Origin: Lucinisca nassula
Taxonomy: Eukaryota; Mollusca; Bivalvia; Lucinida; Lucinidae
Direction: 5' to 3'
DNA length: 64,000 nucleotides
Assembly (NCBI GenBank): GCA_963580285.1
Contig: OY757011.1
Coordinates: forward strand, 121,985,846-122,049,845
A model generated the notes under the pieces. It saw only the letters and a list, made by a program, of their open reading frames with translations. It ran no database searches and was not told the origin of the DNA. Both the position numbers and the translations under genes were made by a program. Numbering within the stretch: the first letter of the stretch is position 1; each line of letters opens with the position of its first letter. Positions 1 through 64,000 of the stretch are shown here, piece after piece.

Positions 1-224
1 CCTTTTACAGAAGGGCCCAGTTTAGAGGAGTCACAAAAGTTGTCCCCCTTGTAGACCATGGCTGACCATGTCAGATGTATTCAATGCCCACAACTAAAAC
101 TGACTGTTAAAGGCAGTCATTTAAATTTCAAATATTTATACTTCTGAAAAAGTGCCTACAGAAATACCATAGACTCCCACGTATTCACAGGCCTCTTTGA
201 GCTAGTGGGTAAGAGTGCCGTCTC

Positions 225-456
225 TTAACCCTAATTTTGCTGTTCACGACACCCCCTGTCTTTGCAAATAGTGTAGATCCAAATCAGATGGCTTCTGAAG
301 AAGCCATCGGCTTCTGAAGAAGCCATCTGATCAGGATCTACACTGTTTGGCATTCAGTTTATGAATGTGTAGCAATAAATTACATCAAGTAATTTGATTG
401 GTTGAAACACAGAAATGGGTGTGGTTTAAATGAATATTTAGCAAATTAAGGGTTAA
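225..456. mobile_element. TTAA-flanked palindromic MITE (family M1)
   Basis: A 232-bp non-coding element that begins TTAACCC and ends GGGTTAA, with subterminal inverted repeats (TAATTTTGC against GCAAATTA). TTAA at both edges fits piggyBac-type target duplication, which is an inference because no transposase is present. The centre holds a hairpin around AGATGGCTTCTGAAGAAGCC, partly duplicated here. Other M1 copies lie at 1173-1676, 5150-5362, 5429-5641, 6154-6366 and 30927-31130, so this is a non-autonomous family. Confidence 0.75.
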
Positions 457-483
457 TCAGTATGTTTCTCACCAGTGTGGGTT

Positions 484-606
484 TCAGATGTCAAGTTCTG
501 CAACAGAAGGTCAGGTGGTTTTTCTTTGGGTACTCAGGTTATGCCCACCTCTGATTAACGATTGGCTCAAAAACGTGAAATAATCTTGAAAAGGCCATAA
601 AACTAA
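484..606 (+). mobile_element. SINE S1 fragment, 5'-truncated
   Basis: The run from AGTTCTGCAACAGAAGGTCA to the AATCTTGAAAAGGCC tail matches the 3' two thirds of the complete SINE S1 at 16375-16610 (minus strand) and the fragment at 47843-47960. The tRNA-like head is missing. The match is by eye with about 85 percent similarity. Confidence 0.65.
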
Positions 607-871
607 CAATTAATCAAACTCCGATAATGTAAAATACTAAGGTGAATTTGGAATTCAAACCACAGCAAATGCAGATATTTCTACCCTTGATAATTCAAAC
701 ACTTATTGATTTCAACAAGAAAAGCCAGGCCCACAAATTTGAACAATCTTGCCCAAACTATCAAAGGCCTACTGTATAAGCAGTATAATCTCTTTGAAAA
801 GTTAGCACTCGTAAATCTTTTATAAAACAAAAAAATTTGATGTCCCTGATCTTGGTTACTACATTTGTATT

Positions 872-1151
872 CATCACGAAAACACGCCTATATAATTTTG
901 ACCCCCTTGAACCCCACTTTTATATAGTAAAACTGGGGTTTCTGGGGGTATACCTTATTTTTCTTATTTCTGCTCTAAAATATAGATTGTGGGTATTCGT
1001 TAGAACCGCCTCGATGAGGCGGTTCTAACGAAGCCCACAATCTATATTTGGAGCAGAAATAAGAAAAATAGCACAATTTTTCATCGTAAAATTTTCATGT
1101 TTTCGGCGATAAAAAGTGGCAATGTATTTGTATAGGCGTGTTTGTGTAATG
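872..1151. mobile_element. Palindromic MITE (family M2), copy 1
   Basis: Element with ends CATCACGAAAACACGCC and the inverse GGCGTGTTTGTGTAATG. Near the middle is a strong hairpin, GTTAGAACCGCCTC then GAGGCGGTTCTAAC, flanked by AT-rich arms (CTTATTTCTGCTC against GAGCAGAAATAAG). A second copy in inverted orientation lies 135 bp downstream (1286-1565), so the pair makes a larger inverted repeat. No coding capacity. Confidence 0.75.
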
Positions 1152-1172
1152 TTACTGGCAGGGTTTGTTTGC

Positions 1173-1676
1173 TTAACCCTTATCCTGCTGAACATGACAA
1201 TCCCTACTTTTGCAAACAAGTGTAGAACCTGATCAGATGGTTTCTGAAGAAGCCATCTGAGCAGGATCAACACCATTTGTGATTTCATTATGAAAACACG
1301 CCTATACAAATACATTGTCACTTTTATCGCCGAAAAAATGAAAATTTCAAGATGAAAAATAGTGATATTTTTCTTATTTCCGCTCAAAATATAGATTGTG
1401 GGCACTCGTTAGAACCACCTCATTGAGGCGGTTCTAACGAGTACCCACAATCTATATTTTAGAGCAGAAATAAGAAAAATAAGGTATACCCCTGCAAACC
1501 CCAGTTTTACTATATAAAAGTGGGGTTCAAGGGGTTCAAAATTACATAGGTGTGCTTTTGTGATGTAGTTTGTGAATTGAACAAATACATTATATCAATG
1601 TAATCAAGTAATTTGACTGGTTGATAGTCAGAAGTGGGTGTGGCTAATATAATTTATTCAGCATGATAAAGGTTAA
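1173..1676. mobile_element. M1 MITE split by an M2 MITE
   Basis: Starts TTAACCCTTATCCTGCTG at 1173 and ends with GGTTAA at 1676. Its hairpin core (CTGATCAGATGGTTTCTGAA) is at about 1230. Its 3' half (AATCAAGTAATTTGACTGG) resumes only after an inserted M2 element, so the family length of about 230 bp is stretched to 504 bp. Confidence 0.7.
1286..1565. mobile_element. M2 MITE, copy 2 (nested in M1)
   Basis: Runs from CATTATGAAAACACGCC to TTTTGTGATG with the same central hairpin (GTTAGAACCACCTC/GAGGCGGTTCTAAC). Orientation is opposite to copy 1 at 872-1151. It interrupts the M1 element and is therefore younger than it. Confidence 0.75.
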
Positions 1677-2284
1677 TCAGCACATCCAAAAAGTGCATCA
1701 TAGCACCAGCTATAGAGGAGTATCAGGGAAAGACAAGGGATAAATCTCTATTCATTCCCAAAAACATACGCTGTGGGAACTTGTTAGAATCGTCTCAGCG
1801 AAGCAATTCTAATAAGTGCCTACAACACAATTTAAGGTCTACTATGAATGGTTCTACTTTTCCAAGAAATGCTTCTTGAGTAAATTCTTTCCTTGCCGAA
1901 CAATAATTTTTTGAGACCATTTTTTGGGACCAGGTCATTTACACTTAGAATAGACACACATTGTTCAGAGGGTATAGTACAAGTGGTCATAAAGTTATTT
2001 CCCTTGAATACAAGTTGCTAATACAAGTGAAGAAAATATTACGTAACTGTCCATAAGAAGTGTGCGTTTTTTTTTGGGTTATGGGAATTTTAGGTTTGTG
2101 AAGTAAAAAAAAAAGTACAAGTACTTACTTATTTCTTGTGACTTAAATTTATCATCTTTCCAACATGTTGATTCAAAGTCAATAATGATTAAATAGGCAA
2201 ATTGTTGACCTGTAAATAAACAAGAAATGAGTCAGGGCCTCAGCGCATGCAAACATCACAGGTCACGAACACAGATCAGCCTGA
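1677..2284. other. Non-coding stretch with a decayed hairpin
   Basis: No gene is visible. At 1765-1832 is a weak relative of the M2 hairpin core (CTTGTTAGAATCGTCTC ... ATTCTAATAAGTGCC). The rest is AT-rich unique-looking sequence with short A and T runs. Confidence 0.5.
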
Positions 2285-2455
2285 GCATTAATCCTTAAGA
2301 CACAGAGAAAAACTACATCTGAAAATGTAGTCTGTTAATGTCGTCTGCTATTTTTTGCACACTTTTTAAAAATATTTTTGCATACAGGCAATCAGTGTGG
2401 ACCCAGATCAGACTGCTCCTGTAGGATCTGGACCCACACTGTTTGCAAAAACAAG
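2285..2455. repeat. Left direct repeat flanking the 169-bp satellite
   Basis: Contains CATCTGAAAA, GTCTGCT and a hairpin (AATCAGTGTGGACCC ... GGACCCACACTGTTTGC). The same ordered modules recur in direct orientation at 3598-3735, immediately after the satellite block, so the satellite is bracketed by direct repeats of about 140 bp. Confidence 0.55.
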
Positions 2456-2491
2456 AATTCCGCCGAAGGCTATGTCAAGCCTGTGGGGGCG

Positions 2492-3500
2492 CAAAGTCTA
2501 CCAACCATGATATGTAGGTCAAGGTCAAAGATGCTTGCACAAAAGTTTCCATTCTTAAATGCAAGCTTGTACTAAGTACCATTAAGCTCTTACAGTTCTT
2601 GAGAAATGAACTTAACCATTAGGGTGAACACTAGGGTGGTCGCAATATTTTACAATGTCGGTGAACCATGAAATGTAGGTCAAGGTAAAATATGGACGCT
2701 TGCATTTAAGTTGCCATCCACAGATACAAGTTTGTACCAAATATCATTAATGTAGCTCTTATAGTTCTAGAGAAATAAACTTGACCATTAGGGTGAACGC
2801 TAGGGTGGTCGTTATATTTCACAAAGTCAGTGAACCATGAAATATAGGTCAAGGTCAAATATGGATGCTTGCATTTAAGTTGTCATCCCCAGATACAAGT
2901 TTGTATCAAGTATCATTAATAAAGCTCTTATAGTTCTTGAGAAATAAACTTGAACCTCAGGATGAACGCTAGGGTGGTCACAATATTTTACAAAATCAGT
3001 GAACCATGAAATGTAGGTCAAGGTCAAATATGGATGCTTGCATGTAAGTTGTCATCCCCAGATACAAGTTTGTACCAAGTATCATTAATGAAGCTCTTAT
3101 AGTTCTAGAGAAATAAACTTGACCATTAGGGTGAACGCTAGGGTGGTCGCAATATTTTACAAAGTCAGTGAACCATGAAATGTAGGTCAAGGTCAAATAT
3201 GGATGCTTGCATGTAAGTTGTCATCCCCAGATACAAGTTTGTACCAAGTATCATTAATGAAGCTCTTATAGTTCTTGAGAAATAAACTTGAACCTCAGGG
3301 TGAACGCTAGCGCGGTCGCAATATTTTACTAAGTCAGTGAACCATGAAATGTAGGTCAAGGTCAAATATGGATGCTTGCATGTAAGTTGTCATCCCGAGA
3401 TACAAGTTTGTACCAAGTATCATTAATGAAGCTCTTATAGTTCTTGAGAAATAAACTTGAACCTCAGGGTGAACGCTAGGGTGGTCGCAAATGTTGACGC
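2492..3500. repeat. 169-bp satellite array, about 6 units
   Basis: The landmark GTGAACCATGAAATG recurs at 2661, 2830, 2999, 3168 and 3337, exactly 169 bp apart; a more diverged unit begins near 2492. Units differ mainly by substitutions. The last breaks off at GGTCGCAAATGTTGACGCC. Decayed units of the same family lie at 43122-43297, 43907-43981, 44232-44410 and 44563-44895. The two nearly identical 66-residue minus-strand frames in this block are by-products of the repetition and not genes. Confidence 0.92.
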
Positions 3501-3597
3501 CTTGACAAATGGATGAACGAACGGACGGAAAACCGGGTGCCTATATCGCGCCATGCTAATAGCAGGCGCGACAAAAAATACTTTTAAGGTAACCAAC

Positions 3598-3735
3598 ATC
3601 TGAAAATTGAAACTGCTTATGTTGTCTGCTGAATTTTTTTGCAAACTTTTAAAAAATATTTCTGCATGCAGGCAAACAGTGTGGACCAAGAGGAGCAGTC
3701 CGATCAGGGTTCACACTGTTTGCAAAAAATATTAT
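3598..3735. repeat. Right direct repeat flanking the 169-bp satellite
   Basis: Modules CATCTGAAAATTGAAACTGC, GTCTGCTGAATTT and a hairpin (AACAGTGTGGACC ... GTTCACACTGTTTGC) repeat those of 2285-2455 in the same orientation. Confidence 0.55.
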
Positions 3736-3889
3736 TTTTAAGGTAACCAGCAGACGGCAAAGCAGAAATTGTCATGATTGGCATTTTACAAATGTATGAG
3801 TTAAGCCAGTCTGGCCAGTGTTTCAGCTTGTTGGTAAAGTGAAACATCGATCATAGCTGCAGATAAGGCGATTTTTGCATCCGAAAAGA

Positions 3890-4215
3890 ACTCACATTTT
3901 TCTTATTTCTGCATGGAAACGTATGTTGTGGGTACTCATTGGAAGCGCCTCAGTGCAGTATGTTGTGGGCACTCATTGGAAGCACCTCTGTGCAGCATGT
4001 GGTGGGCACTCACTGGAAGCACCTCTGTGCAGCATGCTGTGGGCACTCACTGGAAGCTCCTCTGTGCAGCATGTTGTGGGCACTCACTGCAAGCACCTCT
4101 GTGCAGCATGCTGTGGGCACTCACTGGAAGCACCTCTGTGCAGCATGTTGTGGGCACTCACTGCAAGCTCCTCTGTGAGGCACCTCCAATGAGTACCCAC
4201 AACATACGTGGATAC
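3890..4215. repeat. 37-bp minisatellite inside an M2-type hairpin
   Basis: Six head-to-tail copies of a unit containing GCAGCATGTTGTGGGCACTC, with period 37 bp (for example at 4027, 4064, 4101 and 4138). They sit between the two arms of an M2-like palindrome (TGTGGGTACTCATTGGAAGC at the left, CAATGAGTACCCACAACA at the right). Because 37 is not a multiple of three and the unit lacks stops, all three plus frames stay open; the three overlapping frames are artefacts. Confidence 0.85.
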
Positions 4216-4477
4216 ACCCTCTTATCTGGGTATATGACTGATGGCTGGAACACCTCGGGCTCATTAACCACGCCTGTCTCAAACTTGTTCTTGAGACACA
4301 AAGAAAAATTGTCTATTTTCTGATACTGATATTTTGGTATAAATTAGGGAGAAGTTTCTTATTTTATCTTGAATCTGTACACATGAATATTGTGTGTGCT
4401 CATTAGAATTGCCTCACTTCTTTAACATTGTGTTTCTGAAATGGACTACACTGTTCCATTCTTTTAAATAGGGGGTT

Positions 4478-4557
4478 AACCTAGCAACATCTCCAAAACG
4501 ACCTTAAAAGTGTTGATGGGGATGTAAAACCTCAACTCAAACAAACAAACAAACAAA
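4478..4557 (+). mobile_element. S3 retroposon fragment (3' end only)
   Basis: The block AACATCTCCAAAACGACC ... GTAAAACCTCAACTCAAAC followed by an (AAAC)n tail matches the 3' end of the S3 family seen complete at 14560-14855, 33876-34156 and 54230-54530. Confidence 0.65.
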
Positions 4558-4558
4558 A

Positions 4559-4784
4559 ACCCATTCAGTACCAGAACCCCTAAAGGGGTAACTTGGCAAA
4601 CAGTGCAGGCCCAGATCAGACGCCACAGAATGTGGCGTCTGATCAGGGCCTTCACTGTTTGCAAAAAGTTAAGCCATTTCCTGAATAAATTTTGAAGAAA
4701 ACACAACCTGACACCCCTAAATTTCGAAATGGGACTCCTTCCATATATAAAGTGGAAGATCCCATTTGGTACAAAATGGGTTAA
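4559..4784. mobile_element. TTAA MITE (family M3)
   Basis: Right edge ATTTGGTACAAAATGGGTTAA; left edge CCCATTCAGTACCAGAACCC. The centre is a hairpin (GTGCAGGCCCAGATCAGACG ... CGTCTGATCAGGGCC). Other copies in the opposite orientation are at 5669-5897 and 6394-6607. The TTAA at the left edge is lost here, where it abuts the S3 tail. Confidence 0.7.
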
Positions 4785-5149
4785 GTCAATCATTAACAGG
4801 ATGGCAAGCAGTGTAGATCATGATGGGACAGCTTGCTACGATCCATCTTATCTAATCTTGACCTACTACAAATATCTATCATCATATCTAAAATGAAAGG
4901 AATATAATTAAGTTATTGGTTGTTGAGAAATGTATGCTTGAAATTCCATGTTAAGGTTAATTCAGAAATGAGTATATCGTATAACCTGATACTGAAGGGA
5001 TGTTGGCGATGAAAACAAATAGCTCCCTATACTTCGGTACATGTGAGCTAAAAATGTTACCTGTAGATTTATGGTCCTTTTGTGCACTAGTACAACTTGA
5101 AAGTCTTCTTTTCCGAAGAAGGCCCAATTCCCTGCAAAAGATATTGATA
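4785..5149. other. Non-coding stretch
   Basis: No gene seen. A fragment at 4803-4830 (AAGCAGTGTAGATCATGATG) recalls the MITE hairpin core. The remainder is AT-rich and unrecognised. Confidence 0.5.
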
Positions 5150-5362
5150 TTAACCCTTCTCTTGCTGAATATTCAGTTTAGCCACACCCATTTCTGACTT
5201 TGAACCAATCAGATTACTTGATGTAATTTATTCTTACAAAGCCATAGTCTTAATGTCAAACAGTGTAGATCCTGATCAGATGGCTTCTTCAGAAGCCATC
5301 TGATCTGGACCTTCACTGTTTCCAAAGATAGGGGTTGTCGTGAACAGCAGGATAAGAGTTAA
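5150..5362. mobile_element. M1 TTAA MITE
   Basis: TTAACCCTTCTCTTGCTG at the left and GGATAAGAGTTAA at the right. The core is a near-perfect hairpin, AGATGGCTTCTTCAGAAGCC flanked by TGATC and ATCTGATC. It has the same family structure as the copies at 5429 and 6154. Confidence 0.8.
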
Positions 5363-5428
5363 AACAGAAAAGAATGGCTCCTTCATCCCTGTCAATCACA
5401 ATCTGACATCTAACTGTTCAAAGCATTG

Positions 5429-5641
5429 TTAGCCCTTATCTTGCTGAATATTCATTTAAGCCACACCCATTTCTGTCTATCAACCAATCAAATTACTTGA
5501 TGTAATTTATTGCTACAAATTCATAAACTGAATGCCAAACAGTGTAGATCCTGATCAGATGGCTTCTTCAGAAGCCATCTGATCTGGATCTGCACTGTTT
5601 GCAAAGAAAGGGGTTGTCGTGAACAGCATGATAAGGGTTAA
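5429..5641. mobile_element. M1 TTAA MITE in duplication copy 1
   Basis: Left edge TTAGCCC (a mutated TTAACCC) and right edge GATAAGGGTTAA, with the family hairpin at about 5545-5605. It is followed 27 bp later by an M3 element. Confidence 0.78.
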
Positions 5642-5668
5642 CAAAACAAGCTAGTCAGTGGTCAATAT

Positions 5669-5897
5669 TTAACCCTTTTTGTACCAAATGGAATCTTCCT
5701 CCTTATATATAGCAGGAGTTCATTTCAAAATTTAGGGGTGTCAGGTTGTGTTTTCTTCAAAATTTATTTGGAAAATGACTGAAAATTTAGCAAACAGTGG
5801 AGGCCCTGATCAGACGCCGGGTTCTGCGGGGTCTGATCTGGGCCTGCACTGTTTGCCAGGGTACCCATTTTGGGGTTTCTGGTACTAAATGGGTTAA
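5669..5897. mobile_element. M3 TTAA MITE in duplication copy 1
   Basis: TTAACCCTTTTTGTACC at the left and TGGTACTAAATGGGTTAA at the right. The central hairpin is built on GGCCCTGATCAGACGCC and its inverse GGTCTGATCTGGGCC. Confidence 0.78.
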
Positions 5898-6153
5898 GTG
5901 TTATCTTATACTGTAGCTGGTATTTTTGCTGCAAAAATGTTAGTAGCTGCAAAAGGTACATGTACTCACATTTTTTCAGCAAAAATGTAAGCAATATACA
6001 TGCACATCAGACTGCCCAAAATAGCCCCAGTCTTTCTCGCATTTATTTGTAAATGATTCCTGTGGCTAAATTAATTTATTCAGTAGGATAAGGAATAGTC
6101 AAGGTACAGATACAAAATCTGATTGGAGTCTTCACTGACATTACATGTATTGT

Positions 6154-6366
6154 TTAACCCTTATCTTGCTGAATATTCATTTAAGCCACACCCATTTCTG
6201 TCTATCAACCAATCAAATTACTTGATGTAATTTATTGCTACAAACTCATAAACTGAATGCCAAACAGTGTAGATCCTGATCAGATGGCTTCTTCAGAAGC
6301 CATCTGATCTGGATCTGCACTGTTTGCAAAGAAAGGGGTTGTCGTGAACAGCATGATAAGGGTTAA
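6154..6366. mobile_element. M1 TTAA MITE in duplication copy 2
   Basis: Perfect edges, TTAACCCTTATCTTGCTG and CATGATAAGGGTTAA, with the family hairpin near 6275-6335. It is nearly identical to the copy at 5429-5641. Confidence 0.8.
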
Positions 6367-6393
6367 CAAAACAAGCTAGTCAGTGGTCAATAT

Positions 6394-6607
6394 TTATCCC
6401 TTTTTGTACCAAATGGAATCTTCCTCCTTATATATAGCAGGGGTTCATTTCAAAATTTAGGGGTGTCAGGTTGTGTTTTCTTCAAATGACAGAAAATTAT
6501 GCAAACAGTGGAGGCCCTGATCAGAAGCCGCATTCTGGGGCATCTGATCTGGGTCTGCACTGTTTGCCAGGGTACCCGTTTTGGGGTTTCTGGTACTAAA
6601 TGGGTTA
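6394..6607. mobile_element. M3 TTAA MITE in duplication copy 2
   Basis: Left edge mutated to TTATCCC; right edge ATGGGTTAA. It is about 15 bp shorter than its sister at 5669-5897 because of a deletion after TTTTCTTCAAA. Confidence 0.75.
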
Positions 6608-6862
6608 AGTGTTATCTAATACTGTAGCTGGTATTTTTGCTGCAAAAATGCTAGTAGCTGCAAAAGGTACTCACATTCTTTCAGCAAAAATGTAAGCAAT
6701 ATACATGCACATCAGACTGCCTAAAATAGCCCCGTCTTTCTCGCATCTATATGTACATGATTCCTATGGCTAAATTAATTTATTCAGCAGGATAAGGATT
6801 AGTCGAGGCACAGATACAAAATCTGATTGGAGTCTTCACTGACATTACATGTATTGTTTAAA

Positions 6863-7327
6863 ACAGCCTTGGATTCAAGGCTCATGGGGTTTTCTTAATA
6901 GTATGTGTCTGGCAAATCGAATTTGGACCAGTTCACTCACACCGAGGATTGTATTTTCTTAAGAATGGCCCAGAAGCATAAAGTGTCCCTTTGCAATCAA
7001 TGCATTTTTCAGGGCAAATTTTATGCTGTTATGATGTTTCTAGTTGATGACTTTAGCCAAGTCCCTGTTCAATGTTTTAGTAGACTATATTATTAAGTCA
7101 CAAATACCAGAAAAGTTTTAAATTTAGAGACCAAACTGGTGTCTCTGATGGGACTTGTGGGTTAATTGTATTGATTCCTGATCATTGCCTTCTCTTCTAT
7201 TATACGAGTAATATATGATATTGTTGCTATGGCAGATTCTGTGACTAAATTGTTAGAAGATGACTATACAAGAGGCCCAATGTGCCTAAACTGCTCACAT
7301 GAGGGACATTTTAGTAAGTCAACTGGA
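6863..7327. other. Non-coding stretch before the second tandem array
   Basis: No supported gene. A short piece at 7160-7188 (GTTAATTGTATTGATTCCTG) resembles the tail of the Penelope 3' unit but is too short to call. Small open frames here lack any recognisable motif. Confidence 0.4.
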
Positions 7328-8130
7328 GCTGATAAGCCCCGAGGCATGGCCAATTTGAAACCCAGTGACATGATTGGCAGGATTCATGTAGTTGACCACT
7401 TGACGTTGCTACATACTACATGTAAATACGATCTAAGCTCTGGGCATCATGGTTTCAGAGAAGAAGATTTTTTAAGTTTTTCTCACTATAAATCTATGAA
7501 AGCTGATAAGCCCTTGGGCATGGCCAACTTGGACCCCACAGGCATAATTGGCAGGATTTATACAGTTGACTATTAGACTTTGCAACGTTCATATCTAAGC
7601 TCTGGGCCTTATGGTTTCAGAGAAGAAGATTTCTGAAGTTTTTCCCTTTATATTGGTCTATGGGAGCTAATGAGCCCCTTGACGCGGCCAATTCGGACCC
7701 CCAGGGGCATGATTGGCAGGATTTTATCAAGGTGACCACTAGCCGATGTATAAACTGGATATCTAAGCTCTGGGTATTATGGTTTCAGAGAAGAAGGTTT
7801 TTTAAGTTTGTCCCATTTTAAATCAACATGTATGTATGGGAACTGATAAGCCCAAGGGTGTGGCCAATTTAGACCTCAGGGCTGGGGGGTTGGGCATGAT
7901 TGGCAGGATTTATACAGTTGACCGCTATATGTTGTTGCATACTAAATATCTAAACTCTGGGCCGTTTGGTTTCAGAGAAGATTTTTGAAATTCTAACAAT
8001 AGCTGATAATCCCCGTGGCGAGGCCATTTGGGATCCCAGGGGCAACATGGGAAGGATTTATGTAAAGGACCACTTGACTTTGCTTCAAACAAAATATCTT
8101 AGCTCTATGCCTTATGGTTTCAGAAGAAGA
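7328..8130. repeat. Tandem array, about 5 units of 160-176 bp
   Basis: The landmark GCTGATAAGCCC (and variants) occurs at 7328, 7502, 7666, 7842 and 8002. It is followed each time by GCATGGCCAATTTG, GATTGGCAGGATTTAT, GTTGACCAC, ATCTAAGCTCTGGGC and TGGTTTCAGAGAAGAAG in the same order. Units vary in length through small indels. The 115-residue plus-strand frame at 7229-7576 is a product of the repeat and breaks in the third unit. Confidence 0.9.
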
Positions 8131-8329
8131 TAACAACTTTCTTAGACCTGATGATTTAATATATATCACTTGTATCAAAATGTTGATATAATAAATGCTT
8201 ATCTAGTAAAGTCTTGAAACTGGTGACTGTATTAGCAGTGACAATTTCTTCTGTTTCCATGGATATACAATTCTGTAGCAAAAACTTCTTTGAGTGAGTT
8301 CAGTTGATCTACTAGAGGTAACTAGAGTT

Positions 8330-8890
8330 CTATCTATCTATCTACTTATACTGCAGCAACCCTGTTGAGAGGACTATCGTGCAGGTGTGCGCGCAGAGGC
8401 ATTGTACAAGACAAAATAAAGAAGTTAAAGTGAGATAGTATGAAGGAAAAGTTAAAAGTTTATGTTACAGAAGAGAATAAAATCAGATAAAAACAAGTGT
8501 TGTGGATTAGGGCATACAGTGTGACACTGTCCTTACCCCTGACCTAAATGACTCTAGGTCTTAGAGGACAGGCAGATGATGGGGAAGTTGATTCCACTGT
8601 ACAACGGCCAAGGGGAAAAAAGAGTATTTATAGTAGCTGGCTGTAGTCGGTATCTGGACAAAGTGAAGGGGATCCATATGCCTAGTCAGTCTGATGGGAT
8701 GGCTAATATATGAAGGGAGGGGAACAGCAACTACATGTAGACTATTTACTATTTTGTAAAATAGTATCAGGTGGGCGTCGGTTCGCCTGTCCTCAAGTGA
8801 ACGCCACCCTAGTGAGTTTTGCATGCTTGTAACACTAGCATAAGGGGAGTAATTGCTGTTAACCCATCCTATAGCCTGTCTTTGGACCAT
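8330..8890 (-). pseudogene. LINE reverse-transcriptase C-terminus, 3' fragment
   Basis: On the minus strand, an open frame of about 109 residues reads SLEDRRTDAHLILFYKIVNS, then PSYISHPIRLTRH, then YKYSFFPLAVVQWNQLP. This is the characteristic C-terminal tail of CR1/L2-type LINE ORF2 proteins, beyond the polymerase core. The stop is at 8561. The 3' UTR runs on to GCAGTATAAG followed by a (GATA)n tail at about 8333-8350, the same tail type as LINE-A. Everything upstream of the C-terminus is missing, so it is a 5'-truncated insertion. Confidence 0.82.
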
Positions 8891-9022
8891 TTCAATTTTA
8901 TTTACATGTATATAGGTCTGTGTTAGTCCTGTACAACAAGACCCTAATGACGTTCAGTCACTCTGTAGCGTCTTGTGTCCTTCAATACAAAAACTTGAAA
9001 TTCTGAAAATCACATTAATATT

Positions 9023-9533
9023 TATCCCCACGCTTTTCAACGAAAAAGTGGGGATATTGTTATCGCCTCCGTCCGTCCGTCTGTCCGTCCGGGCAGACTA
9101 GAGGTACCTAGTGGGGTTAGGATTCTGCCCAATTCAACTTAATGAGGTTTATTCCGTAAGGCACAGTAACTTTTCAGTTAGTGGGGTTAAAAATTTCGTA
9201 TGTGGGGTTAAAACTCTGTACAATGGTGCGTTATGGGGTTAAAGTCTCCATAGACTTTACATTAGTAACCCCACATGGTACCTCTACTAAGAATGTGTCC
9301 GTCTGTCTGTCCGGCTATCTCCTCCTAAACCGTTAGCCGGAATTCAACCAAATTTGGTATGCGAGTTGCTTACATGAATGGCTTGCGCAAGAGCACATTT
9401 TTTTGTCCCCGCCCCCAGGGGCCCTGGGGAGGGGTCAAAAGGTCAAATTTTGACCCAATTTCTTCAAAATGCAGTGGAGAAAACGTGGGGATTTGCGATG
9501 GCTTGCCATCGACTGCGCGCTCTAGTCACAATT
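9023..9533. mobile_element. 0.5-kb insertion in repeat copy A
   Basis: Absent from copy B, where the flanks join directly. It starts with a hairpin (ATCCCCACGCTTTTC ... GAAAAAGTGGGGAT), has a (GTCC/GTCT)n stretch, then AACCGTTAGCCGGAATTCAA and CCCCAGGGGCCCTGGGG. No coding signal; the two overlapping short frames here are not genes. It is itself interrupted at 9104-9291. Confidence 0.7.
9104..9291. mobile_element. Short foldback with iterated GTGGGGTTA motif
   Basis: Terminal inverted repeat TAGAGGTACC ... GGTACCTCTA. Just inside, GTGGGGTTA is repeated four times (near 9111, 9181, 9201 and 9234) and appears inverted as TAACCCCAC at 9266. The element separates two (GTCC/GTCT)n blocks and so sits in the middle of the 0.5-kb insertion. 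Confidence 0.65.
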
Positions 9534-9935
9534 GTTGGCATGTTCAATACAAAGTATATAATCATTAGATGAATAACACACAAATCTAGAAAATGTATGT
9601 TTGACGAAGCAACCTTCAAGTTTTTTACCTGTAAGTGCGTGTAAACGTTAACTTTTCACAAAATGTGACTCTATCCTGGGTCGCTGATGTAAACAATATG
9701 GCCGTTCATTTCCGTAATTTTTTCGGTGAATCCCGGTGATGATTGTAAAGGCAAGGATAAAACCCAGTTCTTGAATCTCCATACTGTGTTTGAGAATTTT
9801 CTGTCTGTCTGCTTGGCCGACTCAGAGGAGGCAATAATAAATGTGTTTGCCCTTGTTGCTGCGAATCTGCAGTTTCTAGATTTGACAATGGAGTTGTTTA
9901 CTAATATGAACTTAGGCACAGCCTTAGTGCTGTAG

Positions 9936-11250
9936 TGGTAGGGTAGGGAAGGGTAGGATAGGAGTAAGGTTAAGGTAGCAGTAGGGGTGGAGTAGAGGTA
10001 GGATAGGGTAATATAGGGGTAGGGGGTTGGGGTAGGGTGGGTTAGGATAGGGGTAAGGGGTAGGATAGGGTTTATATGCATGGACAGTCCGACTCACACC
10101 ACTTTGCCTGGACAGGCTTAGACATTCTAAAAGATTTACCAGTACTCATGTGCAGTCGGCATCATGCTGCCCAATCTATTTTTCAAAGCCCCATGGACGG
10201 GGGCTGATAGTAGGGTGGGGGGATAGATGGTCGGGTAGGGGTATGGGTAGGATAGGGAAGTGTAAGGTTTAGGGTTAGGGGTGGGGTAGGGTAGTGTAGG
10301 GACAGGGTAAGGAATAGGGGTAGTGTAGGAGTAAGGGGTACGAGTGGAGTGGGGTAGGATAGGGCTGTGTAGGGGTAGGGTAGAGGTAAGGGGTAGGATA
10401 GTGCAGTGTAAGATAAATGGGTAGGGGTGGGTTAGGGCAGGGATATGGTAGAGGTAAGGGGTAGGGTGAGGTTATGGACCTGTGGTATGGGAAGGGGTAG
10501 GGTTATTGGGTGGGGAAGGTAGGGGTAAGAGGAAGTGTATAGGGTAGGGGTAGGGGGCTGGGGTATGGACAGAGATATGGTAGGGAGTTGGGGTAGGGGT
10601 TAGGGGTATGGTTGGGGTAGGTAGGGCTATGGTAGCAGAAGGGGTAAGAGGTAGAAGCTGGGGTAGGGGTGGGGTAGCATAAGGAGTATGGTATGGGTAA
10701 GAGGTAGTGGCTATGGTATGGATAGGGGTATGGTATGGAGTGGGTAGGTAGGGGACTAGGGGTAAGGGTATGGTTTGGGTAGGTAGGAATATGGTAGCAG
10801 AAGGGGTTGGGGCAAAGGGGTAGGGGCTTGGTTATGGGGTAGGGTATGGGACGGGGTAGGTAAGGGTGGGGGTATGATAGGGGAATGGGGTAGGGTAGGG
10901 GTAAGGGCTGGGGTATGGTAGGGGGTGGGATAGGGTAGGGTTAAGGGTAGGGTTGGGATAGGGTAGGGTATGGTAGCGGAAGGGGGTGGGGGTAAGGGGT
11001 AGGGGCTGGGTGGGGTAGGTGTAGGATTTGTGGCTTGGGTATGTTAGGGGTAAGGTATTTGGGAATGGTGTAGGTAGGGGCCGGGGTGGGGTAGGTGGGG
11101 GTTAGTGGGTGGCGGTATGCTAGGGGTAAGGGGGTAGAGGGTATGGTAGGGGAAGGGGGTAGGGAATAGGATAGGGTAGGAGTATGGGGTGGAGTAGGGG
11201 TAGGGTAGGGGTGGGTAGAGGCTAGGGAAGGAGGCGGGTAGGGTATAAGG
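9936..11250 (+). repeat. 1.3-kb G-rich GGGTA-like array
   Basis: More than a kilobase made almost wholly of degenerate GGGTA, GGGGTA, GGATA and GGGTAA steps on the plus strand, with hardly a C. Interrupted once, at 10076-10210. It follows the end of repeat copy A, and copy B ends in a short version at 16623-16685. Runs of three to five G every 5-7 bases meet the simple G-quadruplex pattern over most of the length. The long proline/threonine-rich minus-strand frames are artefacts of the composition. Confidence 0.92.
10076..10210 (-). mobile_element. S3 retroposon fragment inside the G-rich array
   Basis: On the minus strand it reads GGGCAGCATGATGCC, GAGTACTGGTAAA, CCTGTCCAGGCAAAGTGG, GAGTCGGACTGTCCATGC, the order found in S3 copies such as 29872-30163. 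G-rich repeat resumes on both sides. Confidence 0.75.
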
Positions 11251-12110
11251 ATGATCGGTGTGATGTCACTTCCGCTTGGGTCCACCATTTTCGGAGGTGT
11301 AAACAAAGGTATTATGGTATATGACCTTACCAAATGCGCACATGAAATATTTTAAATCTGTCTCAAGCCTCTGACTAAGACTTACTCTTTCATATTGTTC
11401 GGTATATTTCCTTTTATTTCTGATGATTGTCGATAAAAAATCAGACACATTTTGCTTTTAAAACTGTTTAAAAATGATCAAATTCTAGCGATAAAAACCT
11501 AAGCTTTCACCTCCAACAAATGAGAAAAATGGCGGGAGAGATAACCGTTTTTTGTTTCTTTTTACTGAAGAGTTCCCTGCCGGCTGTCCTTATAGGGTAG
11601 GGTGGTAGGATATAGGATAGAGTTGGGTTTCCCCTTGCTTGACTCCTTCCTTGAAGAAATTGCCTTTCCTTTTACTACTACACAGACAAAGCAAAAGCAT
11701 GTGATATAGTCGAATCAGAACTGTTTACTGGTGAAACGTCCTTAGACAATCCTTCACCAGGAACCATACAGCTTCTAATTTCAAATGAGTGACAAAATGC
11801 TTAAAACCTCTGTTCCTCTTTCAAACAAAAAAATCCCCGTTCTCCAGTCTATGTTTTGTTGTTCTATTCAGATCAGTTTGTCTGCGAATAGTGTCGTTCA
11901 GTGACGTCACTGGTTTTGGCAGGAATCAAAACATTCCGAAATGAAATCCAATATGGTGGACAGATAAAATACAGAACCTATCGCTTCGGGGATATTTTTA
12001 GGATAATATTATATATTTTTGGGCTTATTTTGAACAAATGAAGACACAGAACAATACAGTTCTGTGACTAACATTGGGTGACAACTGACTAACATTGGGT
12101 GACAACATAA
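11251..12110. other. Non-coding stretch
   Basis: No gene recognised. A short echo of the G-rich array occurs at 11595-11630 (TATAGGGTAGGGTGGTAGG). Two ATG-rich pieces (GTGACGTCAC, ATGGTGGACAGATAA) and otherwise AT-rich sequence give no supported feature. Confidence 0.5.
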
Positions 12111-12111
12111 A

Positions 12112-12848
12112 ACCGGTCGGGTATAAAAGCCAAGCCCGCGCCAGGCCGGGCCGCAGAGCCAAAAATGCCGATCCGAAGATTTTATAATATGTGTCTTGTT
12201 ATAATTATGATATATATTGTAGTCAGTTGGGTATCAAATTATTATAAATAACATATTTGATAACTGCACGAAGGTTTATCTCTCTATATTGATTAAATTT
12301 CTTGTAATAAAGTTTTTCCGAAATTGAGGGGTATAAAAGCCAAGGCCGGGAAAAATGATATTTCTTAATTTCTTGCAAATGTACAGGTTAAAGTACTTCT
12401 TTTTGTCCTGAAAACATTGGAATTTGATTATTGTCATCATTTGTCAATAGAAAAATATAACAAACTTATAAGACTACCTTAAATGATCAATTTCCTTATT
12501 TTCTAATTGTTTCGATTTTTAGATTGGCTTAATTAAAGAAAACGACCGAAAAGGACCGAAAGGGAAGAGAATTTTGTTTTCTGCTAGCTTGAATTAAAGA
12601 AAAATAAAAAAATATAATTTTTTTCTTTATCATTTTAATATACACATACATGTTAACAAATATAACAATCGATTTTTATATTTCTTTAACATGTTTAATT
12701 CCAGCTTGCAGTAACAATCCTTTTTTTTCCTTTTCGGTACATTTCAGCCGTTTCCTTTAGTAAAGTTAATCTAAAAATAGAAACCATTAGAAAATCAGAA
12801 ATTTGATCATTTAAGATGATTTCGATGTTTATTATATTTTCTATGTAA
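12112..12848. mobile_element. Foldback element E, copy 1 (right arm truncated)
   Basis: Starts with GGGTATAAAAGCCAAGCCC and repeats that motif at 12330 (GGGTATAAAAGCCAAGGCCG). The arms pair about a centre near 12630: left CCGAAAGGGAAGAG ... AATTAAAGAAAAATAAAAA, right TATTTCTTTAACATG ... CCTTTTCGGTACATTTC. The right arm stops at TTTTCTATGTA (12848), whereas copy 2 (26769-27706) continues. No coding capacity. Confidence 0.78.
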
Positions 12849-13885
12849 CCTAGACTCATGGGTTTTGACGCACTTAAGCATTAGGTGATGTGTCATAAGT
12901 TTAACTTGCAACTCCCAATACACTGGTTTTGTGTAAGACATACATGGACTTCTAGCAAATTTTTGTATATTATTTAAATATTTTTGCATCAACTGTCTTT
13001 GCAGAAATTATAGGTGAAAAAGGATCACCATGGTGACTGTCATTTAGGCTAACGGTCATATGAAATGACGCATCTGACAATCTGCCATTTTTCTTGCAAG
13101 ATAATTACTTAAGTTCAACAATAATACCAGGGCTGTGTTCAGAGATCTTTATTTGTCTGTAAAAACAAAATAAAATGACAAGAATGACTGTTGTTTGACA
13201 CCTGAAAGAATTTAAATAATCTTATCCTATTTTGCAAATGGCCGCCATTTATATGTCCTTGTTTCAGTGGGTAGGGAAGTTGCGGTGCTTGTTTCACTTG
13301 CTTGCATAGAGTAATTAATATACCAAAGGTCTGCATCATTATATATTTTCTTTAATAGTATGTTCATTATCACTGACAAGAATTTTCTTGGAATTCTTTA
13401 CACTTGGCAACATGCAAACACACTGAAAATTACTTCACAAGTTTCTCTTCTTCCTGTTCCAACATATTTTTATATTAGACGTGATATTAGTTTGAAAAGT
13501 AAAAATTTGTATACACTAGCAATTCATTGAAACAAATTGCATGTGAACTAATGCACCAGGTGACACTTTAACATTGAAAACATGGCTTGTTTCAGTTGCA
13601 CCTTTGGTTTTTAAATTTTTATGCTTCAATTTGAGGAAAAAAGTGCCTTATGGATTTCTCTTAAAGATTTGAGCAGTCAGGGTAAAACTGTTGTAATATT
13701 CCAGGACAATCCTTTAATTTCTCATAAATTACCCAGATGTGACACTCTAATGTTGTTCTACCAAAATGATGAGGAGGTATTGCAAATTAGCTTCTGTATG
13801 TAAGTCCAAGAATAGGAAGAAACTTGTTGGTGCGTCAAATTAGATGTGCGCCAAAATACATTACAGGATGATACGATTAATGGAC
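12849..13885. other. AT-rich stretch with no recognised feature
   Basis: About 1 kb without repeats that I can match elsewhere in the window. Short open frames (for example 13139-13339 on the minus strand and 13621-13803 on the plus strand) have no recognisable motif or codon pattern, and I do not call them. Confidence 0.45.
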
Positions 13886-14139
13886 ATCTCGGCCCCTAAC
13901 AAACTCGGCCCCTGACAAACCCGGCCCCTGACAAACTCCCGACCCTAAAAACTCAGTCCCTAGCAGCATTTAGGTCTTAAAATACGATGTTTTTGTTTCC
14001 GAGAATCAATTTGGAAGGTGGAAAGGTAGTTTCACAGAAAGTTTGAGCATATTTATTGTTTTTAATACGAAACCTTATCCACGATAAAAGATAGCGGAAA
14101 CTCATGCTGTAATTGGGGCAGTGTTGGAATTGAGTGTGG

Positions 14140-14492
14140 CATCACAAAAACATGCCTATATAATTTTGACCACCTGCAACCACACTTTTATATAGTAAAA
14201 CTGGGGTTTACAAGGGTTTATATCAATTTACTTTTTTCTTCTCAAAAACATAGATTGTTGGTTCTTGTAAGAACCGCCTTGTTGATGCCGTTTTTACAAG
14301 TACCCAAATCTGTTTGCTCAAAAACATAGATTGTTGGTAGGCCTACTTGTTACAATTGCCCTGTCAATGTGGTTCTAACAAGTACCCAAAATCTATGTTT
14401 CATTTGAAATAAGAAAAATATGTTCATGTTTCATTTGAAATTTTTCATATTTGGGAGGTGAAAAATGTAATATTTTAGAATAGGCGTGTGTT
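14140..14492. mobile_element. M2-family MITE, expanded
   Basis: Opens CATCACAAAAACATGCC and closes near AATAGGCGTGTG. The hairpin core (CTTGTAAGAACCGCC ... TTTTTACAAGTACCC) is followed by a second diverged core (CTTGTTACAATTGCCC ... GTTCTAACAAGTACCC), an internal duplication not found in the 280-bp copies. Confidence 0.65.
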
Positions 14493-14559
14493 TTTTGTTT
14501 TTTTTGTGATATTAACATTTTCAGTGTAAAACCAAATGTAAACCTATAGAAAACAATAT

Positions 14560-14855
14560 TCGCCCCGCCTATCAGGGCTTGGAGAAATAGTTTGGGCTGC
14601 ATGATGCTTCCACGCAGAGCTGAATCTGACCACACACGAGTACTGGTAAACTACTTAGAAGGACTAAGCCTGCCCAGGCAAAGCGGTGTGAGTCGGATCG
14701 TCCAATGCATATAAGCCTTCTGGTTTCATCGGGCGGCAGGGCTTGAGATGTCATTTTATCTCAATGTTGGGTAAAAGTCCCACAAAATTGAAAGCAACGT
14801 CTCCAAAATGACCTAAATAGTGTCGTTAAACCCCAATTCAAACAAACAAAAACAA
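14560..14855 (+). mobile_element. S3 retroposon, complete, with 14-bp target duplication
   Basis: Flanked by a perfect direct repeat, ATAGAAAACAATAT, at 14546-14559 and 14856-14869. Body landmarks are GGGCTGCATGATGCTTCCAC, GAGTACTGGTAAAC, CCTGCCCAGGCAAAGCGG, GGGCTTGAGATGTCATTT and a C-A rich (CAAA)n tail. A long flanking duplication and an A-rich tail indicate LINE-dependent retroposition. The head is not clearly a tRNA, although GCGGTGTGAGTCGGA recalls a B box. The minus-strand frames across this family are artefacts. Confidence 0.82.
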
Positions 14856-14917
14856 ATAGAAAACAATATAGTTCATGATATACATGGTTCTCCACGATCT
14901 GATTGTGCGTTGGCGAC

Positions 14918-15130
14918 GTTCATTACGAAATCACTCCTATACATTTTTGGGCCAAAAATGGAAATTTTAAGATGAAAAATTGTGATATTTTTCTTAGTTT
15001 TGCTCGAAACATAGATTACGGGGGCTCAATAGAACAGCCTTGACGGTTCTATCGAGTACTCACAATCTGTTTTTTTTTGGTTTTGTTCTGCTTTTTTAGC
15101 AGACATAAGAAAAATAATGGGACATTTATA
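14918..15130. mobile_element. M2-type MITE, diverged
   Basis: Begins CATTACGAAATCACTCC, contains GATATTTTTCTTA and a shortened core (TCAATAGAACAGCC ... GGTTCTATCGAG). It ends in a region with an expanded T run and AGACATAAGAAAAATAATGG. Weakly matched to 872-1151. Confidence 0.5.
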
Positions 15131-15762
15131 ATCTTATTATAAAATTTAATTATTGATGCTTTGAGGCGTTCCTTTTTTGACATAGCTACATTCGTGTCAA
15201 GATTTAGTTTAGTAGAGCAGCAAATGTTTTTTGCTCCATTCTTCTATTTCATTGGTTAAAATAAGGTAGTATATATTTGCATTTTAAGTGCGATCGTCAC
15301 AGTTTGAATTTGACAGTGGGGATAGAAAGAAGAAATTCTTGTTGAAAACTGCTAAAAACCCATCCCACCCACCCATGCATGTTGTTATAGCATAATTATC
15401 ATTATTTGTTTTGCGTTTTTGAAAGATCTCTCATATATATTTATTCCTTTCAATCCCTAAAAATGATAATAAAAACAAAATGGTTCAATTTTTGTATTAA
15501 AGTGCGCAACAGAACATACTACTATAGTCTCTGGCAGAGATGTAATTACACACCAATCAATCAATTAGTTTAATAATTACATCGGAAGGTGAGTGACAGT
15601 GGACCCACAGCAGCGTGTCATACACTGTTTCAATCAACGGCATTAGGTTCATTCAACTCATGTGAGATGGGTTACTCATAATTTCATCAAAATGAACGTT
15701 AAAAATATGTGTAATAGTTTGATAATATGTCAATTCCAACACTAATATATACATATTCTAAT
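15131..15762. other. Interior of foldback C, unrecognised
   Basis: AT-rich sequence without a coding signal or any repeat I can match elsewhere in the window. Confidence 0.4.
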
Positions 15763-16166
15763 TTTAGGGGTGAGTTTGTCAGGGGCCGGGTTTGTAGGGG
15801 CTGAGTAGTCCTGTACAACAAGACCCTACTGATGTTCAGTCACTCCGTAGGGTCTTGTGTCCTTCCATACAAAAACTGGAAATTCTGAAAATCACATCGA
15901 TATTCAATATTGGTGGCATGATCAATAAAAAGTATATAATCATATGATGAATAACATACAAATCTTATGTTTAGCAAAGCAACTTTCTTGTTTTTAACCT
16001 GTAAGTGCATGTAAACGTTAACTTTCACAAAACGCGACTCTATCCAGGGTCGCTGATGTAAACAATATGGCCGTTCATTTCCGTAATTTGTCTGGTGAAT
16101 CCCGGTGATGATCGTAAAGGCAAAGATAAAACCCAGTTCTTGATTTTCCGTACCGTGTATGAGAAT

Positions 16167-16229
16167 AGAATAGAATTGTTTATTTCACCAATTATGAACC
16201 CTCGTGGGTACATAAAAACTACATGCAAC
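16167..16229 (-). mobile_element. 63-bp LINE 3'-end scrap
   Basis: Inserted at GAGAAT, which is duplicated at 16161-16166 and 16230-16235 and present once in copy A (9792). It begins with an (AGAAT)n run and reads TTGTTTATTTCACC, as expected for the reverse complement of a LINE 3' end with its microsatellite tail. The parent family was not identified. Confidence 0.55.
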
Positions 16230-16374
16230 GAGAATTTTCTGTCTGTCTGCTTGGCGTACTCAGAGGGGGGAAATAATAAATGTGTTTGACCTTGTTGCTG
16301 CGAATCTGCAGTTTCTAGAACTGAAAATGGTGTAGTTTACTGATATGAACTTAGGCACAGCCTTAATGCTGTAG

Positions 16375-16610
16375 TTTTTTTTTTTTTTTTTTTTGGTTTT
16401 ACGACCCTTTCAAGATTATTTCACTCATATCGAGCCAATCGTTTATCAGAGGTGGGCGAAAACCGGAGTACCCGGAGAAAAACCACCTGACCTTCCGTTG
16501 CAGAACTTGGCGTCTCACATGTGACCTGAGCGAGGCTTGAACCACAGCGGTGAGAGACCTAATGATCAAGAGTCAGCGCTCTTAACCACTAGGCCACGGA
16601 GGCCCGTTCA
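16375..16610 (-). mobile_element. SINE S1, complete, with 12-bp target duplication
   Basis: A perfect direct repeat, TTAATGCTGTAG, lies at 16363-16374 and 16611-16622. Copy A of the host repeat has a single TTAGTGCTGTAG there. Read on the minus strand, the head is tRNA-like: box A TGGCCTAGTGGTTAAGAGCG and box B GTGGTTCAAGCCTCG, about 45 bases apart. The body AAGGTCAGGTGGTTTTTCTC, CCGGGTACTCCGGTTTTCGC follows, then AATCTTGAAAGGGTCG and an A tail (T run 16375-16393). This is a Pol III-type SINE; other copies are at 484-606 and 47843-47960. Confidence 0.9.
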
Positions 16611-16686
16611 TTAATGCTGTAGTGGTAGGATAGGGAAGGGTAGGATAGGAGTAAGGGTATGGTAGCAGTAGGGGCAGGGGTATGAA

Positions 16687-16943
16687 TGGAGCGTGATAGC
16701 TCAGTGGTTCGTGCACTTGCCTCTGATGCTAGAGGTCCCGGGTTCGATCCCCGGCAGCGGCGATAAAATTTCGGTGTCCGAACACGCTCCATTGGCATCA
16801 TTTGCAGGGATGAATGTCATAAAGTGCACCGTTCTTCGGATCGGGACGTTAACTGGAGGCCCCCTGTGCAGGGAGAACCATCCCCTCTGCAGGTTAAAGA
16901 TCCCTACCGTAATTACATGATTACTGTGTAGGCTTTCATCCTG
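16687..16943 (+). mobile_element. SINE S2 head and body
   Basis: The tRNA-like head at 16689-16762 has box A TAGCTCAGTGGTTCGTGCAC and box B GGGTTCGATCCCC. The body has CGGATCGGGACGTTAA, AGGCCCCCTGTGCAGGG and TTAAAGATCCCTACCG. It breaks off after ATCCTGCAA at about 16940. Its tail resumes at 18550 (CTGGAGTGTATGTAAT), as shown by the unbroken minus-strand copy at 46529-46826, where CCTGCAA runs directly into CCTGGAGTGTATG. It is therefore split by S4 and LINE-A. Confidence 0.85.
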
Positions 16944-17098
16944 CAAAGTGAGTGTTTCAGTTTTACGTCCCACCAACAGCTAAGGTCATACGGAGACGGG
17001 ACCTCGGTTTAAAGACTCATCCGAAAGTCTGGAGAAGCCCGGGATCAAACCTGCGACCCCTGGTTTACAAGGCGAGTAGCGTAACCACTCGACCATAT
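16944..17098 (-). mobile_element. SINE S4 (tRNA-headed), minus strand
   Basis: On the minus strand the head reads TGGTCGAGTGGTTACGC (box A) and CGCAGGTTTGATCCCGGGC (box B). A body follows with TTTCGGATGAGTCTTTAAAC, CGAGGTCCCGTCTCCG and TGGTGGGACGTAAAACTG. It lies between the S2 body and the LINE-A coding region. The first methionine of the downstream 438-codon frame falls inside this SINE and is spurious. Confidence 0.8.
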
Positions 17099-18369
17099 AT
17101 AGTAAGCAACATCAACAAGCACTTAGCCTTTGAGAGCATTCTTGCTGACTGTCAACATGGTTTCCGGAGTCAAAGGTCTTGCGAAACGCAGCTTGTTCAA
17201 TTTTACCATGACATTGTGAGCAATCTGGATGGGGCCATAAATCGTGGCCACAAACAGACTGACTTGATCATCATGGACTTTGCTAAGGCCTTTGACAAGG
17301 TACCTCACAGAAGGCTATTACATAAACTGGAGTACTATGGGATAAGAGGATCCACGCATAGGTGGATTAGCTCATGGCTCTCTGGGCGCTCACAACAAGT
17401 TGTACTTGATGGCCAAGCGTCTGATCCAGTCCCTGTTTTATCTGGAGTCCCCCAAGGTTCGGTCCTTGGACCGGTCCTTTTCTTGGTTTTCATTAATGAT
17501 CTCCCCGATAATATCAGGTCATCGGTCCGTTTGTTTGCTGATGATTGTGTCCTGTATAGGAACATATATTCTCCTTCTGACTGTCTTATTTTACAAGATG
17601 ACCTGGATCAACTTGCACAGTGGGAGGCCGATTGGCAAATGAAGTTCAATGTGGCCAAATGTCACTCAATGAGAGTGTCACGACACCCTCCGGACAAGCA
17701 AATTAAGTTTGACTATACTCTTCACCAGCAAGTTTTGGAGCATGTTCAATCCGCCAAATATCTTGGTATCACCATCACTGACGATCTTGATTGGGGTCAA
17801 CATATCTCAGAGATTACATCTAAAGCAACTAGGACTTTGGGATTCCTTAGACGGAACTTGGCTTTTGCACCTAGGCAGACAAAGGATGTTGCATATAAAA
17901 CATTGGTTCGCCCTCAACTCGAATATGCATCACCCATTTGGCACCCCTATGTTAAAACTCAGACTCAGCAGGTGGAGAAGGTGCAGAGGACAGCTGCTCG
18001 ATGGACCTGTAGGCGATGGCGAAATAGAAGTAGCGTCGGTGACATGCTTAATGAGCTAGAGTGGCCGTCCCTGGAGGCCCGTCGTGAGCAGTCCTCTTTA
18101 ACCTTCTTCTACAAGATACACTCTGATTCAGTGTCTATTGATAAAGATAGGTACTTGACCCCTGTAACAGTGTCGACCCAAACAAGGGCATCAAAATTAA
18201 ACGACTCACAATATCGTAGATACCAGTCCTATAGTTTTTTAGATACCAGTCCTATAGTGATGCCCTGAAGAACTCGTTTTTTTCCTAGAACTATTCCCCA
18301 ATGGAATAGTCTTCCCTCCTCTGCGGTGAATGCCAAGTCCGCAGAAGAGTTCAAAGCCCGCACAGTGTA
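17099..18369 (+). pseudogene. LINE-A reverse transcriptase, 5'-truncated
   Basis: Encodes the reverse-transcriptase half of a CR1/L2-like LINE ORF2. Visible blocks in order are QHGFRSQRSCETQLVQF, DLIIMDFAKAFDKVPHRRLL, GVPQGSVLGPVLFLVFINDL, the catalytic box LFADDCVLY (about 17530), a thumb region with YLGITITDDLDWG, and FVYKTLVRPQLEY-like sequence near 17905. The endonuclease and the first polymerase blocks are absent, and the similarity begins only near 17101, where it abuts a SINE. Two lesions lie near the end: a 21-bp tandem duplication (18217-18259, TACCAGTCCTATAG twice) and a frame change in the T run at 18276-18282. Beyond them FPRTIPQWNSLP and a stop near 18369 follow. The region is a dead copy. 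Confidence 0.9.
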
Positions 18370-18547
18370 AGATTGGGTCTCAGAGGTATGCGTTTTAGGA
18401 TACCTCTGTTATGCAGATTGTAAATAGTTTTAAGGACGCATCCAGTGCCTCTCTTTTTTCTTTTCAGCTAAATTCTAAATTTTAGCCACCCAATCAACTG
18501 AGGTAATGGCCAGATATGACCGACTCAGTATAAGAAGATAGATAGAG
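18370..18547 (+). mobile_element. LINE-A 3' UTR and tail
   Basis: Ends CAACTGAGGTAATGGCCAGA, TATGACCGACTCAGTATAAG, AAGATAGATAG. The same end occurs alone at 46936-46993. The final (GATA)n is the expected LINE 3' microsatellite. Confidence 0.78.
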
Positions 18548-18632
18548 ACCACGGAGGCTGGAGTGTATGTAATATACACCTGCGGTCATGGTCAAATATG
18601 ACCGACGCAGTATCAGAAGATAGATAGATAGA
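18548..18632 (+). mobile_element. SINE S2 tail, separated from its body
   Basis: CTGGAGTGTATGTAATATAC, CACCTGCGGTCATGGTCAAA, TATGACCGACGCAGTATCAG, AAGATAGATAGATAG. This matches the tail of the intact S2 copy at 46529-46600 and closely resembles the LINE-A 3' end just upstream. Confidence 0.78.
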
Positions 18633-18779
18633 ATAACGTATATCTTTCGAATAAGACAGCATACTTTGCAAGCTCCTTTGTAGTCTTCATTTTTTCTTTT
18701 AAAAGTAGGAAAAAAAAACAGAAATTAAAATCCCCGCCTTAGGTTAAAGACAAAAGGTATCCGGTTTTGGAAGACTATT

Positions 18780-18925
18780 CATTCACGGTCCGTTTAGCCA
18801 GGACGTTAGTGCGTAAGTTTACCGAAACGGACCTAATTACCGCGGGTCGTTTCGCCCTGATTTTGGTGCGGGTCGTGGTCGGGTATAAAAGCCAAGGCCG
18901 CTTTTGTTATAATTTAGATATATAT
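18780..18925. mobile_element. Foldback E copy 2, left outer arm
   Basis: Contains GGGTCGTTTCGCCC and GGTCGGGTATAAAAGCCAAG, then TTTGTTATAATT and GATATATAT. This equals the start of copy 1 (12112-12220). The next expected bases, GTCAGTTGGGTATC, appear only at 26768, after LINE-B. The right outer arm at 27680-27720 is its inverse (CTTGGCTTTTATACCCGACC, GTTTCGCCC). Confidence 0.72.
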
Positions 18926-19465
18926 CAAGATAAAAGCTGATGGGGCGCATGCGTGGTGGACGGAGAAGAAGCACACTTTCCGGCTGAGAGAAAAAATTTA
19001 TCAAGATTTAAAGTTTTCATGGACTAAAGAGAGAAGCTAGAACAAATACTGGCTTTGATCATTTGTCAATAGGATAGGGAAACGATAAGTGGTGTTTTAT
19101 TTGTACATTTTCTATGTATTTGTATGTGAGACTTGCCATTGCCCGTGCCACACAGACAACGAACTAGTAGTCGGAGGGTGCAATTCGGACAAGAAAAAAT
19201 TTGTAAAGTTGATGGAAAAATTTATGCTTCCTAATGTTTCCTAAGATGAATAAACAATCAAACTAGCAACATTAAGGTCTGATGAACGTTTTTTGAGCTG
19301 GATTCTGTTCCGATGAATAAAATTTTGATATGGATTCTCTGCGTGAGTCTGACAGTTAATTTTTTCACCGGAGCCTTTCCGACTTGTATCTTTTTCTTCT
19401 CAACAGCATATTCTTGCAAAATAAATTCTCTTGCTCAATTAAAATGGAACAACTACCCAATTATC

Positions 19466-20179
19466 ATGTCTTTAAAGAAATGTAGGAAATTTGTAAGGAG
19501 CACAGAGGGGTTTGACAAAGACCTGCCTCCAATCAAACGACAACCAATTGTATTAAGTGACAGTAAAGCTGGTTATTTAAGAGCAGTTGCTACATCCTAC
19601 ATCGAAAATGAGATTTTGTGGTGGTACAAGCCCGGTTGGGACTCTGACACAGGCCGTAGATACTTACTGTCACAAATTGAAGAGGCAATATTGACCTATG
19701 GTCGCGTCCATCTGTATGTCTGGCTTGGGACCTGTAACTTGACGGTAAAACCGGGAAAATATGTTCACTTAAACCCAAGGCACGGCGTTGCAAGATTCAT
19801 AGTTGACTGTGAGCGCATAGCACGGCTTGCCAGGCGAAGAAAATTCAAACTGACCTTCATTGAGATACCATTTTACTCAATAAGAAAATGGAATGAATCA
19901 AAGGGTCACCGGGCACCTGAAAAATTTGCTTTAAGGGATAAAGTGCTAGAAACAAGAACTAAGGTGGCAAATGGGCATTTACACAGGTTAAACCGACTCA
20001 ACCAAGTTGAAATGAGATCCCTGAATGTGGATCTCGAAGTAGTAAGGAAAAATAAAGCAAGAAGAAGCAAGAAATTCTATAATCACAACCTATATAAAGA
20101 CGGGATTCATCCCCTGCCAGAATTGAGCAAGTGTTGGCTTAGGAAGCTAACTATGCAGATCAGGAGGGACTGTTATTGA
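19466..20179 (+). CDS. LINE-B upstream ORF, SGNH-hydrolase-like protein
   Basis: About 237 codons from the ATG at 19466 (MSLKKCRKFVRS). The frame is open further upstream to 19313, but that extra 51-residue piece is hydrophobic and low-complexity, and I judge it non-coding. Three spaced motifs recall the SGNH/GDSL esterase fold: VLSDSKAGYL (block I, the serine), VWLGTCNLT (block III, where GxND is usual) and YKDGIHPLP (block V, D-x-x-H). The catalytic set is thus plausible but block III is atypical. A basic stretch, RKNKARRSKKFYNH, precedes block V. Esterase-like domains are known in ORF1 of some CR1-type LINEs; here the domain is a separate ORF 2 kb upstream of ORF1. Whether it is enzymatic or an RNA-binding accessory cannot be told. 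Confidence 0.7.
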   Translation: MSLKKCRKFVRSTEGFDKDLPPIKRQPIVLSDSKAGYLRAVATSYIENEILWWYKPGWDSDTGRRYLLSQIEEAILTYGRVHLYVWLGTCNLTVKPGKYVHLNPRHGVARFIVDCERIARLARRRKFKLTFIEIPFYSIRKWNESKGHRAPEKFALRDKVLETRTKVANGHLHRLNRLNQVEMRSLNVDLEVVRKNKARRSKKFYNHNLYKDGIHPLPELSKCWLRKLTMQIRRDCY

Positions 20180-20193
20180 GGTAATTAAGGTAG

Positions 20194-20222
20194 ATGTGTG
20201 TGAGGGCTGGCCTCGCCATACT
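20194..20222 (+). repeat. GTGTGAGGGCTGCCTCGCC motif, copy 1
   Basis: Here with one extra G (GAGGGCTGGCCTCGCCATAC), 15 bp after the stop of the SGNH-like ORF. The motif recurs at 21906, 22073 and 22202. Each copy can form a short stem (GAGG/CCTC). Function unknown. Confidence 0.6.
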
Positions 20223-20485
20223 ACCTATCTGAAATAACATTCACCATGCTGATCTGTTTTGTCTGTGAAATAAAGTATCCATAAATTCTTGGGCGTAGCA
20301 AATGTAACAAATTTTGTTCTTGTTGTCACTCCTGATGAAGATAAGTAGAATTTGATTACAATGCTGATCATGACTGATCATAGTGCCAGTAACACTAATT
20401 TGAATTTAATTTCACGTACCTATGTTTATAAAGAAAAACTGTTTTCATTAAACATTTAGATTCCCCCCCTCCCCCCCCCCCCCCA

Positions 20486-20990
20486 GAATACAACAATAAA
20501 TTATTATGCTATTTTGTAGAAATGAACTACGTGTTGACTATCAGGAGTCAGGAAGCAGTGAATTCATTTACGTAGAAAGAGACTACATTTACTTAGCAAA
20601 CCCTGCCCTATTTCTCAAATCCCCTACTCCAATTATTAAGATTAGTAGACAAGGACTACAACAATAAATTAATATGCTATTTTGTAGAAATGAACTACGT
20701 GTTGATTATCTGGAAGCAGTGAATTCATTTACGTAGAAAGAGACTACATTTACTTAGCAAACCCTGCCCTATTTTTCTAATCCCCTACTCCAATCATTAA
20801 GATTAGTAGACAAGGACTACAACAATATATTAATATGCTATTTTGTAGAAATGAATTACGCGTTGACTATCAGGAGATAGGAAGCAGTGATTTCATTTAC
20901 GTAGAAAGAGACTACATTTACTTAGCAAACCCTACCCTATTTCTCTAATCCCCTACTCAAATCATTAAGATTAGTAGACAAGGACTACAC
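20486..20990 (+). repeat. Three tandem units of about 165 bp in LINE-B
   Basis: TATGCTATTTTGTAGAAATG, GGAAGCAGTGA(A/T)TTCATTTA, CGTAGAAAGAGACTAC, CCCTGCCCTATTT and AGATTAGTAGACAAGGACTA recur with steps of about 163-169 bp (starting near 20504, 20671 and 20834). Each unit carries three GTAG-N7-CTAC hairpins. Confidence 0.85.
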
Positions 20991-21792
20991 TAAAAGTTGG
21001 ATTGGTCCCACTACAGCGACAGAAGGTAGAATAAACTTTCCTACACATTGGCTCATGGTTGTAGAAATAGACTGCATAAACCATAGGCAAACCCCACCAT
21101 ACCCCTTTAACCCCCCCCCTCCCCACTTAACAACCAATACCAACAGTGTTAATATTAGTAGACAAGAACTACGTTTAATGTTGAACTGGTCCAATTACTG
21201 TGTCAGAAGGTAGAAGAGACTATCTTGAAATTAATCCCGTGTAGAAGAGACTACATAAAAAAAAACTTTACTTTGTAAATCATGTTCCCCCTTAGTGGTG
21301 AAGGTAGAAAGAGACTACCCCTGTATATTTAATTGACTAGTACACCCCCCCCCCTTCAATCCTTATAATGCAATATTAGCATGATACCCAAGTTAATCAG
21401 AGTGAGATATAAATAGAAAGAGACTATTCTTATGTTGCAAATAGACTACGTGGTGTAGATACAGATCAGTGGACTACATGGTGTAGATACAGATCAGTGA
21501 GATTTCCTCCCTATCAAAATCTGCAACAAAGGGATGCTACCTGTGTAGACAGAGACTGCAATTAGTGTTAACTGAAATCTTACCCACACCACTTATATAT
21601 GAGTGAATAACCAATAGAATAGAAATAAACTATTATCTGTTGATCAACGCTAAGTTAGTTAAAAATTACCCCCCCCCCCCATCACACCACTTATATATGA
21701 GTGAATATCTCAATGTAATAGTAATAGACTACTATCTATTGTTGATCGCTGCTCAGTTTTACACATGATGAAGGTAGGAAGAGACTACCCCT
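20514..21792 (+). repeat. Field of about 20 GTAG-N7-CTAC mini-hairpins
   Basis: The 15-bp inverted motif GTAGAAAGAGACTAC and close variants (GTAGACAAGGACTAC, GTAGAAATGAACTAC, GTAGACAAGAACTAC, GTAGGAAGAGACTAC, AATAGAAATAAACTATT) occur roughly every 40-75 bp between the SGNH-like ORF and ORF1. The spacing becomes irregular after 21000. Some variants change both arms together (ATAGAAAGAGACTAT at 21414). Long C runs (20461-20484, 21108-21121, 21343-21354, 21668-21679, 21819-21830) punctuate the field. No coding frame crosses it. Confidence 0.8.
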
Positions 21793-21905
21793 GCATAGTT
21801 ACTCGATAAAGTACACCGCCCCCCCCCCCCTAAAAATACATTAACAGGATAAATAGAAAAGGTGACATCTACTGAAAGACAGTATATCAACAAATGGCCA
21901 TGTTA

Positions 21906-22227
21906 CTGTGTGTGAGGGCTGCCTCGCCATAGTTTTAATTGTGTTTACAACTTCAAGCTAAATCAGTCACTGAATACATTTTTGAAATGCAAATTTGGTC
22001 ATATCTACTCGGTGCCTCCCCCACATGTTATCTGAAATGTAAAGATATTATATTAGGTCAGGTCCTGGCTATATGTGTGTGAGGGCTGCCTCACCACTAT
22101 TTAAGTACCCTAAATAAAGCAGTAGAAACATATTGAAATTGGCAATATCCTCCTCCTATAACGTAAAATTATTGATCAACCTACAACTGGCCATTACAAG
22201 TTGTGTGTGAGGGCTGCCTCGCCATAT
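21906..22227 (+). repeat. GTGTGAGGGCTGCCTCGCC motif, copies 2-4
   Basis: Copies at about 21906, 22073 (CTCACC variant) and 22202. The last is about 90 bp before the ORF1 start codon. With the copy at 20194, the motif brackets the hairpin field and follows or precedes each of the first two ORFs. Confidence 0.65.
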
Positions 22228-22317
22228 ACTACAGTGTGCCAGATTTAGAACTTGCCAGTTAGAACCTTTCAAAGAAAAAAAAAGACTTTGAACAGTTTTG
22301 TAAAACAGACCTCAAAA

Positions 22318-23421
22318 ATGAGTGACCAACAGGAGAAAAAACGGCCTAGACCACCCTCAGACTCAAACAACTCTGGGTATGCTTGCCACCAATGTGAGTT
22401 CTTTGTTGACAAAATAATACCCTGTTCTGGCTGTAAGCTACTCTTTTGTCTCAAATGTGGTAAAATATCCAATACTCTCTATGAATGTATAGCTGCAGGT
22501 GAGCTTGAAAATTTCCATTGGACATGCAAAAGTTGTACAGCTACCTTTCCATCTCTGGCAAACATATCAGCCTCATTGGAGGACATCAAAGGCAAATACG
22601 AAAATAGAATGAGCAACATCGAAGCAAAGCTCGGGAGCATACAGGAAACAACAAAACAAGAAGTGGCTAGTCAAGTCTCAATGATGAAAAATGAGATCAT
22701 AGACAGTCTTAAAGGTGACATACACACAGTTGTTGATCAAAGAACCCGAGAGTTACAAGAGAGGAAAAGAAGAGAGCTAAATATAACCATTTTCAATTTG
22801 AAAGAAAAAAACCATGAAAGTGCCGAAGAAAATAAAAGGGCAGATGAGTTTGATGTAAGAACTATAAGTGCCAGCTTGGGACTAGAGAACCTAAGCATTA
22901 CCAACTCTTACAGACTTGGCCGGAAGCAGGAAGGTAAGATGAGACCTCTAAGAGTTATTCTGGACTCAAAATCCCAACGGAAATACTTACTTGATAATGC
23001 GAGAGACATATCCAAGAAAACACCTGAAGTATACCAGAGGGTAATTATAGCTAAAGATTTAACGCCAGAACAGAGAGAAGAAAGAAGAGAGAAAATCAAA
23101 GCTATTAAAGCAAAGAAAGAGCAACAACGAGCAGACCCTGTCTCACCAATGGAAGCTAGGGCTGTTACCCCACCCACTCGGCAATTCAGTTTAAGCGAAC
23201 CAGAAATAGTGGCTATGCCAGTCACAAACAGGATGCCTAGCCCAATAAACGCAGAAAACAACACCCAGAGATCATATTTCAATGCCATGAATGACTCAAA
23301 CTTAGAGGCACGAGCTTATGATCAGACCACCATAACAAACCTAACCGAGACTGAGGAGACTTTCTTGGGAGGTCTGTCACAGGGGGCGACAGGCCACGAC
23401 CCTGAGGTAATTAACCCATAG
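22318..23421 (+). CDS. LINE-B ORF1: PHD-like finger, coiled coil, RRM-like
   Basis: 367 codons from the first ATG (MSDQQEKKRPRPP); the open frame upstream to 22252 has no ATG. A zinc finger at residues 23-76 has Cys pairs CHQC, CSGC, CLKC and a final CKSC, PHD-like spacing with Cys in place of the usual His. Residues of roughly 85-160 form a predicted coiled coil rich in E, K, S and Q. Then follows RRELNITIFNLKEKNHES with SYRLGRKQEGKMRPLRVIL, matching the RNA-binding core of L1/CR1-type ORF1 proteins. A basic segment, EQREERREKIKAIKAKKEQQ, precedes a Ser/Pro/Thr-rich tail. The likely role is an RNA-packaging chaperone. It ends in TAG at 23419-23421, in the same frame as ORF2. Confidence 0.82.
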   Translation: MSDQQEKKRPRPPSDSNNSGYACHQCEFFVDKIIPCSGCKLLFCLKCGKISNTLYECIAAGELENFHWTCKSCTATFPSLANISASLEDIKGKYENRMSNIEAKLGSIQETTKQEVASQVSMMKNEIIDSLKGDIHTVVDQRTRELQERKRRELNITIFNLKEKNHESAEENKRADEFDVRTISASLGLENLSITNSYRLGRKQEGKMRPLRVILDSKSQRKYLLDNARDISKKTPEVYQRVIIAKDLTPEQREERREKIKAIKAKKEQQRADPVSPMEARAVTPPTRQFSLSEPEIVAMPVTNRMPSPINAENNTQRSYFNAMNDSNLEARAYDQTTITNLTETEETFLGGLSQGATGHDPEVINP

Positions 23422-26290
23422 GATGTAAGTTTTACCAATGTATATAGGGTTGACCCAAATGCAACAAATGGGTCTTTTAATCAACAGGCACCCAATCTTA
23501 ACAATCTCAATGTTCTATATACTAATGCTGACTGTTTTACTCAATCTAAACGTGAAGAACTAAAGCTTCTTATACACGAGAAAAATCCTGATATTATCGG
23601 CATAACAGAAGCTTTCCCTAAAAACAAAGTTTTTGAAAATCAAGACATCTTATATCAGCTGGAAAACTATGACCTATTCACTACCAACCTCAATGAAGGC
23701 CGAGGAGTACTACTCTATGTCAAAACCGACTTATCAGCTCAGCATGTGAATATAGACTCTGATTTTAAAGAATCTGTTTGGTGTCGTGTAAAACTAAAAA
23801 ATAGAGATACTTTACTAGCTGGTTGTATATAAAGGAGCCCCAGCTCATCCGAAAACAATTTTTACCACTTGAAATCATTGTTCATAAAGTGTCGAGACAT
23901 GAACTTTACACACAAGTTCTTAATGGGAGATTTTAATTTTAAGGAAATAAACTGGTGCGAGATGACCACGTGGGTCAATGAAACACACATATCAAGTCAG
24001 TTCCTAGAGTGTATTAGGGACACATATTTCTTCCAGCATATTTTAAAACCCACACGCTACAGAGAAGGGAATGAGCCATCAGTTTTAGATTTAATTTTAT
24101 CAAATGAGGAGGATATGGTCACCAACATCAATTACCTACCTGGATTAGGGAAAAGTGACCATCTAGTCATTGATTTCAAACTGAACTGCTACACAGAACA
24201 AGAAAGAAAATGCAGTACTGAGAAACTGAATTTCTTTAAAGGGGATTACAACAACATCAGAAACCAACTACGTCTAGTCAACTGGCAAGAAGAATTGGAT
24301 GGAATGAATTTGCTACAATCCTGGTCTCGGTTTGCTGAAATAAATATCCACTTAATGAAGAATAACATACCGGTGAGCAAACCAAAAATCGATGGTAGCA
24401 AGCACAATCCATTTGTCAATCGATCCTGTCTAGACGCTATTAAAGATAAATGTAAACGTTAGTTGAAGTGCAAATACTGTAAATCGGATAATAATTTCAA
24501 TCAATATAAAGCCTCTAGAAATACAGTAACTACAAAAATAAGAACAGCAAGATATCAGTTTGAAAAAAATCTAGCTTCGAAAATAAAGTCCGACAACAAG
24601 ATCTTCTGGAATTACGTGCGTTCAAAAACCAAGACAAAGTCCGTAGTAACAAAGCTGGAAATGCCAAATGGGGAGTTATCATCGACCGACCAGGAAACTG
24701 CTAACACCTTAAACTATTACTTTTCCACTGTTTTTGAGGTAGAACCTAATGAACCATTACCGAATTTTGAAGACAGACCTTTTGCCAGTGCATTAGAAAA
24801 TATTTCAATAACTGAAAATGAAATTGAGAAAGTCCTATCTGCCCTAAACCCGAGTAAAAGCCAAGGACCTGACCTCTTCCATCCTAAATTCTTAAAAGAA
24901 ACAAAAGAGCTTATCATCAAACCGTTAAAGGTCATTTTCCAGAAATCTTTAGATGAGAGTATACTACCACCGATATGGAAACAAGCTAATGTAAGTGCAA
25001 TCTTCAAAAAAGGAGAAAAGAAAGACCCAAGTAACTACCGCCCTATAAGTTTAACTTCAGTTCCTTGTAAGCTACTGGAAAAAATAATACGCGATGAAAT
25101 AGTGAAACATATGACAGAAAATGACCTATTCTCCAAAGCTCAACATGGCTTCATCAAAGGGAAATCTTGCGTGACACAACTAATAGAATTTTTGGAAGAT
25201 TTAACTCAATCCATAGATAATGGGGAGGACATCGATGTAGTTTATTTGGACTTTTGTAAGGCCTTTGACAAGGTCCCGCATCAGAGGCTATTAAAAAGTT
25301 ATATGGCTACGGAATAAGGGGAAAAGTCCATGAATAGATCAAGGAATTCCTCTCATCTAGACAGCAAAGAGTTATTGTGAATGGTACTCAGTCCTCATGG
25401 AAATATGTCACCAGCGGCATTCCCCAAGGCAGTGTCCTGGGACCAGTGCTATTCTTAATATTTATTAATGACCTACCAGATGTCATCGAGGTATCAATAA
25501 AGCTCTTTGCTGACGATGCAAAATTATATGCAGTGGTTTCTAACCAAACTGGCGAAAACAAAGTCCAAAACAGTCTAAATTGCGCAGTTAATTGGGCAGA
25601 AGTTTGGAAAATGTTTTATAATATCATAAAATGTCACCATTTACATATTGGCAAACACGATAGAGGAACGAAATACACCATGACATCCAACAATCAGGAA
25701 ACTGAGCTTGAAAAAGTTAAAAGTGAAAAAGATTTGGGGGTTATAATTGACCAAAACCTACTATTTAGAGATCACATAACAGCCAAAGTAAATACAGCCA
25801 ATAGAAATCTTGGTATCATTTTTAGGACCTTTACATATATCGACGAAGAAATGTTCCTAAACCTCTACAAATCACTTGTGCGTCCTCACGTCGAGTACGC
25901 TACTCCAATATGGTCGCCTATATACAAGAAGGACCAAATCATCATCGAAAACGAGCAACAAAACTAGTAGCATCATGCAGAAACCTGTCATACCCCGAAA
26001 GATTGCGTAAGTTAGGGCTACTGACCCTTGAATACAGAAGAGAAAGAGCAGACCTTATCCAAGTATATAAAATCTTAAACGATATCGACATAGTTGATAA
26101 GGACAAGCTCTTCACAAGGGCTAGATACACTGCAACAAGAGGCCACCCTTTCAAACTACAGAAAAGAAGATCTAAATTAAACCTCAGAGCCAACGTTTTT
26201 AGCAACAGAATCGTCAATTCATGGAATGACCTACCAGATAGTGTAGTTAATGCACCCTCCGTGAATTCATTTAAAAGCAGATTAAACTAG
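23422..26290 (+). pseudogene. LINE-B ORF2: endonuclease plus reverse transcriptase, broken
   Basis: Reads in the ORF1 frame straight after its TAG. APE-type endonuclease: NVLYTNADCF, GITEAFPK, RGVLLYVKTDL, LMGDFNF, VLDLILSN, GKSDHLVIDF (about 23506-24180). Reverse transcriptase: SQGPDLFHPKFLKE, NYRPISLTSVPCKLLEK, QHGFIKGKSCVTQL, VVYLDFCKAFDKVPHQ, GIPQGSVLGPVLFLIFINDL, LFADDAKLY (about 24850-25530), and a C-terminal YSFF-type tail ending near 26290. Lesions: TAA at 23830, TAG at 24460, a frame change near 25297-25310 with TAG at about 25335, and another frame change near 25955. All catalytic boxes remain, so decay is recent. CR1/Jockey-superfamily type; the clade is not settled. Confidence 0.9.
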
Positions 26291-26314
26291 AGCTATCACT
26301 AAAGGTAATGAATA

Positions 26315-26605
26315 CCCCCACAAAAAGTGCCTTGATAGTACATCAGCGCCATTTTGCAATTTTTTCACTTGAAAGGGGCCATAACTATGTCAAAAATTGA
26401 CGAATTATAGTGGAAATCGAACTTGACCTGTATTTTATGATGTTACATCAGTGTACCAAAAATTATAAAAATCGGTGAAGCGGTTTTTGAGTTATCGTCT
26501 GGAAACCAAGTCAACAGACCGACCGACCGACAGACAGACCGACCGACAGACAGACAGACCGACAAGCTCACTCCTATATACCCCCCCAAATTTCATTTGT
26601 GGGGG
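26315..26605. mobile_element. TA-flanked MITE with CCCCCACAAA ends
   Basis: Ends CCCCCACAAA and TTTGTGGGGG with TA on both sides (26313-26314 and 26606-26607), as in Tc1/mariner insertions. The interior has GGCCATAACTATGTC, AAGCGGTTTTTGAGTTATCG and a (GACC/GACA)n block (26515-26565). It splits the 3' UTR of LINE-B. Confidence 0.78.
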
Positions 26606-26767
26606 TATAATAAACTCTGGCACGGGCACCCTCATAAATTTGAACCAGCATGTTACCAAACCGGCCACCACACAAGAGACTATCGTCAATTCTATCGAGA
26701 TGCGCCTTTAAGAAGCTAACAGCTTAGTATGGTGTCTAGGATAGTGAGTTCATAGTGAGTGAGTGAG

Positions 26768-27706
26768 TCAGTTGGGTATCAAATTATTATAAATAGCATA
26801 TTTGATAACTGCGCGAAGATTTATCTCGCTAATTTTCTTGAACTAACCGTTTTTCCGAAATCGAGGGGTATAAAAGCCAGGGCCGGGTAAAATGATGATA
26901 TCTCTTAATTCCTTGCAAATCTACAGGTTAAAGTACTTCTTTTGCACTGAAAATAGTTGAATTTGATTATTGTCATCACTTGTCCATAGAAAAATTAACA
27001 AACACATAAGACTACCTATCATACTTTTTAATAGTTTCTATTTTTAGATTGACTTGATTAAATAAAACGACGGAAAGGGACCGAAAGGGAAGGATGTTTA
27101 TTTTACTGCTAGCTGGAATTAAAGAAAAATAAAAATTACAATTTTGTCTTTATCATTTTAATATACACATACATGTTAGCAAATATAACAATCATTTTTT
27201 ATATTTCTTTTAGTCCAGCTAGCAGTAACAATACTTTTTTACCTTTTCGGTACATTTCGGTCGTTTCCTTTAGTAACGTTAATCTAAAAATAGAAACCAC
27301 CAGAAAATAAGAATTAAGATCATTTAAGGTGATTTTGATATGTTTATTATATTTTCTATGTACACATGATAAAAAGAATCAAATTTAAATAACATCAGGG
27401 ATAAAAGAATTTCTTTAACCGATAAAAGCGTAAGAAATTAAGAAATATTTCCATTTCCCGGCCTTGGCTTTTATACCCCTCGATTTCGGAAAAATTGTTA
27501 TTACAAGAAAATAAAACAATATAGAAAGATGAACATTCGTGCAGTTATCAAATATGTTATTCAAAATAATTTTATACCAAACTGACTACAATATATAGCT
27601 TTATTATGCCAAGAGACGAAGTATAAAATTTTTGGATCGGCTTTTTTTTTACTCGGCGGCTCGGCCCGGTCCGGCGCGGCCTTGGCTTTTATACCCGACC
27701 GTGGGT
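26768..27706. mobile_element. Foldback E copy 2, remainder
   Basis: Arms pair about a centre near 27160. Left: GTCAGTTGGGTATCAAATT, CCGAAATCGAGGGGTATAAA, ACCGAAAGGGAAGG. Right: TACCTTTTCGGTACATTT, TTTATACCCCTCGATTTCGG, AATTTTATACCAAACTGAC. A further GGCTTTTATACCCGACC closes it at 27683-27702. Arm similarity by eye is about 85 percent over about 400 bp. Non-coding. Confidence 0.82.
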
Positions 27707-27797
27707 AGTTTCGCCCGTGGGTTGTTTCGTCGCGATTCCCCTTAATAGCGAAAAGGACTCCTTTTCGCGAAAAGGACATTACCCTAAATGAATGTAG

Positions 27798-27991
27798 GAC
27801 AAAACGTCCCATGGACAAAATGTCCCATGCCATTTTTGATCAGGTGGACAAAACGTCCCACGTCATTTTTTTAGGGTGGACAAAATGTCCCACATCATTT
27901 TTTTAGGGTGGACAAAAAGTCCCGCACGATTTTGACAGGATAGACAAAACGTCCCATGCTATTTCGACAGGCTGGACAAAACGTCCCATAT
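27798..27991. repeat. Iterated GGACAAAACGTCCCA repeat
   Basis: GGACAAAACGTCCC or a one- to two-base variant occurs seven times between 27802 and 27990. Most copies are about 32-37 bp apart, with linker ATTTTT or TTTCGACAGG. Each copy is a mini-hairpin with stem GGAC/GTCC. I found no inverse partner array in the window. Confidence 0.8.
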
Positions 27992-28309
27992 TCTTGAGGT
28001 GGTTTTGGGATTTGGTTGTTCTTTTCTTAGTATATGAGTACCCTTGGAAGCACAGGAATCGAGACAATTCATCGACAAGACAACTCATCTACACGGTTTT
28101 TGGAGACAATTCATCGACACAATTGAAGACAACTCACCGACACATTTGTGTGAAGGTAATTGGCAATCATATGTAATTAAGGGTAATTATGGATAAGTGG
28201 TACATTGTACTTGATTGATCTGAGAGGGGTAAAAATACAAATACACATGTAGGATAAAAATTTGAGTAAAATAATAATTGTTATGTTTGTAACTTTATGG
28301 CACACGCCG

Positions 28310-28465
28310 ATTAACAACAGTTTGAGTAATGATGTAATTGATTGTTTGTCCATGTTTTATATCAACTGGCACGTGCCCTCAAAATAAGTATGAAATAAAT
28401 AAATAAATGAACGAAAGAAAAAAGAAAGAAAGAATAAGATAATGTATAAGAATGAACGAAAGAAA
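28310..28465 (+). repeat. Retroelement-like 3' end and (AAAT)n/(GAAA)n tract
   Basis: TTTGTCCATGTTTTATATC, CTGGCACGTGCCCTC and then (AAAT)n resembles a retroelement 3' end, followed by GAAC/GAAA-rich simple sequence. The parent was not identified. 28148-28310 holds nothing I recognise. Confidence 0.4.
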
Positions 28466-28859
28466 CAAAGTAGAAGTAAAACAAAGATCAGGAATTGATA
28501 CAATTAACTTACTCCACCCATAAAAGACACCAAAGGGAAACAAATACAAACATTAAGCGACCAGACCATAATGGAAACCTAAACAAAGGAAGGCCATAAG
28601 GACAGTTACTTTCCCACAAAATGGCCATATGGCCATCCAAAACCAAAAGACACAAGTGATACACACTACACACAGTAAGTAACAAACAACAACATAAATA
28701 AATCGCCACAGAAGAGCCGCCTTGGAACGGTCAGTGGAAGATTTCCACTGGGGGGCTTAAATCGATTTTACGTGGCCACAATCCTCGCCCTTACTTCCAT
28801 CGCGATTTAGACAAATAATTTGTTCAGTCCGCATGAAGGCCTCCTAACTCATCAGTGCA
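28466..28859 (-). mobile_element. Penelope 3' unit, complete, with long target duplication
   Basis: Read on the minus strand it runs from CACTGATGAGTTAGGAGGCC to CCTGATCTTTGTTTTACTTC, the same limits as at 32677-33064 and inside the Penelope element at 36009-36377. The flanks repeat: ATGTATAAGAATGAACGAAA before it and ATGTCTAAGAATGAATGAAA after it, about 25 bp with a few mismatches. It moved as a separate short element. Confidence 0.78.
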
Positions 28860-28902
28860 TATAATGTCTAAGAATGAATGAAAGAAGGAAAAATAGATTG
28901 AC

Positions 28903-29096
28903 TGACAGACAGACAGACAGATAGACAGACAGTTTAAAAACGCATATATGTAAAGACTCGCCAGTATTACACGTTATACATACATACATACATACATGCA
29001 TATGTACGGACGGACGGACACGTTATACATACATATATATGTACGGACGGACGGACGGACGGATGGACGGACGGACGGACAGACAGACAGACAGAC

Positions 29097-29137
<41 letters not shown>

Positions 29138-29155
29138 GACAGACAGACAGTTTAA
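28903..29155. repeat. (GACA)n and (GGAC)n microsatellites
   Basis: Tetranucleotide runs GACAGACA at 28903-28931 and 29079-29150, GGACGGAC at 29005-29018 and 29043-29078, and ATAC repeats at 28976-28997. The serine/valine/cysteine-rich minus-strand frame is a by-product. Confidence 0.9.
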
Positions 29156-29457
29156 AAACTCATTAAAAGCTGCACTTTCCATTTTTTTATTTTAATTATG
29201 AAAGTTTTGAATAATATTTGACAAATTTCTATGACCATTTTCTTTTATATTATGTTTTTAAAAAAGAACGCGTAAGTTTATTTATGCCAGCCATCCTATG
29301 CGGTTAAAATGGTCTCTTAATTGTCACCAATAAGCCAAAATATTGAATTAATATATTCTAAATTCGTTATTTTGAACATAAACGTAATAATAGATCATTT
29401 TATTTTCAAAACATTGTCTTCATTTTATCAGCTTGTGTATAATTTCAACATAATAAT
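29156..29457. other. Interior of foldback B, unrecognised
   Basis: AT-rich sequence with no coding signal and no match elsewhere in the window. Confidence 0.45.
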
Positions 29458-29871
29458 GTGTCGATGAGTTGTCTTCAAAAAGTGTCGATGAGTTGTCTTC
29501 AATTGTGTCGATGAATTGTCTCCAAAAACCGTGTCGATGAGTTGTCTTGTCGATGAATTGTCTTGTTCCCGAAGCACAGGTTCTGATTACCGTTCTTATT
29601 CTCTATGATCTCCATATTGCTTTTGGCATACAACATATTGTCTATTTTGACCTGTTTTTTTTTTCACAGTTTTTAATGAGTTGAACTTGTCCACACCTTC
29701 AATTGACAAAACAATTCACTTTGTTCTTTAACTGCACTAACTGATACAGTCCTTTAATTTCCAATCAGAATGTGTTTATTGTAATTAATAAAAATATCTT
29801 CCCAGTTTGTAAGATTGTACTAATTTGATTTCAATTATTTATTAATTAGATAGGTCTCTATTCCAAGTCTG

Positions 29872-30163
29872 CGGCCCCCGCCCATCGGGGATTGAAGAAA
29901 TAGATGGGCTGCATGATGCTTCCACGCAGAGCTGAAACCGACCCGCACACGAGTACTGGAAACCGCTTAGAGGCTCTAAGCCTGCCCAGGCAAAGCAGTG
30001 CAAGTCGGACCGTCCATGCTTATAAACCCTATTGGTTTCATTGGGCAGCACGCTTGAGATGTCATTTCATCTCAATGTCTGGTAAAAGTCCCACAAAATT
30101 GGAAGCAACGTCTCCAAAATGACCTTTACAGTGTTGACGGGGACGTTAAACCTCAAATCAAAC
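29872..30163 (+). mobile_element. S3 retroposon, complete
   Basis: From CGGCCCCCGCCCATCGGGG to GACGTTAAACCTCAAATC with a short tail. Body landmarks GCTGCATGATGCTTCCACGC, CCTGCCCAGGCAAAGCAG and GGACCGTCCATGCTTATAAA match the copies at 14560, 33876, 41220 and 54230. Confidence 0.85.
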
Positions 30164-30567
30164 AGAACCAGAACCAAAACCAGAACAGAACAGAACTTTA
30201 TTTTCAGTAAATCTCAGGCTACAACAGTTAGCATATGAGAAAAGGTATGTATACAATGTTTTAAACACATATACGGAATGACAAACATAACATGCTATAT
30301 TAAACAATTACACTTTACAACAACTATGAAGCCTGTCGGAGAGAAAATTTTGATAATGGTGTGTGTGTTGGGGGTGCTTACAGGAGTGTGCACTTCCGTA
30401 ACCGCATCTATGAATCAAAGTTGTTCCGGCGATGTACTTTATTCGGTCAACACTGCACTTTGGACAGGTAGACAGGCAAAACATTTATTCTTTCAAGACA
30501 TATAGCATGACATGTGAGGCGAATGCATACTGATACACGGTAGCGGAGGTGCGTTAAGTTTTGGTAG
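30164..30567 (-). other. Antisense LINE-like 3' end and unrecognised sequence
   Basis: (GAACA)n followed by CTTTATTTTCAGTAAATC looks like the reverse complement of a LINE 3' end with its tail; it is directly adjacent to S3. The 75-residue plus-strand frame at 30278-30505 has no recognisable motif and I do not call it a gene. Confidence 0.4.
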
Positions 30568-30704
30568 TTACCCAACAGGCACACGGCGCAATTGTGACGT
30601 CACATAAACGTCATTGCAACGTCACAATATATTGGAAACGCCAAATCCACGTCGTTGCCGACGTTGATTTGACGTTGCCCTAGCGACGTGCGCCTGCTGG
30701 GTAA
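30568..30704. mobile_element. Small MITE with TTACCCAGCAGGC ends and ACGT repeats
   Basis: Left TTACCCAACAGGCACACG, right CGTGCGCCTGCTGGGTAA, with a possible 3-bp TTA/TAA duplication. The interior is a string of GACGTC, AACGTC and GACGTT steps. A relative with AACGTCAACCCAACGTTATA and GCCTGCTGGG is at 33180-33275. Confidence 0.72.
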
Positions 30705-30926
30705 TGATTACGAGGACCAGGCATATTTAGACAGGATCAGGCGACGTGTGTGCATCACATATCACTCATTGTGTTCATTAAAGGGAGGAACATGTATTTT
30801 CTATCTTTTTTTTTTTAAACACAATTATCAAATTTCCTCCGGCGAAGTCTACAGAATCATCTTTATGTTTACTATAGCTTCAGTGAAAGCAAAGCAAAAG
30901 TGCTGATCGAAATGGGAGTGGCTAAA

Positions 30927-31130
30927 TTAACCCCTATCTTGCTGATATCAATTTAAGCCACACCCAACTCGTCTATCCAGCAATCAAATTTCTTGGTGTG
31001 ATTTATTGCTATAAATTCATAAATTGAATGCCAAACAGTGTAGACCCCGATCAGACTAAGAAGCCATCTGATCTGGGTCTACACTGTTTGCAAAGATAGG
31101 GGCCGTCGTGAACAGCAAGATCAGGTTTAA
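30927..31130. mobile_element. M1 TTAA MITE
   Basis: Left TTAACCCCTATCTTGCTG, right AGATCAGGTTTAA. The hairpin core is shortened (CCCCGATCAGACTAAGAAGC, then CATCTGATCTGGG). Confidence 0.75.
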
Positions 31131-31144
31131 CGTCCAATAAGTGA

Positions 31145-31412
31145 CATCACGAGAACACACCTATATAATATTGACCCCCTTGAACCCCACTTTTATATAG
31201 TAAAACCGGGGCCCACAGGGGTAAAACTTATTTTTATTATGTCCACTCTAAAATATAGATTGTGGGTCCTCTTTAAAACCGCGGTTCCAACAAGCGCCCA
31301 CAATCCACATCCTGAGCAGAAACCAGAAAAATATCACAAGTTTTCATCTTAAAATTTTCATTTTTCGACGATAAAGGTTACAATGTATTTGTAAGGGCGT
31401 GTTTTCGTAATG
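31145..31412. mobile_element. M2 MITE
   Basis: CATCACGAGAACACACC at the left and GGGCGTGTTTTCGTAATG at the right, with AACCCCACTTTTATATAG, a reduced hairpin core (TTAAAACCGCGGTTCC) and AAAATATCACAAGTTTTCA in family order. Confidence 0.75.
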
Positions 31413-32099
31413 TCTAACGAAGGCACCATCAATCGGGTTTGTAAACTCATTCATTAAATTGTCAGGTCATATTGCACTGAAGTGTGTCATTTCCGCACGG
31501 ACTTTTCATGCTTGACACGTAAATATGGAAACCTACATCTATATGAAAAGCGAGGTCTTGTGATTTTACCAAAAGTGTTGATGTAGCTACATTGAAAGGG
31601 AAAAATAGGAGGATAGTGATTCACTAATTTTCCTCGATTAACACCTCGTAGATGGATAATGATGGTGGCACCAGCAGGTGTGTATCGAAAAACCGAATCA
31701 ACGCCGAATCAACACCATTATGTTGATTCTGCGTCGGTTGGATAGCGTAAGACCACGACATACAATATATATCTAGAGACAAATAATTTGTGTTACTGGG
31801 TCAGCCCTCTTTATATCGACATGCAACATAACGACCAGACTTGTTAAAGCGACCATTTCACTTTGCTGAAATGAGGACAAACTGGCTATTGAAAATTATT
31901 TATCCTATGTCCTCCAAGAAACAAATGCTGCGCGTGCCCGTTAGAATCGCCACAACGAGGCGGCTCTAACAAGCGCCCACAACATCCGTCTCTTGGAGTA
32001 ATTAAGAGAAACAGTCCTTTATTTGCTATTTTAGATTATTTGTTGTGACAAATTCGCTACAGCGACATATTGTCAGGAGACAAGGTTCTCTGAAAAGTT
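31413..32099. other. Non-coding stretch with a decayed M2-type hairpin
   Basis: At 31930-31990 there is a hairpin (CCCGTTAGAATCGCC ... GGCGGCTCTAACAAGCGCCC) of the M2 core type without M2 flanks. Elsewhere nothing is recognised. Confidence 0.45.
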
Positions 32100-32655
32100 C
32101 ATTTCCTCTGCTCCCTCGCCGCTCTTACTACCGAAACGAAATGCAAGAGCGATAAGTAAGAAGAAGGAAATGATAGAATATAGGTTCGGCAACCAACGTT
32201 GTAGAAAGTAAAGGCTAACCTCGGGTGCCTGGCGTCCAAACAGCGTCGTGTCGGCGTCAGTGCAAAATTACACCGACACCGAGACAACGCTGCACATTCG
32301 CCGTGCGACTGTCGTGTTATTGTGGGTTGCATTGTTTTGCAATTCTATATATTCAAGCAGGGTATAGAAAGAACAAAAATAATAAGAGAAAAAAATATTT
32401 GGTAAAGTTCATTCCATCATTACCTCTGTTGTCTTGTCGCTCTTGCCGAAACGAAAAGCAAGGGCGACAGGTAACAGGAGGAAGAATATGATGATATGGT
32501 TAAACTGTGAATTCAGCAGTCAAAATGTCATAAAGACAAAACCTTCCATTAAAAAGTAACTTCGAGTACCTGACGTCTGAACAGCGTCGTGCCAGCGTCA
32601 GTATAACTTGTACCGACACTGGCACCTTCGCCGTGCGACCGCCTGGTGTTTGTTA
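32100..32655. repeat. Tandem duplication of a block of about 330 bp
   Basis: Two copies share GTCGCTCTTGCCGAAACGAA-like sequence (32115 and 32435), a run AGCGTCGTG(T/C)C(G/A)GCGTCAGT (32240 and 32585) and CGCCGTGCGAC (32298 and 32628). More GC-rich than the surroundings. No coding frame spans both copies. Confidence 0.6.
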
Positions 32656-32676
32656 ATTTCACTTTTATTGAAACTA

Positions 32677-33064
32677 CAAAGTAGAAGTAAAACAAAGATC
32701 AGGAATCGATACAATTAACTTACTCCACCCATCAAAGACACCAAAGGGAAAGAAATACAAACATTAAGCGACCAGACCATAATGGAACAAACATAAACAA
32801 AGGAAGGCCATAAGGACAGTTACTTTCCCACAAAATGGCCATATGGCCATCCAAAATTAAAAGACACAAGTGATACACACAGTAAGTAACAAACAACAAC
32901 ATAAATAAATCGCCACAGAAGAACCGCCTTGGAACGGTCAGTGGAAAGATTTCCACTGGGGGGCTTAAATCGATTTTACGTGGCCACAATCATCGCCCTT
33001 ACTTCCGTCGCGATTTAGACAAATAATTTGTTCAGTCCGCATGAAGGCCTCCTAACTCATCAGT
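32677..33064 (-). mobile_element. Penelope 3' unit, complete
   Basis: Minus strand from CACTGATGAGTTAGGAGGCC to TTTTACTTCTACTTTG, including the hairpin CAGTGGAAATCTTTCCACTG and TGGCCATATGGCCATTTTG. Same limits as the copies at 28466 and 36009. Confidence 0.82.
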
Positions 33065-33303
33065 GAAGCTTGGCCAGACGCTAGAGTGTGTAACTTTGTC
33101 CCCACAAAACATATTTACAAGTATCGGTATAAAATATAACCACGAATATTACTAATAAACTTAAGTTAATAACGACCGGCGCTGAATCAACGTCAACCCA
33201 ACGTTATATCAACGTTGGCTCGATGACGAATTCATCGCATCTGCCCAGTGTTGTTGCGGGCTGCCTGCTGGGTGGCACTAGCCATTCCGTAAGAGCGCTA
33301 TTA

Positions 33304-33307
<4 letters not shown>

Positions 33308-33362
<55 letters not shown>
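33308..33362. repeat. (GA)n microsatellite
   Basis: About 27 consecutive GA steps. Confidence 0.97.
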
Positions 33363-33367
<5 letters not shown>

Positions 33368-33429
33368 TTGCTTTGTGTTGAAATAAAACTTCAACAATCA
33401 GATCCGGGTGATGTTATTACAACCAGACG

Positions 33430-33860
33430 TGCACCTCCGAAACATGTATGTACCGGGCTGTTCGACGCCGTTGGACGCTGCTCCACTGCTCGCAGCGCGC
33501 CCTGGCGAGTATCTTTTGATGCAACGTTATGCGACACGGGAGGCGCACGCCGGTGACACAGCGTCAAGCCAGTGTCTATGAGGCGTTGGTTGGAAGACGC
33601 TCCGCTGTATTGCGTCTGTTTATGAAATTGAAGATCGGTATCTATGTTACCGGTACCGCTGCTGCACAGCATGAGCACGCCGCTGGAACAGCGTCGAACC
33701 AGCGTCTGTTCGACGCCGGTCCGACACTTTTCCACTTTATTGCGTTCGTTTATCAAACCGCAGTTGAATGTTTTTGATACTCCATTATGCGACACAGCAG
33801 GCACTCGCCGCCGGAACAGCGTCGGACCAACGTCAATTCGACATTGGTTGTACGTCGCTC
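33430..33860. repeat. GC-rich tandem repeat, about 3 units of 125-135 bp
   Basis: Landmarks GCACGCCG (33547, 33675), GCGTCGAACCAGCGTCTG and its variants, GTCCGACACTTTTCCAC, and ATTGCGTTCGTTTATCAAA recur in order near 33530, 33660 and 33785. Overlapping open frames on both strands reflect the high CpG content and not coding function. An S3 insertion follows. Confidence 0.65.
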
Positions 33861-33875
33861 CACCACAGTGTGTCC

Positions 33876-34156
33876 TGGCCCCCGCCCATCGGGGCTTGAA
33901 GAAATATATGGGCTGCATGATGCTTCCACGCACAGGAGTACTGGTAAACCGCTTAGAGGATCTAAGCATGCCCAGGCAAAGTTGTTCGAGTCGGCCCGTC
34001 CCTGCTTATAAACCCTATTGGTTTATTGGGCGGCAGGGCTTGAGATGTCATTTCATCTTAATGTCGGGTAAAAGTCCCACAAAACTGGAAGCAATGTCTC
34101 CAAAATGACCTTTACAGTGTTGACAGGGACGTTAAACCTCAAATCAATCAATCAAT
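33876..34156 (+). mobile_element. S3 retroposon with 12-bp target duplication
   Basis: A perfect CACAGTGTGTCC direct repeat lies at 33864-33875 and 34157-34168. The body runs from TGGCCCCCGCCCATCGGGG to an (AATC)n tail. An internal deletion removes part of the GCAGAGCTGAAACCGACCC region. Confidence 0.9.
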
Positions 34157-34429
34157 CACAGTGTGTCCGCTGAACGGGTATTTATCTTTGAGACAAGTCC
34201 TACTAAAAAGGAAAATGGGAGACGGTTTCCGTGTCGACTGAACACTCGCACAGACGGGCACTATTTGTCAGCATGAAAATAATAAAGGTCTTGAGTCTGC
34301 ATAAAAAGTGACAGAATGAGCAGCTAGATTTAAGAACCATATATTTCTAAAAAAAAAAAAAAAAAAAAAAAATTAAACAGAATTATACTGCGTTTGAAAA
34401 TTTACTCATGATTAATTTTCATCAACTTT

Positions 34430-35726
34430 GAAGGCCAAGACAAGCGTCCTATGCTATACTGGTTACCAAAACTTCATAAAAGACCTTACAAAGCACGGTT
34501 TATTGCAAATTATAGCTCTTGCACTACCACTGAACTTTCTAAATAATTAACTTCCTGTCTTACTGCTAATAAAACGCATGTAATTAAATATTGTGATGAA
34601 GTCTTTGAAAGATCAGGAAGAAATCTGTTTTGGTCTATAAAAAGTTCGAATGAGGTTTTAAATAAATTTAAATCCAGACATCTTCGTGCTTCAAGTCTGT
34701 CTACTTATGATTTTTTCACTCTTTACACTACACTTCCTCATAATCTTATAAAAGAAAAGCTTACTGATTTAATTGAATGGGCTTTTCACAGAGAAGATTC
34801 TCTCTATCTTGCATGTAATGTCAGAAATGCATTTATCACTTCTAAAGAACATAATAATTATACACTTTGGTCATGTCAGAAAGTGTGTGATGCCGCACCT
34901 TTCTACTTGACAATATTCATATTAGATTCGGTACTAAGTTATTTAGACAAATTGTTGGTATTCCGATGGGTACGAACTGCGCACCTCTTGTGGCTGATCT
35001 GTTCTTGTATTGTTATGAAAGAGACTTCATGTTGTCGCTTTCCATTGATAACCAACCTGAAATTATTGAAACTTTTAGCTCCACTTATAGATATTTAGAT
35101 GATTTATTGAATATTGATAATACCTATTTCGATGGTTTGATCAGTCAGATTTACCCCCCCCCCCCCCCCCCACACACACACAGAACTTCAGTTAAATAAA
35201 GCTAATTCTTCTGATACCGAGGCCCCGTTTTTGGATTTACATCTCTCCATTGTAGATGGATTTGTTTCGTGCAAAATTTACGATAAACGCGATGACTTTG
35301 ATTTTGAGATTGTAAATTTTCCTTTTTTTGGATGATGATGTTCCTCGTGCGCCATCCTATGGCGTTTATATTTCGCAATTAATTCGATTTGCTAGAGTGT
35401 GTAGTCATGTAACTGACTTCAACACTCGTAATAAATTATTAACAGCTAAACTTCTTAATCAGGGTTATCGGTACCATAAACTACGCAAAGCCTTTTCAAA
35501 ATTTTATAGACGCCATTCTGATTTAATTTCACAATTCAATACTGGACTTAAATCTCTTCTGCAACAAGGTCTATCGGAACCCGAATTTTATGGTGACTTA
35601 GTATATAAATTCAGAAAAATATATAACCGCAATGACTTCAGCACCCAATTTCGTAAAACCATTCTTCGATATAAAAAGATTGGGTACAATATGGATGTTA
35701 TACGACACTGCATGCATGGTAGTTAA
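34430..35726 (+). pseudogene. Penelope-like reverse transcriptase, damaged
   Basis: Blocks in order: YWLPKLHKRPYKARFIA, STYDFFTLYTTLPHNLI (RT block A), IRFGTKLFRQIVGIPMG then TNCAPLVADLFLYCYE (block B), the catalytic STYRYLDDLLNI (Y-x-D-D type), EAPFLDLHLSIVDG and a basic C-terminal domain (YHKLRKAFSKFYRRHSDL). These are reverse-transcriptase hallmarks closest to Penelope-like elements. Damage: a stop near 34542, a frame change in 34885-34925, a C run with an adjoining CA run at 35153-35182 inside the coding sequence, and another shift at 35325. The C-terminal piece 35328-35726 is an open 132 codons. No GIY-YIG endonuclease is visible before the stop. The 5' part is missing. Confidence 0.8.
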
Positions 35727-36377
35727 CCCAATCACGGTTGGCAACTTTGCTTCCCCCTTTAATTGCACGCCGGTGGGTCAGGCCTCAGATTCTATGACGG
35801 TTCCTACGTAAAGGCTTATTGAGAATTAGGGAGATCTAATTCAAGGTAATGTTGGTTGGTGCCTGATGCTCTGTCTCTGGTCGGACCCATCGGAGTCTTA
35901 TTGTTGGTTTTCTTTTGCTCCAGCATTTCAGTGGTTTCTTGCTGTCGAGTCCTCACCGTTGTCTCACCTCTGTGGTTCTTTGATTATTTGTGTTCACGGA
36001 GATGTTGCACTGATGAGTTAGGAGGCCTTCATGCGGACTGAACAAATTATTTGTCTAGATCGCGACGGAAGTAAGGGCGAGGATTGTGGCCACGTAAAAT
36101 CGAGTTAAGCCCCCCAGTGGAAATCTTTCCACTGACCGTTCCAAGGCGGTTCTTCTGTGGCGGTTTATTTATGTTGTTGTTTGTTACTTACTGTGTGTAT
36201 CACTTGTGTCATTTTATTTTGGATGGCCATATGGCCATTTTGTGGGAAAGTACTGTCCGTATGGCCTTCCTTTGTTTATGGTCTGGTCACTTCATGTTTG
36301 TGTTTCTTTCCCTTTGGTGTCTTTGATGGGTGGAGTAAGTTAATTGTATCGATTCCTGATCTTTGTTTTACTTCTAC
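35727..36377 (+). mobile_element. Penelope-like element 3' UTR
   Basis: Continues from the RT stop. The portion 36009-36377, CACTGATGAGTTAGGAGGCC through CCTGATCTTTGTTTTACTTC, is the unit found alone at 28466, 32677, 39438, 43982, 44411 and 45278. It holds a perfect 20-bp palindrome, CAGTGGAAATCTTTCCACTG, and the 16-bp palindrome TGGCCATATGGCCA. Short open frames across it are not genes. Confidence 0.82.
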
Positions 36378-36482
36378 TTTGAGCAAAAAAAGCAAAAACA
36401 TAGGCACGTGTATGTAATGAATTCAATAAATGTGTGATAAAATTTGACAACTTGTGCCGACGGGAGTACTGACTGATAAGGC

Positions 36483-36554
<72 letters not shown>
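36483..36554. repeat. (GATA)n microsatellite, left of foldback A
   Basis: About 18 GATA steps, resuming in the same orientation at 37807-37856 after the foldback element. Isoleucine/tyrosine/serine/leucine-repeat minus-strand frames are artefacts. Confidence 0.97.
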
Positions 36555-36558
36555 GGGC

Positions 36559-37800
36559 GGACGATTTGGCCATGAACGATTTGGCCCGGACGATTTGGCC
36601 CAGGACAATTCGGCCTAGGACAATTTGGCCAGCCAAAATATTGGGTAGGACGATTTGGCCCGATTAGTATAATGGCCAGTTCAAATTGACAGTTTAATAT
36701 TTAATCAATTAGAAATTTTATTTTGTTTTTAAACTGTAATATTTGCTCACAAAGCAATTAATGTATATGAAATGAACAAATAGTATCAAAGATAAACACC
36801 CTTATCTCCTATCAGAAGTATATGATGTGGGTACTTGTTAGAATCGCCTTGATGAAGTAACTCTCAACAACACACCCACAACATATTTTTATGATGTAAA
36901 AATCCTTGTTTGGCGGTGTAACAAAGATAATTCGATATAAAATTTCTTGTCAGAAGTATATGTTGTGGCTAATTGTAATAATCACTTCTGATGAGGCAAC
37001 TCTTAACAGTAGCAACAACAGAAGTTGTTATGATGTAGTAATCCATGTTTCGCCTCCTTATCTGGGGCTATGAATATTTTTACAAACCCACAACATTTTT
37101 TATGACGTAAAACCTTTGTTAGGAGGTGTAACAAAGATAGCTTCCTTATTTCTCGTCAGAAGTATATGTTGTGGCTTCATGTTATAATCGCCTCGGATGA
37201 GTCAACTCTTACCAGTACCAACAACATAAGTTGTTATGATGTAATAATCCTTGTTTCACCTCCTTATCTGGAGCTATTTATAATGTTTGCAAACACACAA
37301 CATATTTTATGACGTAAACCCTTGTTAGGAGGTGTAACAAAGATAACTTCCTTATTTCTTGTCAGAAGTATATGTTGTTGGCACTTTTAATAATTGCCTC
37401 AGATGAGGCAACTCTTAACAGTACCTACAACATATGCTTCTGATTGGAGATAAGGAAGTTTATCCCTGATTTATCTTTGTTAAGCCTCCTTATCTTGAGA
37501 TACGATTATTTATTTCATTTCAAATAGATTACTTGTCTTGTAAGCAAAAAACAAAGTTTAAAAACAAACTAAAATTTTCTATTGATTAAAATCTTCTCTA
37601 TATTGTTCCTTCCACATATTCAAGCATTATATATTGTATATTAGATACAAACTCTAAATATTAAATTGTCAATTTGAACCGGCCATTCTGTTAATCTGGC
37701 CAAATCGCCCTACCCCATATTTTGGGTGGCCAAATTTTCCTAGGCCGAATTGTCCTAGGCCAAATCGTCCGGGCCAAATCGTCCACTGGCCAAATCGTCC
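36559..37800. mobile_element. Foldback element A with iterated GGACGATTTGGCC arms
   Basis: The left arm has six copies of GGACGATTTGGCC or a near variant (36559-36661). The right arm has six inverse copies, GGCCAAATCGTCC (37690-37800). Inside them the arms continue with unique inverted sequence (CAGTTCAAATTGACAGTTTA against ATTAAATTGTCAATTTGAAC), the right arm carrying an extra segment of about 70 bp. The interior (36780-37490) has four hairpins of the M2 core type (TTGTTAGAATCGCC ... AGTACC and variants). GATA microsatellite continues on both sides, so it appears to have inserted into a GATA run. Confidence 0.85.
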
Positions 37801-37806
37801 TACATA

Positions 37807-37807
37807 C

Positions 37808-37855
<48 letters not shown>

Positions 37856-37856
37856 C
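37807..37856. repeat. (GATA)n microsatellite, right of foldback A
   Basis: About 12 GATA steps in the same phase direction as 36483-36554. Confidence 0.97.
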
Positions 37857-37869
37857 ATGATAACAAATC

Positions 37870-37965
37870 CGTGAAATGAAAACCCCTCTAAACCTCAGTT
37901 TACATAGAGAAAACTGGGGTTTACGGGGTATACATTATTTTCTTTATTTCTGCTCAAAAACAACC
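37870..37965. mobile_element. M2-like MITE, left half
   Basis: GTGAAATGAAAACCCCTC, AAAACTGGGGTTTACGGGGT, TTTATTTCTGCTC, then an abrupt change into LINE-D. The start resembles the M2 relative at 63180. Confidence 0.6.
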
Positions 37966-39060
37966 TACTGTATCACAACCAATATGGTTTCAGGAGTCGG
38001 GTAAGCTGTGAAACACAGCTAATAAGGTTACACAGGACTTATTTGACACCCTCAATCTAGGGAGTCAGGCCGTTGTCATAGTCATGGATTTCAGCAAGGC
38101 ATTTGATTAAGTAGACCATCAAAGGCTCTTGCTGAAACTCCACAGACTTGGTATTAACAGCGGGGTAATTACATGGATCCAGTCAGTCCTTTCAGACAGG
38201 ACACAGCGAGTTGTCCTTGATGGTGAATAGTCAGATGCATGCTTTGTTTTGTCAGGAGTACCCCACCCCAAGGTTCTGTACTGGGTCCATGTCTTTACCT
38301 TATGTACATAAATGACATGCCTGACGGAATCCACCGCAGTATAAGACTATTTGCAGATGCTACCATCATGTATCTCACCATATCAAATCAGTCTGACTGT
38401 CAGTCCCTACAGAGAGACCAAACCAAACTTGAGCAATGGGAGAGGGAGTGGCTTATTGCATTTAATCCTGATAAATGCGAATTCACCAGAATCACAAAAA
38501 AGAAAAAAAAACACATCTATTATGATTACAAACTACATGGTATAAGTCTCCAATTCACAAAGAATGCTAAATACTTAGGATTAAATCTGTCAGATGATCT
38601 CTCTTGGAGTAGATATATCAACCAGATAACCGTTAAAGGAAACAACACTTTAACATTTATTAAACGAAATATCCTAACTCTTAACACTAGAATCATAGAA
38701 ACAGCCTACAAAGCATATGTCTGCCCACTTTTGGAATGTTCTTGTTCAGTCTGGGATCCTTGGCAGAAAAAAATACATGTGCCAGCTCGAAATGGTCTAG
38801 TATAGAGCAGTTCGATGTGTACTGAATGATTATGCATATACCAGCAGTGTCACTGCCATGTTAAACAAGCTGGGCATACCGTCCCTAGAAAAACGCAGGA
38901 AAATAGCATCCTTAGTAATGTTTTACAAAATACAGTCAGGTCAAGTCCGTATTTCTCTCCCACCATACATAAAACCAACATTGAGGAACAGATACTCTCT
39001 ACCATATTCAAGAATTAATGCACATATCGAGGTGGTATCTTTTGGCATAATATATTAAAG
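37966..39060 (+). pseudogene. LINE-D reverse transcriptase, 5'-truncated and broken
   Basis: Similarity opens with YHNQYGFRSR and a SCETQLI-like region (37970-38020). It continues through VMDFSKAFD with an in-frame TAA (38109), GSVLGPCLYLMYINDMPDG, and LFADATIMYL, where the second catalytic Asp of the FADD box is Ala. Next come FTRITKKKKK, KYLGLNLSDDLSWSRYI, CPLLECSCSVWDP and, after another frame change near 38800, MLNKLGIPSLEKRRKIASLV and a short C-terminus ending at 39056. CR1/L2 type. The lost Asp, stops and frame changes make it inactive. Confidence 0.88.
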
Positions 39061-39375
39061 AATATTTTTATCAACCTGTTCATTAAGAAAAGATCACGAT
39101 GCATATTTTATGAAACAATATTTGCATAGCATGCCAAAATCAGGGTCATTGGCAAACAGTGAAAACCCAGATTAGATGCCACAGAATGATCAGTGTCTTG
39201 AAGTGCAAAAAATTGTGAAAAACAATATGTACAATGAATAAAATAAACCAGACAACCATTTTATTGTAACCAAATGTGTCTAAAGTTACTGAGTTGAAGA
39301 TTAAAAAGGTCAAACTTATGATGAGTTGCTAAAGGTATAGGGATGTTAGAGATTTGGAGATGACTGTATTAGTGT
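39061..39375. other. Non-coding stretch with a MITE scrap
   Basis: At 39145-39205 a decayed M3-type hairpin (GGCAAACAGTGAAAACCCAG, then GATGCCACAGAATGATCAG) is visible. Nothing else is recognised. Confidence 0.45.
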
Positions 39376-39776
39376 CATCATGAAAACACACCTACATAAT
39401 TCTGACCCATTGAACCCCACTTTTATACAGTAAAACTTCCTTTGTTTAGGTTTCCATTATGGTCTGGTCGCTTAATGTTTGTATTTCTTTCCCTTTGGTG
39501 TCTTTGATGGGTGGAGTAAATTAATTGTATCGCTTCCTGATCTTTGTTTTACTTCTACTTTACAGGGGTAAAGATTATTTTTCTCATTTCTGGACAAAAT
39601 GTAGATTGTGAGTACTCGTTAGAACCACCTCCATGAGGCAGTTCTAACGTGTACCCACAATCTATATTTTAGAGCAGAAATAAGAAAAAATATCTCATTT
39701 TTTCATCTTTAAATTTTCGTGTTTTTTTTCGGCGGTAACATTTACAATGCATTTGTATAGGCGTGATTTCTTAATG
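39376..39776. mobile_element. M2 MITE interrupted by a Penelope 3' scrap
   Basis: CATCATGAAAACACACC at the left and GGCGTGATTTCTTAATG at the right, with the full hairpin core CGTTAGAACCACCTC/GAGGCAGTTCTAACG at 39618-39650. The M2 sequence breaks after GTAAAACTT (39437) and resumes at ACAGGGGTAAAG (39563). Confidence 0.82.
39438..39562 (+). mobile_element. Penelope 3' unit scrap nested in M2
   Basis: CCTTTGTTTAGGTTTCCATT to GTTTTACTTCTACTTT, the last 125 bp of the unit at 36009-36377, lying inside an M2 MITE. Confidence 0.8.
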
Positions 39777-40844
39777 ATTTATGTTGGCTCAATGAACTCT
39801 GTCAATCTCATATTTTCTGCAACGAACCTTCCTCTGTGTATTCAAACTTTAATACTTTTACAGGAACACCTAGCAAAAAAGACCAGAGCTGTTACAGGAC
39901 AGCATAGCTCATCTGTTCGCGCCTTGTCTAACTACACATATGTTTACACATCAATACGTGAAAGGTTTTTAAAGCACTTGTTTAATGAAGTTTTTATATG
40001 ATTTTATGATCATTATCCAAACACTGAAGGGTTCTGGTAAGTGAATGCTAAGATATCAACTTACAAGTTTGCCTAAAGTGAGTGTGACTTAATTTTTAAA
40101 CCCTAAGCCCTGCCCCCGGACATGACCCTGGGCTGAATGGGAAATGGCCCTTTGGGCTGAAGATGAATAGAAGTTTAACCCTTTACAGCGAAACTTCGAT
40201 AACTCCAACACAGATGGTTCATTTCCTATTGCTAATTCGAACGTGTTCTGGTGTCAAAAAATTCTTTCCATAGCTCCAGATAGCCATATTTTTAGGAAAA
40301 TAAATGGTGATGTTTGTTTTTATTTTATCTTGAAAGGTGTGTTGTGTATAATCATTAGAGTTGACAGTAATAAGTTTACCCACCATTCCCTTCAATAACA
40401 TAATAGTGAAAATATATCCTTAAATCATCCAAATTAATTATCATGAACTGACATTTTGAGTAAACCTCAGAAGTTTGAACTATCTCTTTTTTGAAAAGAT
40501 TTTTGTACACCCCAAATACATTTGATTTATCGTAGTTTGTAAATTATTAAACTCCAAATATGATAGGATTAATGTAGCCAGTGCTTGCTTTAAAAATGAC
40601 TCCTAAGCCCCGCCCCTATAATATGATTATATTCCAAAGACGAAATGTTTGTTGGCCAGTGATAAATTAAATATGAACTGTTATGTAAAATTTTCAAGTG
40701 AGCATGATGTGGATGTGAAAGCTGATGCTAATTTGGGTGACATCAACAGTTCTTTAGCACCTGTTCAGGCCTTGTCTTGGAAAAAATAAAACATGAAATA
40801 TTTTACCTTGCTCTCATTGATTATGGATATGGGTAGTATTGTGT
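39777..40844. other. Non-coding stretch
   Basis: No supported gene. CCTAAGCCCTGCCCCCG (40105) and CCTAAGCCCCGCCCCTA (40600) are two short similar pieces. The rest is AT-rich. Confidence 0.45.
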
Positions 40845-41030
40845 AGCCCAGAAGCCAATTTGACCTCATTAGTAACCCTTCTTTTAATTTTCCAAAACCT
40901 GGAATAGACCTGATGATCCCTAAAGAAATAATATAAAGTGCACTATGATGAAGTACAGAGAGATGTTCTATTGCAACCTGATGCTACAAACTGTGTGAGG
41001 GGGTTGCAGCCAGTTAAATCGAAACCAGTC
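40845..41030 (-). mobile_element. Diverged relative of the hammerhead retrozyme
   Basis: Follows the order of the 261-bp unit at 43298-43905: CCAATTTGACCTCATTAGTAAC (core region), TTTTCCAAAACCTGGAATAG, TGATGATCCCTAAAG, CACTATGATGAAG and GAGATGTTCTATTGCAACC. The ribozyme core is lost: minus-strand CTAATGAGG replaces CTGATGAGG, and no CGAAAC follows. Confidence 0.5.
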
Positions 41031-41081
41031 TGCTCAGCCAAATAGACTAGCAAATCTTGAAATTTCATATATAGACACTAG

Positions 41082-42700
41082 AGGTACCCCCAAGTGAAAT
41101 AGTAACCATGGTTGACCATGGTCATCAAGATTTCGATGGTCTACCTTTTTCATGGCATGTTGTCAGATAGTATGAAAAATAGAGTGTCTGTAATACATTT
41201 TTTCATAGTCACCATGGTTTTCCATCGCGGCTTGAAGAAATAGATGGGCTGCATGGTGCTTCCACGCAGTGCTGAAACCGACCGCACACGAGTACTGGTA
41301 ACGGCTTAGAGGATAACTGCTTAGAGGATCTAAGCCTGCCCAGGCAAAGCGGTGCGAGTCGGACCGTCCATGTTTGTAAACCCTATTGGTTTCATTGGGC
41401 GACACGGCTTGAGATGTCATTTCACCTCAATTTCAGGTAAAAGTCCCTCAAAATTGGAAGCAACCTCTCCAAAATGAGGTATACAGTGTTGGCGGGGCGG
41501 TTTAACCTCAATTCAAACAAATAAAACCATGGTTGACTGTGGTTTGAAAGAGGGTAAAAAATACCGTACGACTATGGTTGACTATGGATTATTATGGTCA
41601 ATTGCCATAAATGTCCAATTAACCATGGTCTACAATGGTTGTCCATAGCAGACCTTGGCTGCTCGTTAGTAGAAACCAGGGTCAAAATTACTACGGTCAT
41701 TGACCATGGTTGATTATGGGCAACTGTAATAAAATTTCTAAGTAATCGTGGTCTAGGCCAACATAGCATCATGGTGGACCATGGTCAAATTTAGCTCTGG
41801 TTAAATAACAGTGTATAAAATACATCACTCTAATCCACAACAGCAAAATTTAACATTTGATTTTTTTCAGCTTTGGCTTTAAGGCTTTTGGCCGTCTGTA
41901 AAAAATCACCCTCCCGTAGAACTGTCCATAAACTAAGTGGACCATGTCAGTAAACCCAGTGGACATTTGCCATAGACCCAGTGGACAGTCTGGACATTAT
42001 CCATGGATTCAGTGGATGCTCTTGACATATTGTCAAGAGAGGTCAAAGCACACTGGACAATGTCCACGGTCACTGGCCAGTCTGATTTAGTTCAAGTGTA
42101 AAAGTTCAGTAGCATCCCTTGAAATTTATATCCTCCCTTGATATTTACATTTACCTAAAAATTCTAATTAGTTGAATTAATTAGTTTTTCATATTTGTGT
42201 AGACAAAAAGCATGTATCTAGCTTACTACCTATATATAAGTTTTGTATCCACACATTGATCACCTCTAAGAGATGATTTTCGAGAATGTAAATGTCATCA
42301 CTATAATGTATAGAACATTGTTTAGTACATGTATCTGCCTGTTGGTCTCAGGGCTTAAAGAGCATTGAATGTAATAAAATATGAGTGACAGGCATCTTGA
42401 ACTGGAAGAATTCCTTCGGCTTGGTAGGGTCCCTATACATTAAGTGAATTTAAAAATATATGTCCATGTTTTTTATGGTCTCGTCAACACCATGGTCAAA
42501 CATTGACCATTGTCTACCATGGTGTTCATGGTCAAATGACCATCATTTTCACCTGGGACCATCGTATATGACCATGGTCATCAAATTATGTGGTTGTGGT
42601 GCCATTTTACAAATCTTGGCCAACCATGGTCCCAGGTCCATAGAATACCAAGGAAAACATGCTACTTCATGGTAAATGACCATCATTTTCACCTGGATCT
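41082..42700. repeat. CCATGG-rich degenerate repeat region
   Basis: CCATGGT and near variants (GACCATGG, AACCATGGTC, GACTATGGTTGACTATGG) are densely repeated at 41100-41220, 41525-41790 and 42470-42690. A related GTGGACA series lies at 41935-42080. The left limit is CTAGAGGTACCCCC (41082), resembling the terminus of the foldback at 9104-9291. The S3 copy at 41220 inserted into it. No gene is present. 42700-43120 holds nothing I recognise. Confidence 0.6.
41220..41525 (+). mobile_element. S3 retroposon with 9-bp target duplication
   Basis: ACCATGGTT at 41211-41219 and 41526-41534 flanks the element. The body lacks the first bases of the family but keeps GAAATAGATGGGCTGCATGG, CCTGCCCAGGCAAAGCGG and a CAAA-rich tail. 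A short internal duplication (CTTAGAGGATAACTGCTTAG) is private to this copy. Confidence 0.85.
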
Positions 42701-43121
42701 GTGTACTATCCAACTGCACACATGCAAGGGTTGATCTGCATCTACTGAATTCCCCAGTGGCAGAATTTGCCTCTTATAAGCCTGCAAGGTAAGAGATAAG
42801 GCTTGACAGCGGCCCACAGCTGGGCCATTCAACTTCATACCATATCTGTGTAACTGAGCTTATCATCAAATTTGGTATAATGTCCTGGATAATAGAGAGA
42901 GCAGGATTATGTCCTGTCTTTCCATCAGATTGTGTAATACTTCTCCATCTCCAATAAGGCTTAAATAAATTTCAAATGCTTGTAAGAATCCTTTATTGTT
43001 TGAGAACAGGTGGCAGCAACTTGGCATTCTTGTATCTATACATAGACTTTTGATCAGGAAACTACCTCAAACTACCTGATCCTGATTTCTTTAAAACAAA
43101 AGCTCGGCCAAGGGGAAATCT

Positions 43122-43297
43122 TCACAAAGTCAGTGAACCATGAAATGTATGTCAAGGTGAAATGTGGATGCTTGCACCAAAGTTACCCTTCCCAAGATGC
43201 AAATTTGTACCACGTTGAAGTATACTTAATGATTCTCTTATAGTTCTTTGGCCCTGAACATTGGGTTAAAAGCTAGGCTTGATACAATAGTTCTCTA
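43122..43297. repeat. Decayed 169-bp satellite unit
   Basis: CACAAAGTCAGTGAACCATG, TGTGGATGCTTGCACC, TTTGTACCACGTTGAAGTAT and TTCTCTTATAGTTCTT follow the unit order of 2492-3500. It is cut at about 43297 by the retrozyme array. Confidence 0.75.
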
Positions 43298-43374
43298 ATA
43301 TGTTCTATAAAAGGGTTATCCTTTTGAAGCAAGGAATACACCACAGAAGTGAAAAATATGGAGTGTACATGTTT

Positions 43375-43428
43375 TCTGGGCCAGACTAGCTAGTTTCGGC
43401 CAATTAGGCCTCATCAGTGACCCTCAGA
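43375..43428 (-). ncRNA. Hammerhead ribozyme, copy 1
   Basis: Minus strand: core CTGATGA (43411-43417), stem II GGCC/GGCC with loop TAATT, core GAAA (43394-43397), a very short stem III (CT/AG) with loop AGCT, then the cleavage triplet GTC (43384-43386). Stem I pairs GGGTCA with TGGCCC (one G-U), followed by a two-base bulge and TCT/AGA. All invariant core bases are present. Tiny stem III and a bulged stem I are typical of type I hammerheads of Penelope elements and retrozymes. Cleavage is expected between 43384 and 43383. Confidence 0.88.
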
Positions 43429-43635
43429 TATTTTCAAAATTCCACAATGGAATCAATGATCCCAAAGGACAAGAAAATATAATCTACACTATGATGTAGG
43501 GCAGGGAGACGTTTTACCGCCGCCACACATTCCCACACACCAGCTGTAGTGAAGTTAAATATGTTCTATAAAAGGGTTATCCTTTGGAAGCAAGGAATAC
43601 ACCACAGAAGTGAAAAATATGGAGTGTACATGTTT

Positions 43636-43689
43636 TCTGGGCCAGACTAGCTAGTTTCGGCCAATTAGGCCTCATCAGTGACCCTCAGA
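43636..43689 (-). ncRNA. Hammerhead ribozyme, copy 2
   Basis: Same structure as copy 1, shifted by 261 bp. Conserved CTGATGAGGCCTAATTGGCC, then GAAAC and GTC. Two ribozymes in one transcript would release a 261-nt monomer. The 2-bp stem III suggests that dimeric transcripts may be needed for efficient cleavage (known for the class). Confidence 0.88.
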
Positions 43690-43906
43690 TATTTTCAAAA
43701 TTCCACAATGGAATCAATGATCCCAAAGGAAAAGAAAATATAATCTACACTATGATGTAGGGCAGGGAGACGTTTTACCGCCGCCACACATTCCCACACA
43801 CCAGCTGTAGTGAAGTTAAATATGTTCTATAAAAGGGTTATCCTTTGAAAGCAAGGAATACACCACAGAAGTGAAAAATATGGAGTGTACATGTTTTCTG
43901 GGCCAG

Positions 43907-43981
43907 TGAACCGTGACATGAGATCAAGGTCAAATATGGATGCTTGCGTTGAAGTTGCCATCTCTAGAAGCAACATCTCTA
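43907..43981. repeat. Decayed 169-bp satellite piece after the retrozyme
   Basis: GTGAACCGTGACATGAGATC, AAATATGGATGCTTGCG and GTTGCCATCTCTAGAAG follow the satellite unit. It ends where a Penelope 3' unit begins. Confidence 0.7.
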
Positions 43982-44231
43982 GGCGGCTCTTCTGTGGCGA
44001 TTTATTTATGTTGTTGTTTGTTACTTACTGTATGTATCACTTGTGTCTTTTAATTTTGGATGGCCATATGGCCATTTTGTGGGAAAGTAACTGTCCATAT
44101 GGCCTTCCTTTGTTTAGGTTTCCATTATGGTCTGGTCGCTTAATGTTTGTATTTCTTTCCCTTTGGTGTCTTTTATGGATGGAGTAAGTTAATTGTATCA
44201 ATTCCTGATCTTTGTTTTACTTCTACTTTGC
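43982..44231 (+). mobile_element. Penelope 3' unit, 5'-truncated
   Basis: GGCGGCTCTTCTGTGGCGAT through TTTTACTTCTACTTTGCAC, inserted in a satellite unit. The 100-residue frame at 43885-44187 spans two unrelated repeats and is not a gene. Confidence 0.82.
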
Positions 44232-44895
44232 ACTTAGTATGATCCATGAAGCTCTTATAGTTAGAACTTCAGAAATGGACTTGAACATTTGAGTGAAAGT
44301 TAGGGTGGCCCCAATAGTTCACAAAGTCAGTGAACTATAAAAAGTATGTCAAATGCAAAAAATGGTTGCCTGCACTAAAGCTGCCATCCTCAGATGCTAG
44401 TTTGTACCAAGCAGAAGTAAAACAAAGATCAGGAATCGATACAATTACCTCACTCCACCAAACAAAGACACCAAAGGGAAAGAAACACAGACATGAAGCG
44501 ACCAGACCATAATGGAAACCTAAACAAAGGAAGGCCATAAGGACAGTTACTTTCCCACAAGTATAATTTATGAAGTTCTAATAGTTCTTGAGAAATGGAC
44601 TTGACCACATGGTTGAAAGCCTTGGTTGACGCAATAGTTTACAGTCAGTGAACCATGAAATTTAGTCAAGGTCAATCATGAATGCTTGCATTAAAGTTGC
44701 TATCCCTAGATGCAAGTTGCAACATCAGGAATGAAGCACTTATAATTCTCAAGAAATGCACTTGTACATCAGTGCGAAAGTTAGGGTGGTTACAAATACT
44801 GTCAATGGCTTCAGAAATGGATGAACAAACAGGCAAATGGATGGAAAAATGGACTCCTACATGTATATAGAGCCATGCTTCAAGCAGGTGCGACA
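44232..44895. repeat. Decayed 169-bp satellite units, interrupted
   Basis: GTGAACTATAAAAAGTATGT, GAACCATGAAATTTAGTCAA, ATGCTTGCATTAAAGTTGC and GTTAGGGTGG recur with about 169-bp logic. The end (AAATGGATGAACAAACAGG, AGCAGGTGCGACAAAAAC) matches the end of the array at 3500-3570. It is split by the Penelope piece at 44411-44562. Confidence 0.72.
44411..44562 (-). mobile_element. Penelope 3' unit, 5'-truncated
   Basis: CAGAAGTAAAACAAAGATCA through GGACAGTTACTTTCCCACAA, the last 150 bp of the unit on the minus strand. Confidence 0.82.
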
Positions 44896-45277
44896 AAAAC
44901 AAAAAAAAAACGGACAAAATCTAATAGGCAGCTGGATATTCTATCTTTTGTTATCTGTGACACTAGAAGTTAAGAAACAACATGAAAAGTGGAACCAAAG
45001 TATAACAACACTAGGTCATTATACAAGATGGATACAGCATGTGTATATAATGTACATGTGTGTCATATATATGCAGGTTAGGATAAATATTCCGTGCCAT
45101 TCTTAATACCTTACAACCTTATCATTAAAACTAGCTGAATGGGGTAATAATATAAAGTAAAATAAAATTTCCTCTTAGAGCCTGAGTCAACTGGCAATGC
45201 AGGAACCTTATACAAGAAAATCATCGTAAAGTGTTCAGTTAATCTTGTTTTGAGGGAAGAAAGTTCTAAACTATGTC
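44896..45277. other. Non-coding stretch
   Basis: AT-rich; no gene or known repeat of the window recognised. Confidence 0.45.
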
Positions 45278-45535
45278 AAGTAGAAGTAAAACAAAGATCA
45301 GGAATCGATACAATTAACTTACTCCACCCACCAAACACACCAAAGGGAAAGAAATACAAACATTAAGCGACCAGACCATAATGGAAACCTAAACAAAGGA
45401 AGGCCATAGGGACAGTCACTTTCCCACAAAATGGCCATATGGCCATCCAAAATTAAAAGACACAAGTGATACACACAGTAAGTAACAAACAACAACATAA
45501 ATAAATCGCCACAGAAGAACCGCCTTGGAACCTCC
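45278..45535 (-). mobile_element. Penelope 3' unit, 5'-truncated
   Basis: Minus strand from CAAGGCGGTTCTTCTGTGGC to TTTTACTTCTACTTG. The minus-strand frame here is repeat-derived. Confidence 0.82.
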
Positions 45536-45764
45536 TGCAAAGTGATTCTAATAGGTTTTTGAAAAATGTATGGAAGACTACTGTTGTCCAAACCTAACGT
45601 ACAACCATATTGCAGACAAAATGCATAGACATTTGATACATTTTTCCCCGCAAAAGTGTTTTAACTCGAGTTAAACTATTATGCATCTGAGATACAACAT
45701 TTTTGATTTTTTTCGAAAATTCTGAAAAAAAGTAATTCCAATAGCACTCTGTTATTTTTACAGG

Positions 45765-45960
45765 TTGTGGGCCTTTAAAATCAGAATAGAATTCTGCAAA
45801 AAAAAGTCATTTTGTGAAAAAAGTGTAGATTCCGCAGCCCTCGATATGTACTCCTTCTTTCCCCGCACTGCAAGACTATGGAACGATCTCCCACCCAACC
45901 TAGTCAACAACCCATCCCTGGAAACATTCCGGGCTTGGCTTGCCACATAATTCCAATAAA
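45765..45960 (+). pseudogene. LINE reverse-transcriptase C-terminal scrap
   Basis: The last codons before the stop at 45948 read YSFFPRTARLWNDLPPNLVN then NPSLETFRAWLAT, the usual extreme C-terminus of CR1/L2-type LINE ORF2. The similarity begins only at about 45835. The following CATCATCATC-rich sequence to 46050 may be its 3' UTR. Confidence 0.75.
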
Positions 45961-46219
45961 AAATAATATCTACTAAACATCAATATTCTCATCTACATCA
46001 TCAAAATTCATCCTCATTATCTCGCAACATCATCTTCATCATCATTGGTCATTATCATTAAAGATTGTTTCAGTTTCACAGTAAACCATCCTGAAATTAA
46101 TCGAACTCCTGAAATAGTCTAAAATTAAAAATACACATCTTTTTTCCCCTTTCTTTTTGCCATTTCCACACGCACCCCATGTAATACTCAACTTGAGGTG
46201 TTTGGAGTACCTGGCAGAT

Positions 46220-46490
46220 TCAGACATAGGATTTGGGTACTCGTTATAAACCACCTCTATGAGGCGGTTCTAACGAGCACCTAAAAACTATATTTGAAGT
46301 ATTAACAAGAAAAATATCAAGGATTTACTTTAGAAAAAATAGCCATTTTGGAGATGTGAAAAAATTCACTATGTCGCACGGGTTTGTTTTGGAAATGAAT
46401 GGGTTTTCACATATACATTATTTTTCTTATTTATCAAAAGATGGTTCTAACCTACAATCTATGTTTTGAGCAGAAAAGAGAAAATGCCAC
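46220..46490. mobile_element. M2-type MITE, rearranged
   Basis: Contains the hairpin ACTCGTTATAAACCACCTC/GAGGCGGTTCTAACGAG, then AACAAGAAAAATATCAAGG and TTTTCTTATTTATC, and a partial second core near 46443. The order differs from 872-1151. Confidence 0.55.
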
Positions 46491-46493
46491 ATT

Positions 46494-46494
46494 T

Positions 46495-46526
<32 letters not shown>

Positions 46527-46528
46527 TA
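46494..46528. repeat. (TTTC)n microsatellite
   Basis: Nine TTTC steps, forming the A-rich end (on the minus strand, GAAA repeats) of the adjacent SINE S2. Confidence 0.95.
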
Positions 46529-46826
46529 TACTTATACTGCGATCGGTCATATTTGACCATTACTCGCAGGTGTATTACATACACTCCAGGTTGCAGGGTT
46601 GAACGCCTACACAGTAATCATGTAATTACGGTAGGGGTCTTTAACCTGCACAGGAGGCCTCAAGTTAACGCCCCGATCCGTAGGACGGTGCACGTTTTGA
46701 CATTCATCCCGGTAAATGATGTCAATGGAGCGTGTTTGGACACCGAAATAATCACCGCCTCCGGGGATCGAACCGAGGGCGTCTAGCATCAGAGGCAAGT
46801 GCACTAACCATTGAGCGATCACATTT
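46529..46826 (-). mobile_element. SINE S2, complete
   Basis: Minus strand: box A GATCGCTCAATGGTTAGTGC, box B CGGTTCGATCCCCGGAG, body TAACTTGAGGCCTCCTGTGC and TTAAAGACCCCTACCG, then CCTGCAACCTGGAGTGTATG and the tail TGGTCAAATATGACCGATCG, CAGTATAAG, (GAAA)n. The unbroken join of body and tail proves that the tail at 18548-18632 belongs to S2. Confidence 0.88.
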
Positions 46827-46935
46827 GTACATATGCACAGCCAAAATCACATTATATTGCATAGACTTGTTAATGTAATGTGAGCTCTGATATCTTTCTG
46901 AAAAACGGAATAGTAGCTCAGTTGTCCAAACCTAA

Positions 46936-46993
46936 CAACTGAGGTAATGGCCAAGTATGACCGACTCAGTATATGAAGATAGATAGATAGATA
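46936..46993 (+). mobile_element. LINE-A 3' end, severely 5'-truncated
   Basis: CAACTGAGGTAATGGCCAAG, TATGACCGACTCAGTATATG, AAGATAGATAGATAG. It equals the end of LINE-A at 18495-18545. Confidence 0.78.
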
Positions 46994-47139
46994 CTCGTAC
47001 AAGTCGTCAGTATGTCGTCCAGCTTCACCAAACGAGGGTTTTACAATATCTTATGGGACTTCCAATACCCACTCGACCCCTTTTTATACCAAAAACATAC
47101 CTTACCTCTCTCCATAGGTGAAAAAATACCGACCACCAA

Positions 47140-47290
47140 ATCGGGTCAGGTCGAAACGACTCAGGGCGAAAAGATCCACGGGCGAAACAACTCACGGTTG
47201 AAACGACTCACGGGCTCACCCGTGTTCTCGGTGAATTGTCTCCAAAAATACTTGTCGGTAAATTGTCTTGTTCCCAAACAACCCGTGTCC
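47140..47290. repeat. Fragments of iterated-motif foldback arms
   Basis: CGAAACGACTCAGGGCGAAA, GGGCGAAACAACTCACGG and GAAACGACTCACGGG form a series at 47150-47205. They are followed by TCGGTGAATTGTCTCC and TCGGTAAATTGTCTTGTTCC, a piece of foldback B's right arm (compare 29500-29570). Confidence 0.65.
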
Positions 47291-47347
47291 GTCCCTTGCA
47301 CGAACATGATGAAAATAGATTGGGTGATACTGAGATTTTAGATTAAA

Positions 47348-47431
47348 ATGTTTAGCAGACGCGAAAAAAGATTGGAAGCAAAGAAAAGGAAGGCAGAAGC
47401 ATTTCTTAATCTAGTGAAAAATGAATCGGAG
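47348..47431 (+). CDS. Possible small coding exon (hypothetical)
   Basis: ATG followed by 27 codons rich in Lys, Arg and Glu (MFSRREKRLEAKKRKAEAFL, then NLVKNESE), directly followed by GTAATG, which would serve as a splice donor; unspliced, the frame stops after 34 codons. It lies in one of the few stretches where I see no repeat. Charged helical composition fits a real N-terminal exon, but no partner exon is identified. This could be chance. Confidence 0.25.
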
Positions 47432-47689
47432 GTAATGTTTCTATTTTAATGCTGTGCGAACGTGATTTCTATGTAGGAGGCCAGAAATGGTGACTGACCT
47501 GTTTCGGTGACATGGCTTACATTGCTTAGTGTCACTTGATTTTGAATCTTATGTACTACTCATGGACAGAACTTCAAGCTCCTGTGGTGACACTTAGTTC
47601 CATCACATTATTTTCTTACTAAAGGGTCTGTGACGTCACATCCAGTCTATGAATGTCATTTGACGTGTCACGAGTATTCTCGATGCTTT

Positions 47690-47815
47690 GTAGCGTGTAC
47701 CGGGTCGTCCAAGAAGTCAAGTGACGCCATCCAGGTACTACCCGCAATCTCCGTTGCTTAACTTTATGAATAAGCCAACCACTCAACCCGCGTTGCTAAA
47801 CATGCTAAAAGAGCC
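47690..47815 (-). mobile_element. 5S-rRNA-derived short repeat, copy 1
   Basis: Minus strand GAGTGGTTGGCTTATTCATA, AAGTTAAGCAACGGAGATTG, CGGGTAGTACCTGGATGGCG. The segment AAGTTAAGCAAC ... TAGTACCTGGATGG matches the internal control region and 3' half of eukaryotic 5S rRNA. The 5S 5' half and the closing stem are replaced by other sequence, so it is a derivative and not a working 5S gene. Confidence 0.6.
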
Positions 47816-47842
47816 GGCTTCTACTGCAAGGCAAGGCACGGA

Positions 47843-47960
47843 AGGTCAGGTGGTTTTTCTCCGGGTACTCCGGTTTTCGCCCACCTCTGATTAACGATCG
47901 GCTCGATATGAGTGAAATAATCTTGAAAGGGCCGTAAAACCAAAACCAAAAAAAAAAAAT
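47843..47960 (+). mobile_element. SINE S1 fragment, 5'-truncated
   Basis: GGAAGGTCAGGTGGTTTTTC through AATCTTGAAAGGGCCG and an (A)n tail, matching S1 at 16375-16610 in inverse orientation. Confidence 0.82.
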
Positions 47961-50185
47961 CCTACTGCAAGCAGTGTTATTGATAAGCTTTTGCCCGAGG
48001 AGTACTGTTACTCCTTCAACCAAAGACTATAGGCGTATCCTGTGATTCTTTGAGAGTATCGGTACTCCTAAATTCAAAACTAGGGTCGTATCTTCATCTG
48101 TCATCACAGGATGGCTGCTAAGTGCACTTATAATAGCAGACGAGGCAATGGGCATATGTAAAAGACGTTAAACACATATTCTATCATCGTAACATACCGA
48201 TATACATTTTCATGTAAATAAGCTGGCGGCTAGCAAAATGAAAAATTACTTTTTCTCCTAAAGAATGTAAATCCAGCCAATGCGATCGTCTATACTTCGC
48301 ATGTGTTTTTGGAATTTCCAAGACGCCTTTGAAGGCTCGTTTTGATCAGACTGTGCAGGCTGGTCGGAGTCTTCAGCCGTCACACATATCATATTGTCAT
48401 CAAAACGTTTTCAAACCCATGTTTTGTGTCTGCTGCAGTTTTATGTGCTACGCGTTCACAGGCGGGAAATCTCCACGAATTGTAGCAACTGCATGCGATT
48501 GGTAAAAGGCGAAAAAATCAGCGCTCAGCAAAAATACAATAAAACGTGCGACCAGTGAAGACTCAGATCAGCAAGCGCATCTGTGAAAGCTAATCAGTCT
48601 GTCCCGGTTGCTGTGTTTGCGTTCTTTTATTTCAAAGACGCGGGCGAGACATCTTAGGGTGTTAATTTAATCGGCTACTTGATAGATAGCGGTAAATAAG
48701 CATGCACTGCATATTGACCACCTGTGATTCACAATTAGATATATGAGTACCCATGTATTACAGGTTAATCTTGCCATTGTGACTCAATAAATATAATTTT
48801 GGTCAAATGTATACGGAACACGGCGGACAAAGAGATCAGTCTGTGCAGCGGTGGTTCTATCTCAGTCGTGCATTGACGACAATGTTGCGAGAAAAAATAC
48901 GTCGGGACGATAAAAGTATGAAAAAATAGAAGTGGAGTCAAAAGTAAACAACCACCCTGATGCAATAATAAAAGGCGCCGATATACACGTGTCGGAAAAC
49001 GGCAGTAAACAAGGTTTTTAAGCCTCCTGTTAAGAGTTTTCGCCAATGGCCAAATGACGCGAAAAAAATGAGTCATGGACGCAAATTTTCTTGCATCTGC
49101 GGCCTGCGGACGCTAAGCAGAAAGAGCTAGCGCTAACGCTGCCTTGTCGGATATATATTCGCTGTTACATTAATTATAACTTTCCTAGCCCAGTTGTTGT
49201 TGCTTCTGTTTTGTTTTTCCACAAAATACGGAGTAATCCATTTCAACGTGAATTTCTGCGATTTGGGAGAAATAGCCGCCAGAAATTTCTCATACATTTG
49301 ATTTTTTTTTCTTGCGGTTTTCCAGAGAAACTTTGTCAGGTTCTCCATAAAAACAAACAGTGGTCTTAACTTTTTTATCGTCTGCGCGTCTGTTTTGATA
49401 TTTAACTACATGACAATGTGAATCTGTAGATCTGTCGAACCCATTTTTTTTTCTCGAAGATGACACTCCGTAGAAGTCAATTTGGATGCCTTGCAATATT
49501 CAGGATCATATTTTTATGCACGCTTGTCATAAAGTTACTGTTCATGCTTCAGGCGTTGTTAATAAAGTTAATAATGCGGGCGGCTTTCCCTTACATAATA
49601 AATTCCGTTATGCAATCACGCAACAATAATCGGTTTCCTAATCATGTTAATAGTTGTCATAACTTGAGCCTGATTAAATATAAGCGGATCGGTATTCAAT
49701 ATATGATCGTCAAAAGGTAAGGTTGAAGTGTTTCAGCGAAATTAAAACAAATGCCATCATTCATGAGTGGATGAATTTCGAATCGTTCTTGAAGATTGGA
49801 ACAGTTTTTGTTGAAGAAGTCCTATGATGCGACGAAAATTACCGCGATTTTGATTGCTTTTTGCCAGGCGACAGGTTTTTTTTTCCATTGCCGATACGAC
49901 TGCAATGGAACGACCTTGGCGTATCGCCAATTTGACGGTCGTATTTGGTACGATCTTTTCTTCATTTCTAGGCGTATTTGCTCGATTTTAGAGTGGTATT
50001 TACGACGATACGACCCTTATCAATTACTCTGTGCAAGGCTGTAGAAGTGGTATTTATACATAACCGTTACATTTCTCCCCTCATCTCTTGACTTCATCCG
50101 GAAGTCACACGTGCCTCACAAGGCTAAACCCGAGGGCGGAGACAATGTAACAAACCAGCGGCACTGTTTCCCACCACTGCCACCA
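47961..50185. other. Repeat-poor stretch with no convincing gene
   Basis: The longest part of the window with little recognisable repeat. Open frames of 60-103 codons (for example 48765-49076 minus, 49091-49369 plus, 49796-50044 plus) lack family motifs, and none pairs with convincing splice sites by eye. Around 49890-50030 the words CGATACGAC, GTATCGCC and GGTCGTATT recur, a weak inverted series. Confidence 0.4.
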
Positions 50186-50189
50186 ATGT

Positions 50190-50330
50190 AGCGTTTAGCG
50201 GGTTGTCCAAGAAGTCCAGCAACGCGGTCACCCATCCAGGTACTAACCGCGATCTCCATTGCTTAACTTCATGAATAAGCCAACCACTCTACCCGCATCG
50301 CTAAAAGAGCTGGCTCCTACCGCAGGGCTG
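50190..50330 (-). mobile_element. 5S-rRNA-derived short repeat, copy 2
   Basis: Minus strand AGAGTGGTTGGCTTATTCAT, GAAGTTAAGCAATGGAGATC, GCGGTTAGTACCTGGATGGG, TGACCGCGTTGC. The GGTTAGTACCTGGATGGGTGACCGC stretch is nearly identical to the conserved 3' half of 5S rRNA. It shares its non-5S flank (CTCTTTTAGC) with copy 1, so both belong to one dispersed family. Confidence 0.7.
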
Positions 50331-50486
50331 TAGAAGTGATATTTAAACATAACCGTTACGTTTTCAAATTTCGGTATAGTAACGGTAAAATCTCTTTCCA
50401 ATGATTAAATTGATGGCAATCACTCATTTTCTTCTGCTGGTGTTGTAGTTTTGTCTTTTCTATATCAGTTGATACAGAAAACAGAC

Positions 50487-51955
50487 ATATTCACCTTATT
50501 TGCATTATCTGCTGGTTCCTAGTCTGAAGGTTATCAGTGTTGGAAAAACAGGTAACCAGATCCCCCTGACCTTGAAAGGTCAGGACGGTCTAGTGTTTCC
50601 CCTAATGAGTTATACAGTACGGCTCAGGTATAAGAACCAAAAAACTCTTTATTCTGAATCTCGGCGTTTCGAGTACTTTCCAAGAAACTCGGAATTGTTC
50701 CAAGTACGTGTATATATTCGACAGACACTCCTCGAAAACACTCGCAAGGTCTGCGCTAAGTATGCGGTAGGCGAAGTTTCGCGAAATTATTCCGAGTCGT
50801 AATATCGTACCTGGAGACAATATTTTCTCGCGAAGTTATGCGGAAATACTCACAGGAATTTGACGAAATACCTGTGCATTTTTTTTTTGTTTATTTAATG
50901 TTCTTTTACCATCATTTATATTTGTATATAATTATAAGATAATATATCACTGATAATTATTGTAATGTAAATGCTGTCAAAAGTCAACAAAGAGATAACC
51001 ACTAATTACCCAGGGTGTGAAACTGTACAGTGATTTCAAACAAGGGAATCAGTTGGGCATGATGAGTACATACAACTCTTTCAAAATGCGAGGACAAAAT
51101 ATTTCTTTTAAACTGTAAAATTGGTCATTTTGAACTCAAAATTTCTCCATGTAATTTTTATATTTTCAAAAAAGAGAATTATTTTGATATAATATAAACA
51201 TTTGTCTTTCATTCTTTAATAATTTTAATGTGAAGTATTATCGGACAATTGAGAAACAAATAATCAAAGTGATTACTGTCAGCGAAATTTTGACTGGTTT
51301 CGGCCGCCATTATTGGCCTCTGATACATCCCGTTGTCAAACTTACCTGTACAGTTTAATTAAATTAATCACCACTCGTAAACACTCGCAAGCACTCCGAA
51401 TATCACATGTAACCCCGAGGTCCGCGGAATTTCCTCGGAATATCGAGCGCATAACTTGGAGTAAAATATTTTCATCAGAGTGGTTTACTTCAAACCATTC
51501 GGCGGAAAAACGCGGATTTAAAAAGTTGTCCGCGGAATGAAAAAGAAAAACAGTTCAAATACCTGAGCCGTACTGTAGCAGGGTGCTGCACCCTGCTGCC
51601 CTTCTCACCCTCCCTGCTGCCCTTTGTTGGTGTGAAAGCATTTTTCTGTAGAAATCTGCCAGAAGAAATTCCTGTATATAAAAGAATTAGAAGCCTTTTA
51701 ATCATCATAGTAGGCAACAGTATGCTATTAAGTATTGGTTGTAAAGCCTTGATAAAGGCTCCTTTGAAAACATGATGGTAACAAAGTGCCCTTTTAGACC
51801 ACTTTCACGCGTTGAAAGTGCCCTTTTTCTGAACCAGCACCTTGCCCTTCTCCAAGTCTGGGGGAAACACTAGGGTCTGGTTACCTGTTTTTCCAATATT
51901 GACAATGTGCAAGCTGGGAGCCAGCAAATAATGCAAATATGGTGAATAAGATAAA
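50487..51955. repeat. 1.47-kb inverted repeat around a DNA element
   Basis: Left arm 50487-50595 (TTATTTGCATTATCTGCTGG, TTGGAAAAACAGGTAACCAG, CTAGTGTTTCCCC) and right arm 51866-51955 (GGGGGAAACACTAGG, CTGGTTACCTGTTTTTCC, CCAGCAAATAATGCAAATA) are inverse, with about 85 percent similarity. The TA-flanked element at 50612-51578 lies between them. Confidence 0.72.
50612..51578. mobile_element. Non-autonomous DNA element with CAGTACGGCTCAGGTA ends
   Basis: ACAGTACGGCTCAGGTAT at the left and ATACCTGAGCCGTACTGT at the right, a perfect 18-bp inverted repeat, with TA at the outer edges (mariner-like, inferred). The interior repeats words such as ACTCGCAAG, CTCGGAAT and TCCGCGGAAT but has no transposase frame. 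Confidence 0.78.
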
Positions 51956-52198
51956 TTTAATGCCTATAACGATCAATATTCAGACATTTTATACTGATTA
52001 GCATGTGTCTCGCGAGCTGACCGACAGGAACTGCATAAATGTTTGTTATGGTGCACGCATGGTCACCATATGACAGTTGGTAATGGATGGAAGATCATCG
52101 GGACCAAAAATGCAAAAACTGGTATAATTACACAGATTTTGTTATAGCTAAATAAAATTCTTTGTAAAAATGATTCATTTTATGCATGAACATGATAT

Positions 52199-53752
52199 TT
52201 GATGTGTATTTACCTGTTTGAAACGCATCCCGTTATTAATGACTGGGCAAAAATCTTGGACATAGGGGGGCAGGTAGACACATTTATTCTGGACTTCAAG
52301 GAAGCTTTTGACACCCCACCACATGAACTACTTAAATCTAAGTTATTTGGTTATGGAAATGAGGGGAAAACTCTCAAATGGGTAGATTCTTTTCTTTGCT
52401 ACAGAAAACAGTGTGTTGTTGTTAATGGTGAATCTTCAGAGTGGGTCCCAGTTTTGTCTGGGGTCTCACAAGGGACTGTTCTTGGTCCACTGTTATTCTC
52501 CCTGTACATCAATGATATTTCCACTGACATTGATTCAGAAATAAGACTGTTAGCAGACGACTGTGTTTGCTACCAGGAAATTAGGAATACAGAGGACTCG
52601 CTGAAACTTCAGAATGATATAGATAGATGAGGATGTTTGGCACGAAAATGGGGCATGAGATTTCAGCCCGTTAAATGCAATATTATGCAGATAACTAGAC
52701 ATAGACATAGAAGTTTTATTTAGTGTCGAATATGTATAACAAGTAACATAAGCCCAGTAGGGCATGTATAAAATTCGACAAACATTATGTAAAACAACAG
52801 TGGGTTATAAATATATCACAGCATGCAGAAATGGGTATGTACAGATTACAAATAAAGGCACAAGTTAAAGAGTCATCTCACAGTAAGATAGTTACATAAG
52901 AAATAGGTGTTGTAAGATTTACATGTACAAGGTACGTTAAGACATATAATAGACAGTAAATATAAATATATGTAAAAAAATGTACATGTAAGGGGAAAAT
53001 ACTATAAAAAATAAAAGATCAATAAAAATGTGTTAGAAAAATACATAAAATACATAGGAAGACAACAATAAAATTGAGGCTTCTTAATCCTTAGAGGGAA
53101 CTGTCTTCAAAAACGTTGATTCCATTAAATACCTTGGGGTGACACGCACACATAATTTGAGATGGAATACACATATTAGCAACATGTGTACAAAGGCAAA
53201 TAGAACTCTTGGTTTCCTGAGGTGAAATCTTCATCAGTGTCCTCAGGATGTGAAAGACGGAGCATAAAAAGGACTTGTTCGCCCAATCTTGGAATATGGT
53301 AGTTGTATCTGGGACCCCAACAGAGTGGTCCTTAATGAAGAAATTGAAAAAGTTCAGAATAGAGCTGCTAGATTTGAAACAAGCAATTACCATGATTACT
53401 GCTTTGAAACTGGGAGCATGACTGGAATACTAGGAAAATATAGATGAGAGTCTCTGAAGAAAAGGAGAAAAGACAGTAGGCTCATACTTTTATACAAAGG
53501 TTTAAAGGGTGCTGCAAGCATCTCAACGGATGACCTTGTTCCCCCAGCTAGGCACTGTAGAAATCATCATTCATTGGTGTTTCAGACCCTTGCTGCAAGA
53601 ACTGTCATTTATAAAGAATCATTCTTCCCCCGAACCATTAGAGATTGGATTGCCCTTCCTGACGGCTGAAGGTGCTGAGGATTGTGTAGCTAAGTTTACC
53701 TCTTTGGTATGTCATTTGAAGTGTCACCAGTAACAATTCTGATTCTGATTCC
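52199..53752 (+). pseudogene. LINE-E reverse transcriptase, interrupted and broken
   Basis: Visible blocks: TFILDFKEAFDTPPHELL, VLSGVSQGTVLGPLLFSLYI, LLADDCVCYQEI (catalytic ADD kept) and QNDIDR, then a stop (52628). After the insertion at 52700-53085, IKYLGVTRTHNLRWNTHI, RTLGFLR with a stop, LVRPILEYGSCIWDPN, RRKDSRLILLYKGLKG and FFPRTIRDWIALP follow in drifting frames. It ends in a tail CAATTCTGATTCTGATTC (53730-53750), the (ATTCTG)n type seen in CR1-like LINEs. Multiple stops make it a relic. Confidence 0.86.
52700..53085. mobile_element. Insertion inside LINE-E
   Basis: An AT-rich block beginning AGACATAGACATAGAAGTTT, TATTTAGTGTCGAATATG. The opening looks like a reverse-complemented LINE 3' end ((GACATA)n then TTTTATTTAG). 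Without it the LINE-E thumb region would be contiguous. Confidence 0.55.
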
Positions 53753-54110
53753 TTGAGCAGAAAGTGAAGAGTGATATCTGTCAAATTCCAAGGCATTTGT
53801 TTACAAACAGACAACACATGGTGACCTTGACCTCACGCGCTGTGCAGGAAGTAAACAAACCTAACGAAGTTTTAAGCCTAACGAACTTAGATGTGCCGAC
53901 GATAACAATTCTGATTTGAGTGTTAGCAGTCCTGTCATTGTGTCAAAAGCATCGAAAAATGATCTGAATCGTTACTGGTGACACGTCAAATGTTTACATT
54001 CTTTCACCAGGAACAAAGGCATGAGTTACAAATTAATTTATACTTCCTTGCATATTTTTGCGGGTTGTCTTAATGTCCTTTTTTAATATGCCTGGTTCTC
54101 GTGTTATTGA
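53753..54110. other. Non-coding stretch with an inverted LINE end
   Basis: At 53960-53995 GAATCGTTACTGGTGACACG, TCAAATG is the inverse of the LINE-E end near 53715 (CATTTGAAGTGTCACCAG). The rest is unrecognised. Confidence 0.5.
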
Positions 54111-54229
54111 GATCAGTGATAGAGTATGGCGCATCAGTATGGCAAATTGCAAGGAACAAAAGTCCACCTGAAGCCATCCAAAGAAAGAAAAGCTCTGGCA
54201 TTGTGCCTAAACCTGCCACAGTCGTTTCG

Positions 54230-54530
54230 GCCCCCGTCCATCGGGGCTTTAAGAAATAGATGGGCTGCATGATGCTTCCATGCAGAGCTGAAACTGACCC
54301 GCACACTAGTACTGGTAATCCGCTCAGAGGATCTAAGCCTGCCCAGGCCAAGCAGTGCGAGTCAGACCGTCCATGCTTATAAACCCTATTGGTTTCATTG
54401 GATGGCAGGGCTTGAGATGTCATTTCATGTCAATGTCGGGTAAAAGTCCCACAAAATTGGAAGCAACATCTCCAAAATGACCTTTACAGTGTTAACAGGG
54501 ACATTTAACCTCAAATCAAACAAACAAATC
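54230..54530 (+). mobile_element. S3 retroposon inserted in LINE-F
   Basis: CGGCCCCCGTCCATCGGGGC to GGGACATTTAACCTCAAATC and an AAACA tail. The flanking TCGT is the only target repeat I can see. It separates the RT thumb from the connection region of LINE-F. Confidence 0.85.
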
Positions 54531-55024
54531 GTCTGGAAGTGGCCTCCAGAGTTATGCTATTAGACTTGAGGTTCGAAGAGATAGCAGTCCGAGGCTTGGC
54601 TAAAATCCAAGCCAAAAAGGCCACACACACCCTGGAACAGACACTTGTACATGTAGATCTCACCCAAAAAGACAACTCTCAGACATGTGAGTCCTCTCAC
54701 CCTAGCAATCAGTCAAGCCATTGACATGGAGAAGTCAACTAAAGTCTCCACAAGACTGATAGAGCCAGAGTTTGACTACGAAGAGGGCAGTTTGTACAGA
54801 TCTAAGACAAGACAGGAGTACTGGAGTAGACTTGGGGCTCATCTAAAAATAGGCCAAAGAACAAGAATAGCCCAGCAGAGAAGTGATCATGGTCCTCATG
54901 ATGGAAGCGCCTCAAGATATGTAGCATATGCCTTCACCGACGGATCATGTATTACCAACCCAGGCCCATGTGGTGCTGGAGCCATCACATACGCTTTGGA
55001 TGGGGAGCCAGTGTTGCTAGGGCT

Positions 55025-55363
55025 GGCTAATCGGAGCTGAAAAGATAATCGATTATCAGTCCTGACATTGTGATCGATAACAGATTAGTAATCACTGAAG
55101 ATCTGATCATAATTTTACCTGTCTGGCTTTGTCTGAGCCTGACTCTCAGCATATGTTGTACTTTACCATAAGTATATTTGAACAGACAGGCCTGAGCAAA
55201 CAGTGTAATGCGATGTCTCATAGGGGTCTGCACTGTTTGCCACTGATCCAGCTATTTTAGACACAACTTTGGGTAGTAAAATTGTACTTATCAAATGTTC
55301 GATTACAAACAAATCAATACTGATAATCATTCTTGTGGATCAATTATCAGATTTATTGTGCTA
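55025..55363. mobile_element. Second insertion in LINE-F RNase H (unclassified)
   Basis: Sequence between the broken RNase H frame and the hAT target site. TGCTAG flanks both sides (55014-55020 region and 55358-55364). It contains AAGATAATCGATTATCAG and ATAATCATTCTTGTGG ... CAATTATCAG, and a hairpin scrap (GAGCAAACAGTGTAATGCG ... CTGCACTGTTTGCC). Limits are approximate. Confidence 0.45.
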
Positions 55364-55371
55364 GTCTTGAC

Positions 55372-56488
55372 CAAGGTTGGGCGGTCAAAACCAGGGGCGG
55401 TTTTAACCGGTGGTTTTAACTGGTTAAAACCGTCCCGGCCAATACTCCCAAAGTGGTCAATACTGGTCAATTGAAATATTGAGTGGTCAATTGAATAATT
55501 TCAGTGTTAAAAGAGCAAAGCTACTGAAACTATTTTGAAGTTTTGCTCTCTTTGCTGGAGGCTGATCATTTGATAGTGTTTCAGGTTCAGATGTTATTTC
55601 TTCAAGTGGCCTCTTAGCAATACTTTTTGGCTTTTTTAGCCCAAGGCATTTTTGTCTATGTCTCATCAGTCTTAAGACCTTAGCACTAACTTCAACACCT
55701 TGCACTGTTTTTTTTTTTTTTTTTTTTTGTCATCTTCAAAAATAGTGAAGAAGTTCCAAATAGGGTCTTTAGGTTTCATTCATTTTTGACACCTTCAGTA
55801 ATAGCTTGTCTATATTGCATATAAATCAAACTTTCACATGTTATGAATAAAGCCTGGTGTCAGATTATAATACCCCTATTAGGGACATGTAATTGGTCAA
55901 TTTTGCAATCAGATCTTTGCCACACCCACTGCAGTGGCATGGGTTAGTCTGTTTTGACAGCAATTTACAGGTGTAGCAGATACTTTGTGAAATATTCAAA
56001 GACATCAGTGAATCTTCAAATATTGTTTGGTTATTAAATAAAGGACCTTTCACAAATCCTTCAAAATCCATGATGCATTCAGCTTATTCATATTCCTGTA
56101 AATCATAATATGAACAATCAATCTAACCTACATGTATAAAGGAAAAAAGAATAATTATAAAGATTTTTTGATTGAAAAGAACAGGCATGTCTACAGTTCA
56201 GTGACTCAATCAACCAGCAATAGTGTCTTTTGACTTTTGATGAAATAAAAGATACCTCAAATAATTACTGTTATTAATAAAAACTGTTTTGTCTTGTTCA
56301 GTGATGAAAATATAGTCTAATGTAGGGGGAAAGCTTTTAAGACCAGTTTAGCAACATGACAGAAGTATATACTCCAGTGATTTAATGGACCACCAATCGA
56401 CCAGTATTGACCAGTAATGACCGGTTAAAACCGGTTTTAACCACTGGCCCGGTCAATACCCATATTGACCGGCTTTTTGCCAACCTTG
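55372..56488. mobile_element. hAT-type non-autonomous element, 8-bp target duplication
   Basis: A perfect 8-bp direct repeat, GTCTTGAC, lies at 55364-55371 and 56489-56496. Ends CAAGGTTGG and CCAACCTTG are a perfect inverted repeat. Just inside, both ends are loaded with GGTCAATACTGG, TTAAAACCGG and ACCGGTTTTAACC words. An 8-bp duplication with CA...TG ends is the hAT signature. No hAT transposase frame. Two minus-strand frames, 55487-55705 and 55865-56071, are described in the findings. Confidence 0.9.
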
Positions 56489-57105
56489 GTCTTGACGTGG
56501 GTCAATCTTGTTTGCTGAGCTAGTTGCAGTCGTTATGGTGTTAGAGCATATCATCCAGTACCCACAGCTTGTAGCAGGCAGACTTCTGCTGATCCTAAGT
56601 GACAGTCAGTCACTTGTTGGGATCTTTTCCCAAGGATGGAACACTAAAAGCCACAGAGGAGCTGTAGAGGAGATCAAAAAGGTATACAAGACACTGTCAT
56701 CTCTGTGGACTCCCGGCCATTCTGGTCTCCAAAGTCATGAGAAAGCTGACCAACTTGCCAAGGAAGGTGCAGATGAAGGTAAGAACGTGCCAGAAGATAT
56801 GTATACTGTCACCATACGGGATATCAGGGATGCTAGCCACAAGTCATGCTTAGAGAAATGGCAGACCAGGTGGGACAACTCAGCAACAGGAAGGAAATTT
56901 TAAGAAATACTCCCCTCAGTTGACTTCACCAGGAAGCTAGCCCATCCAGACAAGCTGACATATCGAACCTTGGAGCAATTTTGAGATATACAGTAAACTT
57001 CTGCTAAAATAAAATAGACTGATTCTTCTTCTAACATCTATTTCAACAAATCCAGATTTTTTTCTCTGATTTTTTTTCTACATCCAAGTCTTTTAATAAG
57101 ACACT

Positions 57106-57162
57106 ACCTTTGAAACTATTCAAAAGTGGTCTTAAAGACCACTTTTGAACAGTTTCAAAGGT
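57106..57162. promoter_or_regulatory. 28-bp near-perfect hairpin in the LINE-G 5' UTR
   Basis: Arms ACCTTTGAAACTATTCAAAA + GTGGTCTT and AAGACCAC + TTTTGAACAGTTTCAAAGGT are inverse with one mismatch and a one-base loop. It lies about 110 bp from the LINE 5' end. It could be a structured RNA leader or a fixed small palindrome; function unknown. Confidence 0.6.
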
Positions 57163-57461
57163 GGTCTTAAAACAGGATAAAGTTTTGGCATCCGTACTGT
57201 TCAGATGTGTTTAGGAATGCTCCAGTGTTTTGTAGGATTTATAGTGGTATTTTCTAAATAAAGAAATTAATTTTAATATGAGATGAAAACTTATAATATG
57301 TACTTTTTGAAAATATGATTTTCTGCTGGAAATATTCTATCTAAAAGAAGTTATTAATGAAAAACTGTGTATATTTACCCATATTTTTTTTTATTATTAA
57401 ACAAAGAGCTAGTATTATCTGTGGATTTTATGTTTCCTGTGTCATGAACTTCTGAGGTAAC

Positions 57462-57703
57462 AGGATAGTACTTCTTTGATTCTTTCAAAGGCCTATTTTA
57501 TTAGGTGGAAAGCACTTAATTAACTAATGGGAGTCTATCAAAGATAAGTTATATGGAGTGTGGAAGTGACCACCATTATTATCAGGATAGTACTTCATTG
57601 ATTCTGTCAAAGGACTATTTGATTAGGTGGCACTTAATTAACAAATGGGAGTCTATCAAAGTTAAGTTATAAGAAGTGTGGAAATGACCACCATCATTGC
57701 CAG
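57462..57703 (+). repeat. Duplicated block of about 122 bp in the LINE-G 5' UTR
   Basis: AGGATAGTACTTCTTTGATT, GCACTTAATTAACTAATGGG, AGTCTATCAAAGATAAGTTA and GTGGAAGTGACCACCAT occur twice in tandem (57462-57584 and 57585-57703) with about 88 percent identity. Monomer-like 5' UTR repeats often carry LINE promoters (known for several LINEs; inferred here). Confidence 0.75.
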
Positions 57704-57812
57704 GTACTGAATGGTACTATTGTCTTTTATTGACTTTCATGAATTTGAATAATGTTTTAGGCGTATATTATACTGTAAGATGAACAATTTCTAGGAAGGA
57801 AAATCAAAAAGG

Positions 57813-59775
57813 ATGAGTGACCGAAAGGGAACAAACTTAATCGAATCCTTTGAGGATGATAATCCCAGCTTGTGGCTTCCAAGGGGACATATTATTACAC
57901 ATCAACCACAGGCTTCACCACCTCCTGCAATGTTAGGATCATTCACTGAACAGCCTGATCCTGTGCAGGCTACACCAACAAAGAATCCAACTGACACTTC
58001 CAGTTCTCATGCTGTAGTCATGAAAACACTAGAGAAAAATGACTTTATTTCAGAAAAATCCAGAAATCCAAATCTTACTGCAGAAACAGAAAAATCTAGA
58101 AGTGACACTAGTAAATGTGCAGATGTTTCGGATTTGTCTTACTCTCGGACATCGCATGTTAGTGCAATCGAAAGAGAAAAACATGTTAGTGATAAATTCA
58201 ATGGTGTTTTATACCATATTAATTATTCCTACATACAACCAGATTGCTATACTATTTTCCACAAGGGGACTATATAGTCAGTTTATCTCTTGTTTAGAAA
58301 AAGAACTTCATTCAAAGTCAGCCAACAAAGAGAAACCTCGTTATGAAACTCATCTAAATGGACAAAAGTGTGTAATAGCTGGTGACCAGTCAGAGTCCTC
58401 TGTTGTAGTGACAGGCCCCGCTCGTAGTCTCTGGAGAGAAACTACATTTTTACGCATGTCAGTAAGACTATTTAGCTACTTTGCGGCAGATAATGGGGAA
58501 GAGACCAGCGTGTCACATGGGACACAAGCCTTAACGTCAACACCAGCTGACCAGCTGAGACATCAAACACATTCAAATCTTTTTATGTCTCCGATAGCCG
58601 TGCCGAAGCCCATAGAAGCTATGAACTGTGAGGAGATAAACAAACAATTAAATATCCTCTCCGGAGTAACAAAGACATTACAAGGGCAAATTGATCAAAT
58701 AAATCATATCATGAATGGATTAATTAATAAAGTGGAGAACATAAAGCAGTGTAATTACTTAAGGAAAACCACTAATGAAGCACCATCAGTTGTGGTATTG
58801 TCACAAAATGAAAATGATGAAGTTGGTGCGAAAACAATGTGCAATTTGTTTGATGAAGGACAGCCAGCTGTTTTTCCAGGGACTGCATCATATAGTGCAG
58901 CCACCAAAACTAACTTGGAGAAAAAACAAAATAGGAACATAGCTGAAAAGCAGCCGAGTGCAACAGGAAGCAAGAACCCTCCCAGTAAACAGTCTAGGAA
59001 CATAGATAAATCATCGGGGAGACCAATCCAAACAATCATTGGTCATCGAGCAACACAGCCAAAAACTCTGTTAATAGGTGACTCTATTATCTCTGGGATA
59101 AGCAAGAGGGGTTTACACAGGAATGTTGAATGTCACCCTATCCCTGGTGCAACAGTGGACATACTAATGCATAAAATTAGAATTTTTGATTTGAAGAGTT
59201 TTGAAAACATCATAATTTATGTCGCAGGCAATGAGGCAGCAAATATCAAAACAGACTTAGACCTGGACACCACTGAAGAAAAGTATGAACAGTTAGTAAA
59301 TTTCATTAAAGAGAAAAGTGCTGAAATTAACATTTATCTTTGTAGTGTTTGCCCGCGTGAGGATACTTCTGTTGAAGACATTAATGAGATGATCAAAAGA
59401 CAAAGTCAGCATCATCAAGGAACTTTTATCGACATCCACAAGACCTTTTACAACAAGCATAATCAGCTTAAAACTCATTTCTACGACCAAAGGGACAATT
59501 TACATCTATCAGCATCAGGTACAAAAGGATTACTTGGTGCTATAAATAGACATATAGAAATTGTTGACGATTTCAAGAAATGTACCCAAAGAACCTTTTC
59601 AGCTGGAAAGGTCCAATACAGACCTCGTCATTCTCAAAATGACAACAGCTATGAGCGATGTTTTAAATGTGGACTTTCTAATCACAGAACTAGTGAGTGC
59701 TTCCATAAAAATCAAGTTCAATGTTTTCAGTGTAACTACTTTGGACACAAAGATAAATTTTGTTGGAATCTATAG
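57813..59775 (+). pseudogene. LINE-G ORF1: coiled coil, SGNH domain, two zinc knuckles (one frameshift)
   Basis: ATG at 57813 (MSDRKGTNLIESFEDD). This frame runs to 58277; the coherent sequence then continues in another frame, open from 58039 to 59775, so one frame change near 58255-58265 (TATATAG region) separates them. Segments: a Ser/Thr/Pro-rich N-terminus; a helical part EEINKQLNILSGVTKTLQGQ then IDQINHIMNGLINK (about 58630-58740); an SGNH-like domain with LLIGDSIISGI (about 59070), IIYVAGNEAAN (59215) and RDNLHLSASGTKGL (59490); and two CCHC knuckles, CFKCGLSNHRTSEC and CFQCNYFGHKDKFC (59658-59763). Esterase plus knuckles is a known CR1/L2-type ORF1 layout. Its role would be RNA binding and particle formation. 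Confidence 0.82.
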
Positions 59776-59823
59776 GACATCGGCAAATATGCCACCCATA
59801 CTGAAAATAATACAGTCTCATTC

Positions 59824-62800
59824 ATGTCAATCAATAGGTTTAACTTCTTAGCAAGTATGTGCGAAAGCTGTAATTATGTTCATTGTGAATGTGACAAGAA
59901 CAATAACTTTACAAATACACAATATACAAGTATCAGTAAAACTAATAGCAAATCAAGGGAGACAAATTGTGACTTTTCAGAAACTGTTTATGATTTATCA
60001 ACACTGATTGATAGCAGTAAACATTTTAACAATATATATGGTAATTCCACCACAGAAAATAATACTTTCCTTGATTATGACACTATAATTGATGATAATA
60101 ATGTGCATGAAAATGATTTGCATGAAAATAGTATGCATGAAAATGTGCATGCTTGCCATTCTTCCATGAGTGCCCAAAGCATCTTAAATTTAGGTCTTCA
60201 TAAAAAAGGATTTAAGATGGGTCATTTGAATGTTCAAGGTATACAAAACAAAATTGATCAAATTGATTTGCTTTTAAATAGTTCACAAAACAATGTACAT
60301 GTATTAGGACTCAGTGAAAGCAAACTGAATTGTTATCATATGAATGATATATTTGAAGTTCAAAATTATCAAATGTTTCGGAAAGATAGAACTAATTCAG
60401 TGGAAAGGCCTGAACAGGGAGGTGGCCTTCTGGTCTATGTAAAAGATGGTATAAACTGTAAAAGGAGATGCGATTTAGAATGTGAGCGAATTGAATGTTT
60501 GTGGTTGGAAATTTTCCCAACAAATAGTAAAAGTTTTCTGGTTGGAAATATTTACAGACACCCAATTGAAGCGATTAGCTGGAATGAGCAATTTGAAAAT
60601 TACCTAGAAAAAATTTTAGAATGTGAAAAAGAAGTTTATTTACTGGGTGATTTCAACCGTGACCTCGTGCAAGACAGCATTAAGCAAACTTGGCTTGAAT
60701 ATATGGAAACCTTCGGCCTGTTTCAATATATCAAAGTGCCTACAAGAGTCACAGATCAGTCTGCAACTTTGATTGATCATGTCTATTCAAATACCCACAC
60801 TAATATTCTGATGACCACAGTTCCACGGGTAGGCCTAAGTGATCATTTTCCCATTTTTATTAGTAGAAAAATGAATGGATCATACAGTCTCAAGAATACC
60901 CATTACACTATATCATATAGATCCTTCAAAAACTTTGATGAAAATAAGTTCATTAATGATTTGCAGTCAACCCCATTGGACGTAATAAAAATATTTGACG
61001 ATGTTAATGATATTGTTGAAGCATGGTCAACTCTGTTTTGTGACATTGTTGACACACATCTGCCCTTGCGTAAACACCGTGTCAAGCGCAAACAGCGACC
61101 AAAATGCCTAACTGCAGATATAATTGATGCTTTTAAAACAAGAGATCGGTTCAAATCTATAAACAATGATGAACAATATAGAGTCTGGAGAAATAAAGTT
61201 AATAAAATGATTAAGGTAGCGAAGAAACAGCAGTACTCTGAAATCATTAATGAAAATGATAAAAATCCAGCCAGTGTGTGGAAACTTTTTAAAGAACTAG
61301 GAGCAAGTAAATGTAATATTGGAAATAGTATTTTGTCATTAAAATTTGGTGACAAAACCATCAAAAATCCTTCTGAAATTTCATCTGAATTCAACAAGTT
61401 TTTTGTATCTGTAGCCTCAAAAATAAAAGAACCCATTATACCCTCTACTTTTGACAGACTTAAAATGTTTTGTGATCAAAAGTTAACAGGAAGCTCTCCT
61501 TTTTCTATTCCTAACATTGAATATGAAGAAGTTGAAAAATACCTGGGAACTATTGATATTACCAAGGCTACTGGAGCAGACAATATTGGGCCAAGGTTAT
61601 TAAAATTGGCAGCACCATACATATCTGAAAGCATTACTTTCATTTGTAATCAAAGCATAATGAAATCAAAATTTCCTGAAAAATGGAAAGAAGGTAAAGT
61701 GACTCCCCTTCACAAAACTGGATGTAAAGATGACACAAACAACTATAGACCTATCTCAGTTCTACCTGTCCTGTCAAAGTTGTTAGAAAAACATGTACAT
61801 GATACTTTAATGTTCTATTTATCTTCTAATTATCTGCTTCATTCCACTCAATCTGGCTTCAGACCAAATCACTCCTGTGAGACAGCATTATTACAAATGA
61901 CCACAAAATGTTTAGATGCAATAAATAACAGTGAAATGATTGGGATGGTAATGATTGATTTTAGAAAGGCATTTGATTTGGTGTACCATACATTATTGCT
62001 TAAAAAACTCGAATACTATAAAATTTCTGAGGAAACCATCAGCTGGTTTTCTTCCTATTTACTAGAGAGGAAACAAAAAGTCTTTGTCAACAACACACTG
62101 TCAAACACTGAAGATATCATATGTGGAGTGCCTCAGGGATCCATTTTAGGGCCATTACTATTTTTAATATTTATTAATGACCTTCCATTAAATATTGATA
62201 ATGTACTTACGGACTTATATGCCGATGACACAACCCTTTATTGTACAGGTAAATCACAAACGTTCATTGAAAAGCAGCTACAAGCTGCATTGCATAAGCT
62301 TTCTACTTGGTGCAAACAAAATGGAATGCTAATAAACACTGCTAAAACAAAAGCAATGTTACTTACTACACCCCAAAAGAGAACTCATTTAAATAAAAAT
62401 ACATTTCTGTTGACTTTAAACAATGAAACATTAACAGTGGTCTCAAGTGATAAAATTTTAGGAATACACATTGACAACAATTTAACATGGACAGATCATA
62501 CTAATGCTGTTGCCAAAAAAATTATGTCTAATTTATGGTTGCTCTCTAGAATTAAGGAATACTTATCCACTGATCAAAGAGTACAATTTTACAAGGCCTA
62601 CATACAACCCCACATCGATTATTGCAATTCCATCTGGGGAGGCACTTCACAAAGAAATCTTGACAGGATATATAGGCTACAAAAAAGAGCATGTAAAATT
62701 ATTTTAGATTACCAGTACGAAGACATAGCAGTCAGCATGGAGGAACTTAAGATTCTTAACATTTATGAACGAATTTACCTCAAGAAAGCTAAAATTATGT

Positions 62801-63063
62801 ATAAAATTTCAAATTCTTTGACACCTCAATACATTAATGAAATGTTCCACTTACGACCTTTGAATGATACTCTTCAGTCCCTAAGATCATCAGGAACAAT
62901 AAATTATGTGTTACCAAGGCCCAACAAAGAGCTGTTCAAGCAGAGTTTGATTTACTCTGGTCCAGTGATATGGAATAATTTACCTGATAAACTTAAACAT
63001 TTGGAAACTATTGACAGCTTTCACAAAAATTGTATAAAATGGATGAAAGGGGCTCAAATGTGA
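59824..63063 (+). CDS. LINE-G ORF2: APE endonuclease and reverse transcriptase, intact
   Basis: 1079 codons, uninterrupted, starting 48 bp after the ORF1 stop. After an N-terminal Asn/His-rich leader with a CESCNYVHCEC cluster (residues 13-23), the APE endonuclease spans about 129-340: MGHLNVQGIQNK, VLGLSESKLN, GGGLLVYVKDGI, LLGDFNRDL, LIDHVYSN, GLSDHFPIF. Reverse transcriptase spans about 560-830: TKATGADNIGPRLLKLA, NYRPISVLPVLSKLLEK, QSGFRPNHSCETALLQ, MVMIDFRKAFDLVYHTLLL, GVPQGSILGPLLFLIFINDL, LYADDTTLYC. Thumb: LGIHIDNNLTW, and the C-terminus YSGPVIWNNLPDKLKHLE. All catalytic residues I can name (the E, D, DH of EN; D and DD of RT) are present. It resembles the CR1/L2 group of the Jockey superfamily. 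No RNase H. Confidence 0.95.
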   Translation: MSINRFNFLASMCESCNYVHCECDKNNNFTNTQYTSISKTNSKSRETNCDFSETVYDLSTLIDSSKHFNNIYGNSTTENNTFLDYDTIIDDNNVHENDLHENSMHENVHACHSSMSAQSILNLGLHKKGFKMGHLNVQGIQNKIDQIDLLLNSSQNNVHVLGLSESKLNCYHMNDIFEVQNYQMFRKDRTNSVERPEQGGGLLVYVKDGINCKRRCDLECERIECLWLEIFPTNSKSFLVGNIYRHPIEAISWNEQFENYLEKILECEKEVYLLGDFNRDLVQDSIKQTWLEYMETFGLFQYIKVPTRVTDQSATLIDHVYSNTHTNILMTTVPRVGLSDHFPIFISRKMNGSYSLKNTHYTISYRSFKNFDENKFINDLQSTPLDVIKIFDDVNDIVEAWSTLFCDIVDTHLPLRKHRVKRKQRPKCLTADIIDAFKTRDRFKSINNDEQYRVWRNKVNKMIKVAKKQQYSEIINENDKNPASVWKLFKELGASKCNIGNSILSLKFGDKTIKNPSEISSEFNKFFVSVASKIKEPIIPSTFDRLKMFCDQKLTGSSPFSIPNIEYEEVEKYLGTIDITKATGADNIGPRLLKLAAPYISESITFICNQSIMKSKFPEKWKEGKVTPLHKTGCKDDTNNYRPISVLPVLSKLLEKHVHDTLMFYLSSNYLLHSTQSGFRPNHSCETALLQMTTKCLDAINNSEMIGMVMIDFRKAFDLVYHTLLLKKLEYYKISEETISWFSSYLLERKQKVFVNNTLSNTEDIICGVPQGSILGPLLFLIFINDLPLNIDNVLTDLYADDTTLYCTGKSQTFIEKQLQAALHKLSTWCKQNGMLINTAKTKAMLLTTPQKRTHLNKNTFLLTLNNETLTVVSSDKILGIHIDNNLTWTDHTNAVAKKIMSNLWLLSRIKEYLSTDQRVQFYKAYIQPHIDYCNSIWGGTSQRNLDRIYRLQKRACKIILDYQYEDIAVSMEELKILNIYERIYLKKAKIMYKISNSLTPQYINEMFHLRPLNDTLQSLRSSGTINYVLPRPNKELFKQSLIYSGPVIWNNLPDKLKHLETIDSFHKNCIKWMKGAQM

Positions 63064-63175
63064 AACATGTGAACAGCTAGTGTGTGTGTGTTTGTGAGTG
63101 TGTGACCAAAGTTCTTAACTTGTGTTTCGTTTCGACAAGTTTGTTCCTTGGTAAAAACATGTTTTTTTTTTTTTT

Positions 63176-63430
63176 TAAGTCTGTGAAATGAACACCCCTC
63201 TACAACCCACTTTAACTGGGGCTTACAGGGGTATACTTTATTTTTCTTATTTCTATTCCGGGGCATGGTTTGTGGGTGCTTGTTAGACCCACCTCAATGA
63301 GGCAGTTCTAACGGGAACCCTCAGCCTGTGTTTGTGGCGTGAATAAGACAAATATCACAAATTTTCATCAGAAAAGTAACGTTTTGGAAATATCTGGCGA
63401 TATGAAAGATTACACTATGCCATATGTGTA
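63176..63430. mobile_element. M2-related hairpin element in the LINE-G 3' UTR
   Basis: AAATGAACACCCCTC, AACTGGGGCTTACAGGGGTA, TTTTTCTTATTTCT, core TTGTTAGACCCACCTC/GAGGCAGTTCTAACGGG, GACAAATATCACAAATTTTC. It has the family order of the M2 relative at 37870 and is more diverged than 872-1151. Confidence 0.6.
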
Positions 63431-63621
63431 TGTTATCATAATGTTGTTGTTTTTGTTAGCAGTAACATTAATTAGTTAACTTCAATGGCTGTGTTTGCTC
63501 AAGAGATTATGTCATGACTGAATGTATATATATGATTCACTACATTGTTGTATATATTGTAAATAATAGAGGGCCTCATGGAAGATTAGCTTGCATTTCT
63601 GCTAAATGTGTTACCCTCTGA

Positions 63622-63630
<9 letters not shown>

Positions 63631-63652
<22 letters not shown>

Positions 63653-63660
63653 TATTATTA
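63631..63660. repeat. (TTA)n tail of LINE-G
   Basis: About ten ATT/TTA steps end the element, directly before the resumed LINE-F sequence. Confidence 0.9.
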
Positions 63661-63673
63661 TCATATTCTACAG

Positions 63674-64000
63674 CTTCAGACAGGTTACTCCTCACTAAAT
63701 GCCAACAGAAGCAAGACTGGTCAGAATGTGTCCCCTTTGTGTGACTGTGGGAGACAGGAAACAACAGAGCACTGCCGACTGGAGTGTAACTTTTCCAACA
63801 CCCAGTGGAACGAGCTACTGAAGTCTCTAAATGGACAGATCGGCATCTTCTCCCTAGATATACAGCTCCTTCTGGGCAATGATGAACACCCGTATATTGA
63901 TGGCTGGATGGAGAACCACCATCCAAACAGAATTGGGACGGTTCATTCAACACACTGGCAGATTCTCTGGATCATCTCCTAGGTCTGGAAGTAACCCTTG
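63674..64000 (+). pseudogene. LINE-F C-terminal zinc region, continued
   Basis: Reads LQTGYSSLNANRSKTGQN, then SPLCDCGRQETTEHCRLEC (a Cys-x-Cys ... His-x3-Cys set typical of the segment after RNase H in I-type LINEs), then KSLNGQIGIFSLDIQLLLGN and DEHPYIDGWMENHHPN, stopping at 63980. It joins in frame with the end of the piece at 56993 once LINE-G and one copy of the target repeat are discounted. The (ATT)n-derived residues at the start of the open frame are not part of it. Confidence 0.85.

Follow-up and report, generated by a model that had tools for sequence, protein, structure and literature searches.

The array at 43297-43906 of the 64-kb stretch of DNA analyzed here (the window) bears on the route by which animal retrozymes get back into DNA and on the source of the enzyme they use, a question left open in the available parts of PMC7229834 and PMC7761336 (these and the other papers are cited for the portions of their text that were available). 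Its value is that the units are near-identical, that the empty site can be read, that target-site duplication is absent and that the 5′ end lies at or next to a predicted ribozyme cut. What is observed directly is the array, its motifs, the target, the junctions and the lack of a coding frame, and these are considered first.

The region 43297-43906 is identified by Tandem Repeats Finder as a tandem array with a period of 261, 2.3 copies and 99% matches, and a unit-by-unit comparison gives 2.33 near-identical 261-bp units, which are arranged as follows.

43297..43906, sense on the minus strand: putative tandem retrozyme array, 2.33 x 261 bp (repeat and alignment data); at its edges AA (two bases, left) and CAG (three bases, right) may just as well belong to the satellite
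43297..43557, minus strand: unit 1 (unit comparison)
43558..43818, minus strand: unit 2 (unit comparison)
43819..43906, minus strand: partial unit 3, 88 nt, without a ribozyme, its end being the equivalent of the cut site

The repeat spacing of 261 bp given in an earlier note on this DNA is borne out by the period and by the two full units, which have mismatches at only 2 of 261 positions, both of them outside the hammerhead. The 88-nt third piece has 1/88 mismatches relative to unit 2 and 2/88 relative to unit 1. The GC content is 41% in the array and 39% in the 64-kb window. As was also claimed, the unit has no coding frame, the longest stop-free run in the six frames of a tripled unit being 51 codons. 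The unit contains no Pol III A and B boxes, and a single TATAAA is present on its antisense strand.

A complete type I hammerhead is found on the minus strand of both full units (2/2), with the order stem I, CUGAUGA, stem II, GAAA, helix III and GUC, while the partial unit has none.

43375..43428, minus strand: unit 1 hammerhead (type I), with cutting predicted at 43384/43383
43636..43689, minus strand: unit 2 hammerhead (type I), with cutting predicted at 43645/43644

Stem I pairs GGGUCA with UGGCCC (6 pairs), after which the 5′ strand has a GA bulge and 3 further pairs follow, stem II is GGCC-UAAUU-GGCC, with 4 pairs and the loop UAAUU, and helix III consists of an A-U pair, two pairs and a tetraloop. 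What had been taken for a minimal stem III is like the helix of invertebrate retrozymes (PMC7229834) and not of the Penelope type (PMC7761336). A descriptor for type I hammerheads, which demanded the exact core, at least 3 pairs in stem II, at least 3 in stem III including A15.1-U16.1 and at least 4 in stem I, has two matches only on both strands of the 64 kb, at these two sites, and the same two sites and no others in the window are recovered when one core mismatch is allowed with slightly different stem limits. Among 1500 dinucleotide-preserving shuffles of the window, 7 contained a match to the loose descriptor and none had a match with at least 6 pairs in stem I and at least 4 in stem II. 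Searched for alone and with free gaps, the core pattern does not stand out from chance, its 37 mostly overlapping matches in the window being reached by 15 shuffles. The two minus-strand hammerheads of the earlier note are upheld by a complete core in both full units that is unique in the window, and its cut sites (43384/43383 and 43645/43644) are at the correct positions as predicted cuts.

Searches with covariance models, which had been named as a check, gave a divided answer. No Rfam hammerhead was obtained at its gathering score, nor any at E ≤ 10 in the whole window, but weak matches below the curated thresholds were found with the 608-bp region alone, namely RF02275 Hammerhead_HH9 (17.6 bits, gathering score 52, E 0.17) and RF03152 RAGATH-1-hammerhead (19.7 bits, gathering score 56.3, E 1), both in register on both units. 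The exact hammerhead pattern has 0 matches in contigs of prokaryotic genomes and of viruses, and a sensitive blastn search with the array found no match among phages and plasmids; since these collections consist of prokaryotes, viruses and plasmids, misses in them say little about an animal element.

The two hammerheads are predicted to pair with each other from the sequence of helix III, ACUAGCUAGU. Its 10 nt form a perfect palindrome, identical to the reverse complement, which has no occurrence in the window other than the two helix III sites.

43385..43394: helix III palindrome, unit 1
43646..43655: helix III palindrome, unit 2

A palindromic helix III predicts that two motifs pair as a double hammerhead. 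For the lone motif, the optimum is not the active fold (−16.6 kcal/mol for the minimum-energy fold, −14.0 for the active one), and its folding is no better than that of shuffled sequences (z −0.63, equally good folds in 54 of 200). When two 54-nt motifs of native sequence are cofolded, the optimum is a double hammerhead in which a helix III of 10 bp is common to both, and the energy is −46.3 kcal/mol for the two strands vs. −16.6 for one alone. In the 610-nt transcript of native sequence, the forced double form (−171.9 kcal/mol) is better by 7.1 kcal/mol than two forced single forms (−164.8), and the free optimum (−174.9) includes the inter-unit 10-bp helix and lacks a complete active fold. 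As chance alone makes 1/16 of tetraloops palindromic and the energies are those of the native sequence only, the double hammerhead is a lead rather than a proof. Motifs from newt and axolotl act as dimers (PMC7229834, PMC6155905), and most invertebrate hammerheads are reported to cut well as monomers (PMC7761336).

The product that would result from cutting at both sites is the following.

43384..43644, minus strand: single 261-nt monomer between the predicted cuts, of which release is predicted

The third piece has no ribozyme because it stops at the cut position, and with two ribozymes at the locus a minus-strand transcript could, judging from the sequence as it is, release one exact 261-nt monomer (43644-43384) and not a series. 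The retrozyme interpretation proposed earlier, with the minus strand as sense, agrees with most of the anatomical features examined, and release would amount to one monomer here. The 261-nt circle has a predicted energy of −67.8 kcal/mol for the sense strand and −50.9 for the antisense strand, the sense circle being more stable than most shuffles (300 shuffles, mean −57.5, z −2.1, 7/300 as low). In the predicted sense circle 63% of the bases are paired, which is less than the "above 70 %" given for published examples (PMC4918200).

Both flanks of the array are a satellite of ~169 bp, which is also present as a 5.9-copy array at 2503-3490.

43121..43298, plus strand: left part of the satellite unit that the array interrupts
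43904..43973, plus strand: right part of the satellite unit that the array interrupts
43296..43299: junction at the 3′ end in sense direction, its position uncertain within AA (43297-43298)
43903..43907: satellite junction at the 5′ end in sense direction, at any one of four bonds

When the flanks are joined at 43298|43904, the empty site aligns as a satellite unit, a 2-bp gap falling at the junction relative to all three of the satellite stretches aligned (scores 97, 141, and 143); the alternative join at 43296|43907 scored 84, 128, and 130 and was dropped. The satellite unit at 44620 is also short of 2 bp close to the junction point, so the 2-bp loss is perhaps older than the insertion. No target-site duplication beyond 3 nt flanks the array. 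Such duplications are optional in metazoan non-LTR retrozymes, exceeding 4 bp when present (PMC7229834), and those of Nematostella repeats are 15 bp (PMC4918200).

The same satellite block contains an inverted repeat (44077-44244 and 44393-44560) with 168-nt arms that are 89% complementary, and pieces related to it are located at 28466-28722, 32677-32929, 36144-36381, 39436-39564, and 45278-45525. At 2503-3490 the ~169-bp satellite is followed by a ACGGACGG-type stretch, an arrangement that bears a resemblance to the Helitron-type central repeats of bivalves. Another tandem repeat, of 168 bp, at 7431-7824, includes the best matches in the window of two published primers (7500, minus strand, 19/25; 7529, plus strand, 17/21) for the bivalve satellite BIV160 (PMC5139131). 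These two matches lie near each other, and they make a bivalve the probable host. Elsewhere in the window there is a LINE-like element (58039-63063), with an open 1079-aa frame that matches endonuclease and reverse transcriptase and an upstream 578-aa frame that matches GDSL-lipase, as well as a strong hairpin of ~52 nt (57108-57160) with a mir-9457 match on both strands that is well below the gathering score. A tRNA match (16697-16754; 30.4 bits, threshold 29) is followed after ~200 bp by a reverse transcriptase frame and is perhaps part of a SINE; ARAGORN, run with the bacterial code, found no tRNA, there or elsewhere.

One further copy related to the unit is present in the window.

40854..40979, minus strand: decayed relative (similarity to the unit; core broken)

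It is situated 2.3 kb from the array, has 70% identity to the unit over 120 columns (40854-40970) and is extended by nhmmer to 40979 (E 1.2e-9). Inspected by eye, its core reads CTAATGA, with GAAA and helix III absent, and a core broken in this way means a dead ribozyme. A decayed relative at this distance points to a dispersed family, one that seems to have resided in this genome for some time. A longer local alignment of the relative, with a score of 139.6 (the best of 200 mononucleotide shuffles reached 108.9), was left unused beyond 40854-40979. By eye (40854-41017), the similarity also seems to stop at AGTTAAAT, the point of the unit where the array starts at 43297, and this shared boundary seems to be either a natural one or due to chance.

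The array very likely represents a non-autonomous animal retrozyme of the non-LTR kind that inserted here. Its type I hammerhead, 261-bp tandem units, GC content of 41% and absence of a coding frame are the anatomy of such elements, which in metazoans have tandem units of 150-450 bp, a GC content below 50% and no LTR (PMC7229834). The suggestion that this is a poorly described system does not stand, as the kind has already been described in coral, mussel, and salamander (PMC7229834). The RNA and enzyme steps of the cycle, all of which are modeled on published retrozyme work or on the anatomy, would begin with read-through transcription of the minus strand and with cutting by the hammerhead, probably as a double hammerhead via the palindromic helix III. 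The cut RNA would then be circularized by a host ligase, the enzyme of a partner element would reverse-transcribe round the circle to yield a cDNA longer than two units, and this cDNA would insert elsewhere. At the present locus it would have entered a satellite unit and been joined through short microhomologies without a target-site duplication, with the 5′ end of the inserted cDNA coinciding with or adjoining the predicted ribozyme cut, as it would if reverse transcription had reached the end of a ribozyme-cut RNA.

The position of this end requires separate consideration. Because AA on the left and CAG on the right are common to insert and target, the right breakpoint can be placed at any of four bonds, from 43903|43904 to 43906|43907, and the cut-site equivalent is 43905|43906. 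The right junction corresponds to the sense 5′ end, where first-strand cDNA synthesis is expected to stop, and at this one locus it is 0-2 nt from the predicted ribozyme cut. It is conceivable, and put forward here tentatively, that reverse transcription proceeded more than twice round the 261-nt circle and ended at the hammerhead cut of the template, the ribozyme thereby setting the 5′ ends of new copies; if true, the ribozyme would serve insertion in addition to RNA release. The R2 ribozyme, which sets the 5′ end of new R2 copies, has a comparable role. It is more likely than not that the end coincides with the cut by chance, or was placed by the CAG microhomology alone, on an RNA truncated at random, an explanation that concerns the end alone and is compatible with a retrozyme insertion. 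A random end would fall within the four-bond interval in only about 4/261 cases, which counts against it, but the unit has six CAG triplets and an end chosen by microhomology would be at this one in about 1/6; the chance of a 5′ end so near the cut is roughly 1.5% to 17%, depending on the end model, and a single locus is involved. In a lizard Penelope-like element tested in vitro, mutants of the hammerhead kept the capacity to insert, its cutting being dispensable for insertion, and RNA ends at the cut were not observed, which argues against a general role of the hammerhead cut in insertion (PMC11167929). The titles and abstract openings of the literature found do not mention animal retrozyme insertions that end at the cut site, and we make no claim that such cases are unpublished.

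As for the nature of the array itself, a Penelope-like element of which the pseudo-LTR part has been left, with the coding part missing and the tandem made by the element's own enzyme, is an improbable source. Such elements carry type I hammerheads in their pseudo-LTRs and form partial tandems, and one rotifer insertion is likewise free of a duplication and joined by microhomology at its 5′ side (PMC3846280), but their hammerheads usually have no helix III nucleotides (PMC7761336), and the array, with its helix III, does not fit that type. In addition, a GIY-YIG domain is absent from the long ORFs scanned (7/13), and the unit has no coding frame of its own. That the array is an ordinary satellite fragment which arose by duplication at the DNA level and carries a fossil ribozyme out of use is very unlikely, for although only 2.33 copies are seen and the motif is not called by Rfam, neither core is damaged, every stem and the palindrome are preserved, the few differences between the units spare the hammerhead, and the block cleanly interrupts a different satellite.

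The preferred reading, a non-LTR retrozyme, can be placed among known systems, some of them compared by description. With the plant LTR retrozymes the array shares the same proposed circular-RNA life cycle, but those have type III hammerheads, LTRs, a primer-binding site, a polypurine tract and 4-bp duplications (PMC4918200). The Schistosoma W-elements, compared by description, are likewise animal repeats with hammerheads, some of which cut in vitro (PMC8490949). Penelope-like pseudo-LTR hammerheads are also type I and tandem, with one published case that lacks a duplication and has a 5′ microhomology junction, whereas their helix III is usually missing and the elements have a reverse transcriptase-endonuclease frame. 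The axolotl satellite hammerheads are in units of 330-350 bp; HHR_Amex1 has a palindromic helix III tetraloop as found here, HHR_Amex2 has the same helix III length, and dimeric action is possible in both cases, the need for a dimer having been shown in axolotl and being predicted for the array. Mytilus retrozymes are longer (350-390 bp vs. 261 bp; PMC7229834), and the published mussel motifs lack most nucleotides of the canonical loop contacts between helix I and helix II. Relative to the metazoan non-LTR retrozymes as described, the array differs in that it lacks a target-site duplication and that its sense 5′ end coincides with or adjoins the predicted cut. With those of coral, mussel, and axolotl it has in common a type I hammerhead, short non-coding tandem units, a GC content below 50% and no LTR seen, and like the invertebrate members it has two pairs and a tetraloop in helix III (PMC7229834).
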